Positions 1-64,000 of a DNA stretch of 64,000 bases are shown here, in pieces (position 1 is the stretch's first letter; the number at the start of each line of letters is the position of its first letter). The position numbers were made by a program, and so were the translations under genes. The stretch is taken from assembly GCF_004115745.1 (NCBI RefSeq), contig NZ_QXIL01000002.1, forward strand, positions 124,001 through 188,000. The letters are read 5' to 3'. The notes beneath the pieces were generated by a model. It made no database searches and was not told the DNA's origin. It saw only the letters and a program-made list of their open reading frames with translations. This DNA comes from Levilactobacillus suantsaii. GTDB taxonomy: Bacteria > Bacillota > Bacilli > Lactobacillales > Lactobacillaceae.

Positions 1-1089
1 GGCAATCACGATACTAGCCAAAAAGACTAACAATAGCGCCCGGCTGATGTTGGCCTGGCTGAAGCGCCGGTGACTGAATTCAACGTCGTCCTTACCTCGC
101 AACTGGGCGATACTTTGGAGCATCAACACCCCAAAAGTCGTGGTTTTAATCCCACCGGCCGTTGACCCGGGCGTCCCCCCAACAAACATTAAAATCATAA
201 TTAAGAAAATACTCCCAGCATGTAGTGAGTGTGTCGGTAAAGTAATAATTCCCGCCGTCCGGGGCGTCACACTCAAAAATAAAGTGTTCAAAACCCGATT
301 GGGCCACGCCATTTGGTCCGCAAAGCGGCTCAAGTTCCCCTCGGTCACTAATAGGGCCACAAAACCAACCACGAACAACGTTCCCGTGGTCACCAGGGTC
401 AATTTTGAGTTTAAACTGAGGCGCTTACGCTCATGGTAGAGCAAGAGATCGCGCCAGACCAAAAAGCCCAGGCCCCCACTAATAATTAAAATAATGGTCA
501 CGATGAGTAAGTACGGGTCGTGACGAAATCCTTCGAGACTATTACCGAAAACGTCGAAACCGGCGTTACAAAAGGACATCACTGAGTGGTAGACCGATAC
601 ATAAAGGCCGCGTCCCCAACCATACCGGGGGACGAAATCTAGGGCCAAAAGTCCCACGCCACCCACTTGAAACGCTGCAGATAACCCAATGACGTATTTC
701 ATCACGCTCTTAGTATCACTCAGTGTTTCTAGGTTCAAAGATTCCTTGACCATCAGTTGCGTTGATAACCCCATATTACGATGGCGGCGAATCAAGTTAA
801 ACAACAACACGGCAAAGGTCATGTATCCTAGGGCCCCGACTTCGGCCATCCCCAAAATGACCACCTGACCAAAAATCGACCAGTGGGTGGCTGTGTTCAC
901 CACAGTCAAGCCCGTGATACAGGTTGCTGACGAGGCCGTGAAGACGACGTTCAGAAAGGATGTCTCTTGGCCGGTACGGGTCGCCGCGGGTAAACTTAAT
1001 AAGATGGTTCCCAGGGCAATAATCAGCACGAACCCAAAGACCATTTTTTTCGAAAGCGTATCTAAAAATCGCATGTGCCAAATCTTCAT
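1..1089 (-). CDS. ktrB: KtrB/TrkH-family potassium uptake channel subunit (3' end outside window)
   Basis: Integral membrane subunit of a Ktr/Trk potassium uptake system, normally working with a cytosolic KtrA/TrkA regulator not seen here. The 363 visible codons carry the family's pore-loop signatures: SSATCITGLTVVNT early, then SFCNAGFD, then SVTPRTAGI, followed by VGGTPGSTAGGIKTTT. The reading frame is still open at base 1, so the C-terminus is missing. The start is uncertain. I use the ATG at 1089, which begins MKIWHMRF; an in-frame GTG lies six codons upstream. Neither has a good Shine-Dalgarno. The only strong AGGAGG (1143-1148) sits before a GTG in a different frame. Family assignment is firm, start is not. 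Confidence 0.85.
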   Translation of the reverse strand, partial: MKIWHMRFLDTLSKKMVFGFVLIIALGTILLSLPAATRTGQETSFLNVVFTASSATCITGLTVVNTATHWSIFGQVVILGMAEVGALGYMTFAVLLFNLIRRHRNMGLSTQLMVKESLNLETLSDTKSVMKYVIGLSAAFQVGGVGLLALDFVPRYGWGRGLYVSVYHSVMSFCNAGFDVFGNSLEGFRHDPYLLIVTIILIISGGLGFLVWRDLLLYHERKRLSLNSKLTLVTTGTLFVVGFVALLVTEGNLSRFADQMAWPNRVLNTLFLSVTPRTAGIITLPTHSLHAGSIFLIMILMFVGGTPGSTAGGIKTTTFGVLMLQSIAQLRGKDDVEFSHRRFSQANISRALLLVFLASIVIA

Positions 1090-1344
1090 CAAACCCAAGC
1101 AAGACACTCACACCCAAATTAGCGATTGAGCCCCTCACTTCACCTCCTAAATCCCAAAATCTGCTCCTCTCAGCTTAAGCCCGAAACCCGCTTAAAAGCA
1201 AGGGGATTTTAGCCTCGAAGGCAAGTTTTTGGGCGTCACTTGCCGGCTTTCTTGGTCACCGTCCTAAGTCCCCCGTTTGTATGCCTACTAAGAGCCAAAA
1301 GGTCGTACACTACAGGAGAGGTTACTTTTAAGGAGGAAACGCCT

Positions 1345-2004
1345 ATGAAAACCATCACGTTGTACCTTGTTCGCCACGGCGAAACCTACTTCAACGTGTT
1401 CCATGAATTCCAGGGATGGAGTGATACCCCGTTGACTAATCGGGGCCACCGGCAGTTGGCCCAAACGGCGGTAGCTTTGCGTCCATTGTCGTTTGCCCGT
1501 ATCTACACTAGTGATACCAGCCGGGCGATTAGTAGCGCCACGCAAATTCAAGCGACTAACGATTGGCACCTCCCCGTGACGTCTCTTGCCAGCTTGCGAG
1601 AACACTTTTACGGCGCGTTTGAAGGTCAACCAGTAGCTTATACCTGGCACTTGATTGCCCAGGCTCACGGCTGGACCGATTACGCCGATTTAGTTGCTCA
1701 CACTTCAGTCGACACCGCTCAAGATTTACTGCATACCGCCGACCCTGCCCAATTGGCGGAAACTAGTCAGGACTTTTGGGAACGTTTCTTAATGGGCTTA
1801 GACCAAATCTACCACGAGAACACCGGTGACCAACCCGTGTTGCTGATTTCTCACAGTTCAAACCTGCGGGCCCTAATTGCACGTTACGCCCCCATGTTGT
1901 TGGACCCCCTCACCCCCGAAAACAGCAAGATTACCCGGCTAACGTTGCAACATGACCCCGATTTACACCTGAAGATCGATTACTATAATCGTGACCGGCT
2001 TTAA
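1345..2004 (+). CDS. Histidine phosphatase family protein (phosphoglycerate mutase-like)
   Basis: 219-residue member of the histidine phosphatase superfamily. The catalytic RHGE motif lies near residues 10-13 (YLVRHGETYFN), and a second conserved histidine occurs in LLISHSSNLRAL near the C-terminus, the usual acid-base pair arrangement. The start at 1345 follows AAGGAGGAAACGCCT; the frame is open further upstream, but that stretch lacks a ribosome binding site. It is transcribed alone on the plus strand and ends in a strong hairpin terminator. Members of this family dephosphorylate sugars, phosphoglycerate or cofactors, and the substrate cannot be read from the sequence. Confidence 0.88.
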   Translation: MKTITLYLVRHGETYFNVFHEFQGWSDTPLTNRGHRQLAQTAVALRPLSFARIYTSDTSRAISSATQIQATNDWHLPVTSLASLREHFYGAFEGQPVAYTWHLIAQAHGWTDYADLVAHTSVDTAQDLLHTADPAQLAETSQDFWERFLMGLDQIYHENTGDQPVLLISHSSNLRALIARYAPMLLDPLTPENSKITRLTLQHDPDLHLKIDYYNRDRL

Positions 2005-2017
2005 ATTTTGACACATT

Positions 2018-2050
2018 AAAGGCGAGCCCGAATAACCGGGCTCGCCTTTT
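2018..2050 (+). terminator. Rho-independent terminator after the histidine phosphatase
   Basis: A ten-base-pair GC-rich stem (GGCGAGCCCG with CGGGCTCGCC, loop of about six bases) is flanked by AAA on the left and TTTT on the right. It could act for both the plus-strand phosphatase and the converging minus-strand aldo/keto reductase. Confidence 0.85.
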
Positions 2051-2067
2051 ATTCGCTCATTGTTTAG

Positions 2068-2982
2068 TTATTTCTGTAAAAATTTTGCCGTATCGTCCCA
2101 AGTTTCAATACCACCAGCGATTGCTTGTGGATTGGTTGGGTTATGCCAGGTAAAATCATCATACCAGAGCCCCCGCTTGCCTTGGTCTAACGCTTGAATG
2201 GCAGCCACGTCCTCATCACTTAATTCAAAGTCGCCTAATTGGCTGTTTTCAATAATGCGTTTGACGTGCGTCGACTTTGGAATCACGACAATCCCTTGCT
2301 GGTAATCCCAACGGAGAATAATCTGAGCAGCCGAGCGCTGATACTTGGCGGCCAACTTAGTGATCACCAGATTATTGAGCGCTTCACCGCCGCCTAAGGG
2401 AGACCAAGCTTCCAATTGAATGCCCGCTAACTGCATCAATTGCCGAATGTCCTTTTCCTGGTTTAACGGATTAAACTCCATCTGGTTAATTACCGGCGTG
2501 ATACTGGTTTTGTCCAGCAACTCACTCAACCGGTCCCGGTCAAAGTTAGAGATGCCGATTGCACGGATCTGACCGTTACGGTAAAGCTCTTCTAATGCCC
2601 GCCAAGTATCAATGAAGCGCCCGTCGACTGGCCAGTGAATCAAGTATAAGTCTACGTAGTGTAACCGCAATTGTTTCAAACTGGCCTCAAAAGCCCGGAG
2701 CGTGGAATCATAACCCTGATCATCATTTAAGACCTTGGTGGTCACAAACAAATCCTTGCGGTTCAACCCGGTTTGAAGCAGGCCATCTTGAATCCCGGCT
2801 CCAACTCCTGGTTCATTCCCGTACTGTTTAGCCGTATCAATCAACCGATAGCCATGTTGAATCGCTTGGCTAACTGATTGAGCAGCATCCGTGTTCGAGG
2901 TCTTCCAAACGCCTAAGCCTAGTCGTGGCATGGTGTAGCCATTATTCAAGGTAACCCGTTGCGTTAATACCGAATTTGTCAT
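2068..2982 (-). CDS. Aldo/keto reductase
   Basis: 304-residue NADPH-dependent aldo/keto reductase of the diketo-gluconate reductase/YvgN type. Visible family features: an N-terminal strand then MPRLGLGVWKT; DTAKQYGNE with the catalytic Asp and Tyr of the tetrad; the Lys in VTTKVLND; YLIHWPVDG with the catalytic His; GISNFDRDRL; and VVIPKSTHVKRI, the cofactor-phosphate-binding segment near the C-terminus. The start at 2982 follows GAGGAGGAATTGACGG. It probably reduces small aldehydes or ketones such as methylglyoxal in the cytosol; the exact substrate is unknown. It is monocistronic, with 126 bases between it and the MFS gene. Confidence 0.9.
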   Translation of the reverse strand: MTNSVLTQRVTLNNGYTMPRLGLGVWKTSNTDAAQSVSQAIQHGYRLIDTAKQYGNEPGVGAGIQDGLLQTGLNRKDLFVTTKVLNDDQGYDSTLRAFEASLKQLRLHYVDLYLIHWPVDGRFIDTWRALEELYRNGQIRAIGISNFDRDRLSELLDKTSITPVINQMEFNPLNQEKDIRQLMQLAGIQLEAWSPLGGGEALNNLVITKLAAKYQRSAAQIILRWDYQQGIVVIPKSTHVKRIIENSQLGDFELSDEDVAAIQALDQGKRGLWYDDFTWHNPTNPQAIAGGIETWDDTAKFLQK

Positions 2983-3063
2983 CCGTCAATTCCTCCTCAA
3001 ATTAGATTACATCGTTGATTGTATAACTGAAACGTTGTTCCCCGCAACTAAACCGTATCTCAA

Positions 3064-3104
3064 AAACCGGTTGCTCCGACTAAAAGTCGAAAAACAACCG
3101 GTTT
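3064..3104 (-). terminator. Terminator after the MFS transporter
   Basis: Inverted repeat AAACCGGTTG...CAACCGGTTT with a smaller CGACT/AGTCG stem inside. Read on the minus strand the outer stem runs into CGGTTTTTG just past the MFS stop codon at 3109. Confidence 0.75.
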
Positions 3105-3108
3105 ATTC

Positions 3109-4308
3109 TTAACTATTTTGGGCTTTGACGGCTAACTGCCGGTGGAAAATCAGGTAGACTAAGGCGGTCAACGGCACCGTAATCATCAACGCGGGATAAA
3201 AAGTAGGCAATGGTAAGGCATCAAACAACGCCCCGCCAATGACTGGCCCTAAAATCATCCCCGTATCCATGCCGATATAAAAGGTACTGTTAGCAAGTCC
3301 CTGTTCGTCTAACGGGGCAATCAGCAAAGCGGTAGCCTGACACACAGAGTACATGACCCCGTAGCCCCCAGCTAATCCCGCCGCGGCCAAAACCATCCAC
3401 CAATTATTCGTCAGATAGGTCAGTCCCATCATACCAATCAAGTTACAAATACTTCCAATCAACAGAAACCACTTAAAAGCGACCCGATCAAAATAGTCCT
3501 TAAAGACCAGTCGTACCACCAAGAGAATGATGGCGTAGATGATAAAGAAGCTTCCGGACGAGACTGGTAACTGCCGAGCCGCCACGTACTCGACGATATA
3601 GGATTGTGTCGCAAAATACGGAATCGACAACAACATCAAGATGATGGCTATCGGGATGACTTTCGGTTGAACAATTCGAAACCGAGGTTCTGCCGCCTTT
3701 TTCGTTACTTGAGTCCGTGGTTGGTACGGGCGACCACGATTGATCACAAATTGAATCAGGATTAAAAGGACCGCACTAAACGCTGTAGAACACAGAAAGG
3801 CGACCCGATAATTGACCTGATGGTAGACCCAGATACCCAAAGCGGGCGCCACGGCCATCCCCAAGGCGTTCATCATGCCATAGTAGCTCATCCCCGCCCC
3901 CATTCGTTCGCGCGGCAAGAGACTTGAAAACCAGGTAGCCAGGCAAATGGAACTTAACGCAAAGCCGAACCCATGAACGATTCGGAAGAAAACTACCATC
4001 CACGGGGCCGTAGCTACTGCGTAGCCAGCCGTGGCCACGACTAAGAGGCCACTACCGATAAACGCCACTTTATACTTGGTAATCTTGTCGACGATTTGGC
4101 CGGCAAACGGGCGAAAAATCAACGAGCACACGTTCATTGCGGCCGTCACGCCACCAGCAATCAAGGTACTGGCCCCCAGGCTTCTAGTGAACCCAACGAT
4201 GATTGGATTGATCAACATTGAGGAACACATATAACAAAAGGTACAAATCAACAAGAGAATAATATCACGTGAAAATAATTTGGTGCTGCCTGTCTCCGAC
4301 TTACTCAC
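3109..4308 (-). CDS. MFS transporter
   Basis: 399-residue major facilitator superfamily permease with about twelve hydrophobic segments. The loop after the second segment carries FRPFAGQIVDKITKYK, a variant of the MFS motif A. The start is GTG at 4308, preceded by AGAAGG at a good distance. It is similar in size to YfcJ/YhhS-like and multidrug or sugar-type permeases, but I cannot assign a substrate. It has its own downstream terminator and lies between the lar operon and the aldo/keto reductase with no evident functional link to either. Confidence 0.82.
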   Translation of the reverse strand: MSKSETGSTKLFSRDIILLLICTFCYMCSSMLINPIIVGFTRSLGASTLIAGGVTAAMNVCSLIFRPFAGQIVDKITKYKVAFIGSGLLVVATAGYAVATAPWMVVFFRIVHGFGFALSSICLATWFSSLLPRERMGAGMSYYGMMNALGMAVAPALGIWVYHQVNYRVAFLCSTAFSAVLLILIQFVINRGRPYQPRTQVTKKAAEPRFRIVQPKVIPIAIILMLLSIPYFATQSYIVEYVAARQLPVSSGSFFIIYAIILLVVRLVFKDYFDRVAFKWFLLIGSICNLIGMMGLTYLTNNWWMVLAAAGLAGGYGVMYSVCQATALLIAPLDEQGLANSTFYIGMDTGMILGPVIGGALFDALPLPTFYPALMITVPLTALVYLIFHRQLAVKAQNS

Positions 4309-4414
4309 GGTTGGCCTTCTTTCAGAAAAATTTCATCTTCAATATCATACCATACTGACGACGTGACTTTTTTGATGGAAGCGTTGCCGATGATCATCAG
4401 GTGTTTTTTTAGTC

Positions 4415-4447
4415 AAAAAAGGCTCCAAACTAAGGTCCAGAGCCTCT
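4415..4447 (-). terminator. Terminator of the lar operon
   Basis: On the minus strand, AGGCTC pairs with GAGCCT around a loop of about 14 bases and runs into TTTTTT immediately after the larE stop codon at 4453. Confidence 0.8.
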
Positions 4448-4452
4448 ACTTG

Positions 4453-5280
4453 TTAATCTTCTGAAGTGGTAGTCGTTGCCAATACGTCATTCATATGCCC
4501 ACTGATAAAACCACCTAAATCCACAGAAACATAATCGTAGCCTAATTGCTTTAGCTTTGTATTAATGGCTTCCCGTTGTGCCATTAGAGCACTCATCTGC
4601 TGATTAGGCACCTCAATCCGGGCCAAGTCACCATGAACCCGCACTCGCACGGTCGAGAAACCCAACTGGCGAAGATAGCTTTCAGCTTGCATGACCCGGT
4701 CAATTGCTGTCTGAGTCAGCGTTGTATTATAAGGAAAACGGGATGATACACTGCTCGACGGAACTTTGTTCCAATTACTCAAACCATAATCTTGTGCCAA
4801 TTGTCGCACATCGACTTTAGTAAAGTTTGCAAGAGCTAGTGGACTAACGATTCCTTCTTCATCTCGAGCTTTAAGTCCTGGACGGTAATCCTGCAAATCA
4901 TCTGCAATAATCCCATCAAAAATGACATCAGCCGGATACTGGGCTTTTAAACCATTCATTCGTTGATAGAACAGCTTTTTAGCGGCATACCAACTATTTG
5001 GTGTATTTTGCCGGACATCTTCATTTTTCAAATAAGCCAGCGTTGTGGGAACAACCTGAACACCCAGTTGCTTTCCGAGGGCAACTGCCTGGGTAAATTC
5101 TACATCACTAAAGAGCTCTGAATTAGCCACTATGGCAACGACATTTTTAGTCCCATAAGCTGTAATTGCTGCCTGTAAGACCACGGTACTATCAATTCCG
5201 CCAGAAAAAGCCACCAAAGCTGAGCGATATTGACTTAACACTGTTTGCAATTGTTCTGTTTTATTTGTAACTACGTCCAT
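4453..5280 (-). CDS. larE: LarE-like sulfur transferase (nickel-pincer cofactor synthesis) lacking all cysteines
   Basis: 275 residues, collinear with L. plantarum LarE as I remember that sequence. LarE inserts sulfur into pyridinium-3,5-biscarboxylate mononucleotide to make the thiocarboxylates of the nickel-pincer cofactor. The ATP-pyrophosphatase P-loop is SGGIDS at residues 26-31, and Trp97, Ser180, Arg181, Glu200, Arg212 and Arg214 are present at matching positions. In the characterised enzyme Cys176 gives up its sulfur and becomes dehydroalanine. Here residues 173-180 read VPSSSVSS, so position 176 is Ser (AGC), and there is no Cys anywhere in the protein. The start at 5280 has GGAGG eight bases upstream; a longer frame upstream overlaps larC and lacks this site. 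Last gene of the operon. It may be inactive, may use another sulfur source, or may be supplemented by another LarE. Confidence 0.85.
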   Translation of the reverse strand: MDVVTNKTEQLQTVLSQYRSALVAFSGGIDSTVVLQAAITAYGTKNVVAIVANSELFSDVEFTQAVALGKQLGVQVVPTTLAYLKNEDVRQNTPNSWYAAKKLFYQRMNGLKAQYPADVIFDGIIADDLQDYRPGLKARDEEGIVSPLALANFTKVDVRQLAQDYGLSNWNKVPSSSVSSRFPYNTTLTQTAIDRVMQAESYLRQLGFSTVRVRVHGDLARIEVPNQQMSALMAQREAINTKLKQLGYDYVSVDLGGFISGHMNDVLATTTTSED

Positions 5281-5291
5281 GAAAATTCCTC

Positions 5292-6509
5292 CTAACTTAA
5301 TTGGGCTTGAACCCCTGCCATTACCGTTTCTAACGCGACGTCCAATTTCTGAGCTGCCGTTTGACAATCCTCGTATTCTGGCGTCACTCGGTGAATATCA
5401 TGATAAGTTGCTACCTTTAATCGAATAGGCATCCCCTTGTAAGACACGGTTGTAAAGTGTCGTTTCATGACGGTTCGCGCCATCTGAGTATACCGAATTC
5501 CCTTAGCTGTGGTGTACTTTAACATCGCTGTTACGAGTCGTTCACGGTCATTTTCAGCCGCTAAAACGGTGAGTAAGACACCGGGCCGGGCTTTTTTCAT
5601 CTGAACTGGCGTCACGTAAACATCCAATGCTCCCGCCGTCAGTAATTGTGACTGGGCAAAACCAATACCCTCAGCTGTCTGATCATCGAGATTCGTCTCC
5701 AAGACCCATACCTGATCTTGAGTCGCAACTGTCTCTTTTTGTGACTGCGCAGTCGTTACTACCATGGCTCGTAACGCATTGAAGCGGCCCGTTTCCCGCT
5801 TTCCAAAACCATAGCCAACTTTTTGAACTGCCATTTGTGAATTAAGCGGCCCGAACTCTGTCACAAATTCCTTAACTAGGCCTAATCCTGTGGGCGTCAA
5901 CAATTCCGTATGAATTTCCGGATGTTGTTGAACCGGTATCGGTCGTTCCGTCAACATTTGTGCAACTGCTGGTACTGGTACCGGCATTTCGCCATGTGCA
6001 ACATTGATAAACCCACTACCATCGGCAATCGTTGAGCATTTGATCTGGTCAACATGCAATAAATCTAAACAAATACACGACCCTACGATATCCACAATGG
6101 AATCCAAAGCCCCCACTTCATGAAAATGAACGTTCGTTAGTGGGACCTGATGGACCTGCGATTCCGCCTGTCCAATATCCTGAAAGATTGCAATTGCATG
6201 TTGCTTCACCGTAGCTTTTAAATCACTAGACTGAATGAGTTGGACAATGTCACTCAGGTGACGACCATGGTGATTATGTGGCCCCTCAACAAACCCATGA
6301 TCCTTGGTACCACGGTCAAGGACTACATCAAAATTAGTCCCGTAAATGGCACTTTTAGCTGTCCGTTCAGCCTGCAAAGTATACCCCGTCACATGCAGCT
6401 GTTTTAGAGCTACTTCCAGGTCGCTTAACTTCACCCCTAAGTCTAAAAGAGCCCCAATAAACATGTCACCACTCACGCCAGAAAAAGCATCTAAGTAAAG
6501 TGTTCGCAT
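5292..6509 (-). CDS. larC: Nickel-pincer cofactor synthase LarC, single full-length protein
   Basis: 405-residue LarC, the CTP-dependent cyclometallase that inserts nickel into the pincer ligand. The N-terminus MRTLYLDAFSGVSGDM is the family signature. A histidine-rich nickel-binding segment, HNHHGRHL, lies near residues 79-86, HFHEVGALDSIVDI follows, and ETNLDDQTAEG begins the C-terminal half. In L. plantarum the gene is split into larC1 and larC2 joined by ribosomal frameshifting; here it is one continuous frame. larB ends five bases upstream, and larE starts eleven bases downstream. The start ATG at 6509 directly follows larB. Confidence 0.93.
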   Translation of the reverse strand: MRTLYLDAFSGVSGDMFIGALLDLGVKLSDLEVALKQLHVTGYTLQAERTAKSAIYGTNFDVVLDRGTKDHGFVEGPHNHHGRHLSDIVQLIQSSDLKATVKQHAIAIFQDIGQAESQVHQVPLTNVHFHEVGALDSIVDIVGSCICLDLLHVDQIKCSTIADGSGFINVAHGEMPVPVPAVAQMLTERPIPVQQHPEIHTELLTPTGLGLVKEFVTEFGPLNSQMAVQKVGYGFGKRETGRFNALRAMVVTTAQSQKETVATQDQVWVLETNLDDQTAEGIGFAQSQLLTAGALDVYVTPVQMKKARPGVLLTVLAAENDRERLVTAMLKYTTAKGIRYTQMARTVMKRHFTTVSYKGMPIRLKVATYHDIHRVTPEYEDCQTAAQKLDVALETVMAGVQAQLS

Positions 6510-6514
6510 TTCAT

Positions 6515-7264
6515 CTACCCCTTCAAATGATTCATCACACTTGCCGCGTAGGCCGCACCAAAGCCATTATCGATATTGACAACGGTGACGCCCTCCGCAC
6601 AACTATTCAACATAGTCAAGAGTGCACTTAACCCATGATAACTGCTACCATACCCAACGCTCGTGGGTAACGCAATAACTGGGCTGGCAACTAAACCGCC
6701 AACAACACTAGCAAAAGCTCCGTCCATTCCAGCAGCAACGATGACGACCTTGGCCTGCCGGATTGCATCTAACTTAGCAAATAGCCGGTGAATACCCGCA
6801 ACACCCACGTCATACACACGTTCAATCTGATTACCGAAGACTTTTGCGGTCACTGCCGCCTCTTCGGCAACAGATAGATCCGACGTTCCAGCCGTCACAA
6901 TAGCAATCGTCGTTGGGGTAACTTCAGTCGGTAATGCTCCGTTTACTAAGCAACGTGCTATTGGAAAATAACATAAATTAGGCAATTGCCGTTTCACTAA
7001 TTTAGCTTTAGAGGCCGTTATTCGCGTGCCCAAAACGGTTTGGCCTTGCTGGGTAAACTGCCGCATAATATCAATAATTTGGTCCGCTGTTTTCCCTTCA
7101 CCAAATACGGTCTCTGGGTACCCAGTCCGCTGTTGACGATCAAAATCCAGATTAGTTATTTCTGCCATTGTCGGCGACGCCGTTAGTTGTTTTAACGCTG
7201 TGGCAACATCTAATTGATGACTTGCTACCGCTTGCAACAACTTTTTCTGATCTTCTTCAGTCAC
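6515..7264 (-). CDS. larB: Pyridinium-3,5-biscarboxylic acid mononucleotide synthase LarB
   Basis: 249-residue LarB, which carboxylates and hydrolyses nicotinic acid adenine dinucleotide in the first step of nickel-pincer cofactor synthesis. The C-terminal half resembles the AIR carboxylase Pur[16 protein letters not shown], then [16 protein letters not shown], then [20 protein letters not shown]. The catalytic cysteine region is present as [16 protein letters not shown], with Cys at residue 222 against Cys221 in the L. plantarum enzyme. Thus the missing cysteine of the next enzyme, LarE, is not a general feature of the operon. It lies 12 bases after larA. Confidence 0.93.
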
Positions 7265-7276
7265 CGAGCATTCCTC

Positions 7277-8533
7277 CTAAGCTTGAACCTCTGGTACAGT
7301 CATCGACCCAGCTGGCAACACAATTACACTAGCTTGGTCCCCCTTTTCCGCAACTGCAGCTTGATAAGCCGCTGTTAACTCATGGAATGGCTTAAAGTGC
7401 ACGTTACGCATCTGTTGGTCCGTCAAGTCCGTGACTGCCCAAGTTTGCGCCCAAGTATCAATCTGCGCCATCTTGGCTGCCTTATGATAGCCGAGTTTCC
7501 AACTATGATGAATCTTATCAAGTACTGCCTGAGCATCCTTTTCTGAACTCAAAAGATCATAAAAAGGTTTGGGGCCAATACCCGTTCGGCACTTCGCCAC
7601 TAGAATTAAAATACCGTCGCGTTTAAGAGCTAACTTACCGTTATCCAGGGCTTTTTGTGCCTGATACAGGTCTACGTCCATCGGGTATGGGGCTACTGAA
7701 ATCACAATATCTGCTTTATGTGGAATCCGAACGCCATAAACTTCCTTGGCTTTATCAATTCCCGCATAAAACGACTGGGATAGGTCTCCCGTCGTGACAG
7801 CATAAATGTCATGCTGACTATCCAACACCATTTCAATTGCAAAAATATCAATATCTTTTAAGACCTGCATGGCATCCATCATATCTTCATGAACTGGATT
7901 TCCCTTGAGTTTTAACGCTCTAGCGGAATTCTTTAGAGCCAGGTAATGATTCTCTGAAATCGTTTCATAAGCCGCTACTCCGGGCAAAAATGATTTACGC
8001 CCGCCAGTATAACCAGCAAAATAATGAGGTTCAATCGAACTAATGGGAACCACCTTAGCCGCATCTGCCACAATTTTATTTAGCAACATTTTTGTACCAT
8101 TCGAAGACTTCCCCAAGTACGTCATAGCATCATGATGACAATCATGACTATGGATACGACCTTTTGCCTTTAAGTCCTGGTAAATATCAGCACCAAAAAT
8201 GAAATTATACTCCTCTTCAGTCGGTTCCCGATGCACCCCAGTCGCAACAATAAAATAGATGTTTTTATCCTTAATCTTGGGGTAAATATGCCGTAAAACT
8301 TGTGCTGTAGGGGTCGGCCGCGTACCATCATTAACAATAAAAACTACTCGTTCATTCGTATCCATGAATTTCTCGAAGGAATCCGTTTCAAATGGATTAG
8401 CCAAGGCTTGATCGATTGCGGTATCAGCATCAACCTTATCCACATGATTCGGGTTAAACACCCCCGTCAGTTGATTGTCAGCAATGTCAACGTGAAAAGC
8501 ATCTGATTTTCCATAAGGCACTTTAATTTGCAA
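7277..8533 (-). CDS. larA: LarA-family nickel-dependent 2-hydroxyacid racemase
   Basis: 418-residue member of the LarA superfamily, enzymes that racemise or epimerise 2-hydroxyacids by hydride transfer to the nickel-pincer nucleotide. The catalytic layout is intact. Lys180 (in GGRKSFLPG), which bonds the cofactor, is flanked by His170 (IEPHYFAGYTGG) and His196 (SENHYLAL). His101 (ATGVHREPTEEE) and the NDGTRPTPT segment with Asp69 and Arg72 correspond to the substrate and hydride-site residues. The NDGTRPTPT form differs from the SDHTRP form I recall for the L. plantarum lactate racemase and resembles homologues acting on other hydroxyacids, so lactate as substrate is unproven. Second gene of the operon, behind the nickel transporter. 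Confidence 0.88.
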   Translation of the reverse strand: MQIKVPYGKSDAFHVDIADNQLTGVFNPNHVDKVDADTAIDQALANPFETDSFEKFMDTNERVVFIVNDGTRPTPTAQVLRHIYPKIKDKNIYFIVATGVHREPTEEEYNFIFGADIYQDLKAKGRIHSHDCHHDAMTYLGKSSNGTKMLLNKIVADAAKVVPISSIEPHYFAGYTGGRKSFLPGVAAYETISENHYLALKNSARALKLKGNPVHEDMMDAMQVLKDIDIFAIEMVLDSQHDIYAVTTGDLSQSFYAGIDKAKEVYGVRIPHKADIVISVAPYPMDVDLYQAQKALDNGKLALKRDGILILVAKCRTGIGPKPFYDLLSSEKDAQAVLDKIHHSWKLGYHKAAKMAQIDTWAQTWAVTDLTDQQMRNVHFKPFHELTAAYQAAVAEKGDQASVIVLPAGSMTVPEVQA

Positions 8534-8555
8534 AAAACCATCTCCTTAATCTGTA

Positions 8556-9569
8556 CTAATTTTGTATTGCATCATCCTTTTTCCCAACACCAAGGTAATG
8601 CCACCCAAGTAGTGCAACCACCCACAAAACAATAAACAAACTGACAAGGCCTACTCCTAAGTGAAAGAAGTTAAGCCCTGATACCCAAGAAATTAATGGA
8701 CTATGGACTTTAAACACTAGCTTAGCCGCTAACAAGAGATTCACACTGCCTGCAAACAACGCTGCTCCGACGGACACCGCTGTTAAAACCAAGTTATAGT
8801 AGACTTTCCGTATTGGAGACGCGAATACCCAGGCATAAGCAGTACTCATAAATAGGCCATCACTAGTATCCAAAAGACACATCCCCGCCATAAACAATAA
8901 GGGAAAGGAGAGGACCGCATACCAAGGAACCCCCTGACTAGTCGTAATGGCAGACGTCGCCAATACCGCAATTTGCGATGCCGTATCGAACCCTAATCCG
9001 AATAAAAAGCCAATACCGATTACTTGCCAATTATGATTAATCAAATGTAATCCCCGCTCAAAAATTCGATAAATAATCGATTTTTTTACCTGAACTGAAG
9101 CCTGTGGATGTTTGGCTCGCCGAAAATCGTGCCAAATGTGATGCAAAAGAACTAAGTTAACCACTGCTAATAAAATTAAGGTGATTCCTGCAAAAGTTGT
9201 GCCAATCACACCGCCGAGACGCTGAAAATCTGGTAACCGTCGTTTCGACCAGGTCACAAATAAAATAGTTGCTACGGCCATCAACATAACGACGGATGAA
9301 TGACCCAGAGAAAAAGCAAAACCTACGCCGTGCGTATTCCGTCCTTCATTAATCATCTTTCGCGTAATATTATCTATAGCCGTGATATGATCTACATCAA
9401 AAGCATGTTGTAAGCCTAACGTAAAGGCTACGACTGCCATAGATAATAGCGCCGGGTACTGTCGCATATAAGAAACCGCTAACATTATTCCTGTAACCAA
9501 GAAGACTAACACAATTCCACCATATTTAGCGATATCGGGTCCTAACGGATAACGTCGATAATTCTCCAA
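8556..9569 (-). CDS. NiCoT-family nickel/cobalt permease
   Basis: 337-residue NiCoT permease with about eight hydrophobic segments. The diagnostic HX4DH motif is in segment II as HAFDVDHI. Further family marks are FSLGHSSVV and LFGLGFDTASQIAVL. It imports Ni2+ for the nickel-pincer enzyme encoded next door. In L. plantarum the lar locus instead uses an ECF-type larMNQO importer, so this is a functional substitution. The start is TTG at 9569 with AAGGAGATGG upstream. It is the first gene of the lar operon and lies 22 bases before larA. Specificity for nickel over cobalt is inferred from context. Confidence 0.9.
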   Translation of the reverse strand: MENYRRYPLGPDIAKYGGIVLVFLVTGIMLAVSYMRQYPALLSMAVVAFTLGLQHAFDVDHITAIDNITRKMINEGRNTHGVGFAFSLGHSSVVMLMAVATILFVTWSKRRLPDFQRLGGVIGTTFAGITLILLAVVNLVLLHHIWHDFRRAKHPQASVQVKKSIIYRIFERGLHLINHNWQVIGIGFLFGLGFDTASQIAVLATSAITTSQGVPWYAVLSFPLLFMAGMCLLDTSDGLFMSTAYAWVFASPIRKVYYNLVLTAVSVGAALFAGSVNLLLAAKLVFKVHSPLISWVSGLNFFHLGVGLVSLFIVLWVVALLGWHYLGVGKKDDAIQN

Positions 9570-9738
9570 GAATCCATCTCCTTCACTTACTATCTTTAAT
9601 TACAAAATTTAAAATATCAGACGATAATTAGTTATTTTATAAAACCATACTCTAAGATTACCATTTTTAGACAGCTCAGACAACGCTTTCAAAATTCTTC
9701 ATCCATTCGTTTTCCCTGTCGTGTCACTTTTTACCCAT

Positions 9739-9768
9739 AAAAAAAACACCCACATTGCTGTGAGTGTC
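9739..9768 (-). terminator. Terminator after rpsI
   Basis: On the minus strand, ACACTCACA and TGTGGGTGT form the stem (one mismatch) around GCAA, followed by eight T residues. It closes the rplM-rpsI unit and separates it from the lar operon promoter region (9570-9735), which is AT-rich and shows no operator I can name. Confidence 0.9.
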
Positions 9769-9796
9769 TTTCCATAATCCAAGATAAATCCAAAGA

Positions 9797-10189
9797 TTAA
9801 CGCTTGGAGAATTGTGAAGCTTTCCGGGCCTTCTTGAGACCTGGCTTCTTCCGTTCTTTCATCCGGGCGTCACGAGTCAAGAGACCCGCACGCTTCAGCG
9901 GACCACGGAAATCAGGATCAACTTCGAGCAATGCCCGAGCGATACCGTGACGGGTTGCACCGGCTTGACCGGAGAATCCACCACCGCGAACAGTAACTAA
10001 TGCATCGTAGTTACCAAGCGTTTCCGTTACGTTGAATGGTTGTAAAACCACTTCACGGATACTTGCGAATGGAATGTAGTCTTCAATTGCCTTGTTGTTC
10101 ATGACAATCTTACCTGAACCGGGTACTAAACGTACACGGGCAGAAGAGTTTTTACGACGGCCAGTGCCGCGATATTGAACTTGTGCCAA
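9797..10189 (-). CDS. rpsI: 30S ribosomal protein S9
   Basis: 130 residues, the normal S9 length. It begins [19 protein letters not shown] and ends with the basic tail [12 protein letters not shown], whose last Lys-Arg reaches the ribosomal P site. It lies 13 bases after rplM, the conserved rplM-rpsI pairing, and ends at a strong terminator. Confidence 0.97.
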
Positions 10190-10202
10190 TTGGGTTTCCT
10201 CC

Positions 10203-10646
10203 TTAAATTAGGTTCGTAATGTCTAATACTTCTGGCTTTTGGGCTTCGTGCTTGTGGTCTTCACCAGCATACACGTGAAGCTTTAATGCCATTTGGTGAC
10301 CTAATGAACCCTTAGGAAGCATGCCTTGAACAGAAGTTTCGATCAATTTTTCTGGGTTTTCATCCCGGAAGTTACCGGCAGTCCGTGACTTCAAGCCACC
10401 AGCAAATTGCGTATGGTGGTAGTAGATCTTGTGAGTTGCTTTCCGACCAGTCAAGGCAATCTTGCTGGCGTTGATTACAATCACGTTGTCACCAGTGTCC
10501 ACGTTAGGGGTGAACGTTGGCTTATTCTTACCACGTAAGACAGTTGCGACGACGGAAGCAAGCCGACCTAAGCTAACGTCGGTTGCGTCGACGATATACC
10601 ATTTACGGTCAATGTCGCCGGGTTTTGCAATATATGTTGTGCGCAC
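10203..10646 (-). CDS. rplM: 50S ribosomal protein L13
   Basis: 147 residues, an early-assembly large-subunit protein. I place the start at the GTG at 10646, which gives [16 protein letters not shown] and has GGAGG eight bases upstream inside ATGGAGGAATTTAAC; a longer frame to 10748 would run through the promoter and leader. Conserved segments include [16 protein letters not shown] and GMLPKGSLG. It is co-transcribed with rpsI. Confidence 0.95.
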
Positions 10647-10759
10647 GTTAAATTCCTCCATAAATCTGTGTTTGTCTGACACCAAGTAAACTTTCCGGGG
10701 CTTATCGTGGGGCAAACAATACCAACGACTATGATACAAAGTTTTCACCTTAAAGTCAA
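10647..10759 (-). promoter_or_regulatory. rplM promoter and candidate L13 leader RNA
   Basis: TTGACT at 10754-10759 and TATCAT at 10731-10736 are 17 bases apart, immediately upstream of rplM and starting within 30 bases of the truA stop. The resulting leader of about 75 nt can pair TGTTTG with CAAACA around a loop of roughly 40 bases just before the ribosome binding site. Autoregulatory L13 leaders are known upstream of rplM in Firmicutes; assignment of this one is by position and pairing only. Confidence 0.5.
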
Positions 10760-10784
10760 TGATTGTTTGGTCCCTTAGCTAAAT

Positions 10785-11582
10785 TTAGCGTTGGTGTGGC
10801 GGTAATTTCGTTGGGTGTTGCGGGTCCTCACCCATGTAATAGACATGTTTGAGATACAAGCCCGCCGCCGGGGCGGTCCGTTGCGCCTGTTTGCGGTCCT
10901 TGACCTGATACAGTCGCAACACATCGTGCACCGGGCGGGTCCCGGATCCAATCTCGACCAACACACCCACCATGATCCGAATCTGGTTGTACATGAAGCC
11001 GTTCCCGTAGAACTCAAAAATCAATTCGTTGTTGTGCTGATCTACGTGACAGGTGGCTTCGTAAATGGTGCGCACGAAGGTCCGGGTCTGCGCCCCCGAT
11101 GCCACGAAACTGGTGTAATCGTGTTCCCCCACTAAATCCTGGAGGGCCGTGTTAATTTTCGCCAAATCAATGGGAAACTTCCAGTGACCGGTGTAGTTAC
11201 GTTTGAACGGATTACGAAATTCACCCAAATCCATCCGGTACAGGTAGCGTTTCCCCGACACATCATAACGGGCGTGAAAATCGGCAGCCACGAGGTCAAC
11301 GTGGGTCACTTCCATGTCCATCGGTAATAGACTGTTGAGTCCTTTACGCATACTCTCTGCCGGAATATTAAACGGCAAATCAAAGTGGACCACCTGCGCT
11401 AAGGCGTGGACACCCGCATCGGTGCGCCCAGACCCATAAACGCCAATGGCGGGGGTCGGGTTCTTGGCCATCTTATTGACGACCTTGGTCAAAACGCCTT
11501 CCACGGTCCGTTTATTTGGTTGACGTTGGAACCCCGCAAAAGCGGTCCCGTCATACATTAATGTCACTTTGTAACGTTGCAT
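10785..11582 (-). CDS. truA: tRNA pseudouridine(38-40) synthase
   Basis: 265-residue TruA, which isomerises uridines 38-40 in the anticodon arm of many tRNAs. The catalytic aspartate is in [14 protein letters not shown]. Also present are [12 protein letters not shown] at the N-terminus and [17 protein letters not shown] near the C-terminus. The start at 11582 gives [12 protein letters not shown] and has TAGGAG seven bases upstream; the longer frame overlaps ecfT. It lies eight bases after ecfT, so it belongs to the ecfA1-ecfA2-ecfT-truA operon typical of lactobacilli. Confidence 0.96.
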
Positions 11583-11590
11583 TTTTTCTC

Positions 11591-12391
11591 CTACCAACGA
11601 CGGCAAATCAAAATCAAGGCTAAGCCTAAGGCAAAAATCAGCCAGGTCACCGTATCCCGTCGTTGCCAAGTTAAAATACGGTACTGACTGCGATGCTCAC
11701 TGTCTTGATATCCCCGCGCTTCCATCGCAATCGACAAATCTTCAGCGCGGTTAAAAGCACTGATAAACAGCGGGACCATCAAGGGTAATAGGGCTTTGGC
11801 CTGTTTGATCAAGCCTCCCTCACCGAAATCGACACCGCGGGCCCGCTGAGCGTTCATAATCTTTTGGGCTTCATCCATCAAGGTAGGCACGAACCGCAAA
11901 GCAATCGACAGCATCATCGCTAGTGTATCGACTGGGACGCGTACCCACCGTAATGGCTTCATCAGTGACGCTAAGCCAGTCGCAATGTCCAACGGTTGCG
12001 TCGACAGGGTCAGCAGCGTGGACATCGTGATAATCAGTAAGAACCGAATGAAGATGTACCCCGCATTGACGACCCCGTATTGCGTAACGTTGATGAAGGT
12101 CCAATGAAAGTAGACGTGGCCCCCCGTTGGACTAAAAAGCAATTGCAGCGCCACGGTAAAGAGAATCAACCAAATCAACGGCCGAATCCCCCGGACAAAG
12201 ATCCGTAATGGAATCGTCGAGGCCCGAATCGCCCCCAGGGTGAACGCAATCAAAATCAAGTAGCTTAACCAATTGTTCGCCAGGAAAACCAGAATAATAT
12301 AACAAAAACTCAATAATAGCTTATTCCGGGGGTCTAAGCGGTGAACGATGGAGTTGAGCGGTAAATACCGCCCAAAAAGAAACTTAGACAT
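11591..12391 (-). CDS. ecfT: ECF transporter transmembrane subunit EcfT
   Basis: 266-residue energy-coupling factor membrane subunit shared by many vitamin-binding S components. It has several hydrophobic segments and the two coupling-helix signatures near the C-terminus, here [10 protein letters not shown] and AMEARGYQD, which dock onto the EcfA ATPases. It overlaps ecfA2 by eight bases, indicating translational coupling. No substrate-binding S gene is adjacent, as expected for a shared group II module. Confidence 0.95.
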
Positions 12392-13259
12392 GGTCCACCC
12401 CCTTGGTTGACCACTGCGCGGCCAGCTGAGCTGCTAAATCGTCCGCAGTTAACGGTAGCCCCTGCGGCCAATTTACGCCACGTTGTGCCAATTTTTGGGC
12501 AAATTGCGCCGCTCGAGGAAGATCCAAATCAGCAGTCCGTAACCACGCCACATCGCTAAAAATCTCCTGTGGTGTTCCGACCCGTAACAAGGTCCCGTGT
12601 TGCATCACGGCGACCTGTTCGGCGTACTGAGCCACGTCTTCCATTTGGTGGGTCACCAAAACAATGGTCAACCCCTGTTCACGGTGCAAGCGTTCAAACA
12701 GAGACATCATTTCTTGCCGCCCCTGGGGATCAAGGCCCGCCGTGGGTTCATCGAGGACCAACACCTTGGGATGCATCGCTAAAACACCGGCGATAGCGAC
12801 CCGCCGCATCTGTCCTCCCGATAGCTCAAAGGGCGAACGTTGAGCATAACTAGCGTCTAAACCCACTAAGGCTAACATCTCATCGGCTAACTTTAACGCT
12901 TTATCCGGGTCTAAGCCGAAGTTCTGTGGCCCAAAGGCAATGTCTTGGCGGATGGTTTCCGCAAAGAGTTGACTTTCAGGAAATTGAAAGACCATGCCCA
13001 CGTGCCGCCGCAACGGTTTTAAATCGGCGTTGGTGGTCGTAGGCGTCACGGTGAACTGGTCGACCGTGAGTTGCCCCGTGGTGGGTTTCAACAGCGCGTT
13101 GAGCTGTTGGATCAAAGTCGACTTCCCGCTCCCAGTATGGCCAATGATGGCCAAATAGCCATGGTCAGGGACCGTGAATGACACGTCAGTCAAAGCCGGA
13201 GTCGCTAAGGGTGTGTTGGCTTGGTAGGTGTAGCCGACGTGTTCGAAAGTGATTGCCAC
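12384..13259 (-). CDS. ecfA2: ECF transporter ATPase EcfA2
   Basis: 291-residue ABC ATPase of the ECF energizing module. Walker A is GHTGSGKST near residue 40, the ABC signature is [13 protein letters not shown], and Walker B is [13 protein letters not shown]; the switch His is in VTHQMEDV. I choose the GTG at 13259 because GGAGG lies seven bases upstream, whereas the in-frame ATG at 13265 is only two bases from it. Its start overlaps the end of ecfA1 by 55 bases and its end overlaps ecfT. Confidence 0.95.
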
Positions 13260-14074
13260 AACCATTCCTCCATTTCTGCAGTTGTCTGATAGCCACTGGG
13301 CGGCGTGATGCCACGTTGTCGTAATGCCGTGGCTAATTTTGCGGTGAAGGGGACGTCCAACCCCAACTCGATGAGGCGTTCCCCTTGAGCGAAGATAGCG
13401 GCCGGGGAATCCTCTTGGACCAGTCGACCGTCATCGACCACTAGGATTCGGTTGGCACTCGCCGCTTCATCAATATCATGGGTAATCGAAATCACGGTCA
13501 AATGTTGCGTCTCGTGTAACTCGCGTACCAACGCTAGCATCGCTTGGCGACCTTGCGGATCTAACATACTTGTCGCCTCGTCTAAGATTAAAATCTTCGG
13601 CGCTACGGCCACAATTCCCGCTAAAGCCACCCGTTGCTTCTGCCCCCCCGAAAGCGAACTGGGCGCCCGTTGGGCAAAGTCGGCCATGCCGACCCGTTGT
13701 AAGGCCTCGGCCACTTGTTTGATCATCTGATCACGCGGGACCTGCCGGTTTTCCAGCCCGAACGCCACGTCGTCTTCGACCGTGGCCCCCACGAACTGGT
13801 TATCTGGATTTTGAAAGATCATCCCAATTTGGTGACGAACTTGCCAGACCGTGTCCGCCGTGAGTGCGACCCCGCCGACAATAACTTCTCCTTCCGTGAA
13901 CGGTAAGAGCCCGTCAATTGCCTTGGCCAGGGTGGACTTGCCGCTCCCATTATGGCCGACGATGGCCAACCACTCCCCCGCCCGAACGTCAAAACTGATT
14001 TGATTCAAGGCGGGGCGCTCACTGGCATCGGGGTACTGATATGATAGCTGATGTACTTCAATTATATTTTCCAT
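13205..14074 (-). CDS. ecfA1: ECF transporter ATPase EcfA1
   Basis: About 289-residue ABC ATPase, partner of EcfA2. Walker A is GHNGSGKST, the signature is [13 protein letters not shown], and Walker B is [14 protein letters not shown] place the start at the ATG at 14074 ([12 protein letters not shown]). An in-frame GTG at 14107 lies only about six bases past the -10 box of the probable promoter, so it would be essentially leaderless. The Shine-Dalgarno before 14074 is weak, so the start is only moderately certain. First gene of ecfA1-ecfA2-ecfT-truA. Confidence 0.93.
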
Positions 14075-14112
14075 CCGTTGGTCCGTCGCTCCCTTTGAAA
14101 AAGTCACCGCTA

Positions 14113-14142
14113 ATTATACCAAAGAATTCTTCATCAACGCAA
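14113..14142 (-). promoter_or_regulatory. Promoter of the ecfA1-ecfA2-ecfT-truA operon
   Basis: TTGCGT at 14137-14142 and a perfect TATAAT at 14113-14118 are separated by 18 bases. The predicted transcription start falls near 14106. Confidence 0.65.
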
Positions 14143-14170
14143 TTTTTGCCCGCATCATAAAAAAGCGTAC

Positions 14171-14278
14171 AAAAAAAATCACTAACAAACCAGCGGCGCT
14201 GAGGCTTTCGCCCCCATTCAAGCTAGACTAGGAAACTCCATCATCATAGCGCTCTATACCACATGGTTCTAGTGATTT
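14171..14278 (-). ncRNA. Structured rplQ 3' element ending in a terminator, candidate small RNA
   Basis: On the minus strand AAATCACTA (about 14270-14278) pairs with TAGTGATTT, extended by an adjacent AACC/GGTT pairing, enclosing about 90 bases and running into T residues. Inside are a small GGC-GAAA-GCC hairpin and an AGCGCCGCT hairpin. It lies after the rplQ stop and before the ecf promoter. It is at least a terminator; the size of the enclosed domain suggests a processed 3'-UTR RNA. The class is unknown. Confidence 0.4.
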
Positions 14279-14342
14279 ATGTGTTACCAGTTGTCACACA
14301 CTACGGTGGCGTGACCAGCCCGGACTCGCGATTAATTAAAAA

Positions 14343-14726
14343 TTAGTCAACAAATTCCAAAATTGCCATTGCAGCACCATCACCGCGACGAGGCATCGTC
14401 TTTAAGATCCGCGTGTAACCACCGTTACGATCCGCGTACTTCGGTGCTAATTCGCTGAATAGCTTTTGCAATGCACTAGTGATTTTGATGTCATCGCCAT
14501 CTTCCTTAACATCGGCAACCACGTTACGAATGAACGTTGCCGCCTGACGCCGTGCGTGCAAGTCGCCTTGCTTACCCAAGGTGATCATTTGGTCCGCCGA
14601 CTTGCGAACTTCCTTGGCACGTGCTTCAGTCGTTTCGATCCGACCATTTAAAATTAAACTAGTGGTCAAATCACGCAACAAAGCCTTCCGTTGAGAACTA
14701 GTCCGTTGTAATTTACGGTAACTCAT
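14343..14726 (-). CDS. rplQ: 50S ribosomal protein L17
   Basis: 127 residues, starting [20 protein letters not shown] and ending with the conserved [21 protein letters not shown] region. It is the last gene of the alpha operon, 30 bases after rpoA, with a GGAGG-type site before the ATG at 14726. Confidence 0.97.
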
Positions 14727-14756
14727 AACCAGAAACCCTCCTTTGAGTATCTAAAA

Positions 14757-15707
14757 TTAGTCTTCTTTCCGAAGTGATAAGCCTAAATCAGCTAACTTAG
14801 TCTTAACTTCTTCCAGAGACTTGCGACCCAGGTTACGAACTTTCATCATGTCCGCTTCGGTCTTGTTAGTCAATTCTTGCACCGTGTTGATGCCAGCCCG
14901 CTTCAAACAGTTGTAAGAACGAACGGATAAGTCGAGCTCTTCGATGGTCATCTCGAGCATCTTTTCCTTATGAGTTTCTTCCTTTTCAACCATGATTTCA
15001 GCGTTCTTGGCTTCGTCGGTCAAATCAACGAACATCGCTAAATGCTCAGTCAAGATCTTTGCAGCCAGAGAAATGGCTTCGCTCGGATTGATTGAACCGT
15101 TTGTCCAAACATCCAGGGTCAATTTATCATAGTCAGCCCGTTGGCCGACCCGTGCATTCTCTACTTGGTAGTTAACCCGTTCGATGGGGGTGTAAATCGA
15201 ATCAACGGCTAAAACGCCAATTGGCATTTCCGTATTCCGCGTCTTGTTTTCGTCCGCAGAAACATAACCGCGACCCTTATCGGCCGTCATGCGCATGTGG
15301 AAGGTTGCCCCGTCAGCGACCGTCGCAATGTACAGGTCTGGGTTCAACACATCGACATCCGCTCCCGCAACAATGTCACCAGCAGTAACTTGTGCAGGCC
15401 CCTTAACGTTGATCTCCATGGTTTCTTCTTGATCATCGGCCCCGTTAAGCTTCAGCGCGATCTTCTTGACGTTTAAGATGATCTGCGTAACGTCTTCAAC
15501 GACACCTTCGATAGTCGAAAATTCATGCAGAACCCCGTCGATTTGAATGCTGGTGACGGCTGCACCAGGTAATGAAGAAAGCAGAATCCGACGCAATGAG
15601 TTCCCTAAGGTCGTCCCATAGCCCCGTTCCAACGGTTCAACAATAAACTTGCCGTAGTTACTGCTCTCGTCAATTTTATGAATGTTAGGCTTTTCAAATT
15701 CAATCAT
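14757..15707 (-). CDS. rpoA: RNA polymerase alpha subunit
   Basis: 316 residues. The N-terminal dimerisation domain begins [12 protein letters not shown] and includes [20 protein letters not shown]. After an acidic linker ([10 protein letters not shown]), the C-terminal domain that binds UP-element DNA and activators carries [16 protein letters not shown] and [12 protein letters not shown]. It assembles with the RpoB and RpoC subunits encoded at 34326-41612. It sits between rpsK and rplQ, the standard alpha-operon order. Confidence 0.98.
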
Positions 15708-15794
15708 TCTTATCGTTTACCCCTTTCAAACCGCGTTGAGCTCCTATAAGTCAATCCCATCATGAAGGCAATCTTCATAAATGAAACGCTCACG

Positions 15795-16184
15795 TTAGAC
15801 CCGACGACGCTTTGGAGGACGAGTACCGTTATGTGGCACTGGCGTCACATCACGAATAGCCGTAACTTCGATACCAGCTGCTTGGATAGCCCGAATAGCG
15901 GCTTCACGTCCTGAACCTGGACCCTTAACAGCGACTTCCACGGACTTAACCCCGTGTTCCATCGAAGCCTTAGCAGCGGCTTCAGCAGCCATTTGAGCAG
16001 CAAATGGCGTTGACTTCCGACTACCTTTGAAACCTAAAGCACCTGCAGATGACCAAGCAATTGCGTTCCCTTGAACGTCAGTGATCATCACTAAAGTGTT
16101 GTTAAACGTAGCATGAATGTGCGCAACCCCGGATTCAATATCCTTTTTGACCCGACGCTTGCGACTAGTTCTTCTAGTTGCCAT
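15795..16184 (-). CDS. rpsK: 30S ribosomal protein S11
   Basis: 129 residues, platform protein of the small subunit. Conserved blocks visible are [43 protein letters not shown] and the C-terminal [17 protein letters not shown]. It follows rpsM by 30 bases; the 87-base gap before rpoA has no obvious terminator. Confidence 0.98.
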
Positions 16185-16214
16185 AAAAGTGTTTGACCTC
16201 CCTTACTTACTGAA

Positions 16215-16580
16215 TTACTTCTTCTTGCCGGCAATCGTAACGGCTTTACCCTTACGAGTCCGCGCGTTGTTCTTCGTGTGTTGACCGCGAACGGGCAATC
16301 CACGACGGTGACGCATACCCCGGTATGACCCGATTTCTTGTAAGTTCTTGATGTTCAAGCTAACTTCACGACGTAAGTCACCTTCAACACGGTACTTATC
16401 AACTTCGGCCCGCACCTTATCTTCTTGGTCCGGCGTTAAATCACGAACCCGAACGTCTTCGGCAACCCCAGCATCAGCAACAATCTTATGTGCCGTGTTG
16501 ATTCCGATTCCGAAAATGTAGGTCAAACCATAAGCGATACGCTTATCACGTGGTAAATCCACTCCTGCAATACGTGGCAT
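16215..16580 (-). CDS. rpsM: 30S ribosomal protein S13
   Basis: 121 residues, small-subunit head protein contacting the large subunit. The start at 16580 gives [14 protein letters not shown] and follows AGGAGGTGCAAGTA; the frame extends three codons further but without a better site. The C-terminus [14 protein letters not shown] is the tRNA- and bridge-contacting tail. Confidence 0.97.
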
Positions 16581-16605
16581 TACTTGCACCTCCTATTAAA
16601 TTAAA

Positions 16606-16725
16606 TTACTTACCCTGACGTTGTTTGTGCTTTGGGTTGGCAGAGCAAATAATCATTACTCGACCCTTACGCTTGATAACCTTGCAGTGTTCGCACATTG
16701 GCTTAACTGATGGTCTTACTTTCAT
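16606..16725 (-). CDS. rpmJ: 50S ribosomal protein L36
   Basis: 39 residues, beginning [20 protein letters not shown]. The zinc-binding residues are C11, C14, C27 and H33 in the form CEHC...CSANPKHKQ, so this is the zinc-containing paralogue. The ATG at 16725 has GGAGG upstream. It sits in its usual place between infA and rpsM. Confidence 0.96.
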
Positions 16726-16754
16726 GAATAACCCTCCTACTTTTGTCCTACCGG

Positions 16755-16973
16755 TTACTTAAAACGATACGTAATCCGGCCCTTAGACAAGTCATACGGT
16801 GACATTTCAACAGTTACTCGATCACCAGGCAGAATGCGGATGTAATGCATCCGAATCTTACCCGAAACGTGAGCGAGAATTTCATGACCGTTTTCTAATT
16901 CTACCCGAAACATCGCGTTAGGTAATGTTTCGGTAACTTTACCTTCAACCTCAATGACATCGCTTTTCGCCAC
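16755..16973 (-). CDS. infA: Translation initiation factor IF-1
   Basis: 72 residues, the exact family length; a single OB-fold that occupies the ribosomal A site during initiation. Begins [20 protein letters not shown] and ends GRITYRFK. It lies between adk and rpmJ with an AGGGAGGT-type site before the ATG at 16973. Confidence 0.98.
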
Positions 16974-17132
16974 GAAAGTACCTCCCTTAATAATTGCGTA
17001 TCAACTACGCGGAAAAGCGGTGAGAACACCAATTTGCCCTCACCGAGCACCTGCGAATTGCGGCAGTGCGCCATTTACAGGCTAAACCTGAATAATCTTA
17101 CCATACATGCTTTAACAAAGCAAGATTCAGGT

Positions 17133-17795
17133 TTACTTCAACGCTTTAAGGATTTTTTCGATGTCGACGTAAACGTCATCGATGTCGCGGTTACCATCAA
17201 CCGTGTAGAGTAACCCCTTCTTGGTGTAGTAATCAACTAACGGCGTGTTGGCCTTCAGGTTTACCGCCAAGCGATTCTTCACCGTTGCCGGCTTATCATC
17301 TTCGCGCTGATAGAAATCATGTCCGCCACAAACATCACACGTGCCTGCAACTTTCGGGTTATTGTAGAGCTTATGGTACGTGGCCCCACAAGTCCGACAA
17401 ATGTACCGTCCGGACAAGCGTTCAACTAACACGTCAGGTTCAACGTGAATGTTGATGACCCCGTTGACGGTCCGGTCCAATTCAGGACCAAAGCTGTCAA
17501 GGGCTTGAGCTTGAGCCAGGGAACGCGGGAAGCCATCCAACATGTAACCTGCTTGGGTATCATCCTGGGCTAACCGATCACGCACGATTCCATTTGTCAC
17601 TTCATCGGGAGCCAATTCACCTTTATCGATGTACTTCTTCGCGGCCACACCCATCTCGGTCTCATTCTTCATCGCATCGCGGAAGATATCTCCCGTTGAG
17701 ATGTGGGGTAAATGGAATTCATCGATAATCTTTTGAGCCTGTGTGCCCTTACCGGCACCCGGCAGACCCATTAGAATTAAGTTCATTGCTGTCAT
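17133..17795 (-). CDS. adk: Adenylate kinase
   Basis: 220-residue adenylate kinase interconverting ATP + AMP and two ADP. The P-loop is [10 protein letters not shown], and the AMP site has [11 protein letters not shown] and DGFPRSLAQ. The long LID carries a four-cysteine zinc site, CRTC near residue 131 and CDVC about 20 residues later, as in many Gram-positive enzymes. The start at 17795 is favoured because AAGGAG lies seven bases upstream; the internal Met at 17786 would be too far away. It follows secY in the spc operon. Confidence 0.97.
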
Positions 17796-17878
17796 GTTCG
17801 CTCTCCTTATTCGTTAACTTAGCCTGAAAAACACAAGCAGGTGTGCCAAAAGGATTCAACACACCCGCTGGAAACTCA

Positions 17879-19189
17879 TTAAGCTGGTTCTGGACCTTGG
17901 ATAAAGCCAACGTATTCGCGCTTCATCATCAATCCGTCAACTTGACGCATCGTCTCGATGGCCACACCAACCACGATCAAGAGGCTAGTACCCCCTAACC
18001 CAATCGACTCATCTAAGTCCCATAGGTTTTGGGCTAACAACGGAATTAAGGATATGAATCCAAGGAAGAGCGACCCAACGGTACTCAGGCGCATCAACAA
18101 ACTGGAAACATATGATTGCGTTTCGTGACCAGGCCAAACACCAGGAATGTAACTGCCTTGCTTTTGCAAGTTTTCAGATAACTTCTCGGGGTTAACTTGA
18201 ACGAACGCGTAGAAGAACGTGAACACAATGATCAGAACGGTGTACAAAATCGCACCATCTAACGTTTGCATGTTGAAGACGTCGGAAAGAACTTGGTACC
18301 ACGTGTCTTGAGAGTGTGCATTTTGGAACGCCATCAAAATAGTTTGCGGCGTGGCAATAAACGAACTCGCAAAGATAACGGGGATAACTCCGGCCACGTT
18401 GACCTTTAATGGAAGGTAACTGCTATCTGGTGACCCAGACACCCGCCGCGTGTATTGAATTGGCACTCGCCGTTCGGCCTGTTGGACCCAGGTGACAAAC
18501 GTCACGATGATCAAGACCAGAACAATCATAGCAACAATGAACAAGACACTCTTCCATAACGTTCCTTTATCGGCATCGACGAAGTAAGTTTGGTAAATTT
18601 GGTACACCGACTTCGGTGTCCGGGCAATAATCCCGGCGAAGATAATCATCGAAATCCCATTACCTAATCCGCGGTCGGTAATCATATCCCCCATCCAAGT
18701 GGTCAACATCGTCCCACCGGTCAAAATGATCCCGATAGAAACGTACGTTGTCACGCTGGGGCTTTCAACCAATTTCAGTGAGCTTAACGCACTGAAACCG
18801 GCCGTGATCCCAATAGATTGAAAGAAAGCCAAGACAATCGCGAGGTATCGCGTGGCTTGATTTAATTTCCGGCGACCCACGTCACCTTGCTTACTCCATT
18901 CCACGAAACGCGGAACGATGTCCATTTGTAACAATTGAATAACGATTTGTGCCGTGATGTACGGGGAGACCCCCATCGCAAAGATGGAATAGTTGGTCAA
19001 CCCACCACCACTAAAGGTATCTAAAATACTAACCAATCCAGAAGACGCAACGCTTTGAAGGGCCTCCGCATTGATGCCCGGAACCGTAATATACGTTCCG
19101 AGACGAAAGACGATCAAAACCAGTAGAGTAAAGAGAATCTTATTACGAATGTCTTTAATCTTAAAGGCGTTTTTCAAGCTTGATAGCAT
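17879..19189 (-). CDS. secY: Preprotein translocase subunit SecY
   Basis: 436-residue central channel of the Sec translocon with about ten membrane segments. It begins [20 protein letters not shown]; recognisable blocks are the plug region FSGGGLTNYSIFAMGVSPYI, RGLGNGISMIIF, and QQAERRVPIQYTRR on the cytoplasmic side. Its start codon abuts the rplO stop at 19189, consistent with coupling. Confidence 0.97.
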   Translation of the reverse strand: MLSSLKNAFKIKDIRNKILFTLLVLIVFRLGTYITVPGINAEALQSVASSGLVSILDTFSGGGLTNYSIFAMGVSPYITAQIVIQLLQMDIVPRFVEWSKQGDVGRRKLNQATRYLAIVLAFFQSIGITAGFSALSSLKLVESPSVTTYVSIGIILTGGTMLTTWMGDMITDRGLGNGISMIIFAGIIARTPKSVYQIYQTYFVDADKGTLWKSVLFIVAMIVLVLIIVTFVTWVQQAERRVPIQYTRRVSGSPDSSYLPLKVNVAGVIPVIFASSFIATPQTILMAFQNAHSQDTWYQVLSDVFNMQTLDGAILYTVLIIVFTFFYAFVQVNPEKLSENLQKQGSYIPGVWPGHETQSYVSSLLMRLSTVGSLFLGFISLIPLLAQNLWDLDESIGLGGTSLLIVVGVAIETMRQVDGLMMKREYVGFIQGPEPA

Positions 19190-19623
19190 TAAATCACCTC
19201 AGTCTTACCACCAGCAGCTTCAATGGCTTGAGCGGCGGACTTGGAGAATTTAGCGGCCTTAACCGTCAACTTCTTCGTCAAGTCTCCGTTACCCAAGACC
19301 TTGATGCCAGCCTTTTCGTTTTTCACGATACCAGCTTCAACTAAGGCAGCTGGCGTAACTTCAGCGCCGTCATCAAAAACGTTCAAAGCAGACAGGTTTA
19401 CGACAGCAAATTCCTTACGGTTAATGTTGGTAAACCCACGCTTTGGAATCCGACGGTACAATGGCATTTGGCCACCTTCAAAGCCCAAACGAGTCTTGCT
19501 CCGCGCTTTTTGACCCTTTTGGCCCCGACCAGAGGTCTTACCGTTACCAGAAGAATCACCACGGCCAACTCGGTTACGAACCTTCCGTGAGCCTTCAGCA
19601 GGTTTTAGTTCATTCAACTTCAT
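19189..19623 (-). CDS. rplO: 50S ribosomal protein L15
   Basis: 144 residues. The start at 19623 gives [14 protein letters not shown]; a GTG four codons upstream touches the AGGAGG and is rejected. The glycine-rich N-terminal extension [20 protein letters not shown], which threads into 23S rRNA, is intact. Confidence 0.96.
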
Positions 19624-19658
19624 GCTATTGCGCACCTCCTTATTTAATGATATGAATA

Positions 19659-19841
19659 CTACTTAACTTCTTCAACCTTAATTAAATGTGCGATTGGGAA
19701 AAGCGCACCGCGAGTCGCTTCGTTATCAGGTTGTAAAACAGAACTGTTGATTCGTTTCAAACCTAAAGCCTCAACGATTTTCCGCTGCTTAGGGAGGCGG
19801 TGGGCAGCACTATGAATTAAAGTAACTTTCAATTGAGCCAT
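19659..19841 (-). CDS. rpmD: 50S ribosomal protein L30
   Basis: 60 residues, beginning [20 protein letters not shown] with [15 protein letters not shown] following, the full conserved core. It lies between rpsE and rplO as in other Firmicutes. Confidence 0.97.
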
Positions 19842-19855
19842 CTTAAAACTCCTCC

Positions 19856-20359
19856 TTATTCAGCTAAGTGTTGAAGGGAGACACCCCGGAGGGCAGCTAC
19901 TTCTTCAGCACGCTTTAATTGGGCCAAGCCTTCAAACGTTGCACGAACAGCGTTAACTGGCGTGTTGGATCCTAAACGCTTGGACGTTACATCGGAAACA
20001 CCGGCTAATTCCATGACGGAACGAACGGCACCACCAGCAGCAACTCCAGAACCTTCAGCAGCAGGCTTCAATAACGTCTTCCCACCACCGTAGTTTCCAA
20101 TAACTTCGTGAGGAATGGTCGTTCCCACGATTGGAACTTCGATCAAGTTTTTCCGAGCGGCTTCAACGCCCTTCCGGATTGCTTCGGGAACTTCTTGTGC
20201 TTTACCAGTACCGAAGCCAACGTGACCGTTCTTGTCGCCGACAATGACCAGGGCAGCAAAACGCAGACGCCGACCACCTTTAACAACCTTAGTAATCCGG
20301 TTGATAGCAACAACGTTGTCTTCTAGTTCCAACTTATCGGGATCAATAAACTTTGCCAT
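19856..20359 (-). CDS. rpsE: 30S ribosomal protein S5
   Basis: 167 residues, decoding-fidelity protein. [19 protein letters not shown] is the double-stranded RNA-binding region, followed by [18 protein letters not shown] and the C-terminal [21 protein letters not shown] precedes the ATG at 20359. Located between rplR and rpmD. Confidence 0.97.
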
Positions 20360-20382
20360 GTGTGGTTATTCCTCCTTACCTA

Positions 20383-20739
20383 TTAAAATTTAAGCCCGTT
20401 TTCACGAGCAGCTTCCGCAAGCGCTTGAACACGGCCATGGTACAAGTACCCGCCACGGTCAAACACAACATTTTCAATCTTCTTTTCAACGGCACGCTTA
20501 GCAACTAAAGCCCCAACAGCCGCAGCTTGTTCGGTCTTGTTGTCGCCACTAACACCGTCATCTAACGTCGAGGCACTAACAAGCGTTACACCCGCTACGT
20601 CATCAATTACTTGAGCGTAGATGTTTTTGTTAGAGCGGAAAACGTTTAAGCGTGGGCGTTCTGCATTACCAGAAATTTTGTTCCGGACACGTCCATGACG
20701 CTTTTGACGCGTCTTGTTTTTATCTGGTTTCGTAATCAA
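20383..20739 (-). CDS. rplR: 50S ribosomal protein L18
   Basis: 118 residues, 5S rRNA-binding protein. I place the start at TTG 20739, giving [17 protein letters not shown], because GAGGTG lies about seven bases upstream and the length then matches the family; the longer frame to 20769 has no good site. Ends with the conserved [13 protein letters not shown]. Confidence 0.94.
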
Positions 20740-20785
20740 AATAGTCACCTCTTTGAAAAATTTCAGCAATTAAGCTGCTTTAAGT

Positions 20786-21322
20786 TTACTTACCGGTCTT
20801 ACCTTCACGAATCCGAACGTATTCGTTTTCGTAACGGATCCCTTTACCCTTGTAAGGTTCTGGGGAACGAACGGCACGAACTTCGGCAGCGAAGTCACCA
20901 ACACCTTGCTTGCTGATACCAGCAATGTTGATGGTGGTGTTGTCTGGAACCTTAACGTCCAGGCCTTCTGGAACTTCCATGTGAACTGGGTTGGAGTAAC
21001 CAACGCTCAAGATCAGGTCTGAACCCTTCAATTGAACCCGGTACCCAACACCGACAAGCTTCAAGGTCTTGGCAAAGCCGTTAACGACTCCTTCGACCAT
21101 GTTGTTTAAGTTCGCACGTTGAGTTCCGTGCATAGCCCGCGTCTTGTTGTCATTATCAGGACGGTCAAAGTTAACTTCACCGTCACTGATCTTCATCGAA
21201 ATTTCAGTTGCGAAAGTCCGCGTTAAGGAACCCTTAGGACCCTTGACCGTAACTTCGTCGCCATCGCGCTTAACTTCTACACCAGCAGGAATGACAACTG
21301 TTTTATAACCAATACGACTCAC
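20786..21322 (-). CDS. rplF: 50S ribosomal protein L6
   Basis: 178 residues, two repeated L6 domains. Begins [17 protein letters not shown]; the C-terminal signature [16 protein letters not shown] is present. AGGAGGTGCC precedes the ATG at 21322. Located between rpsH and rplR. Confidence 0.97.
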
Positions 21323-21352
21323 TATAAGGCACCTCCTGTCTTTATAAGATTT

Positions 21353-21751
21353 TTACCAAATGTAGGCGAGAACTTCGCCACCGATTTTCTTGGCCCGCGC
21401 TTCTTTATCAGTAATAACCCCTTCAGAGGTGGAGATAATGGCGATACCTAAACCGTTCAATACCTTTGGTACGGCGTCAGACTTCACGTATGAACGTAAA
21501 CCTGGCTTCGAAATACGCTTCAAACCACTGATGACGCGTTGGTTATCCTTACCGTACTTCAAGAAGACACGAATGATGCCTTGCTTGTCGTCGTCGATGT
21601 ATTCGACGTTGCGGATAAATCCTTCACGCTTCAGGATTTCAGCGATGTCACGTTTAATTTTTGATGCAGGTACTTCGAGTGATTCGTGACGAACCATGTT
21701 GGCGTTACGAATCCGCGTCAAGAAGTCTGCAATTGGATCAGTCATGGACAT
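21353..21751 (-). CDS. rpsH: 30S ribosomal protein S8
   Basis: 132 residues. In many bacteria S8 also represses the spc operon by binding its mRNA. Begins [18 protein letters not shown] and ends [27 protein letters not shown] is the rRNA-binding signature. I use the first of two nearby ATGs (21751), about ten bases from GGGAGG; the one at 21745 is 16 bases away. Confidence 0.96.
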
Positions 21752-21784
21752 TAACGTTTTCCCTCCCTTTGTTTAAAAATCGGT

Positions 21785-21970
21785 TTACCAGCTAGCCTTC
21801 TTCATGCCAGGAATTTGACCCTTGTGGGCTAATTCGCGTAGGCAGATCCGGCAAAGATGGAACTTTTGATAAACAGAGTGTGGACGTCCACAACGTTCGC
21901 AACGAGTATAATTCTGAGTAGAGAACTTCGCAGGACGCTTGTTCTTAGCAATTTGAGATTTCTTAGCCAA
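21785..21970 (-). CDS. rpsZ: 30S ribosomal protein S14, type Z
   Basis: 61-residue zinc-binding short form of S14, with CERC and CRIC supplying four cysteine ligands and the conserved [14 protein letters not shown] between them. Begins [16 protein letters not shown]. This is the form expected in the spc operon of Firmicutes, between rplE and rpsH. Confidence 0.97.
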
Positions 21971-21990
21971 TTTGTGTGAACCTCCTTATA

Positions 21991-22533
21991 TTAGTGTGCA
22001 AACGGCATGCCGAATTGAGCCAGTAATTCATGAGACTCTTCATCAGTGTTTGCCGTCGTAACGATAACGATGTCCAAACCACGAACACGGTTAACGTTGT
22101 CGAAATTGATTTCTGGGAAGATCAATTGTTCCTTAACCCCCAACGTGTAGTTCCCACGTCCATCAAAAGAACGGGTGCTAACACCGTGGAAGTCACGAAC
22201 ACGTGGCAATGACACGTTGATCAACTTATCCAGAAATTCATACATCCGGTCACCACGAAGGGTAACCTTGGCCCCAATGGACATACCTTCACGAAGACGG
22301 AAGGTCGCGATGGATTTCTTGGCCTTAGTAACCAATGGCTTTTGACCAGAAATCAATCCGAGTTCTTCAACGGCTTCGTCCAGGTTCTTAGCGTTGGCAA
22401 CCGCGTCACCAACACCCATGTTCAAGACGATCTTGTCGATCTTAGGGGTTTGCATCACAGAACTGTAGTTGAATTTCTCCACCAAAGATGGTGTGATATC
22501 ATTTACGTACTTTTCTTTTAAACGAGCTGACAT
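21991..22533 (-). CDS. rplE: 50S ribosomal protein L5
   Basis: 180 residues, 5S rRNA-binding protein of the central protuberance. Begins [36 protein letters not shown] and [20 protein letters not shown] are the conserved cores. AGGAGGAATA precedes the ATG at 22533. Confidence 0.97.
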
Positions 22534-22559
22534 GAAATGTTATTCCTCCTTCCGTGGAT

Positions 22560-22871
22560 TTATTTGTCGATGGTTTCGCCGGATTTTTTAGCAAACCGGA
22601 CCTTGTGACCATCTTCGATGCGAACGCCAAGCCGGGTTGGTTCGTTGTTCGATGGATCGATAAACATAACATTGGATGCGTGAATTGGTGCTTCAACATC
22701 AAGAATTCCGCCTTGAGGGTTCGTTTGTGAAGCCTTTTGGTGTTTCTTAATCATGTTGACGCCTTTGACAATCACGCGGTTCTTAGCAAATAAGACCTTG
22801 GACACAGTTCCTTCCTTGCCCTTATCCTTGCCAGCGATCACGCGGACCTTGTCACCAGTTTTAATAAGCAT
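22560..22871 (-). CDS. rplX: 50S ribosomal protein L24
   Basis: 103 residues, assembly-initiating protein with a KOW motif ([17 protein letters not shown]). The start at 22871 gives [11 protein letters not shown]; an upstream in-frame GTG touches the AGGAGG and is rejected. Located between rplN and rplE. Confidence 0.95.
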
Positions 22872-22906
22872 TCCTGTAGGCACCTCCTTGTTTACACGTT
22901 TCTTGA

Positions 22907-23275
22907 TTATAGTACTTCGGGTGCTAATGAGATGATCTTCATGTAGTCGTTGTCCCGTAATTCACGAGCAACTGGGCCAAAGATCCGAGTCCCCTGTGGG
23001 CTCTTGTCGTCTTTAATCAGCACTGCAGCATTTTCATCAAAACTGATGTAAGTTCCGTCAGTCCGCCGAACACGAGACTTCGTCCGTACGATAACAGCCT
23101 TAACCACATCACCCTTTTTGACAACGCCACCTGGTGTTGCTTGTTTGACAGTAGCAACGATGACATCACCGATTCCGGCGTAGCGACGCTTAGAGCCACC
23201 CAGAACCTTGATCGTCAGGATTTCCCGGGCGCCGGAGTTATCGGCAACCTTTAAGCGACTTTCTTGTTGGATCAC
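22907..23275 (-). CDS. rplN: 50S ribosomal protein L14
   Basis: 122 residues, the family length, beginning [20 protein letters not shown] with [15 protein letters not shown] in the middle and ending SLAPEVL. First gene of the classical spc cluster, 50 bases after rpsQ. Confidence 0.98.
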
Positions 23276-23325
23276 AGCTAGTGTCCTCCCTTCAGTTCTA
23301 GTTCAGAATACGATAAAAACGACAC

Positions 23326-23592
23326 TTAAATAATGACTGCTTTTTCAACAATGTCAACTAAACGGAACCGCTTAGTGGCAGACAGTGGCCGCGTTTCCAT
23401 GATTTCAACGATGTCGCCAGTTTGGGCTTCGTTGTTCTCATCATGTGCCTTGTACTTCTTGGAGTACTTGACCCGCTTGCCGTACCGTGCATCAGTCTTC
23501 GTCGTTGAAACGACGACCGTGATCGTTTTGTCCATCTTGTCGGATTCAACGCGACCGCGGTATACCTTACGGTGATTACGTACATCACTCAT
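23326..23592 (-). CDS. rpsQ: 30S ribosomal protein S17
   Basis: 88 residues with the signature [21 protein letters not shown] at the C-terminal half and [19 protein letters not shown] at the N-terminus. A GGGAGG-type site precedes the ATG. Located between rpmC and rplN. Confidence 0.97.
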
Positions 23593-23619
23593 GTATTATT
23601 GGCCTCCCTTTATCGTATT

Positions 23620-23814
23620 CTACTTGTTCAGCTCTTGTTGACGCAGAACAGTCTTGATGCGTGCAATGTTTCTCCGAACCTGCTTCAACCGAGCGGTGTT
23701 TTCCAACTGACCAGTGGCTAATTGGAACCGCAAGTTAAACAATTCGTCCTTGTAGCTCTTTTCTTTATCGAGCATTTCAGCAGTGGTTAATTCATTGATG
23801 TCTTTAGTCTTCAT
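23620..23814 (-). CDS. rpmC: 50S ribosomal protein L29
   Basis: 64 residues from the ATG at 23814 ([15 protein letters not shown]), the usual length; a GTG at 23826 with GAGG upstream would add four residues and cannot be excluded. [20 protein letters not shown] is the family core. The start overlaps the rplP stop by 11 bases, suggesting coupled translation. Confidence 0.93.
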
Positions 23815-24238
23815 TAGATTCGCCACCTACTTCCTCTCGGGTTAAAATCTTAGTACGAACGGGAAGTTTCATGGCAGCCAGACGTAAGGCTTCGCGGGCA
23901 GTCGCTTCATCAACGCCACCAACTTCGAACATTACCTTACCACGCTTAACTGGGGCAACCCAGCCAGCTGGCGCACCTTTACCATTACCCATCCGAACCC
24001 CAACACCTTTTTCAGTGTAGGATTTGTGAGGGAAAATCTTGATCCAAACTTTCCCACCACGCTTCATATACCGCGTGACCGCAACACGGGCAGCTTCAAT
24101 TTGACGGTTGGAAATCCAATGGGAATCCAGAGCCTGCAAACCGTAGTCACCAAAGGCAACACTCTTGCCACCCTTAGCTTCACCACGAAGCTTACCACGG
24201 TGGACACGACGGAACTTTACTCGCTTAGGTACCAGCAT
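23804..24238 (-). CDS. rplP: 50S ribosomal protein L16
   Basis: 144 residues, beginning [40 protein letters not shown] and [20 protein letters not shown] are the conserved blocks near the tRNA elbow. It follows rpsC by two bases. Confidence 0.98.
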
Positions 24239-24240
24239 GC

Positions 24241-24897
24241 TTATTTCCCTCCTTGTCCGTTATCTTTCTTTTCAGGTAAAATTTCACCACGGTAGATCCA
24301 GGTCTTAACCCCGATGGAACCGTAAGTCGTGTGCGCTTCTACCCAAGCGTAATCGATGTCGGCCCGTAACGTGTGCAACGGAACCGTACCATCAGCGTAG
24401 GATTCAACACGGGACATATCAGCACCGTTTAACCGGCCTGAAACTTGCGTCTTGATACCCTTAGCACCAGAACGCATCGTGCGTTGCATCGTTTGACGCA
24501 TTGCCCGACGGAAAGCAACCCGGCCTTCCAATTGACGAGCAATGTTTTCGCCAACTAACTTGGCATCCAAGTCTGGCTTCTTGATTTCCACAATGTTAAT
24601 GTGAACTCGCTTGCCAGTCAAGGCGTTTAATTCTTTCCGCAGGTTTTCAACTTCGGAACCACCCTTACCAATGACCATTCCTGGCTTGGCAGTGTGAATC
24701 GAGATGTTGACCCGGTTAGCAGCCCGTTCGATCTCAACAGTTGAAACGGAAGCATCTTCAAGACGCTTTTCGATGAATTTACGAATTTGAAGGTCTTCTC
24801 GTAAGTAAGCAGCAAAATCTTTTTCAGCATACCACTTTGCTTCCCAGTCACGAATAATACCGACCCGTAATCCGGTTGGATTTACTTTTTGACCCAC
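24241..24897 (-). CDS. rpsC: 30S ribosomal protein S3
   Basis: 218 residues with an N-terminal KH domain ([18 protein letters not shown], the GKGG loop) and the C-terminal [20 protein letters not shown] region that lines the mRNA entry channel. Begins [18 protein letters not shown]. Three bases separate it from rplV. Confidence 0.98.
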
Positions 24898-24900
24898 GCG

Positions 24901-25257
24901 TTATCCCTCCTCTTTTTCAGATACAACAACCGTAATGTGACTCGTACGCTTGTTGATTGGTGAAGCAGAACCTTTGGCACGAGGACGGAACCGCTTGAGG
25001 GTTGGTCCTTCGTTGACATAGGCTTCGCTAACAACTAAATCTTGACGATCTAAGTCAAAATTGTTTTCTGCATTCGCAATTGCAGAGTTTAAAACCTTAG
25101 TCACAGCCGGTGAAGCACCACGGGGTGTGAACTTAAGGATAGCTAGTGCTTCAGCAACGCTCTTACCGCGGATAAGGTCGATAACCAGACGGACCTTACG
25201 AGCAGCAATGCGCACCGTTTTAGCAGTCGCTTGTGCTGATGTAACTTGTTCAGCCAT
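24901..25257 (-). CDS. rplV: 50S ribosomal protein L22
   Basis: 118 residues; lines the exit tunnel with its beta hairpin ([19 protein letters not shown]). The first half contains [19 protein letters not shown]. Macrolide-resistance changes occur in this hairpin in other species; nothing unusual is visible here. Confidence 0.97.
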
Positions 25258-25270
25258 TAGTTAATCCTCC

Positions 25271-25549
25271 TTATCGTGCAGTTTTCTTGTCGTCGCCACC
25301 GTGACCATGGAAGGTCCGCGTTGGTACGAACTCGCCTAACTTGTGGCCCACCATGTCTTCTTGGATGTAAACTGGGACATGCTTCCGTCCGTCATAAACA
25401 GCAATGGTGTAACCAATGAAGCTAGGAAAAATAGTAGACCGGCGGGACCAGGTCTTAATGACGGCCTTCTTATCTTGATCCTTTTGCGCATCGATTTTCT
25501 TCAGCAAGTGCGCATCGGCGAAAGGTCCCTTTTTTAAACTACGACCCAT
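25271..25549 (-). CDS. rpsS: 30S ribosomal protein S19
   Basis: 92 residues, head protein binding 16S rRNA with S13. Begins [38 protein letters not shown] and [16 protein letters not shown] are conserved. A 76-base gap with an inverted repeat separates it from rplB. Confidence 0.98.
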
Positions 25550-25603
25550 TTATGAAACCTCCTCTACTTGTGGCGCATCGTTTAAACGATGACACCCGGT
25601 ATC

Positions 25604-25627
25604 AATTATCCGTTGAAACGGATAATT
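25604..25627 (-). repeat. Hairpin overlapping the rplB stop codon
   Basis: Inverted repeat AATTATCCG/CGGATAATT with a six-base loop, covering most of the rplB stop codon (25626-25628) and the first bases of the rplB-rpsS gap. No T-run follows, so it is not a standard terminator. It could slow decay or be a processing site in the S10 transcript. Confidence 0.6.
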
Positions 25628-26474
25628 ACATCTTAGAACCCTTACGACGACGAACAATAAACTTGTCGGTCCGGTTCTTCTTCTTACGAGTCTTCTTACC
25701 AACCGTCTTCTTACCCCATGGGGACAGAGGAGATGGCATCCCGACTGGTGCTTTACCTTCACCACCACCATGAGGGTGATCGTTAGGGTTCATAACAGAC
25801 CCACGAACGTGAGGACGTTGACCAGCCCAACGAGTCCGGCCGGCTTTACCAACGTTGATTAATTCGTGTTCTTCGTTACCAACTGCACCGATGGTTGCCC
25901 GGTTAGCGCCTAAGATCATCCGAACTTCACCGGAAGATAAACGAACCAAGACATACTTGTCATCGTTGGCCTTACCTAAAAGTTGTGCGGAAGTCCCAGC
26001 GGAGCGGACCAATTGGCCACCCTTACCTGGCTTCAATTCAATGTTGTGAATAACCGTTCCAAACGGAATGTTCTTCAATGGTAACGTGTTACCAGTCTTG
26101 ATATCAGCTTCGGGACCAGATTGAACTTGGTCGCCCACCTTTAAGCCCTTAGGTGCTAAGATGTAGGATTTTACCCCATCAGCATAGACCAGTAAAGCAA
26201 TGTTAGCCGTCCGGTTAGGATCATATTCGATGGCCTTAACCGTTGCAGGAACATCATCTTTGATTCGCTTGAAATCGATGATCCGGTATTGGCGCTTGTT
26301 ACCACCGCCACGATGACGAACCGTCATCCGACCGGCGTTGTTCCGGCCAGCGGTGTGGCTTTGTGAAGCAAGCAATGATTTTTCAGGAGTCGTCTTAGTG
26401 ATGACGTCTTTGTAAACCAAGCTCGTCATGTTCCGACGACCATTACTTGTTGGTTTGTATCTCTTAATCGCCAC
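25626..26474 (-). CDS. rplB: 50S ribosomal protein L2
   Basis: 282 residues, peptidyl-transferase-proximal protein. Begins [19 protein letters not shown]; the C-terminal signature [18 protein letters not shown] with the functionally important His is intact. Slightly longer than some homologues at the basic C-terminus ([20 protein letters not shown]). Confidence 0.98.
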
Positions 26475-26503
26475 GTTATTTCCCTCCTATATTTATCAGG
26501 ATA

Positions 26504-26791
26504 TTATTCTTCGTTGAATAATTTGATTTCTTTTGAGTCGGCAGATAAGCTGACAATGGCCTTACGACGCTTCTTAGTGTAGCCTTCGTAACGTCCTTGA
26601 CGCTTCTTCTTACCCTTTAAGTTCATGATGTTGACCTTAACAACCTTCACGTCGAAGATTTCTTCGATGGCGTGCTTGACTTGCGTCTTGGTTGCCCGGA
26701 CATCAACATCGAAAGTGTAACGCTTGTCGTCCATGGTTGCCATCGTTGCTTCAGTGACAACGGGACGTAAGATAATGTCGCGTGCTTCCAT
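26504..26791 (-). CDS. rplW: 50S ribosomal protein L23
   Basis: 95 residues, docking site for trigger factor and SRP at the tunnel exit. Begins [18 protein letters not shown]; the [14 protein letters not shown] region is conserved. Its start touches the rplD stop at 26791. Confidence 0.97.
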
Positions 26792-27414
26792 TATGCGAGC
26801 ACCTCCTCTACTTGAGAAAGAGCTGGTTGAGTAATCACTAACTTATCCGCGTTCGCAACGTCTAAGACGTTTAAACTCTTCGCTGGGATAACCTTAACGT
26901 TAGCCAAGTTACGAGCAGCTAAAGCAGCCGTCGTGTTGTCGTCTTCTAAGACCACTAACGTCTTGGTCGTGACATTCAAACCAGTCAGCACAGCAGCAAA
27001 TTCTTTCGTCTTAGGTGCATCGAAGGCCAAGCCGTCAACAACGACCAAGCTTTCATCCAGAACCTTTTGGGAAAGAACGGACTTAAGTGCTAAACGACCA
27101 ACCTTCTTAGGAAGGCGGTAACTGTAGGAACGAGGGGTAGGGCCAAAGACCACACCACCACCGACCCATTGTGGGGAACGGATGGAACCTTGACGTGCCC
27201 GACCAGTACCCTTTTGACGCCATGGCTTCTTACCACCGCCACGAACAGCACTCCGGTTCTTAACGGCGTGGGTTCCTTGACGTAAGGAAGCTCGTTGCAT
27301 CAAAATCGTGTCGAAAACGACATTTTCGTTAGGCTCGATGCCGAAGATATCAGCATTCAAGGTTACGTCGCCGTTTTGGCTACCATCTTGTTTGTATAAT
27401 GCTACGCTTGTCAT
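26791..27414 (-). CDS. rplD: 50S ribosomal protein L4
   Basis: 207 residues. The tunnel-lining loop [20 protein letters not shown] is intact. In E. coli L4 represses the S10 operon; whether that holds here is unknown, though the operon has a long leader. Located between rplC and rplW. Confidence 0.97.
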
Positions 27415-27435
27415 TTAATTATCCTCCCTTCCGAT

Positions 27436-28086
27436 TTATTTTTCAGATTGCTTAGGACGTGGCGGACGAACAGCACTCTTGACAACAACGAGTGACTTGT
27501 TAGCACCTGGCACGTTACCCTTGATCAGCAGAACGTTGTTGTCAACGTCAGCCTTAACGATTTGCAGGTTTTGGATCGTAACACGCTTGTTACCCATCCG
27601 ACCTGGAAGCTTCATCCCAGGGAAAACCCGGTTGATGATGGCACCCAGAGAACCTGGACGACGGTGATAACGAGAACCGTGGGTTTCAGGGCCCCGGCTT
27701 TGACCGTCTTTGTGGACGTTACCTTGGTATCCATGACCTTTAGTGACACCAGTGACGTCAACGATGTCGCCCGTCTGGAAGACGTCGACCTTAACTTCGT
27801 CAGCTACCTTGTAATCTCCCAGCTCAACATCTTTGAATTCACGAATGAAGCGCTTAGGAGTCGTGTTTGCTTTTGCTACATGACCTTGTTCGGGCTTGTT
27901 GCTAAGAACTTCACGCTTGTCCTGGTAGCCAAGTTGAATGGCATTGTAACCGTCGTTTTCCATCGTCTTAACTTGCAACACAACGTTGGGCGTTGCTTCG
28001 ACAACAGTCACGGGGATCAATTCACCAGCATCAGTGAAGACTTGCGTCATCCCGACCTTTTTCCCTAAGATTCCTTTAGTGGTCAT
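27436..28086 (-). CDS. rplC: 50S ribosomal protein L3
   Basis: 216 residues. Begins [19 protein letters not shown]; the extension reaching the peptidyl-transferase centre, including [16 protein letters not shown] and [11 protein letters not shown], is present. GGAGGTGTACTC precedes the ATG at 28086. Confidence 0.98.
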
Positions 28087-28129
28087 GAGTACACCTCCGA
28101 TTTAATGTTTTTTAGATTTTGGTACTAAA

Positions 28130-28438
28130 TTATAACTTGATTTCGATGTCCACACCGCTAGGCAGGTCAAGCTTCATTAATGAGTCGACCGTCTTTGGCG
28201 TTGGGTTAACGATATCAATCAGACGCTTGTGCGTCCGCATTTCGAACTGTTCACGCGAGTCCTTGAACTTATGCGGTGAACGTAAGACAGTGTAGACCGT
28301 CCGTTCAGTCGGCAATGGGATTGGGCCAGAAATGCCAGCACCAGTTCTCTTCGCCGTTTCAACAATCTTTTCTGCTGATTGATCCAAGATACGGTGTTCG
28401 TAAGCCTTCAACCGAATCCGAATTTTTTGTTTTGCCAT
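28130..28438 (-). CDS. rpsJ: 30S ribosomal protein S10
   Basis: 102 residues, first gene of the S10 cluster. Begins [40 protein letters not shown] is the rRNA-contacting loop. A long leader and a strong promoter lie upstream. Confidence 0.98.
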
Positions 28439-28710
28439 TGTGTTCCCTCCTTCGTCTATTTTAAAAATAAGACTAACTCCGTGTGAATTCCCGCCACGCC
28501 CTCATGGCAATGCGGCCGGGCGTGTCGCAATCTCCCACATCATCGCTTAAACTTTTGGGCCGCTAACAGGCGTACAAAAAGACACCCCTGAAGATCAGCA
28601 CTTAAATATCATACTAAATAAAGCGCCGTATGACAAGGGCATTCGTAGAATTCCTCAAACTTTTTGGGGATTCTCCCGTGTTAGGGTCCGCAAAAACTTT
28701 TATAAATTCG
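28439..28710 (-). promoter_or_regulatory. Leader of the S10 operon mRNA
   Basis: About 270 nt between the promoter and rpsJ. A perfect seven-base stem, CACGCCC/GGGCGTG (28495-28524) with a 16-base loop, lies about 60 bases before the start codon. Long S10 leaders mediate autoregulation in some bacteria; no known leader family is assigned here. Confidence 0.5.
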
Positions 28711-28716
28711 CGTTTT

Positions 28717-28746
28717 AGAATACCGCGAAATTAAGGTGTTTGTCAA
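28717..28746 (-). promoter_or_regulatory. Promoter of the S10-spc-alpha operon
   Basis: Perfect TTGACA (28741-28746), 18-base spacer, TATTCT (28717-28722). The same TTGACA/TATTCT combination drives the str operon at 33494-33522. The remaining 28747-28884 stretch shows no further feature. Confidence 0.8.
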
Positions 28747-28884
28747 TCATTTCGTTACTTGGATTTAGTAAGTCAAACGGCCAAGCTCCTGCTTACCTTA
28801 AGTGAAGTCTATTATTATGGTAGCAAAGTTTCTCATTTATTCGATCAACTGTCCGTTTAACTCCCATCCCGCCAGTCTTTAACC

Positions 28885-28932
28885 ACAAAAACGCGCTGCA
28901 AAAATCTAGCTTCTTGCTAACGCGTTTTTTAT
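28885..28932 (-). terminator. Terminator after the GNAT gene at 28962
   Basis: AAAAACGCG and CGCGTTTTTT enclose about 30 bases containing a smaller TAGC/GCTA stem; the minus strand ends in a T-run after the GNAT stop at 28962. Confidence 0.7.
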
Positions 28933-28961
28933 GACTCGACTTCCTATTCAATTTAGTCGGC

Positions 28962-29501
28962 TTAGGCACTTTGACTGTGACGTTGCCCCCGCCAGTCCGA
29001 ACGGCTCAACCCATACATCATCACGTGCACGGTCTCCCCATTATCCAGGGTGTGGGTCTGTAATTCCCCTTCATCGTGCATACCCATCTTGGCCATGACC
29101 CGGCCAGAATTGGGATTCACGCTGGCATAGTGCGCTTCAATCCGCTCTAGCGCCAAGCTGTCAAAACCATAGGCCATTAGAGTCGTCCCCGCTTCCGCCA
29201 CGTACCCGTGGCCCCACGCGGACTGTCGCAAAGCATAGGTCAGTTCACCGGTCGTTTGAGTCATGTGAAATTCATAAAAGCCGATTAGTTGATGGTCACG
29301 CTTCGTTTCCAGCCCAAAGACGGTCCGTGGTTCCGCTAAAAAGTGCGTCGTGAACGCCGCATCAAAAGCGGCCGGGGTCTGAATCGACCGGTAGCGCACG
29401 TACGCGACCACTTGTGGATCTAAAATCAATGCCTGTAACTGGTCGTGGTCGGTCGGCTGAATCGGCCGTAGCACGAGTCGTTCCGTTTCAAAATATGCCA
29501 A
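28962..29501 (-). CDS. GNAT family N-acetyltransferase (RimJ/RimL-like)
   Basis: 179 residues. The RimL-type acetyltransferase 3 fold is shown by MAYFETERLVLRPIQPTDHDQL at the N-terminus, then LTYALRQSAWGHGYVAEA, the acetyl-CoA pyrophosphate loop (Q/RxxGxG/A region), and RIEAHYASVNPNSGRVMAKMGM, where family members place an N-S-x-R/x-V motif. Such enzymes acetylate protein N-termini or small amines; the target is unknown. Monocistronic with its own terminator. Confidence 0.85.
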   Translation of the reverse strand: MAYFETERLVLRPIQPTDHDQLQALILDPQVVAYVRYRSIQTPAAFDAAFTTHFLAEPRTVFGLETKRDHQLIGFYEFHMTQTTGELTYALRQSAWGHGYVAEAGTTLMAYGFDSLALERIEAHYASVNPNSGRVMAKMGMHDEGELQTHTLDNGETVHVMMYGLSRSDWRGQRHSQSA

Positions 29502-29593
29502 ATCTGCACCCCCATTAGTTTATTGCTTTCATTATTATAGTAATGTTGCGCGATTTGTAAATCATTTTAGCTACTTTTTCCCGTATCAGGCGC

Positions 29594-29625
29594 AAAAAAT
29601 GGCGTGAAATCAAGCTTTCACGCCA
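29594..29625 (-). terminator. Terminator downstream of the decayed gene
   Basis: Ten-base stem TGGCGTGAAA/TTTCACGCCA with a six-base loop, followed on the minus strand by TTTTTT. It sits about 90 bases past the end of the pseudogene remnant, as expected if that was once a transcribed gene. Confidence 0.7.
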
Positions 29626-29715
29626 CTAATTATTTTTAAAATCCCTACGGTTTTACATTCCGATTCAAGTTAATCATTATTAGACTTAAAGCACCGCTCG
29701 AACGTCGGCTAAAAT

Positions 29716-29980
29716 CTAGTCGATATCGCCTTTGATGACTTGGCCTTTGTTTTCAATCTGCCGGGATAAGAACTGGTAATCCCGCTTGACCATCATAGCA
29801 TACGCCCCGGACGCTCCGAATGGTTCTTGAATGAACATGGGCGTCACCCGCCCCACAGTTCATCTACACAATTCACAAGACGTTCGCCATCAATAAGCGG
29901 CACCACTTCATCAAGGACGAAGCTGGTAGCAGGATTTTCCAGCTCTTTAATCACTTTATCGGCAATGGATAAATTATTTT
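29716..29980 (-). pseudogene. Decayed gene remnant of unknown family
   Basis: Two overlapping coding-like fragments in different frames. The upstream piece reads IADKVIKELENPATSFVLDE and ends at a TGA after VDELWGG. The next frame, beginning a few bases before that stop, reads VTPMFIQEPFGASGAYAMMV and ends at a TAG at 29716. There is no start codon upstream, only a stop near 29975. This fits a 5'-truncated gene with one frameshift. I do not recognise the family. The rest of the 29502-30068 gap holds only the two terminators. Confidence 0.45.
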
Positions 29981-29990
29981 AAAAAATAGC

Positions 29991-30032
29991 AAAAAAACGT
30001 CGCCAAGCCCAAATTGGGTTTGACGACGCTTT
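29991..30032 (-). terminator. Terminator after fusA
   Basis: Imperfect long stem, AAGCGTCG pairing with CGACGTT and an inner AACCC/GGGCTT, followed by seven T on the minus strand. Ends the rpsL-rpsG-fusA transcript. Confidence 0.85.
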
Positions 30033-30068
30033 GCGTCCGAGTTTCCTCGCACTAAGAACAATTAGCGC

Positions 30069-32168
30069 TTAGTCTTCGACTGGAGTGCCACCATTCTTCT
30101 TGATAATGTCAGCTTGAACACTCTTAGGCGTTGGTTCGTAGTGGTCGAACGTCATGGTAAACGTCCCACGACCCTGCGAAGCAGACCGTAAAGTAGTGGC
30201 GTAACCGAACATTTCGGCTAACGGCACGAATGAGTGAATCATTTGTGCGTTACCGCGGGCTTCCATACCATCGACCCGGCCCCGACGTGCGGTAACCTGA
30301 CCCATGATATCACCCATGTATTCTTCAGGAACTTGGATATCAACCTTCATGATTGGTTCCAAGATCACTGGACCGGCACTCTTAACGGCGTTCCGCAAAG
30401 CCAGAGAAGCGGCAACCTTGAAGGCTGCTTCACTAGAATCGACTTCGTGGTAACTCCCATCATAGAGCTTAGCCTTAACGTCAACTAATGGGTAACCAGC
30501 TAAGACCCCGTTGGCCATCGCTTCTTGTAACCCTTGGTCGACAGATGGGATAAATTCACGTGGAACAACCCCACCAACGATGGCGTCTTCGAATTCGTAA
30601 CCCTTACCACGTTCGTTAGGGGTGAATTCAATCCAAACGTCACCATATTGACCTTTACCACCAGATTGACGAACGAACTTACCTTGAACGGACGTGTCCT
30701 TGGTGAAGGTTTCACGGTAAGCCACTTGTGGCGCACCAATGTTGGCTTCAACCTTGAATTCACGCTTCATCCGGTCAATGATGATGTCCAAGTGAAGTTC
30801 ACCCATTCCGGCAATCAGAGTTTCACCAGTTTCAGGGTTAGTTTCCGCCTGGAAAGTTGGGTCTTCTTCAGAAAGCTTTTGGAGGGCCGTGTTCATCTTG
30901 TCTTGGTCAGCCTTAGTCTTCGGTTCAACGGCAACCTGGATAACTGGATCTGGGAAGTCCATGGATTCCAAGTGCAGTGGGTGATCAGGGTCAGTCAAAG
31001 AATCACCAGTAGTGGTGTTCTTCAACCCAATGGCCCCGGCAATATCACCGGAGAAGACTTCAGGGATTTCTTGACGGTGATTGGAGTGCATTTGCAGCAA
31101 CCGTCCAACCCGTTCACGCTTGTCCTTCGTGGAGTTCAGCACGTAAGAACCAGCTTCCAAGGTTCCGGAGTAAACCCGGATGTAAGTCAACCGACCAACG
31201 AATGGGTCAGTGGCCACCTTGAAGGCCAACGCAGCGAAGGAATCTTCGTCGTTAGCCCGAAGTTCAACGGCGTCACCAGTATCAGGATCCGTGGCGTTGT
31301 AAGGCTTAACATCCAATGGAGATGGTAAGTAGTCCACAACGGCGTCCATCAACATCTGAACACCCTTATCCTTAAAGGCAGAACCAGCGAAAACTGGGAA
31401 CATTTCTAGGGATAACGTTGCCCGCCGAATGGCAGCCTTCAATTCATCCTTAGTGATTTCTTCGTTTTCCAGGTACTTTTCCATGATTTCGTCATCGACG
31501 TCAGCAACGGCTTCGATGATGCCTTCATGGCGCTTTTGAGCTTCTTCCTTCATGTCATCTGGAATGTCGACCGTGTCCCACTTGGAACCTAAGTCGTCCA
31601 TGTCATAAACGTAGGCCTTCATTTCAATCAAGTCGACGACCCCAGTAAAGTTGTCTTCGGCCCCGATTGGCATTTGTAAGGCTACGGCGTTGGCATCCAA
31701 ACGGTCGTGTAAGGATTGAACGGAGAAGTCGAAGTTAGCCCCGATCTTATCCATCTTGTTGACGAACACAATCCGGGGAACACTAAAGTCGGACGCTTGA
31801 CGCCAAACCGTTTCAGTCTGTGGTTCAACTCCGGCTTGAGCATCCAGAACGGCAACGGCACCATCTAAGACCCGTAATGAACGTTCAACTTCAACGGTGA
31901 AGTCCACGTGTCCTGGGGTATCGATGATGTTAATCCGGTGTTCCTTCCACTCCGCCGTAGTTGCGGCAGACGTGATCGTGATCCCACGTTCTTGTTCTTG
32001 TTCCATCCAGTCCATTTGTGAAGCCCCATCGTGGGTTTCACCAATTTTATGGATCTTACCAGTGTAATACAGGATACGCTCAGTAGTCGTCGTCTTCCCG
32101 GCATCGATGTGGGCCATGATACCGATGTTACGCGTCTTCTCAAGCGGAAATTCACGAGTATTAGCCAT
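30069..32168 (-). CDS. fusA: Translation elongation factor G
   Basis: 699-residue GTPase driving ribosomal translocation. G1 is [12 protein letters not shown], the switch I region contains [12 protein letters not shown]3 is DTPGHVDF, and G4 is VNKMDKIGA. Domain IV and V blocks, [16 protein letters not shown] and [16 protein letters not shown], are present. The start at 32168 gives [17 protein letters not shown] and follows GAGGAGTTACACATTA; a 20-codon upstream extension of the frame lacks family similarity. Third gene of the str operon. Confidence 0.98.
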
Positions 32169-32210
32169 GATTAATGTGTAACTCCTCTCAAAATGATCGT
32201 CGTTTGAACA

Positions 32211-32249
32211 AAAGGTGGCTACCATCATCTATAGATTGTAGCCACCTCT
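32211..32249 (-). terminator. Terminator-like hairpin between rpsG and fusA
   Basis: Perfect ten-base stem AGGTGGCTAC/GTAGCCACCT with a 15-base loop, followed on the minus strand by TTTTGTT. It lies 43 bases before the fusA start, within a 185-base gap. A partial terminator here would lower fusA relative to rpsL-rpsG or mark an internal promoter for fusA. Confidence 0.65.
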
Positions 32250-32353
32250 AAATTAAAGGATTACTCCTTTAAACTAGAGCGGTAAACGTGGCTAGCACGT
32301 TTTGCCCCAGTATTCTAGCACACTGACGGACGTGCAGTTTAAAAACTGCTCGC

Positions 32354-32824
32354 TTACCAGCGGTAGTGGGCGAAGGCCCGGTTAGCATCAGCCATCCGGT
32401 GAGTGTCTTCACGCTTCTTAACCGCAGCACCAGTGTTGTTAGCGGCATCCATGATTTCACGAGCAAGCCGTTCAACCATGGTATGTTCGCCCCGGAGCCG
32501 TGCGTATTGCACGATCCAACGCAAGCCTAACGTCGTCCGCCGGTCTGGGCGAACTTCGATTGGGACTTGGTAGTTAGAACCCCCAACCCGCCGTGCCTTG
32601 ACTTCCAAGACAGGCATAACGTTCTTCATTGCTTCTTCGAACGTTTCTACGGGGTCGTTGTTCGTTTCGTTTTTGATGATGTCAAATGCACCATAAATAA
32701 TCTTAGTGGAAGTTCCACGTTTCCCATCCATCATCGTGTGGTTAATCAAACGAGTAACCAGCTTTGAGTTGTAGATTGGATCAGGAAGGACTTCACGCTT
32801 TTGTACGTTTCCTTTTCTAGGCAT
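32354..32824 (-). CDS. rpsG: 30S ribosomal protein S7
   Basis: 156 residues, the family length, nucleates assembly of the 30S head. Begins [41 protein letters not shown] is the rRNA-binding signature. Located 71 bases after rpsL. Confidence 0.98.
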
Positions 32825-32895
32825 TATTCAATATCCTCCTTGAAGTAACTTGTTTAGAAGCTGACGGCAACCGTGCAGCTGCTAACATGATTCTT

Positions 32896-33309
32896 TTAGT
32901 TCTTAGGCTTCTTAGTACCGTACTTGGAACGGCCTTGACGACGGTCAGTCACACCGGCCGTATCAAGCGCACCACGAACAATGTGGTAACGAACCCCAGG
33001 TAAATCCCTTACCCGGCCACCACGGATTAAGACAACACTATGCTCTTGCAAGTTGTGTCCAACCCCTGGAATGTAAGCAGTCACTTCAATTAAGTTAGAT
33101 AAACGCACACGCGCGTACTTCCGTAAAGCTGAGTTAGGCTTCTTTGGCGTCATCGTTCCAACACGAGTGGCCACGCCCCGCTTTTGCGGAGCAGGATTCT
33201 TAACTTGCGCCTTCTTGTAACTGTTATACCCATAGTTTAAAGCTGGGGCATCTGATTTCGAACTTTTAGATTTACGACCTTTACGTACCAATTGGTTGAT
33301 AGTAGGCAT
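32896..33309 (-). CDS. rpsL: 30S ribosomal protein S12
   Basis: 137 residues, decoding-centre protein. [18 protein letters not shown]-type loop reads [16 protein letters not shown], with the lysine (K in PKKPNS) at the classical streptomycin-resistance site unchanged, and [17 protein letters not shown] carries the second resistance region also in wild-type form. First gene of the str operon. Confidence 0.98.
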
Positions 33310-33361
33310 CTAAATAGTCCTCCTTTCCATATCTTTGCTAGATTTTTAAGTCCACACATCC

Positions 33362-33398
33362 AGGTGGTTCATTTTTCTTTAAAGAAAAAGCCACCACA
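33362..33398 (-). repeat. Hairpin in the rpsL leader
   Basis: On the minus strand GGTGG and CCACC enclose a TTTTTCTTT/AAAGAAAAA stem in the 5' leader of rpsL, about 50-90 bases before its start codon. It is AT-rich inside and lacks a T-run at its 3' side; role unknown. Confidence 0.45.
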
Positions 33399-33493
33399 AT
33401 GGTGTCTGTCAATTGAAGTGTCCTCCTCGCCGTCCAGTCAGCATGTCCGGTAAAAATAATACCAAAGACCTGTCTGCGAAAAGCACCTTGAAT

Positions 33494-33522
33494 AGAATAC
33501 CACGCACGTCAAAGACTGTCAA
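33494..33522 (-). promoter_or_regulatory. Promoter of the rpsL-rpsG-fusA operon
   Basis: Perfect TTGACA (33517-33522), 17-base spacer, TATTCT (33494-33499). It gives a leader of about 180 nt before rpsL and lies about 70 bases from the divergent prepilin peptidase start. Confidence 0.85.
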
Positions 33523-33589
33523 CTTGCCGTTTTCAAAATCCCTCAAACTTTTCGTCGGAGTTTGCGGAAATGATTCTGAGGTGATAATC

Positions 33590-34264
33590 ATGACGTTAAT
33601 TCTTTTTATCTACGGGTGTTGCATGGGCTCCTTTATCGTGGCAGCCGCCCACCGCTACACAACCCACGAATCACTACTCTTTCCGGCTTCACACTGCGAC
33701 TGGTGTCAAACGCCATTAGCCGCTTGGCAACTGGTACCGGGAGTCAGCTACTGGCTACTTCGCGGCCGATGCTTCTACTGTCATAGTCCAATCCCCCCAA
33801 CGACCGTGTTGGTCGAGTTAGGTTGTGGGCTACTCCTTACGACCTACCACACCCCCACTGACTGGCACCCCATCGCGTGGCTCCTTCTTTGGGGCTACGC
33901 CGCCCTTTGTGACCGAACCAACCTGACGTTTCCCGCCTGGATTGGGGTCGCGAACCTTTTAGTGGCACCGCACATCTGGTCATTTAGTACTGGCGCCTGG
34001 TTGTTGGGGAGCTACTTCTTGATTCACGTACTTTGGCCCCGGTGGCCTCGTCCCTGGATTGGGGATGGTGATCTCGAATTCATTATCAGCTATTTGATTA
34101 CTTGGGGACTTTGGGCGACCAGTCAGTGGTTAGTGGTCGCTTGCGGGCTCGCTCTAGCAACCACCCGCAAGACGCCACGTGCACGTTTTGCATTCATTCC
34201 AGCATTGACCCTTAGTGCTTGGTTTTGGTGGGGCTGGTCAACCTGGATTCCGTCCCCATTATAA
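33590..34264 (+). CDS. comC: Prepilin peptidase (A24 family, ComC-like)
   Basis: 224-residue membrane aspartic peptidase that cleaves and often methylates type IV prepilin-like proteins, in lactobacilli the ComG competence pseudopilins. It has a short N-terminal hydrophobic segment (MTLILFIYGCCMGSF), then the cytoplasmic zinc domain with two CxxC pairs, CDWC and CFYC, then several membrane segments. The catalytic aspartates are probably those in ALCDRTNLTFP and IGDGDLEF. The start at 33590 has GAGGTG seven bases upstream. It is a lone plus-strand gene between rpsL and rpoC; com genes are not nearby. Confidence 0.88.
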   Translation: MTLILFIYGCCMGSFIVAAAHRYTTHESLLFPASHCDWCQTPLAAWQLVPGVSYWLLRGRCFYCHSPIPPTTVLVELGCGLLLTTYHTPTDWHPIAWLLLWGYAALCDRTNLTFPAWIGVANLLVAPHIWSFSTGAWLLGSYFLIHVLWPRWPRPWIGDGDLEFIISYLITWGLWATSQWLVVACGLALATTRKTPRARFAFIPALTLSAWFWWGWSTWIPSPL

Positions 34265-34267
34265 GAC

Positions 34268-34306
34268 AAAGAGCAGGTCAGCCGTAAGGCCAACCTGCTC
34301 TTTTAT
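34268..34306. terminator. Bidirectional terminator between the prepilin peptidase gene and rpoC
   Basis: Stem AAAGAGCAGGT/ACCTGCTCTTT with an inner GCC/GGC pair; both strands end in a run of A before and T after the stem. Serves converging comC (+) and rpoC (-). Confidence 0.9.
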
Positions 34307-34325
34307 CTTTCACTTAATTGTTCAA

Positions 34326-37300
34326 TTAAGCTTGGGAGTCTTCTTGCATTTGCTTTTCGAGGTCGCTGATTGAGTAAACGCCCTCCGTTGAAGCACTGCC
34401 GACTTCCTTGGGTTTGATCTGTCGGTAATCTGGCATCCCAGTCCCGGCAGGAATAATCTTCCCAATGATAACATTTTCCTTCAACCCAACTAACGGGTCG
34501 TTCTTGCCGCGGATAGCCGCGTCGGTCAGAACCCGCGTCGTTTCTTGGAAGGAAGCTGCAGATAAGAAACTGTTCGTTTCCAACGCAGCCTTGGTAATCC
34601 CGAGGATCACCGGACGAGCCGTTGCCGCAATGCCACCAGAAATCAACGTCTGGTAGTTAGCGCGCCGGAAGTCCTGGATATCCATCAGGGTACCTGGTAA
34701 GACATCGGTGTCACCTGGATCCATGATGCGAACCTTCCGGAGCATCTGCCGAACCATGATTTCCACGTGCTTATCACTGATAGCCACACCTTGCATCCGG
34801 TAAACCCGTTGAACTTCACCTAAGATATAGGTCTCAGTAGACAAGACGTCCCGAACTCGGAGCAGTTCCTTCGGATCGACAGACCCGACGTTCAAGGCTG
34901 CCCCACGGTGCACAAAGTCGCCTTCGGAAACCCGCATCCGGGCCGTAATTGGCAACGTGTAGCTCCGCGTATCGGATTCACCTTTAATGGTGACTTCCTT
35001 AGTCCGTTCAGCCGGATTTTCTTCGATCTTTTCAACCGTCCCGGTGACTTCAGTAATCTCAGCTTTACCTTTAGGGTTCCGAGATTCAAACAATTCTTGA
35101 ACCCGGGGAAGCCCTTGGGTGATATCTTCGTTACCAGCCACACCACCGGTATGGAAGTTCCGCATGGTTAACTGCGTCCCTGGTTCACCGATAGATTGCG
35201 CGGCAACCGTTCCGACAGCTTCACCAACTTCAACTTCATCACCAGTAGCCATGTTCCGACCGTAGCAGCGTTCACAAACCCCGTGTTCTGTGTTGCAAGT
35301 AAAGGCAGACCGAATCGTGACTTCTTGAACCCCAGCATCAACGATCTTCTGGGCGGTGTCTTCAACAATCATTTGGTTCTTCGGTACAATCACATCACCA
35401 GTTTGTGGATCAATGACGGACTTCTGGGTGTAACGACCAAGAATCCGGTCGTACAATGGTTCGATCATTTCGTTACCATCGGTGATGGCCCGAATCTTCA
35501 AACCACGGTCAGTCCCACAGTCCTTTTCCCGAATAATCACGTCTTGGGCCACATCAACCAGCCGCCGCGTCAGGTAACCTGAGTTGGCAGTCTTCAAGGC
35601 CGTATCGGTCATCCCTTTACGAGCCCCGTGGGTCGAAATGAACATTTCCATGACGGAGAGTCCTTCACGGAAGTTAGAGGTGATAGGCAGTTCCATGATT
35701 TCACCATTTGGCGCCGCCATCAAACCACGCATCCCGGCTAACTGGGTAAAGTTAGAAATGTTCCCCCGAGCCCCAGAATCACTCATCATAAAGATTGGGT
35801 TCTGTTGCTCGAAACTGTGAATCAAGGCGTTTTGAATGTCGTCCTTGGCGTCGTTCCAGATGCCAATAACGCGTTCGTAACGTTCATGGTCGGTAATCAA
35901 ACCACGCCGGAATTGCTTCGTGACCGTCTTGACCTTCTTGTGGGCTTCGTCGATGATGACTGGCTTTTCTTTCAAGTCAGTGATATCGGAAATCCCCACA
36001 GTCAACCCAGACTTAGTAGATTCATCGTACCCTAAGTCCTTGATCCGGTCCAAGAGTTCGGACGTCGCGGTAACCTTGTATTGTTGGTAAACCGACGCAA
36101 TGATGTCACTCAAGAAGCCCTTCTTAAATGGCCCGATGAGTTCTGCATTTTGCAGGTAATCATGAATGTCTTCGCCCGGTGCCAAGAAGTACTTGTCCGG
36201 AACGTAACCGTTCAAATTCGTGTCCGTCGGTTCGTTCAAGTATGGGAACGACTTCGGCAGGATGTTGTTGAAAATCAACTTCCCAACGGTCGTCACCATG
36301 ATTTTTTGCCGTTGTTCGTCGGTGAACGGCTTGTCTGGCATGGAGGAAACTTGAACCCCAACCCGGGTGTGCCAGTGCACTAACCCGTTACGGTAAGCCA
36401 AGACGGCTTCGTTCAAGTCGGTGAAGATCATGCCTTCACCTTCCCGACCGGATTCTTCCATCGTCAGGTAGTAGTTCCCGATAACCATATCTTGAGAAGG
36501 CGCCACAACTGGTTTCCCAGAAGCTGGGGCTAAGATATGGTGCGCCGCAAGCATCAGCAACCGTGCTTCCGCTTGGGCTTCGTCAGACAGCGGCACGTGG
36601 ATGGCCATTTGGTCCCCATCGAAATCGGCGTTGTAAGCTTCACACGCCAACGGGTGCAACCGCATCGCTTTTCCACTGACCAGGACGGGTTCAAAGGCTT
36701 GAATCCCTAACCGGTGAAGCGTAGGGGCCCGGTTCAACAGAACGGGGTGTTCCTTGATAACATCTTCCAAAACGTTAAAGACGTCATCGTCTTCCCGGTC
36801 GATTTGCCGCTTAGCGTTCTTGATGTTCGACGCCAAACCCCGAGCAACCAGTTTCTTCATGATGAACGGCCGGAAGAGTTCCAGCGCCATCGGAACGGGC
36901 AAGCCCATTTGGTTGAACTTCAAAGAAGGCCCAACGTCGATAACGGAACGACCAGAGTAGTCAACCCGCTTCCCCAGCAAGTTTTGCCGGAACCGACCTT
37001 GCTTCCCTTTTAGCATGTGGGACAGTGACTTCAACGGCCGGTTACCCGGTCCAGCCACTGGCCGACCGCGCCGACCATTATCGATCAACGCATCGACAGC
37101 TTCTTGCAACATCCGCTTTTCGTTTTGCACGATGATGCCGGGGGCATTCAAATCAAGCAACCGCTTGAGTCGACTGTTCCGGTTGATGACCCGACGGTAC
37201 AGGTCGTTCAAGTCGGACGTGGCAAACCGGCCACCTTCCAACTGAACCATCGGCCGTAAGTCAGGCGGAATGACCGGAATGGCATCCATAACCATCCACT

Positions 37301-37973
37301 CCGGACGGTTACCCGACGTCACGAAGGCTTCCAAGATGTCCAAACGACGAACGGCCCGCGTCCGCTTTTGGCCAGTGGCTTCCTTCAAAGCTTCTTTTAA
37401 TTCTTTAACTTCTTTATCCAAATCGACAGCCATCAATAACTTCTTAATGGCTTCGGCGCCCATTTCAGCCTTGAAGGCCTTGGAGCCGTATTCGGCAACC
37501 TTATCCCGGTAATCGCGTTCGGACAGCAATTGCTTGCGTTCCAACGCAGTGTCACCTGGGTCTAAGACAACGTAGGAAGCGAAGTAGATAATTTCTTCCA
37601 ACGCCCGGGGACTCATATCAAGGACCAAGCCCATCCGACTTGGGATTCCCTTGAAGTACCAGATGTGCGTTACTGGCGCAGCCAGTTCAATGTGGCCCAT
37701 CCGTTCCCGACGTACCTTGGAGCGGGTAACTTCGACCCCACAACGGTCACAAACGACACCCTTGTAACGGATGCGCTTGTACTTCCCACAAGCACATTCC
37801 CAGTCCTTAGTAGGACCGAAGATGCGTTCGTCGAACAGACCGTCTTTTTCCGGTTTCAACGTCCGGTAGTTGATGGTTTCTGGCTTTTTGACTTCACCAT
37901 AAGACCAACTGCGGATCTTATCTGGTGAGGCGAGTCCGATTTGCATACTTTCGAACTTATTGACATCGACCAA
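34326..37973 (-). CDS. rpoC: RNA polymerase beta' subunit
   Basis: 1215 residues. The N-terminal zinc ribbon is [20 protein letters not shown]. The catalytic magnesium-binding loop is [13 protein letters not shown], and the trigger-loop region [16 protein letters not shown] is intact. The second zinc site is in [13 protein letters not shown]. The start is TTG at 37973 ([14 protein letters not shown]) with GGGAGG about eight bases upstream. It lies 21 bases after rpoB. No insertion or truncation is visible. Confidence 0.98.
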
Positions 37974-37994
37974 AGAAGCGACCTCCCTTATGAA

Positions 37995-40900
37995 TTAATC
38001 TTGCGTATTCGGTTGACTCTCGTTTTGATTTGTCGTTGCCGCGGGTTTGGTTTCCTTGCTATCACTAGCTTGGGCCTTCCGTTGTTCTTCCTGTTGTTGG
38101 GCATACTTGCTCAACGCATCAACGTTCACCACGTCATCGTCTTCATCATCCATGTCGCGTAATTCGATCTCTTCGTTGTTACCGTTTAAGACCTTCATAT
38201 CCAAACCAAGGGATTGAAGTTCCTTAACCAGTACCCGGAAGGATTCTGGAACACCCGGCTTAGGAATTGGTTCGCCCTTAACAATGGCCTCGTAAGTCTT
38301 CACCCGACCCACAACGTCATCAGACTTGTAAGTCAAGATTTCTTGCAAGGTGTAAGCAGCCCCGTAAGCTTCCAAGGCCCAGACTTCCATTTCACCAAAC
38401 CGCTGGCCCCCAAATTGCGCTTTCCCACCAAGGGGTTGTTGCGTAACCAAGGAGTAAGGTCCAATCGAACGGGCATGCATCTTGTCGTCGACCATGTGGG
38501 CCAACTTCAAGTAGTGCATGACCCCGACGGCAACCCGCTTATCGAACGGTTCACCAGTCCGGCCATCGTAAAGGATCGTCTTAGCGTCCGTAGACATGCC
38601 AGATTCCTTAACGGCGTCCCAGATATCAGCATCACGGGCCCCATCAAAGACCGGCGTGGCCATGTGGATGCCTAACTTCCGGGCAGCCATCCCTAAATGC
38701 AATTCGAGCACTTGCCCGATGTTCATCCGGGAAGGCACACCCATGGGACTCAACATGATGTCGATTGGTGTACCGTCTGGCATGTATGGCATATCTTCTT
38801 CAGGAATAACGACCGAAACGGTCCCTTTGTTCCCGTGCCGACCAGACATCTTGTCACCAACTTGAATCTTCCGCTTTTGCGCGATGTAGACCCGCACCAT
38901 CATGTTGACACCTGGTGATAATTCATCCCCGTTTTCACGCGTAAAGATCTTAACGTCTTGGATGATACCGCCGCCACCATGAGGAACCTTCAGGGAAGTA
39001 TCCCGAACTTCACGGGCCTTTTCACCAAAGATAGCGTGTAATAGCCGTTCCTCAGCGGAGAGTTCCGTGACCCCTTTAGGCGTGACTTTACCAACTAAGA
39101 TGTCGCCGTCTTGAACTTCGGCACCGATGCGGATAATCCCATCTTCGTCCAAGTTCTTCAAGGCGTCTTCACCCACGTTAGGGATTTCACGCGTCATTTC
39201 TTCCGGTCCGAGCTTAGTATCCCGGGCTTCGGATTCATACTCTTCAATATGAATTGACGTATAAACGTCATCGCGAACCAACCGTTCGTTGATGGCGATG
39301 GCATCTTCGAAGTTGTACCCTTGCCAAGTCATGAAGGCAACCAGTGGATTTTGCCCTAAGGCTAATTCTCCACCTTCCATGGAAGGACCATCGGCAATGA
39401 CTTCGTCGTTGTCAACGTGGTCGCCCACCTTAACGATTGGCCGTTGGTTGTAGTTCTTCCCACCGTTTGACCGGCGGAATTTCATTAATTTGTAGCTATC
39501 TAAAGCACCGTCTTCACGCCGCACCCGAATTTCACGAGCATCAACGTATTCAACGGTTCCGGCGTGTTCACTAATCAGCGCAACACCGGAGTCATGGGCC
39601 GCCTTGTATTCAATCCCAGTCCCAATCAATGGGGCGTGTGGGTTCAACAATGGCACCGCCTGACGCATCATGTTCGCACCCATCAAGGCCCGGTTGGAGT
39701 CATCGTTTTCCAAGAATGGGATGCAGGCTGTCGCCACAGAAACAACTTGCTTTGGCGAAACGTCCATGTAGTCGATGCGGTCTGGCGTCGTTTCAATGTT
39801 TTCGGACTTTGCCCGGGACATGATTGTATCCGTGGCAAAAGAACCATCATCATTCAACGGCGTGTTAGCTTGCGCTACAACATAGTTATCTTCTTCATCA
39901 GCGGTCAGGTAATCGATCTTGTCGGTAACCTTGTGAGTGTCCCATGAAACCCGCCGATATGGCGTTTCGATGAACCCGTACTTGTTGACCCGCGCATAGC
40001 TGGACAACGAGTTGATCAACCCAATGTTCGGGCCTTCAGGGGTTTCGATTGGGCACATCCGACCATAGTGGGTGTAGTGCACGTCTCGGACTTCATAACC
40101 GGCCCGGTCACGCGTTAACCCACCAGGTCCTAAGGCAGACAACCGCCGCTTATGCGTCAGTTCACCTAACGGATTGGTTTGGTCCATGAATTGTGACAAT
40201 TGTGAGGACCCAAAGAATTCCTTGATGGAAGCCACAACTGGACGAATGTTGATCAATTGTTGTGGCGTCACCGTCGCAGCATCTTGAATCGACATCCGTT
40301 CACGAACGACCCGTTCCATCCGGGATAACCCGATACGGAATTGGTTCTGAAGCAATTCACCCACAGAACGAATCCGCCGGTTCCCTAAGTGGTCGATATC
40401 GTCAGTGTTGCCGATACCTAATTGCAGATCGAAGAAGTAGTTCATCGAGGCAATGATGTCAGCTGGGCGAATATGCTTCAGCTTCAAATCGATATTGCCG
40501 TTACCGATAACCGGAACGTCTTGTTCAGGGTCATCCGGTGATTGCACCTTCACGATTTGTAACTTCAACGGTTCCGTTACAACGGCTTCATCGGATGGTT
40601 GGAAAGTGACCATCTTAAAGTCATCGCGGTCCAAGTAAGGTGCCAAAGTCTTCATGACGTCCTTGTCGACCGTCGTTCCCTTTTGCGCAATGACTTCACC
40701 AGTGTCTGGATCCGCTAACGTTTCAGCTAAAGTCAGGCCTAACAGCCGGGTCTTTAAGCTGAGCTTCTTGTTGGTCTTATAACGACCAACAGGGGCCATG
40801 TCGTAACGCTTCGGGTCAAAGAACCGGGCCGTTAACAGACTCCGTGAAGAATCCGCCGTCTTCGGTTCACCTGGCCGCAAGCGTTCGTAAATATCCTTTA

Positions 40901-41612
40901 AGGACTCTTCGACCCGGGAGTCGTCGGTATCCTTATGAATATCCTTTTCCAACGTCGCCATCAGACTTTCGTTGTCACCTAGAATATCCAAGATTTCGTC
41001 GTCAGAACCAAATCCTAAGGCCCGCACTAATTCGGACATTGGAATCTTCCGTGTCCGGTCAATCCGCACGTAAGAAATGTTCTTGGCGTCGGTTTCGAAT
41101 TCCAACCAAGCCCCGCGGTTAGGAATGACCGTGGCACCAAAAATAGTCCGGCCATTCTTATCGGTATCTTCATTAAAGTAAACGCCTGGCGAACGAACTA
41201 ATTGAGAAACGATTACCCGTTCTGCCCCATTAATAATGAACGTCCCTTGATGGGTCATTAATGGGAAGTCGCCGAAGAAGACATCTTGTGACTTGATTTC
41301 GCCCGTCTCGTGGTTCGTTAGCCGTAAGGTGACGTGTAACGGCGCGGAGTAGTTAGCATCATGCTCCCGTGCTTCGTCGACCGTATACTTGGGTTCCAAT
41401 AATTGATAATCCACAAACTCTAACGAAAGGTTTCCTTGGAAATCCTCGATTGGCATGATGTCATCGAACATATCACGTAACCCTTCATCGAGGAACCAGT
41501 TGTAAGAATTGGTTTGGATCTCGATCAAGTTTGGTAAGTCAAGAACTTCCTTGATCCGTGAATAGCTACGACGCGTACGGTGTTTCCCGTATTTCACTAA
41601 GTGTCCTGCCAA
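37995..41612 (-). CDS. rpoB: RNA polymerase beta subunit
   Basis: 1205 residues from TTG 41612 ([19 protein letters not shown]), chosen because GAGGTG lies six bases upstream and homologues begin the same way; a GTG at 41621 is too close to the AGGAG. The rifampicin region [15 protein letters not shown] is wild type. Other core blocks are [13 protein letters not shown] and [15 protein letters not shown]. The acidic, glutamine-rich C-terminal tail is typical of lactobacilli. Transcribed with rpoC. Confidence 0.98.
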
Positions 41613-41808
41613 GTTGTTCACCTCTCCTATTTATTCTGTGACTGGCCAAACCGAATGTTACATTTTGATTACAAATGCACTTTTTAACGGTTTTTTGGCA
41701 AAAAAAACCCAAAAACAAAATCAAAATTTGCTTTTGGCTTCTTATAGTGGGTGCCCCGGACAATAGATCGGTTACCCCAATTTCAGTTCACAGTTGCATA
41801 CAGATGAT

Positions 41809-41837
41809 ATAATACAAAACTATTGTCTATCTGTCAA
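41809..41837 (-). promoter_or_regulatory. Promoter of rpoBC
   Basis: Perfect TTGACA (41832-41837), 17-base spacer ending in an extended TG, TATTAT (41809-41814). It begins only ten bases past the tetR stop codon. The leader to rpoB, about 190 nt, contains T-rich stretches on the minus strand (41690-41730) but no clear terminator stem. Confidence 0.85.
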
Positions 41838-41847
41838 TACTTAACCC

Positions 41848-42453
41848 TTAATTCTTTGTGGCGATGCCAAATAAAATTAATCGCAGCAAAATGACGATTT
41901 GATCGTGTTTCGACGCGTCGGCCGGTCCTACGTGATGAAAATTATTAAACAGTGGACTGAGACTGGTCAAATAAAACGAGGCTGCTTCCTGTGACGTCAG
42001 GTGCGGCTGGAGGGTGACGAGGCCCTGGTCAAAGAACGCTGCCAGTGGTCCCAGGTAATCCTGCATCATGATCTTGCCGAGTTGACCTTTATTGCTGGGC
42101 GCCAGGTAACGAAAACTAGCGTGCAACACGGTGAAGACATCGCGAGGATGAACGGTCAATAAAACTTCAGTCACAGCGGCTAGCGCCTCGACCGGGTCGG
42201 TCAGCTTCTCTGCCTTGACCCGGGCATTGACCGCCAAGATACCGGTCTGCGTCTCGTGCCCCACTTCTGCCACGACCGCTAGGAAGATGGCCTCTTTATC
42301 GCTGAAATGGTGATACAAAGCTGGTTGGGTAATCCCCACCTGCCGAGCAATCTCCCGGGTCGACGTTGCCTGGTAGCCCTGGGTCAAGAATTGTTCGCGG
42401 GCCGCCGCTAATATTGCCGCATGGGTTTGGGTCAGTTGCTCTTTTCTCTTCAT
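41848..42453 (-). CDS. TetR/AcrR family transcriptional regulator
   Basis: 201 residues. The N-terminal helix-turn-helix is TSTREIARQVGITQPALYHH, followed by FSDKEAIFLAVVAE; the C-terminal half is a variable ligand-binding and dimerisation domain. Start ATG at 42453 follows AAAGGAACG. It is flanked by clpC with a terminator on one side and by the rpoB promoter on the other, so its target is not evident from neighbours. Confidence 0.88.
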   Translation of the reverse strand: MKRKEQLTQTHAAILAAAREQFLTQGYQATSTREIARQVGITQPALYHHFSDKEAIFLAVVAEVGHETQTGILAVNARVKAEKLTDPVEALAAVTEVLLTVHPRDVFTVLHASFRYLAPSNKGQLGKIMMQDYLGPLAAFFDQGLVTLQPHLTSQEAASFYLTSLSPLFNNFHHVGPADASKHDQIVILLRLILFGIATKN

Positions 42454-42513
42454 GACGCCATTCGTTCCTTTCGTTTCTCAATAATGTCAGTTTACCACAC
42501 CTCAACACTGACC

Positions 42514-42555
42514 AAAAGAGCAGTGTTAGTAGGCTTACACCCACCACACTGCTCT
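42514..42555 (-). terminator. Terminator after ctsR-clpC
   Basis: Ten-base stem AGAGCAGTGT/ACACTGCTCT with a loop of about 20 bases and TTTT on the minus-strand side, just past the clpC stop. Confidence 0.85.
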
Positions 42556-42578
42556 CGTTGTGTCTGATTAATCCTTAC

Positions 42579-45065
42579 TTATTTGCTGGTAACGGCCTTC
42601 CGAGGCGTCAATGCTTTAGAGTTCAGCGTAATCTTACCGCGAGTCGCTCCAATAGTAACCTGTTCGTGTGGTTTTACCTCACCCGATAACAGAGCCTCAC
42701 TCAGCTTATCCTCGACTTGTGTCTGCAACGCCCGCCGTAACGGCCGGGCCCCGTACTCTGGGTCATAACCTGCTTGGGCCACCGCATCCAAGGCTGCTGG
42801 CGTGAACTTCAACTTAATGTCTTGGTCAGCCACCCGCTTGGTAATGCGTTGCGCCATCAGCTTCACGATCTGGTGCAATTCAGGCTTCTTCAAGGCGTGG
42901 AAAATGACGGTCTCATCGATTCGGTTCAAGAACTCTGGCCGGAAAGATTGCTTCAAGGTCTGACGAATCGTCGTCGCCATGGCCCGGTAATCGTTCGCTT
43001 CGTTCTCAGCCCCAAAGCCCACAGTCTTTTCGTCCCGTAGCTTCGTGGCCCCTAAGTTTGATGTCATGATCAAGATCGTGTTTCTGAAGTCGATGCGTCG
43101 ACCCTTGGAATCGGTCAAATACCCATCATCTAAGACTTGCAATAATAGGTTGAAGACATCCGGGTGCGCCTTTTCCACTTCGTCAAAGAGAACGACGGAG
43201 TATGGCTTTTGCCGTACTTTTTCGGTCAACTGACCACCTTCGTCGTACCCAACATAACCTGGGGCCGACCCAATCAAACGACTCGTGGAGTACTTCTCCA
43301 TGTATTCGCTCATATCGACCCGAATCATGTTGTCTTCAGAACCAAACATCGCGGCCGCTAAAGCCTTGGCTAATTCAGTCTTTCCGACCCCGGTTGGGCC
43401 CAGGAACATAAACGACCCAATTGGCCGGTTCGGGTCTTTCAACCCGGAACGGGCCCGCCGAATCGCTCGGGCAACCGCCGAAACGGCTTCTTCTTGACCA
43501 ATAACGCGTTCGTGCAAGATCTTTTCCAGGTTGACCAGTCGTTCGGCATCCGTCTGCTTCAACTGCGTCAACGGCACACCGGTCCATTCTGCGACGACCT
43601 GGGCAACGTCCTCACCCGTAACGTCCAACTGGTATTGCTGGCCTTCATCCGGCTTAGCAGCCGCTACTTTGGCCTTACGCGTCTCCAGCTTATTACGCAA
43701 CGTAATCTCTTCCGTCCGCAGTTGGGCTGCCTTTTCAAAGTCTTGTTGTTCGATAGCTGTATCCTTGTCCTTAGCCAACTGAGTCAGTTGCTGAGACAAT
43801 TTGCTTTCAGGCGTTGGTTTATCCATCTGGTCGATACGAACCTTGGCTGACGCTTCGTCCATCAAATCGATAGCCTTATCAGGCAGGAACCGATCACTAA
43901 TGTAGCGAACGGACAACTTGACCGCCTGGGACAACGCTTCGTCCGTGATATTCACGTGATGGTGGTCTTCATACCGTGGCCGCAGCCCCTTCAAGATTTC
44001 CAAGGCTTCGTCACTCGTTGGTTCATCGACTTGGACCGTCGCAAACCGCCGTTCCAACGCTGCGTCGGATTCAATGTATTTTTGATATTCGTCCAGCGTC
44101 GTGGCCCCGATGGTTTGCAGTTCACCCCGAGCCAAGGCAGGCTTCAAGATGTTCGATGCATCAATAGCACCTTCTGCGCCTCCCGCACCAATCAAGGTGT
44201 GCAGTTCATCAATGAACAGAATAACTTGCCCATCATTGTAAATTTCTTCAATAACTTTCTTCAAGCGGTCTTCAAACTCGCCCCGGTACTTGGTTCCTGC
44301 GACCAATGAACCCATATCGAGCATCATCAACCGCTTGCGTTGCATGTCTTCCGGAACGTCACCTTTGATGATCCGTTGCGCCAGGCCTTCGGCAATCGCC
44401 GTTTTCCCAACGCCGGGTTCCCCAATCAAGACGGGGTTGTTCTTGGTCCGCCGACTCAGGATCTGGATGACCCGCTTAACTTCCTTGTCACGGCCCACCG
44501 TAGGATCCATTTTACCGTCACGAGCCGACTGGGTCAGGTCCCGGGCCAAGGAATCCAGCGTTGGCGTCCCTTGAGCCGGACCGCGCCGAGAACGGGTCTC
44601 GTTGCGCCGCTTAGGTGTCTCAGTGACTCCGAGCTTCCGCAGAACGACCTTACGTGCCGTTGTCAGTTCCACGTTCAAGTTCTTCAAGATCCGTGAAGAC
44701 AGAATCGTTTCGTCACTGAGCAGCGCTAATAACAGGTGTTCCGTCCCAATCTTGGTGGCGCCTAAGCGTTTCGCTTCGTCACCAGCAATGGCCAGCATCG
44801 CCTTAGCCTTCGGGGAGTACGGTAAATAGCTGTCCTTGTCGGTGTTATCTAGAGTGCCATAACCCGTAAAGCGTTCAATTTCCTCACGAACATCATCGTC
44901 GCTGACAGAAAATTGTTGTAAGACCTTGTTGGCGATTCCGTTTTTTTCAATGGTGAGGGCCAGCAGCAAGTGTTCTGTACCCACCGCTTGATGCTTAAAA
45001 TACTTTGCCTGTTCTTGGGCTAAGACTAACACGCTCTTAGCACTTGGCGTAAATAGGTTATCCAT
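42579..45065 (-). CDS. clpC: ATP-dependent Clp protease ATP-binding subunit ClpC
   Basis: 828-residue Hsp100 unfoldase that feeds ClpP and, with adaptors, degrades regulators and damaged proteins. Double Clp N-domain at residues 1-150, first AAA+ module with [13 protein letters not shown], a UVR motif in the linker ([19 protein letters not shown]), and second AAA+ module with [14 protein letters not shown]. It lies 17 bases after ctsR and is controlled with it. Confidence 0.97.
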
Positions 45066-45082
45066 TGCAACTCCTCACTTTC

Positions 45083-45550
45083 TTAACTCTCGTAACGTAA
45101 ATGGTCTAAAACTGAGATTAAGATCCGCGCCCGTAACTGTTCGTCCAAATCACGGTTCCCAGTATTGATTGCGGTTTTGTCAATGGCCGCTAACATGATA
45201 TTGGCCTCTCGGCGATTGATGGTGCCCGCTTCAAATAGGCTGCGCACCACTGCCAAGCCATCGTGGCGGGTGATGCGATCACCCACAGCCGTGACCAACG
45301 AGTCGATAAAGTCTAGGTTATCCAGTAACTTGACCTTCTCAATCCGAATATAGCCACCGCCACCACGCTTACTCCGAACCACGTACCCATCTTGAATCGT
45401 AAACCGCGTCTTAATCACGTAGTTAATCTGTGAGGGCACAACATTGAACTGATTCGCAATCTCCGAGCGCCGAATCTCAACTTCTTGCGATTCGGCGAGA
45501 ATCTGCTTGAGGTAAGCTTCAATAATATCCGAAATATTTTGATTCTCCAT
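45083..45550 (-). CDS. ctsR: Class III stress gene repressor CtsR
   Basis: 155-residue repressor of clp genes and, in lactobacilli, often other heat-shock genes. Begins MENQNISDIIEAYLKQILAE; the winged helix contains VPSQINYVIKTRFTIQDGYVV followed by the RGGGGYIRI wing that reads the minor groove and senses heat through its glycines. The ATG at 45550 is nine bases from GGGGG; an upstream in-frame ATG touches that site. An operator lies directly upstream, so it is autoregulated. Confidence 0.96.
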   Translation of the reverse strand: MENQNISDIIEAYLKQILAESQEVEIRRSEIANQFNVVPSQINYVIKTRFTIQDGYVVRSKRGGGGYIRIEKVKLLDNLDFIDSLVTAVGDRITRHDGLAVVRSLFEAGTINRREANIMLAAIDKTAINTGNRDLDEQLRARILISVLDHLRYES

Positions 45551-45576
45551 TATTCGCATCCCCCTTCAGCAGTTCT

Positions 45577-45624
45577 TTTGACTAATGTTGACTAATATTA
45601 TACGAACTTCCCATAAAAATGCAA
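45577..45624 (-). promoter_or_regulatory. ctsR-clpC promoter with CtsR operator
   Basis: On the minus strand the direct heptad repeat AGTCAACATTAGTCAAA (45577-45593) matches the tandem RGTCAAA operator of CtsR. Just upstream is a perfect TATAAT (45597-45602) and, 16 bases further, TTGCAT (45619-45624). The operator would cover the transcription start. Confidence 0.85.
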
Positions 45625-45625
45625 T

Positions 45626-45645
45626 GGATTAGTCTTTACTAATCC
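45626..45645. repeat. Perfect inverted repeat directly upstream of the ctsR -35 box
   Basis: GGATTAGT/ACTAATCC separated by four bases. It abuts the -35 box at 45619-45624. It does not match the CtsR heptad or the CIRCE element of HrcA. Confidence 0.6.
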
Positions 45646-45703
45646 TTACCCGCTGGTCCACTTAACGGACTAAACGGGCTTTGCCCTGGTAGTCTATGAT
45701 ACC

Positions 45704-45750
45704 AAAAAAGGCCCCGGCTTCCAAACAATTCGATGGAAGGTCGGTGCCTT
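45704..45750 (-). terminator. Terminator of the tRNA operon
   Basis: On the minus strand AAGGCACCGACCTTCC pairs with GGAAGCCGGGGCCTT around a 12-base loop, with two mismatches, and runs into TTTTTT, about 50 bases after the last tRNA. Confidence 0.8.
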
Positions 45751-45803
45751 GACGCATAACATTAATGATTAAGGGGGCTTTTCTGAATTATAAGACTAAA
45801 AAA

Positions 45804-45877
45804 TCGGGAAGACAAGATTCGAACTTGCGACCTCCACGTCCCGAACGTGGCGCTCTACCAAGCTGAGCTACTTCCCG
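45804..45877 (-). tRNA. tRNA-Pro (anticodon CGG)
   Basis: 74 nt cloverleaf with acceptor CGGGAAG/CTTCCCG, discriminator A, GTTCGAATC T-loop, and anticodon loop TTCGGGA between CCACG and CGTGG. Last tRNA of the operon; CCA is not encoded. Confidence 0.95.
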
Positions 45878-45924
45878 ATAATAAGCCTTACTATGCTATT
45901 GATTAATCGGCAATCACCGGTTAA

Positions 45925-45998
45925 TCGGGAAGACAGGATTCGAACCTGCGACCCCCTGGTCCCAAACCAGGTGCTCTACCAAGCTGAGCTACTTCCCG
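45925..45998 (-). tRNA. tRNA-Pro (anticodon TGG)
   Basis: 74 nt; acceptor identical to the neighbouring CGG isoacceptor, anticodon loop TTTGGGA between CCTGG and CCAGG. The two Pro genes probably arose by tandem duplication. Confidence 0.95.
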
Positions 45999-46034
45999 AG
46001 TCTGCCCATAAACTAGATTTACAAGCGACAAAAA

Positions 46035-46108
46035 TGCACCCAGTAGGAGTCGAACCTACAACCTTCTGATTCGTAGTCAGACACTCTATCCAATTGCGCT
46101 ATGGGTGC
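46035..46108 (-). tRNA. tRNA-Arg (anticodon ACG)
   Basis: 74 nt; acceptor GCACCCA/TGGGTGC, anticodon loop CTACGAA. A34 is the normal TadA inosine substrate in bacteria. Confidence 0.95.
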
Positions 46109-46128
46109 ATAGTCAATATTAAGTTAAA

Positions 46129-46214
46129 TGCCGAGGACCGGGATCGAACCGGTACGGTCATCACTGACCGCAGGATTTTAAGTCCTGTGCGTCTGCCAAT
46201 TCCGCCACCCCGGC
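46129..46214 (-). tRNA. tRNA-Leu (anticodon TAA)
   Basis: 86 nt with a long variable arm (class II); acceptor GCCGGGG/CCTCGGC with one G-U pair, anticodon loop CTTAAAA. Confidence 0.95.
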
Positions 46215-46225
46215 AAAAGGGCAAA

Positions 46226-46297
46226 AGCGGAAGACGGGATTCGAACCCGCGACCCCCACCATGGCAAGGTGATGTTCTACCACTGAACTACTTCCGC
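46226..46297 (-). tRNA. tRNA-Gly (anticodon GCC)
   Basis: 72 nt; acceptor GCGGAAG/CTTCCGC with U discriminator as usual for glycine, anticodon loop TTGCCAT. Confidence 0.95.
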
Positions 46298-46323
46298 ATT
46301 GGCAAATTCAATTAATGGTGCCA

Positions 46324-46396
46324 TGCCGACTAGAGGATTCGAACCTCCGACCTCCTCATTACTAGTGAGATGCTCTGCCAACTGAGCTAAGTCGGC
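46324..46396 (-). tRNA. tRNA-Thr (anticodon AGT)
   Basis: 73 nt; acceptor GCCGACT/AGTCGGC, discriminator A. The anticodon stem is TCTCA/TGAGG and the loop is CTAGTAA, so positions 34-36 are AGT. An A at position 34 outside tRNA-Arg is unusual in bacteria and implies either inosine or unmodified A34. Confidence 0.93.
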
Positions 46397-46431
46397 AAAA
46401 TCATTTAAGATTTTGCAATTACGATGATGAA

Positions 46432-46513
46432 TGCAGGTGAAGGGACTCGAACCCCCACGTCATAAGACACTAGAACCTAAATCTAGCGCGTCTGCCAGTT
46501 CCGCCACACCTGC
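46432..46513 (-). tRNA. tRNA-Leu (anticodon TAG)
   Basis: 82 nt class II tRNA with a long variable arm; acceptor GCAGGTG/CACCTGC, anticodon loop TTTAGGT between CTAGA and TCTAG. Confidence 0.95.
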
Positions 46514-46550
46514 GTAGTGACGATAGTTCCCTTGGGAACCGGAGTCCCGA

Positions 46551-46623
46551 TGGAGGATACAGGGCTCGAACCTGTGACCCTCTGCTTGTAAGGCAGACGC
46601 TCTCCCAACTGAGCTAATCCTCC
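46551..46623 (-). tRNA. tRNA-Val (anticodon TAC)
   Basis: 73 nt; acceptor GGAGGAT/ATCCTCC, anticodon loop CTTACAA. First tRNA of the eight-gene operon (Val, Leu, Thr, Gly, Leu, Arg, Pro, Pro). Confidence 0.95.
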
Positions 46624-46664
46624 ATATGTTCAATCAAGTTTTTGATAACTCGTTTGAAGCGACT

Positions 46665-46698
46665 ATTATAATGTAACATTTGATTCGGGAATTGTCAA
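46665..46698 (-). promoter_or_regulatory. Proximal promoter of the tRNA operon
   Basis: TTGACA (46693-46698), 17 bases, TACATT (46670-46675); an alternative TATAAT begins five bases later. AT-rich DNA with A/T tracts lies upstream, as in UP-element promoters of stable RNAs. Confidence 0.65.
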
Positions 46699-46785
46699 CA
46701 ACTTTTTGAAATGTTTTTGAATAAATATCCGTTCTTCAATTCAATCCGTTGCTTGTCACTTTCACATCGCCGTGACAACTATTAC

Positions 46786-46814
46786 AATTTACCATGTCGT
46801 GGAAATGTTGTCAA
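46786..46814 (-). promoter_or_regulatory. Distal promoter of the tRNA operon
   Basis: TTGACA (46809-46814), 17 bases, TAAATT (46786-46791). Its surroundings resemble those of the proximal promoter (AT-rich TTCAAAAA tracts before, TAATAGT after the -10). The rest of 46815-47005 is AT-rich and shows no gene. Confidence 0.6.
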
Positions 46815-47008
46815 CTTATTTTTGAAAACTTTTTGAATAATTATTCGTTTGCTGAATAACTACTGCCTTAACAACATTTAATATCATAGCGTAACCATCG
46901 CAAAAAAGCTACCCCTTTTTTGCATTTTTTTGCAAAAAACTGTGCACCATCTTCTAAATCCCCCCCTTTTTTCGTTATTTGCCCGTAACTGAGCCCTAAA
47001 TAGACGGC

Positions 47009-47039
47009 AAAAGGGCCGCGGCTCACGCCGCAGCCCTTA
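47009..47039 (-). terminator. Terminator after serS
   Basis: AAGGGCTGCGGC and GCCGCGGCCCTT form the stem (one mismatch) around GTGA, ending in TTTT on the minus strand. Confidence 0.85.
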
Positions 47040-47049
47040 AGCTCTTGTC

Positions 47050-48321
47050 TTACTTCGTAATTTTTGTCATTCCGCCCATGTAAGGGACTAAGACTTCTGG
47101 AACGGTAATGGAACCATCTTCGTTTTGGTAGTTTTCCAGAATTGCCGCAACAGTCCGGCCGACAGCTAAGCCAGACCCATTTAAAGCGTGTACGTATTGG
47201 AGCTTACCATTTTCATCTCGGTACTGGATATGCGCGCGCCGGGCTTGAAAATCCGTCGTGTTGGAGCAGCTAGAGATTTCCCGGTACGTTTGTTGTGCAG
47301 GGAACCAAACTTCCAGATCATGCGTCATGGCCGCCGTAAAGCTCATGTCACTGGTAGTCAGGGTAATCACATGGTAGGCCAAGCCTAGCTTCTGTAACAA
47401 CATTTCAGCGTGCTTCGTTAAGGATTCCAATTCGTTCCAAGAATCCTCCGGCTTACAGAACTTCACCATTTCGACCTTGTTGAACTGATGCAACCGAATC
47501 AACCCTCGGGTGTCTCGGCCGGCACTCCCAGCCTCAGACCGGAAAGCGGGCGTTAACGCCGTAAACCAGACGGGTAGCTTCTCTTCCGGGATGACTTCAT
47601 CACGGTAATAGTTGACCAACGGAACTTCGGCCGTGGGAATCAACGTCATGTCCTGGCCTTCCAAGGAGTAAACGTCTTGCTTGAATTTCGGGAATTGCCC
47701 CGTCCCGTACATCGAGTCGTCATTGACGATGTATGGTGGCAGAACTTCTTTAAAGCCCGCTGCGGTGTTTTGGTCCAAGAAGAAGTTGTACACGGCCCGT
47801 TCTAAGCGCGCCCCAGCACCCAAATAGTAAAGGTACCGGCTACCAGAGACCTTGGCTCCCCGTTCGAAGTCCAGGATGTCCAAGTCTTCACCCAGTTCAT
47901 AGTGGGCCTTCGGCGTGAAGTCCAAGTTCGGCTTTTCGCCCCACTTCCGGATTTCCACACTCCCTGTTTCGTCCAGACCGACCGGAACGTTATCGTTAGG
48001 AATATTCGGCAACTGTGCCGCTGCATCGTGAACCTGTGTTTGTAACGTTTCTAGTTCGGCGTCTGCTTGCTTGATGGCTGCACTGACTTGTCGCATTTGG
48101 GCAATTTGGTCGTCAGCTGATTCGTGCGCCCGCTTCATCTTAGAGATGTCATCGGATACCTGGTTACGTTGGGCCTTCATGGTCTCACTCTTCGCAATCA
48201 ATTCCCGCCGTTTGGCATCTAAGGCCAATAAGTCATCAATTTCCTTAGCCGGAATACCGCGAGTTGCCAACTTTTCTTTGACCATGTCGGTCTCTTGGCG
48301 AATCATCTTTAAATCTAACAT
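47050..48321 (-). CDS. serS: Seryl-tRNA synthetase
   Basis: 423-residue class II synthetase. The N-terminal long coiled coil that grips the tRNA-Ser variable arm spans about residues 25-110 (rich in K, E, Q). Motif 2 is [21 protein letters not shown]; motif 3 lies in [19 protein letters not shown]. It is preceded by a T-box leader, so it is induced when charged tRNA-Ser falls. Start ATG at 48321. Confidence 0.98.
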
Positions 48322-48349
48322 TTTAGTTCTCCCTTCTACTGATCAAATG

Positions 48350-48575
48350 GTACAAAAAAAGCCTCCGTCACATGGGACGAAGACCTTCGCGGTACCACCC
48401 AAGTTCGTCATTAAGTCGCCTCAATAACACCCTTGAACATGATAACGGTTTGCACCGTGCGGCATTACCCGCCCACGTGATTAGTGCTGGAATGATTCGA
48501 CGTCGCGGTTTCCAGCTTTCCCCGCTTCTCTGGTCGTCTACTAGGATTAGGCACCTCGTGTTTGAAGTACCGTTA
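48350..48575 (-). promoter_or_regulatory. T-box riboswitch upstream of serS
   Basis: On the minus strand the T-box core GGGTGGTACCGCG (48388-48400) is followed by a terminator stem (CTTCGTC...GACGGAG) and a run of T (48354-48360). Upstream is a stem I region beginning near AGAGAAGCGGGG. An AGC (48486-48488) followed by A is the likely serine specifier; TCC just before it is an alternative. Uncharged tRNA-Ser would stabilise the antiterminator. Confidence 0.93.
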
Positions 48576-48603
48576 TCATACCCCACTTTTTGTTAGGAAA
48601 CAA
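48575..48603 (-). promoter_or_regulatory. Promoter of serS
   Basis: TTGTTT (48598-48603), 17-base spacer, TATGAT (48575-48580). The -35 box lies just before the stop codon of the upstream kinase gene (48607). Confidence 0.6.
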
Positions 48604-48606
48604 GTC

Positions 48607-49239
48607 CTAGAGCGACGCAATTTTCTCGTCGATTAAGTGTAAGACCTGTTGCCGGGCACTGGGATCCTCGACAAAGTCCAGTTCATCCCCGTTGATCTGC
48701 ATCTTCGGCGACTTGTCGTAGTCAGCATACCAAGCCGTATAGCGTTGGTCTAACTGCTTATAATAGTCATATAGGCTCGGGTCGTTAGCAATCTGCTCGT
48801 ACGACCGCCCCCGCTTCTTGATGCGTTCTAGCATGGTCTCAAACGAGATGTTGATGTGAATCAACAGGTCTGGGTTCTTTTGGTAAGTCCCCTCTGGTAA
48901 TTCTTGCATCATGTTTTGCAACAAAGAGTCGTAAATATCAACTTCCGTGTTGGTCGCTCGGCCGAGGTCCGCGTTCAGATGGAACAACAGGGAATCTTCA
49001 AAGATTGACCGGTCCATCACGCTTTCTGGATCAGCGTTAGCGGCCTTGATGCTATCCAGCCGTTTATTTAAAAAGTAGATTTGGAGCAAGAAGGCATACT
49101 TCTGGGGATCCTTATAGAATAACGGTAAGATTTTATTATCATCCACCGATTCATAAAATGCTGGTTTTTGTAAGTGTTTAGCCAATAAACTGGTTAGGCT
49201 CGTTTTGCCAGCCCCAATAGTTCCCGATAATACAAGCAT
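48607..49239 (-). CDS. Deoxynucleoside kinase (deoxyadenosine/deoxyguanosine kinase type)
   Basis: 210-residue salvage kinase phosphorylating deoxynucleosides with ATP. The P-loop is SGTIGAGKTSLT, the substrate-site DRS motif is in VMDRSIFEDSL, and the LID arginines are in ERIKKRGRSYEQ. Lactobacilli often carry paired dAK/dGK enzymes; only one is here and its base preference is not decidable by eye. Start ATG 49239 follows AGGAGAGATAG. Confidence 0.9.
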   Translation of the reverse strand: MLVLSGTIGAGKTSLTSLLAKHLQKPAFYESVDDNKILPLFYKDPQKYAFLLQIYFLNKRLDSIKAANADPESVMDRSIFEDSLLFHLNADLGRATNTEVDIYDSLLQNMMQELPEGTYQKNPDLLIHINISFETMLERIKKRGRSYEQIANDPSLYDYYKQLDQRYTAWYADYDKSPKMQINGDELDFVEDPSARQQVLHLIDEKIASL

Positions 49240-49396
49240 GCTATCTCTCCTTTATTTCCTTAACCGTTTCTCCAATTTTTGAACGTTCCGTCCAAAAACA
49301 CCACCACATATTGTACCAACCTGGTTAGGAAAAGACAACATGTCGTGGTGATTTTTCTCAGGGGCCACTTTTCCCAATGTGGCTAAGGACCCCCAC

Positions 49397-49436
49397 AAAA
49401 AGTGGCCGCATCGGCGTTTCGGCCGACACGACCACT
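49397..49436 (-). terminator. Terminator after the lysine permease gene
   Basis: On the minus strand AGTGGTCGTGTCGGC and GCCGATGCGGCCACT pair imperfectly around CGAAAC, followed by TTTTT. Confidence 0.75.
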
Positions 49437-49459
49437 CGCATAATCTGCTAATTTTTAAG

Positions 49460-50965
49460 TTAATCTTCTTCTGGCTTAGCGTCTTCCTTCAACGTGCCGT
49501 CACGATGAACCGGCGACACATCGACCTTGCTCAGTGGAATCAGCTTCGTATGCTTCTTCAACTTGTACCCAATATACAGAATCAAGACTAACGGTACACT
49601 GATATAGGTCACTAAGACCTGTTCCCAATTACCGGAGAAGAAGGACTGCGGGTCCTGGCCCACAATCACAGCAATACACAGAACCAGCGCTAAGACCGGC
49701 CCAAACGGGAACCACTTTGCATGGTACTTCAATTCAGACAGCTTATGCCCCTGAGCAATGAATGCTCGCCGGAAGCGGAAGTGTGATAACGCAATCCCGA
49801 ACCACGCGATGAACCCAGTCAACCCACTAGCAGCAACTAACCACATGTAAATCTGTGGCCCCGCAATACTACTGAAGAAGGTTAAGGCCGCGACGATGGT
49901 CGTCGCAAACAGCGCCGGGTATGGAATCCCGTTCTTCCCGGTCCGTTCCAAGAAGCGAGGCGCGTAGCCTTCCTTAGACAAGGAGTATAGCATCCGCGTC
50001 GAAGCGTACATCCCCGAATTAGCCGCGGAAATGACAGACGTCAGAATAACCGCGTTCATGACACTTGCCGCAGCGGCTAACCCAGCCCGCTTGAAGACCA
50101 AGGTGAAAGGACTGATAGCGACGTCAGAGGCCGATGACCCCAGTAAATCGTGACTCGTGTAAGGCAAGACGGCGGCAATCACAAAGATAGCTAAAATGTA
50201 GAATAAAATAATCCGCCAGAACACCTGATTGATGGCCTTCGGGACACTGTGCGACGGATCTTCCGATTCGCCGGCCGTGATGCCGACCAATTCAGTCCCC
50301 TGGAACGAGAACCCAGCAACTACGAAGACGCTCAAAATAGCGGGAAAACCACCTACGAACGGGGCTTGCTTGTACGTAAAGTTGCTGAGGCCGGTCGCAT
50401 GACCACCCATGATCCCCACGATGGTTAACAACCCCACCGCTAAGAAGATAAAGATGGTGACTACCTTAATCAATGACATCCAAAATTCGGTCTCGCCGAA
50501 CGCCTGGACCGATAACGCGTTAATCGTAAAGACTAAGACCAACGCAACCAAGCTCCAAATCCAACCGGGCACGCCGGGTAACCAGAACTTCATGACTAAC
50601 GCCGCCGTCGAGATATCGACCGCCACGGTAATCGCCCAGTTAAACCAGTAGTTCCACCCCATGGCAAAGCCCAAAGCTGGGTCAACATACTTCGCGGAAT
50701 ACGCCGCAAACGACCCGGAGATTGGCATGTTCGTGGCCATTTCGCCGAGACTAGTCATCAAGAAGTAAACCATTAGGCCCATAGCGGTATACGCCACTAA
50801 CGCGCCCCCGGGGCCGGCCGAAGAAATCGCGGACCCACTGGCCACAAATAACCCCGTCCCAATACAGCCACCTAACGCGATCATGGAAACGTGTCGCGTC
50901 TTTAGGCCCCGCTTAACCGAATCCGAAGCCTTACTAGTTGTCGCGTTTGACATGCTTTGTTCCAT
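49460..50965 (-). CDS. lysP: Amino acid permease, probably lysine-specific (LysP-like)
   Basis: 501-residue APC-superfamily permease with about twelve membrane segments. The consensus of segment I is GGCIGTGLFVASGSAISSAGP, and FEDPA-type substrate-site features appear in GEMATNMPISGSFAAYS. The lysine assignment rests chiefly on the lysine riboswitch in its leader, which should switch it on when lysine is scarce. Start ATG 50965 has AGGAGG eight bases upstream. Transcribed alone. Confidence 0.88.
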   Translation of the reverse strand: MEQSMSNATTSKASDSVKRGLKTRHVSMIALGGCIGTGLFVASGSAISSAGPGGALVAYTAMGLMVYFLMTSLGEMATNMPISGSFAAYSAKYVDPALGFAMGWNYWFNWAITVAVDISTAALVMKFWLPGVPGWIWSLVALVLVFTINALSVQAFGETEFWMSLIKVVTIFIFLAVGLLTIVGIMGGHATGLSNFTYKQAPFVGGFPAILSVFVVAGFSFQGTELVGITAGESEDPSHSVPKAINQVFWRIILFYILAIFVIAAVLPYTSHDLLGSSASDVAISPFTLVFKRAGLAAAASVMNAVILTSVISAANSGMYASTRMLYSLSKEGYAPRFLERTGKNGIPYPALFATTIVAALTFFSSIAGPQIYMWLVAASGLTGFIAWFGIALSHFRFRRAFIAQGHKLSELKYHAKWFPFGPVLALVLCIAVIVGQDPQSFFSGNWEQVLVTYISVPLVLILYIGYKLKKHTKLIPLSKVDVSPVHRDGTLKEDAKPEED

Positions 50966-51023
50966 AAAATTTTCCTCCTTCTGTATATAGAAGGACCTTC
51001 TCGAAACGACCTAGGCAGGAACT

Positions 51024-51272
51024 AAAAAATCTCTTTCGCAAAGTGGCTTCACGAAAGAGATTGGAAGTTAAAATCCAAGTCAATATCGTTGAAAGCGCCC
51101 CGCAACCCCTATTCGGTTGCGACAGTCCCTGATTTATTCAACCAGGACCCAACCCCAATCACGGTCGGTGATTAAGATTTCGGCGATCGCCCCTTTCGCT
51201 TCCCGTCATCGGTGTGGCCCACCTCGGAAAAGCAACTCATGTTGATCGCGCCTCTTCTATTCGATACTTCGT
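51024..51272 (-). promoter_or_regulatory. Lysine riboswitch (L box) with terminator
   Basis: The aptamer spans about 51091-51262. On the minus strand it shows the conserved AGAGGCGCGATC, then GGGGCGATCGCCGAAATC, TAATCACC, TGGTT segments and GGGACTGTCGC, all in L-box order. It is followed by a strong terminator (51024-51062): ATCTCTTTCG/CGAAAGAGAT then TTTTTT. Lysine binding should favour the terminator and shut off the permease. Confidence 0.93.
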
Positions 51273-51301
51273 AGTATACCCATCTCCCTATCACTTTGCA
51301 A
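51273..51301 (-). promoter_or_regulatory. Promoter of the lysine permease
   Basis: TTGCAA (51296-51301), 17-base spacer, TATACT (51273-51278), placing the transcript start right before the riboswitch. Confidence 0.65.
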
Positions 51302-51316
51302 GCCCCAAATGTAAGC

Positions 51317-51856
51317 TTATGATTTGGGTTGCTGGTAGCAATAGAGGAAATGCCGCTCTAACGTCAGATTACCGGCACTGGGGGCCATCACGTGATCGTC
51401 AATTAAAGCGAAAGCTAATTTAACTAAGACTCCCTGGGAACGTTTATTCGTGGCCTGACTCGTGGCCCAAAACGTGGTGATTGGACTATTCGCCTGTCGT
51501 AAAGCCAGTAACAGCCCCCGTAAAGCTTCCGGCATCAGCCCCTGACCCCACTCATTCGGAGCCAAAAAATAACCTAAATCTACCGCCGTAGTGGTGGGTT
51601 CCCCCATGACATCACTATGGGTATACCCCACAATCATCCCCAGAAACCGACCATCAGTCTTAGCAGTCAGCGCGTAAGCCACGGGTTGACGCATATCAGC
51701 GCGTAACCCCGCCGCCACGTGTGCTGGAGTCAATGGCGCCGCTAACCCCGCGGGCCGCGCCACCTGCGGGTCCGTAATGATAGCCTGATACCGGGACAGA
51801 TCCGTAAACTGTAAAGGTCGTAACCGTAACCGCGCCGTGGTGATTTCTTCTGGCAT
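51317..51856 (-). CDS. GNAT family N-acetyltransferase
   Basis: 179 residues from the ATG at 51856, which has AGAAGG seven bases upstream; the TTG seven codons earlier lacks a site. RimJ/RimL-type: MPEEITTARLRLRPLQFTD at the N-terminus, DLGYFLAPNEWGQGLMPEAL with the acetyl-CoA-binding loop, and ATSQATNKRSQGVLVKLAF, the usual N-x-x-S-x-x-V segment. Substrate unknown. It is followed closely by the lysP promoter, so the regions are tightly packed. Confidence 0.82.
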   Translation of the reverse strand: MPEEITTARLRLRPLQFTDLSRYQAIITDPQVARPAGLAAPLTPAHVAAGLRADMRQPVAYALTAKTDGRFLGMIVGYTHSDVMGEPTTTAVDLGYFLAPNEWGQGLMPEALRGLLLALRQANSPITTFWATSQATNKRSQGVLVKLAFALIDDHVMAPSAGNLTLERHFLYCYQQPKS

Positions 51857-51972
51857 CCCTGGGCCTTCTTTCTTCAAGCACCCCTAATTTGCGGTACAAT
51901 GAATGTAATTTGAGGGGTCGCTTGCGTTTACCGACTCCCCATTTATCATGACTTATCTGGGAGGATTTTTCA

Positions 51973-52761
51973 ATGAAAATCATTAAGCACACCCTGGCGG
52001 ACGATTCGGCAGCCTACCTGCAGGGCTACCTGCGTGAGGACGCTCCCGACCAGACCTATCCGGCCATCATTATCGTACCGGGTGGCTCCTATACCCACAT
52101 TCCGGAACAACAAGCTGAGGATTTAGCCTTATCCTGGAGTGCCATCGGCTACCAGGCCTTTTTCTTACGTTACAGTTTTGTCGCGGAAAAACAGCCGCTA
52201 ATGCCCGCACCGGTGATTGAATTGGCCCAGAGTATGGCCGTTCTCCGGCAAAACGCTACGACTTGGCAAATCGATGCACAACGTATCGTCATCGCGGGCT
52301 TTTCCGTAGGGGGTCATATCGTCGCCCTCTTTAACGACCGCTGGGCCGATACCGACTTTAACGTGCAGGCCCACACCACTCCGGATGCCATCCGGCCCCA
52401 AGCGGTGATTCTCGGTTACCCCGTCATCACCCCGAAAGCCGGCTTTCCCAAAGACCAGGAAACGTTGGCTCAGTGGACCACCAACGCCGCCAGCATTGCG
52501 GCTGACCAACAAGTCACCACGAAGAACGCCCCGACCTTTATCTGGGTCACGGCTAGCGACCCTCTGGTGCCCGTGCAAAACGCTTTGGCTTACGCGCAGG
52601 CTTCCATCCAGCAAGGCATCGACACCGAGTTACACGTCTTCCACCACGGTCCCCACGGGTTAGCCCTGGCCAATCAGGTCACGGCCTGGAAACCGGGTAC
52701 CAATCTGCCTCACGTGGCGCATTGGCTGGCGTTAGCGCAGGAATGGCTGGCCGAACTTTAA
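51973..52761 (+). CDS. Alpha/beta hydrolase (esterase/acetyl esterase type)
   Basis: 262 residues, cytosolic. The oxyanion-hole region is VPGGSYTHIP, the nucleophile elbow GFSVGG holds the catalytic Ser, Asp is probably in TASDPLVPV, and His in FHHGPHGLALA. This resembles the Axe/BD-FAE-type acetyl esterases. Start ATG 51973 follows GGGAGGATTTTTCA. Monocistronic, with a strong terminator. The natural ester is unknown. Confidence 0.88.
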   Translation: MKIIKHTLADDSAAYLQGYLREDAPDQTYPAIIIVPGGSYTHIPEQQAEDLALSWSAIGYQAFFLRYSFVAEKQPLMPAPVIELAQSMAVLRQNATTWQIDAQRIVIAGFSVGGHIVALFNDRWADTDFNVQAHTTPDAIRPQAVILGYPVITPKAGFPKDQETLAQWTTNAASIAADQQVTTKNAPTFIWVTASDPLVPVQNALAYAQASIQQGIDTELHVFHHGPHGLALANQVTAWKPGTNLPHVAHWLALAQEWLAEL

Positions 52762-52806
52762 CCAATAACTGTAGGGCGGGCCATTCGCTACGCCAATTAA
52801 TTAGCT

Positions 52807-52850
52807 TAAAAAAACGAAGTTCGCCTTAACGGACGAACTTCGTTTTTTTA
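52807..52850. terminator. Bidirectional terminator between the hydrolase and PAP2 genes
   Basis: Perfect arms AAAAAAACGAAGTTCG and CGAACTTCGTTTTTTT around a ten-base loop, serving converging genes on both strands. Confidence 0.92.
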
Positions 52851-52853
52851 GCG

Positions 52854-53522
52854 TTAAATTTCAGATTTTTGGAGCAATCGCCAGTGTTTTATTTTGGGTG
52901 CCCACCGCAGGTAAAGCCCCTCACTCACCTGTAACCACAGGTAAGCCAGCAATACCGATCCAAACGTATCGGTCGGAAAATGGGCGTTTAGGTAGACCCG
53001 CGAAATCATGACCAACGCGACCCACAAGATGATCACGATTCGGAGCAACCACGCCCGCCAGGCCGACGAAATCATGGGAATCAAAATCAACCAGATCATC
53101 GCCATCAACAGAAACGTCCCGAATACGTGCCCACTGGGAAAGCTATACCCATCATCAACGGCCAAGTGACCGGATGGCCGGTCCCGTTGCATCACGTTTT
53201 TGACCAAAAACGCCAGGACGTCACCCCCAATGAGGGTCGCGAGGCACCACAAAGCGGGAATCTTGAACTTGAAGCCCCACAAAAAGAAGGCCAGTACTAC
53301 CGTCCAGATGATCAAAAACTTCGGTTCCATCAGACTGGTAATGCTGCGGTACATCAGTGTCTTCCAATCGGGCTGTTCCTTTTGTACCACGTCCACAATG
53401 GACGAATCTAGAAACGCCAGGTACGCGTTCTGTGCCTTTATGTAGACCGCTAAAATCAAAAAGAGGATCGTCGCTAGACCGAACTTCCACGGGCGGTCCC
53501 AATCCCGGTTAAATAGCATCAT
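52854..53522 (-). CDS. PAP2 superfamily membrane phosphatase
   Basis: 222 residues with about five or six membrane segments. The three phosphatase motifs are complete: KNVMQRDRP (motif 1), PSGH in GYSFPSGHVFG (motif 2), and SRVYLNAHFPTD (motif 3). Likely dephosphorylates lipid phosphates or undecaprenyl pyrophosphate on the outer face of the membrane; which one is not decidable. Start ATG at 53522 or 53519. Confidence 0.9.
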   Translation of the reverse strand: MMLFNRDWDRPWKFGLATILFLILAVYIKAQNAYLAFLDSSIVDVVQKEQPDWKTLMYRSITSLMEPKFLIIWTVVLAFFLWGFKFKIPALWCLATLIGGDVLAFLVKNVMQRDRPSGHLAVDDGYSFPSGHVFGTFLLMAMIWLILIPMISSAWRAWLLRIVIILWVALVMISRVYLNAHFPTDTFGSVLLAYLWLQVSEGLYLRWAPKIKHWRLLQKSEI

Positions 53523-53632
53523 AAGTTAGATTCCTTTCGTCTTACTTTAGTCTCGAAAAACTCCACGCCCTTGAGTATACCACCCCGCCTATAAATTTCT
53601 AGGCATCTAAAGGTTAACAATTTTCTAAACCG

Positions 53633-54082
53633 CTACCGGTGACGCCGTAAACCACGCTGCCGCAATCGATTGACCATTTCAGATAGCAGAAAGCCGAACG
53701 CAATCGAGCCCGAGATCATCACCACCTGTAGCAGGTAGGTAAACGCCGTAGAATTTTGACCCAGCGCAAAGTATTTAATCATTTGGTAGGCCTGGCCACC
53801 AGGGACTAACGGCACCAACGCGGGGATGTTAAAAAGGATCATCGGCATGTGTTTCCAACGGGCGACCTGTAAAGACGCCAACCCGATCCACACGGCCCCC
53901 AGAAGATTGCCAACGACGTACCCACCCCCGACTAAGACGATGCCACGGTAGAGTAAAAACCCGATCACACCGACCCAGCCGCCAAGATTCAGCGCCCGGC
54001 GCGGGATGTTCAGTAGAATACCAAAAGCAATGGTGGCCACATAGGTTCCGGCCACTTCAATTCCAAGTTCGAGTATCGACAC
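53633..54082 (-). CDS. ThrE-like exporter, C-terminal (DUF3815) subunit
   Basis: 149 residues with four or five hydrophobic segments. It corresponds to the C-terminal half of the threonine/serine exporter ThrE, here as a separate protein. PALVPLVPGGQAYQMIKYF is the family's conserved proline-glycine motif. It lies 11 bases after the partner gene, so the pair probably forms one transporter. Confidence 0.82.
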   Translation of the reverse strand: MSILELGIEVAGTYVATIAFGILLNIPRRALNLGGWVGVIGFLLYRGIVLVGGGYVVGNLLGAVWIGLASLQVARWKHMPMILFNIPALVPLVPGGQAYQMIKYFALGQNSTAFTYLLQVVMISGSIAFGFLLSEMVNRLRQRGLRRHR

Positions 54083-54093
54083 GGGGCACCTCC

Positions 54094-54849
54094 TTACAAG
54101 AATTGCAGGACCATGGCAATCCCAAAACCGATGGCCGCTGCACTGACTAACGCTTCAATTCCCCGAGCTGGCCCACTAACTAGATTACCGGCCAAAATAT
54201 CGCGGACCGAGTTGGTGATGGGCACCCCAGGGACGAGCGGCATCACACTTCCGATGATGATATCGTCCACGCTGTTTCCCAGGCCAAAGTGTTGGCTCCA
54301 GACGGCCAAGACGCCAATCGTCACCGCCGAGGCAAACTCAGCCATGAAGCGAATCGGGACGTACTTACTAATCACGTAAAATACACTCCACCCCAACATC
54401 CCCACAACACAGGTAATCCAGAAATCAGGAAGATTGTGCCGGAACACGACCTCGAGGGGGCCACTGACCAGCGCAGACGCCAGTAATTGGAGCCAAAACG
54501 GGAAATACTTGCTTGTCGCGTCCAAATGGTCCAACCGGTTGGCAAAAGCGGCCAACGTAATCTTTTTTTCCGCAAACTGCCGCGATAAGTCATTGACCAC
54601 CGAAATTTTCTCCAGATCGAAGGTCCGCCGTTTGATGGGCTGAATCTGTGCACCGACGTCGCCATCCAGTGACATTAAAATTCCGGTAATCATCACGAAC
54701 AATTGACTCGTCTTCGCCCCGGCGTTCACGGCAATCCGGGTCATGGTGTCCTCAACCCGTTCAATTTCCGACCCATTTTCGATCATGATCCGCCCCGCGG
54801 TCAGAGCTGTATGCAAAATTAATTGATCGCGTTTTCGCTTCACAGCCAT
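54094..54849 (-). CDS. ThrE-like exporter, N-terminal (DUF1212) subunit
   Basis: 251 residues from the ATG at 54849, which has GGAGG seven bases upstream; an ATG earlier in the frame overlaps this site. A conserved soluble start, HTALTAGRIMIENGSEIERVEDT, precedes five or so membrane segments with MPLVPGVPITNSVRDILAGN, the mirror of the motif in the partner. Together they should export threonine or serine. Confidence 0.83.
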   Translation of the reverse strand: MAVKRKRDQLILHTALTAGRIMIENGSEIERVEDTMTRIAVNAGAKTSQLFVMITGILMSLDGDVGAQIQPIKRRTFDLEKISVVNDLSRQFAEKKITLAAFANRLDHLDATSKYFPFWLQLLASALVSGPLEVVFRHNLPDFWITCVVGMLGWSVFYVISKYVPIRFMAEFASAVTIGVLAVWSQHFGLGNSVDDIIIGSVMPLVPGVPITNSVRDILAGNLVSGPARGIEALVSAAAIGFGIAMVLQFL

Positions 54850-54930
54850 ACTGGTTCCTCCGATACTCATTTTTCCATTCATTATACGCCGGCACTTCCC
54901 TGACTAAAACCATCAATCCTCGCAATCGTA

Positions 54931-54972
54931 AAAAACGACCGTTCCCAGGCCCACCTGAGACGGTCGTTCTTT
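54931..54972 (-). terminator. Terminator after the DtxR/MntR-family gene
   Basis: AACGACCGT/ACGGTCGTT stem with an 18-base loop, followed on the minus strand by a T-run; it lies just past the regulator's stop at 54992. Confidence 0.8.
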
Positions 54973-54991
54973 AAATTCTGCATATGACAGC

Positions 54992-55639
54992 CTACTTGAC
55001 GAAAATATAGTGGGCCGCCTTATAACTCACGATTAATTCGGCATCGTCGGTCAAATTCCGGACCGTAACCGGCCCCTCAAAGGGGTCGTGCTTTTCAATC
55101 TTCAACTGGTCACCAATGTCCAGCTTCAAATCCCCAAGATAGGTCAATAGGTCATGATTATCGATGAAGCGATCCACGGTGACAACGCTGCCGTCCTTGG
55201 CATCGTTGAGTACCGTATGGCTGTCTTCGTGATAGTGGCCAAACCGATCGGGAATAACACCACCGTGGGGACAATGAGTCGGATGGCCCAACATATCGTC
55301 CAGCGAGTTGACCAATTTAGGACTCGTCACGTGTTCCAGAACTTCCGCTTCGTCGTGCACGTCCGGGAGTTCATACCCCAGCTTTTCCACTAAAAAGTCT
55401 TCCCAGATGCGGTGTTTCCGCACTAAATCTTCTGCCAACCGAATCCCCTTGCTAGTCAGCGAAATTCCCGCATATGGGGTATGTTCCGCTAAGCCTTCGG
55501 TTGCCATCTTGTTGACCATTTCGGTCACGGAGCCAGCTGCAATGTTTAAGCTAATGGCAATTTGCTTGTTCGAAACCTTTTTTTGCTTGCCACCTAGCTC
55601 AAAGATAATTTTTAAATAGTCCTCCTTCATCGGAGTCAT
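54992..55639 (-). CDS. Metal-dependent transcriptional regulator, DtxR/MntR family
   Basis: 215 residues. N-terminal winged helix (SNKQIAISLNIAAGSVTEMVNKM), then the metal-binding dimerisation domain with EVLEHVTSPKLVNSLDDMLGHPTHCPHGG, which holds the expected E, H, C and H ligands, and a C-terminal FeoA/SH3-like domain from about residue 150. Longer than simple MntR, like IdeR/DtxR forms. Probably senses Mn2+ or Fe2+. It follows the CDF transporter by 60 bases on the same strand, so the two may form one metal-homeostasis unit. Confidence 0.87.
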   Translation of the reverse strand: MTPMKEDYLKIIFELGGKQKKVSNKQIAISLNIAAGSVTEMVNKMATEGLAEHTPYAGISLTSKGIRLAEDLVRKHRIWEDFLVEKLGYELPDVHDEAEVLEHVTSPKLVNSLDDMLGHPTHCPHGGVIPDRFGHYHEDSHTVLNDAKDGSVVTVDRFIDNHDLLTYLGDLKLDIGDQLKIEKHDPFEGPVTVRNLTDDAELIVSYKAAHYIFVK

Positions 55640-55699
55640 ACTTTGTTCACCTCATCTAAGTCTCAATCCTGATCCAACACGGCGGGCACGGGCGCAAGG

Positions 55700-56599
55700 T
55701 CAATCGTGCCGCCAATCATTCTGTTTGTAAAAGAGGGATTCATCCTTGCCCCGATGACATTCTGCCTGGATAGTCACGTGATTCACATCGTATTTATGAC
55801 ACAGCAAGGCCTCAATCTGCCGATAAACGGGTTCAATCTGGCTCAACGGCAGATCGGCCATATTCACGTGCACGGAGAAGACCAGATTATTTTCGTCAAT
55901 TTGCCAAGCGTGCAAGTGATGTACCCCTTCGATTTGAGGCAAAGCACAGATATCTTTGGCAATTGCGTCGTAATCTAACGCCGGAGCACCCTCCATCAAA
56001 ATACCGAAGGTCTGTTTCACAATCGGCCACGATTCATAAATAATATACAGGGCGACTAATAAACTAATCACTGGGTCGACCCAACTGATTTGCCAAAAGG
56101 TAATCAGCAACGCCCCGATAATCACGCCGATTGACGCTAACGCATCGCTTAGTAAATGCAAGTACGTCGCCCGAATATTCAGATTATGTTGTGCCCCACG
56201 GTTCAATAACACCGTGGACAACAAATTGGCCCCGAAACTAATCACGGCCACCCAGAGCATAATATCACCTTTCACGGGTTGTGGTCGTAACAACCGGTGA
56301 ATGGCTTCACCACCCAACCCTAGGGATACCAGGATCAATAACCCCGAGTTGAGTAACGCCGTTAAGATTTCTACCCGTCGATAACCGAAGGTATTTTGCC
56401 GCGTTTGGTGTCGTCCCCCCACCCGATGGGCGACGTAACTTAAAATCACCGATAACGCATCACCAAGATTATGGAAAGCATCCGAAAGTAATGACAAACT
56501 CCCCGAGAGGAGACCACCCAATAATTCAAACACGGTAATGACAACATTTAAGACGGTTACGAGCAAGAAACGACCGCCCGTTAACCCTTTCCGTTCCAT
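55700..56599 (-). CDS. Cation diffusion facilitator (CzcD/ZitB-like)
   Basis: 299 residues, six membrane segments then a cytoplasmic domain. Metal-site motifs are SDAFHNLGDALS in segment II and HLLSDALASIG in segment V; the C-terminal domain has GVHHLHAWQID and HVTIQAECH, with the zinc-type histidines. Exports Zn2+, possibly Co2+ or Mn2+, by proton antiport. Start ATG 56599 lies seven bases from GGGGGG; the preceding in-frame TTG is closer and less likely. Confidence 0.9.
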   Translation of the reverse strand: MERKGLTGGRFLLVTVLNVVITVFELLGGLLSGSLSLLSDAFHNLGDALSVILSYVAHRVGGRHQTRQNTFGYRRVEILTALLNSGLLILVSLGLGGEAIHRLLRPQPVKGDIMLWVAVISFGANLLSTVLLNRGAQHNLNIRATYLHLLSDALASIGVIIGALLITFWQISWVDPVISLLVALYIIYESWPIVKQTFGILMEGAPALDYDAIAKDICALPQIEGVHHLHAWQIDENNLVFSVHVNMADLPLSQIEPVYRQIEALLCHKYDVNHVTIQAECHRGKDESLFYKQNDWRHD

Positions 56600-56736
56600 C
56601 AAAATACCCCCCTGTTACCGAACTGACTCCATTATGGCAGAGTTTTGGTCGAAAGAAAAGTCAGTTTTAGGGGAACCTGATTATTTTTCTAACGGCCGGC
56701 GAGCTCACGGCCAACCGGTCAAGTCAGATTGGGGCC

Positions 56737-56779
56737 AAAAAACGCCAAGTTATCCATCCCTACAGACAACTTGGCGTCA
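56737..56779 (-). terminator. Terminator after the MmcQ/YjbR gene
   Basis: GACGCCAAGTTG and AACTTGGCGTT pair around about 12 bases, followed by TTTTTT on the minus strand. Confidence 0.85.
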
Positions 56780-56791
56780 TTCGATTGGATC

Positions 56792-57151
56792 TTAACGACT
56801 GGTTAATTGAAAACTTTCAGCTAATAATTGGGGGACTTGCGCCGCAGCCGTCGGGTCGGCTAAGCGCACCGTTACCCAATTGGTCTTGTTCATCTGATAG
56901 GCGGGAAAGAAGCCCGCCCCTTGTTTCAAGATATCAATCTCTTCTGGCAAGGCCTTGACGACCAGAATATCCACGTCCGTGGGGCCAGTGGTCAGCCCCA
57001 ACGTCTGCCGAGTCACGTTCATCACTAAACCATACCACTTACCACCATCTGCGTGCCGCAAAACAGCATAGTGTGGATACTTCCGCCACAAATAGGCTGG
57101 GACAGTTCCGTATTGGTCTGCGACAATCTGAAAGACTTCTGCTCGCGTCAT
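56792..57151 (-). CDS. MmcQ/YjbR family protein
   Basis: 119 residues from ATG 57151, which has AAGGGA eight bases upstream. YjbR-like fold: WRKYPHYAVLRHADGGKWYGLVMNV, then DVDILVVKALPEEIDILKQG, and NKTNWVTVRL. The family is small and often called DNA-binding, but its role is not established. Monocistronic with a terminator. Confidence 0.85.
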   Translation of the reverse strand: MTRAEVFQIVADQYGTVPAYLWRKYPHYAVLRHADGGKWYGLVMNVTRQTLGLTTGPTDVDILVVKALPEEIDILKQGAGFFPAYQMNKTNWVTVRLADPTAAAQVPQLLAESFQLTSR

Positions 57152-57241
57152 CTCGTCATCCCTTATTAGTGTCAATTAACGTTTATGATACGCCACTCTA
57201 GCGGGGTTCTCAACCGTGACGACCGTTTTTTTAGTGGCTGG

Positions 57242-57802
57242 CTAAGCTGGCGTTGGTTGAAAAAGATGTTCTGGTCGCACGTGGGTGGTGACCCGTTCGT
57301 ACGCCAAGTCCTTAACGCCGTCCAAACTCATTCCCACCAGTTCGATTTCTCCGGTTGGGGTGAAGCCGTTCTTTTGAATAATGTGCTGCATCGCCTGATT
57401 TTGCGGGTGCGTGTCGACCCGGATACTCTCAATCTCACTCACTTGGTCAACCAATTCAAATAACTGTTGGAACAACTTACCGGCTAACCCGTGGCCCCGG
57501 TGATGTGCCGAAACAGCCACCCGGTGAATCGCCAGATAGTTGGCACCATGCGTTAACCACTGGCCACTGATGGTCTGATAGCTGGGATCAATCCCCGGAA
57601 TAATGGCCGTCGTACCCAATATTTCGTCATTTTCCTCCAAGACAACCGTCCATCCTTGGCGAATATCGTCCGCCAAGACCGTCGTTTCCGGATAAGTTCC
57701 CTGCCATTGGTCAATGTTTTGCGCCGCCAATTGGTCACGTCCGTCCTGAATAATCGCTTTGATTGCTGATAAATCAGCCATAGTTGCTTGTCGTAACAGC
57801 AT
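57242..57802 (-). CDS. GNAT family N-acetyltransferase
   Basis: 186 residues. Begins MLLRQATMADLSAIKAIIQD; the acetyl-CoA loop is RVAVSAHHRGHGLAGKLF, followed by IESIRVDTHPQNQAMQHIIQKNGF, the typical C-terminal GNAT block. Substrate unknown. It lies downstream of two hairpins and the structured RNA candidate. Confidence 0.87.
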   Translation of the reverse strand: MLLRQATMADLSAIKAIIQDGRDQLAAQNIDQWQGTYPETTVLADDIRQGWTVVLEENDEILGTTAIIPGIDPSYQTISGQWLTHGANYLAIHRVAVSAHHRGHGLAGKLFQQLFELVDQVSEIESIRVDTHPQNQAMQHIIQKNGFTPTGEIELVGMSLDGVKDLAYERVTTHVRPEHLFQPTPA

Positions 57803-57902
57803 GTGTCACACCATCCTTTATTAATTTATTTTTGTTATAGTAACACGTCTTCTTCTAAAAGCAACAACTCCCGCTTCGCTTTTTAGTACGTGAGCGATTA
57901 AA

Positions 57903-57938
57903 GGGGCCGAAAGCTTATCATATCAAGCTTTCGGCCCC
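57903..57938. terminator. Strong hairpin upstream of the GNAT gene
   Basis: Perfect 14-base stem GGGGCCGAAAGCTT/AAGCTTTCGGCCCC with an eight-base loop. The plus-strand side is followed by a T-rich stretch, the minus-strand side only by TTTAATC. It lies between the RNA terminator and the GNAT start. No plus-strand gene ends here, so its direction is unclear. Confidence 0.6.
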
Positions 57939-57983
57939 TCATCTTTTTCTCATTTTTTAAGGATTTGCCCCGTTACTAGCGCA

Positions 57984-58269
57984 TAAAAAAGCACCGATTG
58001 AAGAACCCTCTAAACTTCAATCGGCGCCTGCGGAGGCAAACGGGGCGAGTGAAAATCAAAACGGTTCAATTTTCAAAAACACGTCGTTTCAATCACGATC
58101 GCTTACGTTAGCTTGGGCTAGCGTAGTCCAGCGCAAAAATAAACGCGCTATTACTCTTGGTTGTTCGCCTGGTTTCACAACACGTTAACAACATGAATGT
58201 CTACTAATCCAGCCAGAAGATCGATTAGCATCGAAGGTCTTTACTGCCCGGGTTTGTAACTCCCCCGCT
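57984..58269 (-). ncRNA. Unassigned structured RNA candidate with own promoter and terminator
   Basis: On the minus strand TTGTTT (58299-58304), 17 bases and TAGGCT (58276-58281) predict a start near 58269. GCGGGGGAG (58260-58268) pairs with CTCGCCCCGT (58040-58049, one bulged G), closing the molecule. Inside are hairpins CTAATC/GATTAG, TACGCTAGC/GCTAACGTA, and GAAAAT/ATTTTC. A terminator follows: GCCGATTGAAG/CTTCAATCGGTGC then TTTTTT (57984-58028). No open frame with a ribosome site fits. I see no match to tmRNA, RNase P RNA or SRP RNA. It could be an unfamiliar 6S RNA or a new class. Confidence 0.5.
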
Positions 58270-58313
58270 TTCTTAAGCCTACCATGCTCCCAAATCAGAA
58301 ACAATCAAAAAGC

Positions 58314-58757
58314 CTAAGATTCCGGGGTTGCTAAATAAAACCGCCATTGCTGGTCCGTCCGTTTGGCCATCAAGTGTTTGGACGGCGTCGGGTCAAACGG
58401 CCCTAAATCGATAGTCGCTGTGTGATCCGCCACGTCCATCTGCGCGAACCGGTCCTCAAAAAACGACCGTAGCGCGTCTAAATAGATGGCCCGTTTCTGC
58501 GCGCGAGCGACAGCACTGGTCAACGTATACCCGTCCGCTAAAAAACTCTTGATGAGCTGAACTTGCAGAACTGTCTTATAGGTAAACTTACGATTACTTT
58601 TATCCGTGACCGCGTGATTCTTAATGTAGCCCTTGCTTTCCCAGTACCGCAGTTTACTTTGCGCCACCCCCGTTGCCCGTGCGACGTCACCAATCCCCAG
58701 CGTCACACTTTCAATGGGAATCTTTTTCATGAGATTAGCCATGTCGTCTTTCACCAT
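58314..58757 (-). CDS. MerR family transcriptional regulator
   Basis: 147 residues. MerR helix-turn-helix and wing: LGIGDVARATGVAQSKLRYWE followed by NRKFTYKTVLQVQLIKSFLADG. A short coiled coil and a C-terminal region with no cysteine cluster suggest it is not a metal-thiol sensor. Start ATG 58757 follows AGGTGGTGCTTCAAC. It is divergent from the efflux pump and is its likely regulator. Confidence 0.88.
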   Translation of the reverse strand: MVKDDMANLMKKIPIESVTLGIGDVARATGVAQSKLRYWESKGYIKNHAVTDKSNRKFTYKTVLQVQLIKSFLADGYTLTSAVARAQKRAIYLDALRSFFEDRFAQMDVADHTATIDLGPFDPTPSKHLMAKRTDQQWRFYLATPES

Positions 58758-58859
58758 GTTGAAGCACCACCTATTCTGTCTGTCGGCCGCTTATCATGAA
58801 TGAAAGCGGTTGTGAATTTTGTAAGCGAATTTAATATCGATGTTTGTTTTTCTCCAATC

Positions 58860-58921
58860 AGTATATATTTTATGAAATATATGTCAAGTTAGTTGACAAA
58901 AACGGGTGGTCTGCGTATAGT
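58860..58921. promoter_or_regulatory. Divergent merR / efflux pump promoters with palindrome
   Basis: Minus-strand promoter: TTGACA (58882-58887) and TATACT (58860-58865), 16 bases apart. Plus-strand promoter: TTGACA (58893-58898) and TATAGT (58916-58921), 17 bases apart. The -35 boxes are back to back with GTTAG between them. A perfect inverted repeat ATATATTT/AAATATAT with four central bases (58863-58882) fills the spacer of the merR promoter. Confidence 0.75.
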
Positions 58922-58961
58922 TGTTCCAGATATAATTTTTAGCATAAAAGAGGGAATTGAA

Positions 58962-60452
58962 TTGGGAAAAGCAATTGATACCAACGGTAACGCCTACAAC
59001 CGGGGGCTACTTGTCATCCTCCTGTTAGTGGGCTCGTTCTGTACCGTTCTGAATCAAACCATTTTAGCGACCGCCTTCCCGACTTTAATGAAGGCCTTCG
59101 ATGTTTCAACGTCCACAGTCCAGTGGCTCACGACCGGTTTCTTGTTGGTCAACGGGATTATGATTCCCGTGAGTGCCTGGCTCATCAACACGATTAGTTC
59201 CAAATGGCTCTACATTGGGGCCATGTCCATCTTCTTGGCCGGAACGTTACTTTGCTGGACCGCATTGAGTTTCCCGATGTTACTGGCTGGCCGGCTGATT
59301 CAGGCCGTCGGCGTCGGGGTCTCCATGCCGCTCTTACAAACGATGATGCTGACCATCTTCCCCGCTAACAAGCGAGGAACCGCCATGGGGCTTGCCGGAA
59401 TCGTCATTGGCCTAGCGCCTGCGATTGGGCCGACCTTATCTGGGTGGGTCATTGATAACGGCTCTTGGCGGGACTTATTTGGGATGATCATCCCAATCGT
59501 CGCCGTCGTCATCATTGCCAGCTTCTGGATTATGCGTAGCGTCTTGGACACGCGTAAATCACCACTGGATCTCTTATCCGTGGTTCTTTCCACGGCTGGG
59601 TTCGGCAGCATGCTTTACGGGTTCTCCTCCGTCGGGGACGACGGCTGGGGCAGTACCATCGTCTTAAGCACCTTGATTATCGGAGCCATTCTAGTTGCCC
59701 TGTTCATCTGGCGGCAATTGACCATGGACGACCCGTTCTTGAACTTCCGGGTTTACAAATCCAAGGAATTCACGGTCGCCGCAATTTTAAGTTCCGTGGT
59801 CATGATGGCCATGGTTGGGGTCGAAATGGTCATCCCACTGTACCTGCAAATGGTCAAAGGCATGTCCGCTTTCCACTCCGGGCTGACGCTATTGGCCGGG
59901 GCGCTGATGATGGGGATTATGAGTCCCATCACCGGTCGTGCCTTCGACCGCTTTGGCGCCAAACGTTTGGCAACCATGGGTCTGTTCCTCTTAACGATTG
60001 GAACGCTCCCATTTGCCTGGATTACTAAAGATACGGCCACCATCTACATCGTGGTACTTTACGCTATCCGGATGTTTGGGATTGCCATGGTCTTGATGCC
60101 TGCTACTACGGCCGGGATGAACGCCCTGCCGATGAACATGATCAGTCACGGGACCGCGGTCAACAACACGCAACGACAAGTAGCCAGTTCCGTGGGGACC
60201 GCCATTATGGTCAGTGTCTTGACCAACGTGACCAATGGCCAGACGCCAGCTAAGCACATGATGACGACCAACCCGTTAGCCTACGCGGATAAAGCCATCA
60301 ACGCGACCGTCTCGGGTTACCATGCTGCCTTCTGGATTGCCATCGGCCTGAGTTTGGTTGCATTCGTCGTCGCCTTGTTCTTAAAGGGCAACCGGGAACA
60401 CTCCATCCATCTTGCCGATGACGATGCTCAACAAGGAGGTGCCGCATCATGA
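58962..60452 (+). CDS. DHA2-family MFS drug efflux transporter (EmrB/QacA-like)
   Basis: 496 residues with about 14 membrane segments. Motif C of segment V reads GLAPAIGPTLSGWVID, the drug:H+ antiporter signature, and motif A region GRAFDRFGAKR is in the loop after segment VIII. I place the start at TTG 58962 (MGKAIDTNGNAYNRG) with GAGGGAATTGAA upstream; the frame extends to a TTG at 58893, but that TTG is part of the -35 box. Overlaps the next gene by four bases. Substrate unknown; LmrB-like proteins expel drugs and bile-like amphiphiles. Confidence 0.9.
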   Translation: MGKAIDTNGNAYNRGLLVILLLVGSFCTVLNQTILATAFPTLMKAFDVSTSTVQWLTTGFLLVNGIMIPVSAWLINTISSKWLYIGAMSIFLAGTLLCWTALSFPMLLAGRLIQAVGVGVSMPLLQTMMLTIFPANKRGTAMGLAGIVIGLAPAIGPTLSGWVIDNGSWRDLFGMIIPIVAVVIIASFWIMRSVLDTRKSPLDLLSVVLSTAGFGSMLYGFSSVGDDGWGSTIVLSTLIIGAILVALFIWRQLTMDDPFLNFRVYKSKEFTVAAILSSVVMMAMVGVEMVIPLYLQMVKGMSAFHSGLTLLAGALMMGIMSPITGRAFDRFGAKRLATMGLFLLTIGTLPFAWITKDTATIYIVVLYAIRMFGIAMVLMPATTAGMNALPMNMISHGTAVNNTQRQVASSVGTAIMVSVLTNVTNGQTPAKHMMTTNPLAYADKAINATVSGYHAAFWIAIGLSLVAFVVALFLKGNREHSIHLADDDAQQGGAAS

Positions 60453-61171
60453 TTCTAGTCACATTAGTTTTATCGGCGGTTCTCGCCTTCGTTTGCTATG
60501 TCTACATCACCAAGCGCTGGCTGGCTAATAGCTTAACTGTCGTAATGGTCTTGAGCCTCATCACCAGTATCGTGTTCCTCATTAAAAATGACCACGATCA
60601 CTTCGGAATGCACAACGTTACCACAACTAAGACCACGCGGATCTACTCCGCATCGCCATCGAAACAGATGCCATTGATGTTATACAAGTCTGTCGGAACA
60701 GCCGATAAGCACCGCGTCTACGTTTATAAGACCAGTGCCGATGCCAAAAAGACCAGTCATACAACCGCTAAATTGACTACCCATAACGTGGTCAAAAAAA
60801 CGTCCGGTCGCAACCGCATCGTGACGCAAAAGACCTACCGCGAGTATCGTAGTGGCGCCATGAAGTTCTGGTTCGGTTGGGCCGATAATGGCCATCAACT
60901 CGTTAAGGAAACCAACACGATTTACCTGAAACACAACTGGGAAACGCTCAGCACGACGCAGGCTAAAAAGCTCCAAAAGTTAGCCAAGTCGAAGAGCTAC
61001 CAAGCCAAACAAAAAAAGGCCGCTACGGCTTACGTGAAAAAACAAGTCACGGCCGCAATGACCAAGGACCCGACTATGAGCCAGGCCCAACAACAAAAAC
61101 TCACTAAACAGGCCACTGCCGCTTACCAGGCTAAGGCCACGCAACAATTGATTCAACGCGTTAAGAACTAA
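60449..61171 (+). CDS. DUF4811 family membrane protein
   Basis: 240 residues. Two N-terminal membrane segments (about residues 1-20 and 28-45) are followed by an extracellular or soluble basic region with many K, T and Q, ending in repeated alanine-glutamine-lysine stretches (AYQAKATQQLIQRVKN). In lactic acid bacteria such proteins sit right after EmrB-type pumps, as here through an ATGA overlap, which suggests an accessory role. Function unproven. Confidence 0.82.
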   Translation: MILVTLVLSAVLAFVCYVYITKRWLANSLTVVMVLSLITSIVFLIKNDHDHFGMHNVTTTKTTRIYSASPSKQMPLMLYKSVGTADKHRVYVYKTSADAKKTSHTTAKLTTHNVVKKTSGRNRIVTQKTYREYRSGAMKFWFGWADNGHQLVKETNTIYLKHNWETLSTTQAKKLQKLAKSKSYQAKQKKAATAYVKKQVTAAMTKDPTMSQAQQQKLTKQATAAYQAKATQQLIQRVKN

Positions 61172-61184
61172 GCAGAATAGAAGT

Positions 61185-61225
61185 AAAAAAGCGCCTCACC
61201 AAACTAAACTGGTGAGGCGCTTTTT
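61185..61225 (+). terminator. Terminator after the pump-DUF4811 operon
   Basis: AAAGCGCCTCACC/GGTGAGGCGCTTTTT with a nine-base loop, directly after the DUF4811 stop. Confidence 0.92.
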
Positions 61226-61256
61226 GATAATGCACTAATTATAGTTATGAATTGAA

Positions 61257-61300
61257 AAAGAAGCGCGCTAGGACCCAAAGGTCGCAGCGCGCTTCTTTCG
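61257..61300 (-). terminator. Terminator after the small MerR-like gene
   Basis: AAGAAGCGCGCT/AGCGCGCTTCTT with a loop of about 17 bases; the minus strand continues TTTT. Confidence 0.85.
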
Positions 61301-61321
61301 TGGTACGGTAATATCTACCGT

Positions 61322-61561
61322 TTAGCTTAATTGCGTCATCTTGGACTGGGCTTGCCGACAGCGCGGCATTAAACCGGATAAGTCACTCAAAGACGTCCCA
61401 TTGTCCTGAAAGCATTGAATCATATCGATCCAATACAGATCGGAATCATCAAATTCCGTTGTTGAATGGTTGGAACCTAACAGTCCGTTCTTGACGTATT
61501 CTTCCACACGAGTTTCATCCACCTGCGCCGAACGCGCCAATTCAGTCAAGTTCATCTTCAT
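61322..61561 (-). CDS. Small stand-alone MerR-type DNA-binding protein
   Basis: 79 residues from ATG 61561 (MKMNLTELARSAQVDETRVE); the GTG two codons upstream is too close to the GGGG. The single domain resembles the MerR helix-turn-helix (LTELARSAQVDETRVEEYVKNGLL then DLYWIDMIQCFQDNGTSLSDL) without the long dimerisation helix and effector domain. It may be an intact short regulator or a trimmed one. Its own terminator supports expression. Confidence 0.7.
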   Translation of the reverse strand: MKMNLTELARSAQVDETRVEEYVKNGLLGSNHSTTEFDDSDLYWIDMIQCFQDNGTSLSDLSGLMPRCRQAQSKMTQLS

Positions 61562-61808
61562 CGTCACTACCCCACTTTCTTGCGTTCTTTTCTAACTGAT
61601 GAGAGTATCATACAGCCACCTTTACCAAAATGCAACCCTTTCTAAACACTTTTTTTACTCTCCTTTTGGGCGGTGATTCAAATTGCCCCTTTACCTTGCC
61701 ACAACACTGTTCTACACTGGTTATTAACGATTTTATATTACCCCCATTCGGCGCCGCCAGCTAGGTTTTTTTAGCCTGTCCTTGATTACTCGACACGTCT
61801 CTTTGGGC

Positions 61809-61844
61809 GGCGAAGAAACGACCCAATCACCGAGTCGTTTCGCC
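61809..61844 (+). repeat. Hairpin upstream of azlC
   Basis: GGCG-AAG-AAACGAC pairs with GTCGTTTCGCC, an 11-base stem interrupted by a three-base bulge, ending 28 bases before the azlC start. No T-run follows, so it is not a standard terminator. The rest of 61568-61808 shows an AT-rich stretch but no named site. Confidence 0.5.
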
Positions 61845-61872
61845 TATTCTGTCGCAGAAAGAAGTTGGTTAT

Positions 61873-62577
61873 ATGACTCCTGAGCTTTCTTTTCGTGCCG
61901 GTCTGAAGGACGTTTTACCCACCGTTTTTGGCTATATCGGGGTAGGGCTCGCTTTCGGTATCGTCGCGAACACCAGCCACTTAAGCCTCTTAATGGTGGC
62001 GGGGCTATCCTTTATCGTCTACGCCGGGTCCGCCCAATTCATCATTGCTAGTATGCTCGTCGCTCACGATCCCCTGTCGGCCATCATGCTCTCCACGTTT
62101 CTGGTTAACTCCCGGATGATTCTCATGAGTACCAGTCTGGCCCAAGCCTTTCGTCACGAGTCGTTGACCAAAAACCTGTTGATTGGGAGCTTAGTCACCG
62201 ACGAAACCTTTGCATTAGCCATGAACAAACGTAACCGGACAGAGGGCCACCTCAGCTTCGCCTGGCAATCCGCCGCTAACGTGGTCGCCTACCTAGTCTG
62301 GGGCGTAGCCACCATTTTGGGCGCTGTTCTAGGAAGCTTCATTCAAAACCCGACGCAGTTCGGCTTTGATTTTGCGTTAACCGCCATGTTTATCGGCTTG
62401 GTCTACCTCCAGCTGATCAGTGATAAACACTTAGGGCTCACCCGCCAGCTTCTAGTCATGATCTTTGTTGCGTTAATCTACTACATAAGTTTACGGTTCA
62501 CCAGTGCCAATTTGGCCTTGCTGATTGCCACGATTCTCGGTTGTTTTTTTGGAATGGAGCTGAAAAAATGTCACTAA
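61873..62577 (+). CDS. azlC: AzlC family branched-chain amino acid exporter, large subunit
   Basis: 234 residues, about seven membrane segments. Family core: DVLPTVFGYIGVGLAFGIVA, FIVYAGSAQFIIASML and STFLVNSRMILMSTSLA, ending with a short C-terminus. With AzlD it exports branched-chain amino acids or analogues such as azaleucine. Overlaps azlD by ten bases. Start ATG 61873 follows GAAAGAAG, a weak site. Confidence 0.92.
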   Translation: MTPELSFRAGLKDVLPTVFGYIGVGLAFGIVANTSHLSLLMVAGLSFIVYAGSAQFIIASMLVAHDPLSAIMLSTFLVNSRMILMSTSLAQAFRHESLTKNLLIGSLVTDETFALAMNKRNRTEGHLSFAWQSAANVVAYLVWGVATILGAVLGSFIQNPTQFGFDFALTAMFIGLVYLQLISDKHLGLTRQLLVMIFVALIYYISLRFTSANLALLIATILGCFFGMELKKCH

Positions 62578-62900
62578 CTCTTTTTGAACTCTGGGTCATT
62601 CTGGGGTGTGGCGTGGTCACCCTCCTGTCACGCACGTTACCCTTCGTTTTTGTAAAACGCTTACAATTGCCGGCAGGCGTCATTGACTTTCTAACCTTTG
62701 TCCCTATTACCATTATGACCGCTTTATGTTGCCAGGGCCTTTTTATTGCTCACGCGGGCCACTGGGCTACGATTGATTGGGCCAACCTTTACGCGGCTAT
62801 CCCCGCCACACTAGCTGGCATTCTGACGAAGAGTCTGTTAGCCGTGGTGGTCGTCGGGATCATGGCGATGGCGGTCATTCGCTACTTCAACTGGGGTTGA
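62568..62900 (+). CDS. azlD: AzlD family branched-chain amino acid exporter, small subunit
   Basis: 110 residues, about four membrane segments, beginning MSLTLFELWVILGCGVVTLL; RTLPFVFVKRLQLP is the family motif. The ATG at 62568 lies within the end of azlC, with GGAG eight bases upstream, a classic coupled pair. A longer upstream frame overlaps azlC and is not used. Confidence 0.92.
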   Translation: MSLTLFELWVILGCGVVTLLSRTLPFVFVKRLQLPAGVIDFLTFVPITIMTALCCQGLFIAHAGHWATIDWANLYAAIPATLAGILTKSLLAVVVVGIMAMAVIRYFNWG

Positions 62901-62910
62901 GCGCCGTCCA

Positions 62911-62955
62911 AAAAGCGCCAAGAACCTGGTCATTGACCGGATTCCTGGCGCTTTT
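62911..62955. terminator. Terminator between azlD and the orphan gene
   Basis: AAAAGCGCCA/TGGCGCTTTT outer stem with one bulge and an inner GGTC/GACC hairpin. Works for converging azlD (+) and the orphan gene (-). Confidence 0.85.
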
Positions 62956-62979
62956 ATATTCGCTAACAATTAATCAGAG

Positions 62980-63375
62980 TTAATCGACCATCCGCCAGCT
63001 ACCTTCGTCGGCTCGCGAGATGTCGTTCAAAAATTTCAACACGCGCTTGGCCCGGTCTGGGTGATCAACGTTCAACTGGTTTAACCCGGTCCCCGTAATC
63101 ATGGGTTCACTGAGCCGAAAATCAGTTCCCTGTAAGTTGCCCGTCGCAAAGGCCACCACGGTCTCTCCCGACTCAATTTGCGTGGTTAAGAAGAACATCG
63201 TAAAATCATCATCTTCCGTCATGTAAGCGGGCATCGCCCAAATATCGGGGGCGATTTCTTGCATCTCGCCATCCAAAAACTTAAATTCCTTATGGTTGGC
63301 TTGGGTAACAGGTTCTTTTAACACCATCATCATCTGGCCAAATTCGTCGTCGCCTAACTGTAATTGATCTTTCAT
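62980..63375 (-). CDS. Hypothetical protein
   Basis: 131 residues, acidic, no membrane segment or signal peptide. The sequence alternates strands and loops (FKFLDGEMQEIAPDIWAMPA, EDDDFTMFFLTTQIESGETV) and ends ISRADEGSWRMVD. I do not recognise the family. The ATG at 63375 has a GAGGAG-type site upstream. It stands alone between converging azlD and the next GNAT gene. Confidence 0.75.
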   Translation of the reverse strand: MKDQLQLGDDEFGQMMMVLKEPVTQANHKEFKFLDGEMQEIAPDIWAMPAYMTEDDDFTMFFLTTQIESGETVVAFATGNLQGTDFRLSEPMITGTGLNQLNVDHPDRAKRVLKFLNDISRADEGSWRMVD

Positions 63376-63423
63376 GGTAAACTCCTCGCTTTCCCGTCGC
63401 GCGGGATTAAATTAATAGTGATT

Positions 63424-63455
63424 AAAAAATAGTCTGGAACCCTCGCTCCAGACTA
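63424..63455 (-). terminator. Terminator after the last GNAT gene
   Basis: AGTCTGGA/TCCAGACT stem with a seven-base loop, followed by ATTTTTT on the minus strand. Confidence 0.85.
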
Positions 63456-63472
63456 CCAGGATTTCTGTTTGA

Positions 63473-64000
63473 TTACGCATCCATGACGTGAGCAAGCTTC
63501 CCGATGGGGAGTTGCATGTGGTCATAGGTATGGTCCCCAATCATCTGGGTCCCCGTGACCTGATACCCCATCCGATCATACAGGCGAAACGCTCCCGGAT
63601 TTTCCCGGTCGACGTTCAACCCAATGACCGTTTCCTGGTCTTGCTTAGCGTATTGCGGTAACGCCTGCAACAGTCGCCGACCGATACCATGCCCCTGATA
63701 GTGCGGGTCCACAGCGAGTGAATCTAGGTACCATTCACCCGGGGTCGTCTCTTGTTCAGCCTCGTAAGGCACCTCAAAGGCCGCACTCTTAGCGGTCAAA
63801 TCGGCCATGACGTCGTCCACGACTTCCTCTTGATCGCCGGGGTAGCCAAACGCTGCCCCGACCACTTGGCCATTGGCCTCGGCCACCACCGTAGTCGCCG
63901 CTCCCGACAAATAAGTTGGGGTGCGGTAGGCTGCCGTGATGACCTGCAATAAGTCGGGGCCCGGAACATCCTCGAGGTCGGTCAATGCCATCTCATCATA
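63473..64000 (-). CDS. GNAT family N-acetyltransferase, N-terminus beyond the window
   Basis: At least 175 residues are visible. The acetyl-CoA-binding region is LAVDPHYQGHGIGRRLLQAL, followed by IGLNVDRENPGAFRLYDRMGY, the typical GNAT C-terminal block. The first Met in frame (63991) precedes ALTDLEDVPGPDLL, but the frame stays open to base 64000, and the usual N-terminal strand of the fold is missing, so the true start lies outside. Substrate unknown. Confidence 0.85.
   Translation of the reverse strand, partial: YDEMALTDLEDVPGPDLLQVITAAYRTPTYLSGAATTVVAEANGQVVGAAFGYPGDQEEVVDDVMADLTAKSAAFEVPYEAEQETTPGEWYLDSLAVDPHYQGHGIGRRLLQALPQYAKQDQETVIGLNVDRENPGAFRLYDRMGYQVTGTQMIGDHTYDHMQLPIGKLAHVMDA

Follow-up and report, generated by a model that had tools for sequence, protein, structure and literature searches.

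The LarE protein of Levilactobacillus suantsaii carries a serine at position 176, where LarE of the sacrificial type has its sulfur-donating cysteine, and none of its 275 residues is a cysteine. The comparisons described below argue that function was probably lost very recently, through a missense change at codon 176, in a nickel-pincer operon that the host can dispense with. In L. plantarum, LarE adenylylates a carboxylate of P2CMN, after which Cys176 attacks and yields its sulfur, becoming dehydroalanine (available parts of PMC9283937 and PMC11796402).

The larE gene and its codon 176

Within the window, the whole analysed stretch of 64,000 nucleotides, larE (4453..5280, minus strand) is a frame of 275 codons with an ATG start at 5280 and a stop that ends at 4453. 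Its product matches the TIGR00268 profile with 331 bits (cut-off 150) over profile positions 2-259 of 259, harbors the PP-loop motif SGGxDS together with S180, R212 and R214, and is encoded in an operon with larA, larB and larC, all of which mark it as a LarE by descent, a member of the PP-loop sulfur transferase family. The local frame reads AAT TGG AAC AAA GTT CCG TCG AGC AGT GTA TCA TCC CGT TTT, in which AGC (4753..4755, minus strand; GCT on the plus strand) is codon 176. Residues 6-269 pair gaplessly in phmmer alignments with residues 6-269 of both 5udq and 6b2o, and the numbering of position 176 is therefore exact. The strings around the site are KVASCSVSSRF in wild-type L. plantarum, KVASASVSSRF in 6b2o and VPSSSVSSRF in the window protein. 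The first-pass annotation, which had read AGC at codon 176 and a protein devoid of cysteine, is thus borne out by frame, translation and alignment. The same holds for the residues that it had listed as kept: SGGIDS (26-31), W97, S180, R181, E200, R212 and R214 are all retained, and they are invariant in an alignment of 20 sequences. An AlphaFold2 model built on this alignment (pLDDT 85.8, pTM 0.83, with low confidence for residues 260-275) finds only LarE among the 50 PDB chains listed as its structural matches; this only confirms the fold.

The window protein most resembles the LarE of L. plantarum (5udq; 15 PDB entries carry the same sequence), with a sequence E-value of 1.7e-86 and TM-scores by query length of 0.76-0.84 among the matches listed. 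The two share the length register, the PP-loop, W97, S180, R181, E200, R212 and R214, and their operon partners are alike, but Cys176 is the sulfur source of the L. plantarum enzyme and its place is taken by Ser176 here. The C176A variant (6b2o) also lacks the sulfur-donating thiol and was crystallised with the LarE fold; it is a laboratory alanine variant, however, whereas the window protein is a natural serine form in a genome in which no other LarE was found. A second type of LarE, represented by Thermotoga maritima, belongs to the same family and performs the same conversion of P2CMN to P2TMN as the L. plantarum enzyme. In that type, a CXXC motif and a cysteine one place after 176 hold a [4Fe-4S] cluster, according to the available part of PMC9283937. 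None of these three cluster cysteines is present in the window protein, whose residues 92-100, the region that holds the CXXC in 87 class proteins with Cys177, read NTPNSWYAA. The claim of the first-pass annotation that neither Cys176 nor the iron-sulfur ligands are available thus stands.

Residue 176 in other LarE proteins

The distribution of the residue was followed in two sets of relatives. A search of the genus found a LarE match (E<=1e-10) in 4/35 genomes, that of the window counted, and a draw from the family found one (E<=1e-20) in 76/397 genomes. The family set comprises all 85 matches of both searches apart from the window protein; they form 71 clusters at 95% identity. Cys176 is present in 85/85 of these proteins (codon TGT in 47, TGC in 38) and CXXC in 0/85. 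Between residues 8 and 268, 57 columns are invariant across the 85 relatives, Cys176 among them, and the window protein differs at 1/57, by C176S only. Deviations at a single otherwise invariant column are found in five of the 85 relatives, never at 176. The class set consists of 109 further LarE matches (E<=1e-40), all of them read, from a draw of 398 genomes. Here 87/109 have CXXC together with Cys177 (residue 176 being Ala in 85 and Ser in 2), 20/109 have Cys176 without CXXC, one is a partial protein with Cys177 and no CXXC, which brings the Cys177 total to 88/109, and one is a fragment that ends short of the site. Cys176 is thus found in 20 of the 21 class relatives without CXXC in which the site is visible, the partial protein with Cys177 being the other. 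The two class proteins with Ser176 were considered as a parallel to the window protein and rejected, as both have CXXC and Cys177.

The first-pass annotation had proposed a listing of LarE proteins that lack cysteine at 176. Such a list is empty for the family (0/85), and the exceptions in the class carry Cys177, apart from the fragment that stops before the site; across both sets, 0/193 proteins that show the site lack cysteine at both 176 and 177. An exact pattern of the Cys176-type site with a codon 176 that does not begin with T, a design that passes over TCN serine codons, was also scanned through genome_contigs (84,980 species, possibly excluding the window's own record). It returned three stretches and no Cys176-type case, all three being Bacteroidales LarE of the CXXC-C kind with proline at this position and cysteine next to it. 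In viral contigs one stretch fitted a pattern and none was confirmed as LarE. Among the papers listed in literature searches that reached largely outside subscription journals, none is, by title and opening of the abstract, about a natural cysteine-less or C176S LarE, and no listed paper that mentions LarE contains “C176A” or “C176S”. Ser176 is private to the Levilactobacillus suantsaii genome among the LarE sequences read.

A private change at an otherwise invariant residue raises the question of whether AGC is a base-call or assembly error that conceals Cys176, and with it an ordinary LarE, in the living strain. AGC is one base from TGC, residue 176 is otherwise invariant in the family, and the change is seen in a single genome, a draft of 70 contigs (2,430,870 bases, 2.43 Mb). 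On the other side, the listed completeness of the assembly is 99.88% and its contamination 0.88%, and no stop or frameshift interrupts any of the five block genes in the window. Consensus errors in bacterial genomes are, moreover, usually rarer than real private variants of a strain. Such an error is thus unlikely, and less likely than a recent loss of function. The idea that the adjacent codons 175 and 176 had both changed, in tandem, was also considered and rejected: TCG at codon 175 is found in 1/85 relatives, yet TCG makes up 13/90 of the serine codons of the block, and its rarity at this site therefore carries no weight.

The nicT-larABCE block and its sister loci

The larE gene is the last of a minus-strand block (4453-9569) that begins with a nicT-like gene for a NiCoT nickel/cobalt transporter (8556..9569), recognised by sister synteny and by matches to NF052500 and TIGR00802 that are both under the curated cut-offs. 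It is followed by a larA homologue (7277..8533), by larB, encoding P2CMN synthase (6515..7264; NF033503, 294 bits, cut-off 175; aligned to 7mj0), and by larC, encoding the nickel insertion protein of 405 amino acids (5292..6509; TIGR00299, 208.5 bits against 90; NF052512, 137.2 against 50; relatives 12bi and 6bwo). Directly downstream of larE lies an MFS transporter gene (3109..4308, minus strand; PF07690), an order that is the same in both sister species. In L. plantarum, larC1 and larC2 are joined by a programmed frameshift; larC is one continuous 405-aa frame here and does not need it. Other minus-strand elements of the window are an eight-tRNA cluster (45804-46623), a lysine riboswitch (51085-51264) and an L13 leader (10665-10723).

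By hand numbering on the alignment to 5huq, LarA retains the equivalents of D72, R75, H108, H174, K184, H200 and K298, which serve cofactor binding and catalysis in LarA (available part of PMC7583248). Opposite W358-T359 of LarA1 (5huq) it has H-K, as in the HK of Mar2, and a Q precedes K298. Both features belong to the malate racemase pattern (PMC11770544 and PMC7583248, in the parts available), in which LarAH5 and LarAH6 have H/Q and K at W358 and T359, and the residues suggest that the operon probably serves a malate racemase. This specificity stays a prediction, because the protein falls under both curated malate racemase cut-offs (NF052593, 384.7 bits against 500; NF052595, 283 against 462). 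Window LarA is below all curated cut-offs; it may be akin to lactobacillar LarAH4, for which no activity was found in the case of L. zymae (available part of PMC7583248).

LarB retains the equivalent of C221 and has Asp at the equivalent of E180, as in both sister operons; both positions have known roles in LarB. The first-pass annotation had held that LarA and LarB keep their catalytic residues and that this argues against long-term decay of the operon. Both points are upheld, by the seven LarA equivalents, by C221 of LarB and by the Asp that the sisters have in common with it. Long-term decay was likewise rejected on the state of the genes, with no stops in the five genes of the window block and, by eye, intact-looking start codons and ribosome sites. 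The TTG start of larA is common to both sisters, and the lone stop in the sister larB rows is the normal end, one codon before the cut stretch ends. A scan for promoters and terminators stayed below the averages for shuffled sequence (8 matches vs 11.2 and 3 vs 5.0).

Two further species of the genus have the same nicT-larA-larB-larC-larE block, between rpsI (named by eye) and the MFS gene. Their larE orthologues at this locus are 83% and 80% identical to that of the window, and both have TGC (Cys) at codon 176. Since the closest orthologues keep the cysteine, the change in the window larE looks recent, as this comparison of genes suggests. Most window-to-sister dN/dS estimates over the five block genes are undefined, presumably from saturated synonymous sites, and protein branch lengths were therefore used instead. 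The window branch measures 0.127 for larE, which lies within the range of its partners (larA, 0.114; larC, 0.183; nicT, 0.223; larB, 0.272), and thus gives no sign of long relaxed constraint. In larE, 13 changes are private to the window against 3 common to both sisters, and the excess of private changes leans the same way in the other four block genes. The GC3 of the block is 0.36-0.43, against a mean of 0.56 (sd 0.08) for the large frames of the window, four block genes included, and 0.70-0.81 for its syntenic counterpart in both sisters. With GC3 below both, it is possible that a low-GC donor supplied the present block in place of an earlier one.

Probable loss of function and other readings

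The reading to which we assign most weight is that an ordinary, sacrificial LarE of the L. plantarum type has recently exchanged its sulfur-donating Cys176 for serine, by a one-base change if the ancestor shared the TGC codon of the sister species. The mutant LarE would fold, bind ATP and probably still adenylylate P2CMN, but, lacking a thiol, it could neither attack the acyl-adenylate nor donate sulfur. P2TMN and the nickel-pincer cofactor would then not be made, LarA would remain an apoenzyme, and the operon would be phenotypically off and going to decay. The C176A form of LarE, in work by Fellner in 2018, is reportedly inactive. Because 4/35 genomes of the genus carry larE, the gene is dispensable there, and lesions of larE are not rare in the class: in the Bacilli set, 2/109 have one internal stop each (L201/G455 and L202/G672), and a further 3/109 are partial, covering part of the model (G421, G520 and G427).

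The first-pass annotation had offered a different sulfur donor, a second LarE elsewhere or recent loss of function, and the last of these is the best supported, given Cys176 in the closest orthologues and the intact remainder of gene and operon. A second LarE finds no support, as the assembly contains a single LarE by protein search (one match at E<=10) and by HMM search (one match above the cut-off of 150), as well as a single LarA; three other HMM matches were rejected at 16-21 bits over 63-69 model positions and are probably other PP-loop enzymes. A lost plasmid bearing larE is nevertheless conceivable, because other lactobacilli have plasmid-borne larE (of 99 matching plasmid records, 3 are from Lactiplantibacillus and 11 from Lacticaseibacillus). 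Complementation by a cysteine-bearing LarE on such DNA missing from the assembly, or a retained sulfur-free use of the window protein such as the adenylylation of P2CMN, would agree with the intact ATP and substrate sites. Against this pair of explanations stand the single LarE and LarA of the assembly and, for the second, the fact that adenylylated P2CMN has no known use; together they are distinctly improbable.

The intact remainder of larE and of the operon means that either the change is very late or the protein still matters, and these data cannot separate the two, as conservation elsewhere would look identical if the serine form still worked under selection. In that event Ser176 might itself attack the acyl-adenylate, the resulting ester might be eliminated to dehydroalanine, and sulfide or a persulfide might then add to it and yield Cys176, which would give up its sulfur in the usual way; or free sulfide might attack the acyl-adenylate directly. 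Every ATP and substrate residue is retained, neither larE nor its partner genes have decayed, and CoA persulfide is said, again from the work of Fellner in 2018, to restore the dehydroalanine form of LarE in part. L. plantarum LarE is known to end up in the dehydroalanine form, and exogenous sulfide serves some PP-loop enzymes, albeit ones with an Fe-S cluster (both from the available part of PMC9283937). However, the change is seen in one genome only, 193/193 other LarE that show the site have Cys at 176 or 177, and none of seven neighbouring genes scanned with profiles is a sulfur carrier or desulfurase. The reported inactivity of C176A moreover implies that free sulfide alone is insufficient there. 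A working serine form is thus highly improbable, and the different donor of the first-pass annotation has gained no positive evidence. More speculative still, and at best a very faint prospect, is that Ser176 serves as a pro-dehydroalanine residue, LarE itself eliminating the seryl ester and a cellular donor recharging it to cysteine, so that the enzyme turns over; if true, this would connect the end state of the sacrificial enzyme with a catalytic cycle.

The window LarE is therefore a clean test case and not a demonstrated new mechanism. If Ser176 is a recent null allele, as in the preferred reading of a loss of function, it is a natural one-residue knock-out of a LarE that is complete but for its sulfur, in a genome in which one LarE and one LarA were found. 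Such an allele would be useful for asking whether the nickel-pincer operon matters to the bacterium that carries it, and whether sulfur in vivo comes from Cys176 alone. If, on the other hand, the strain still makes the cofactor, the sacrificial model needs a new sulfur route.
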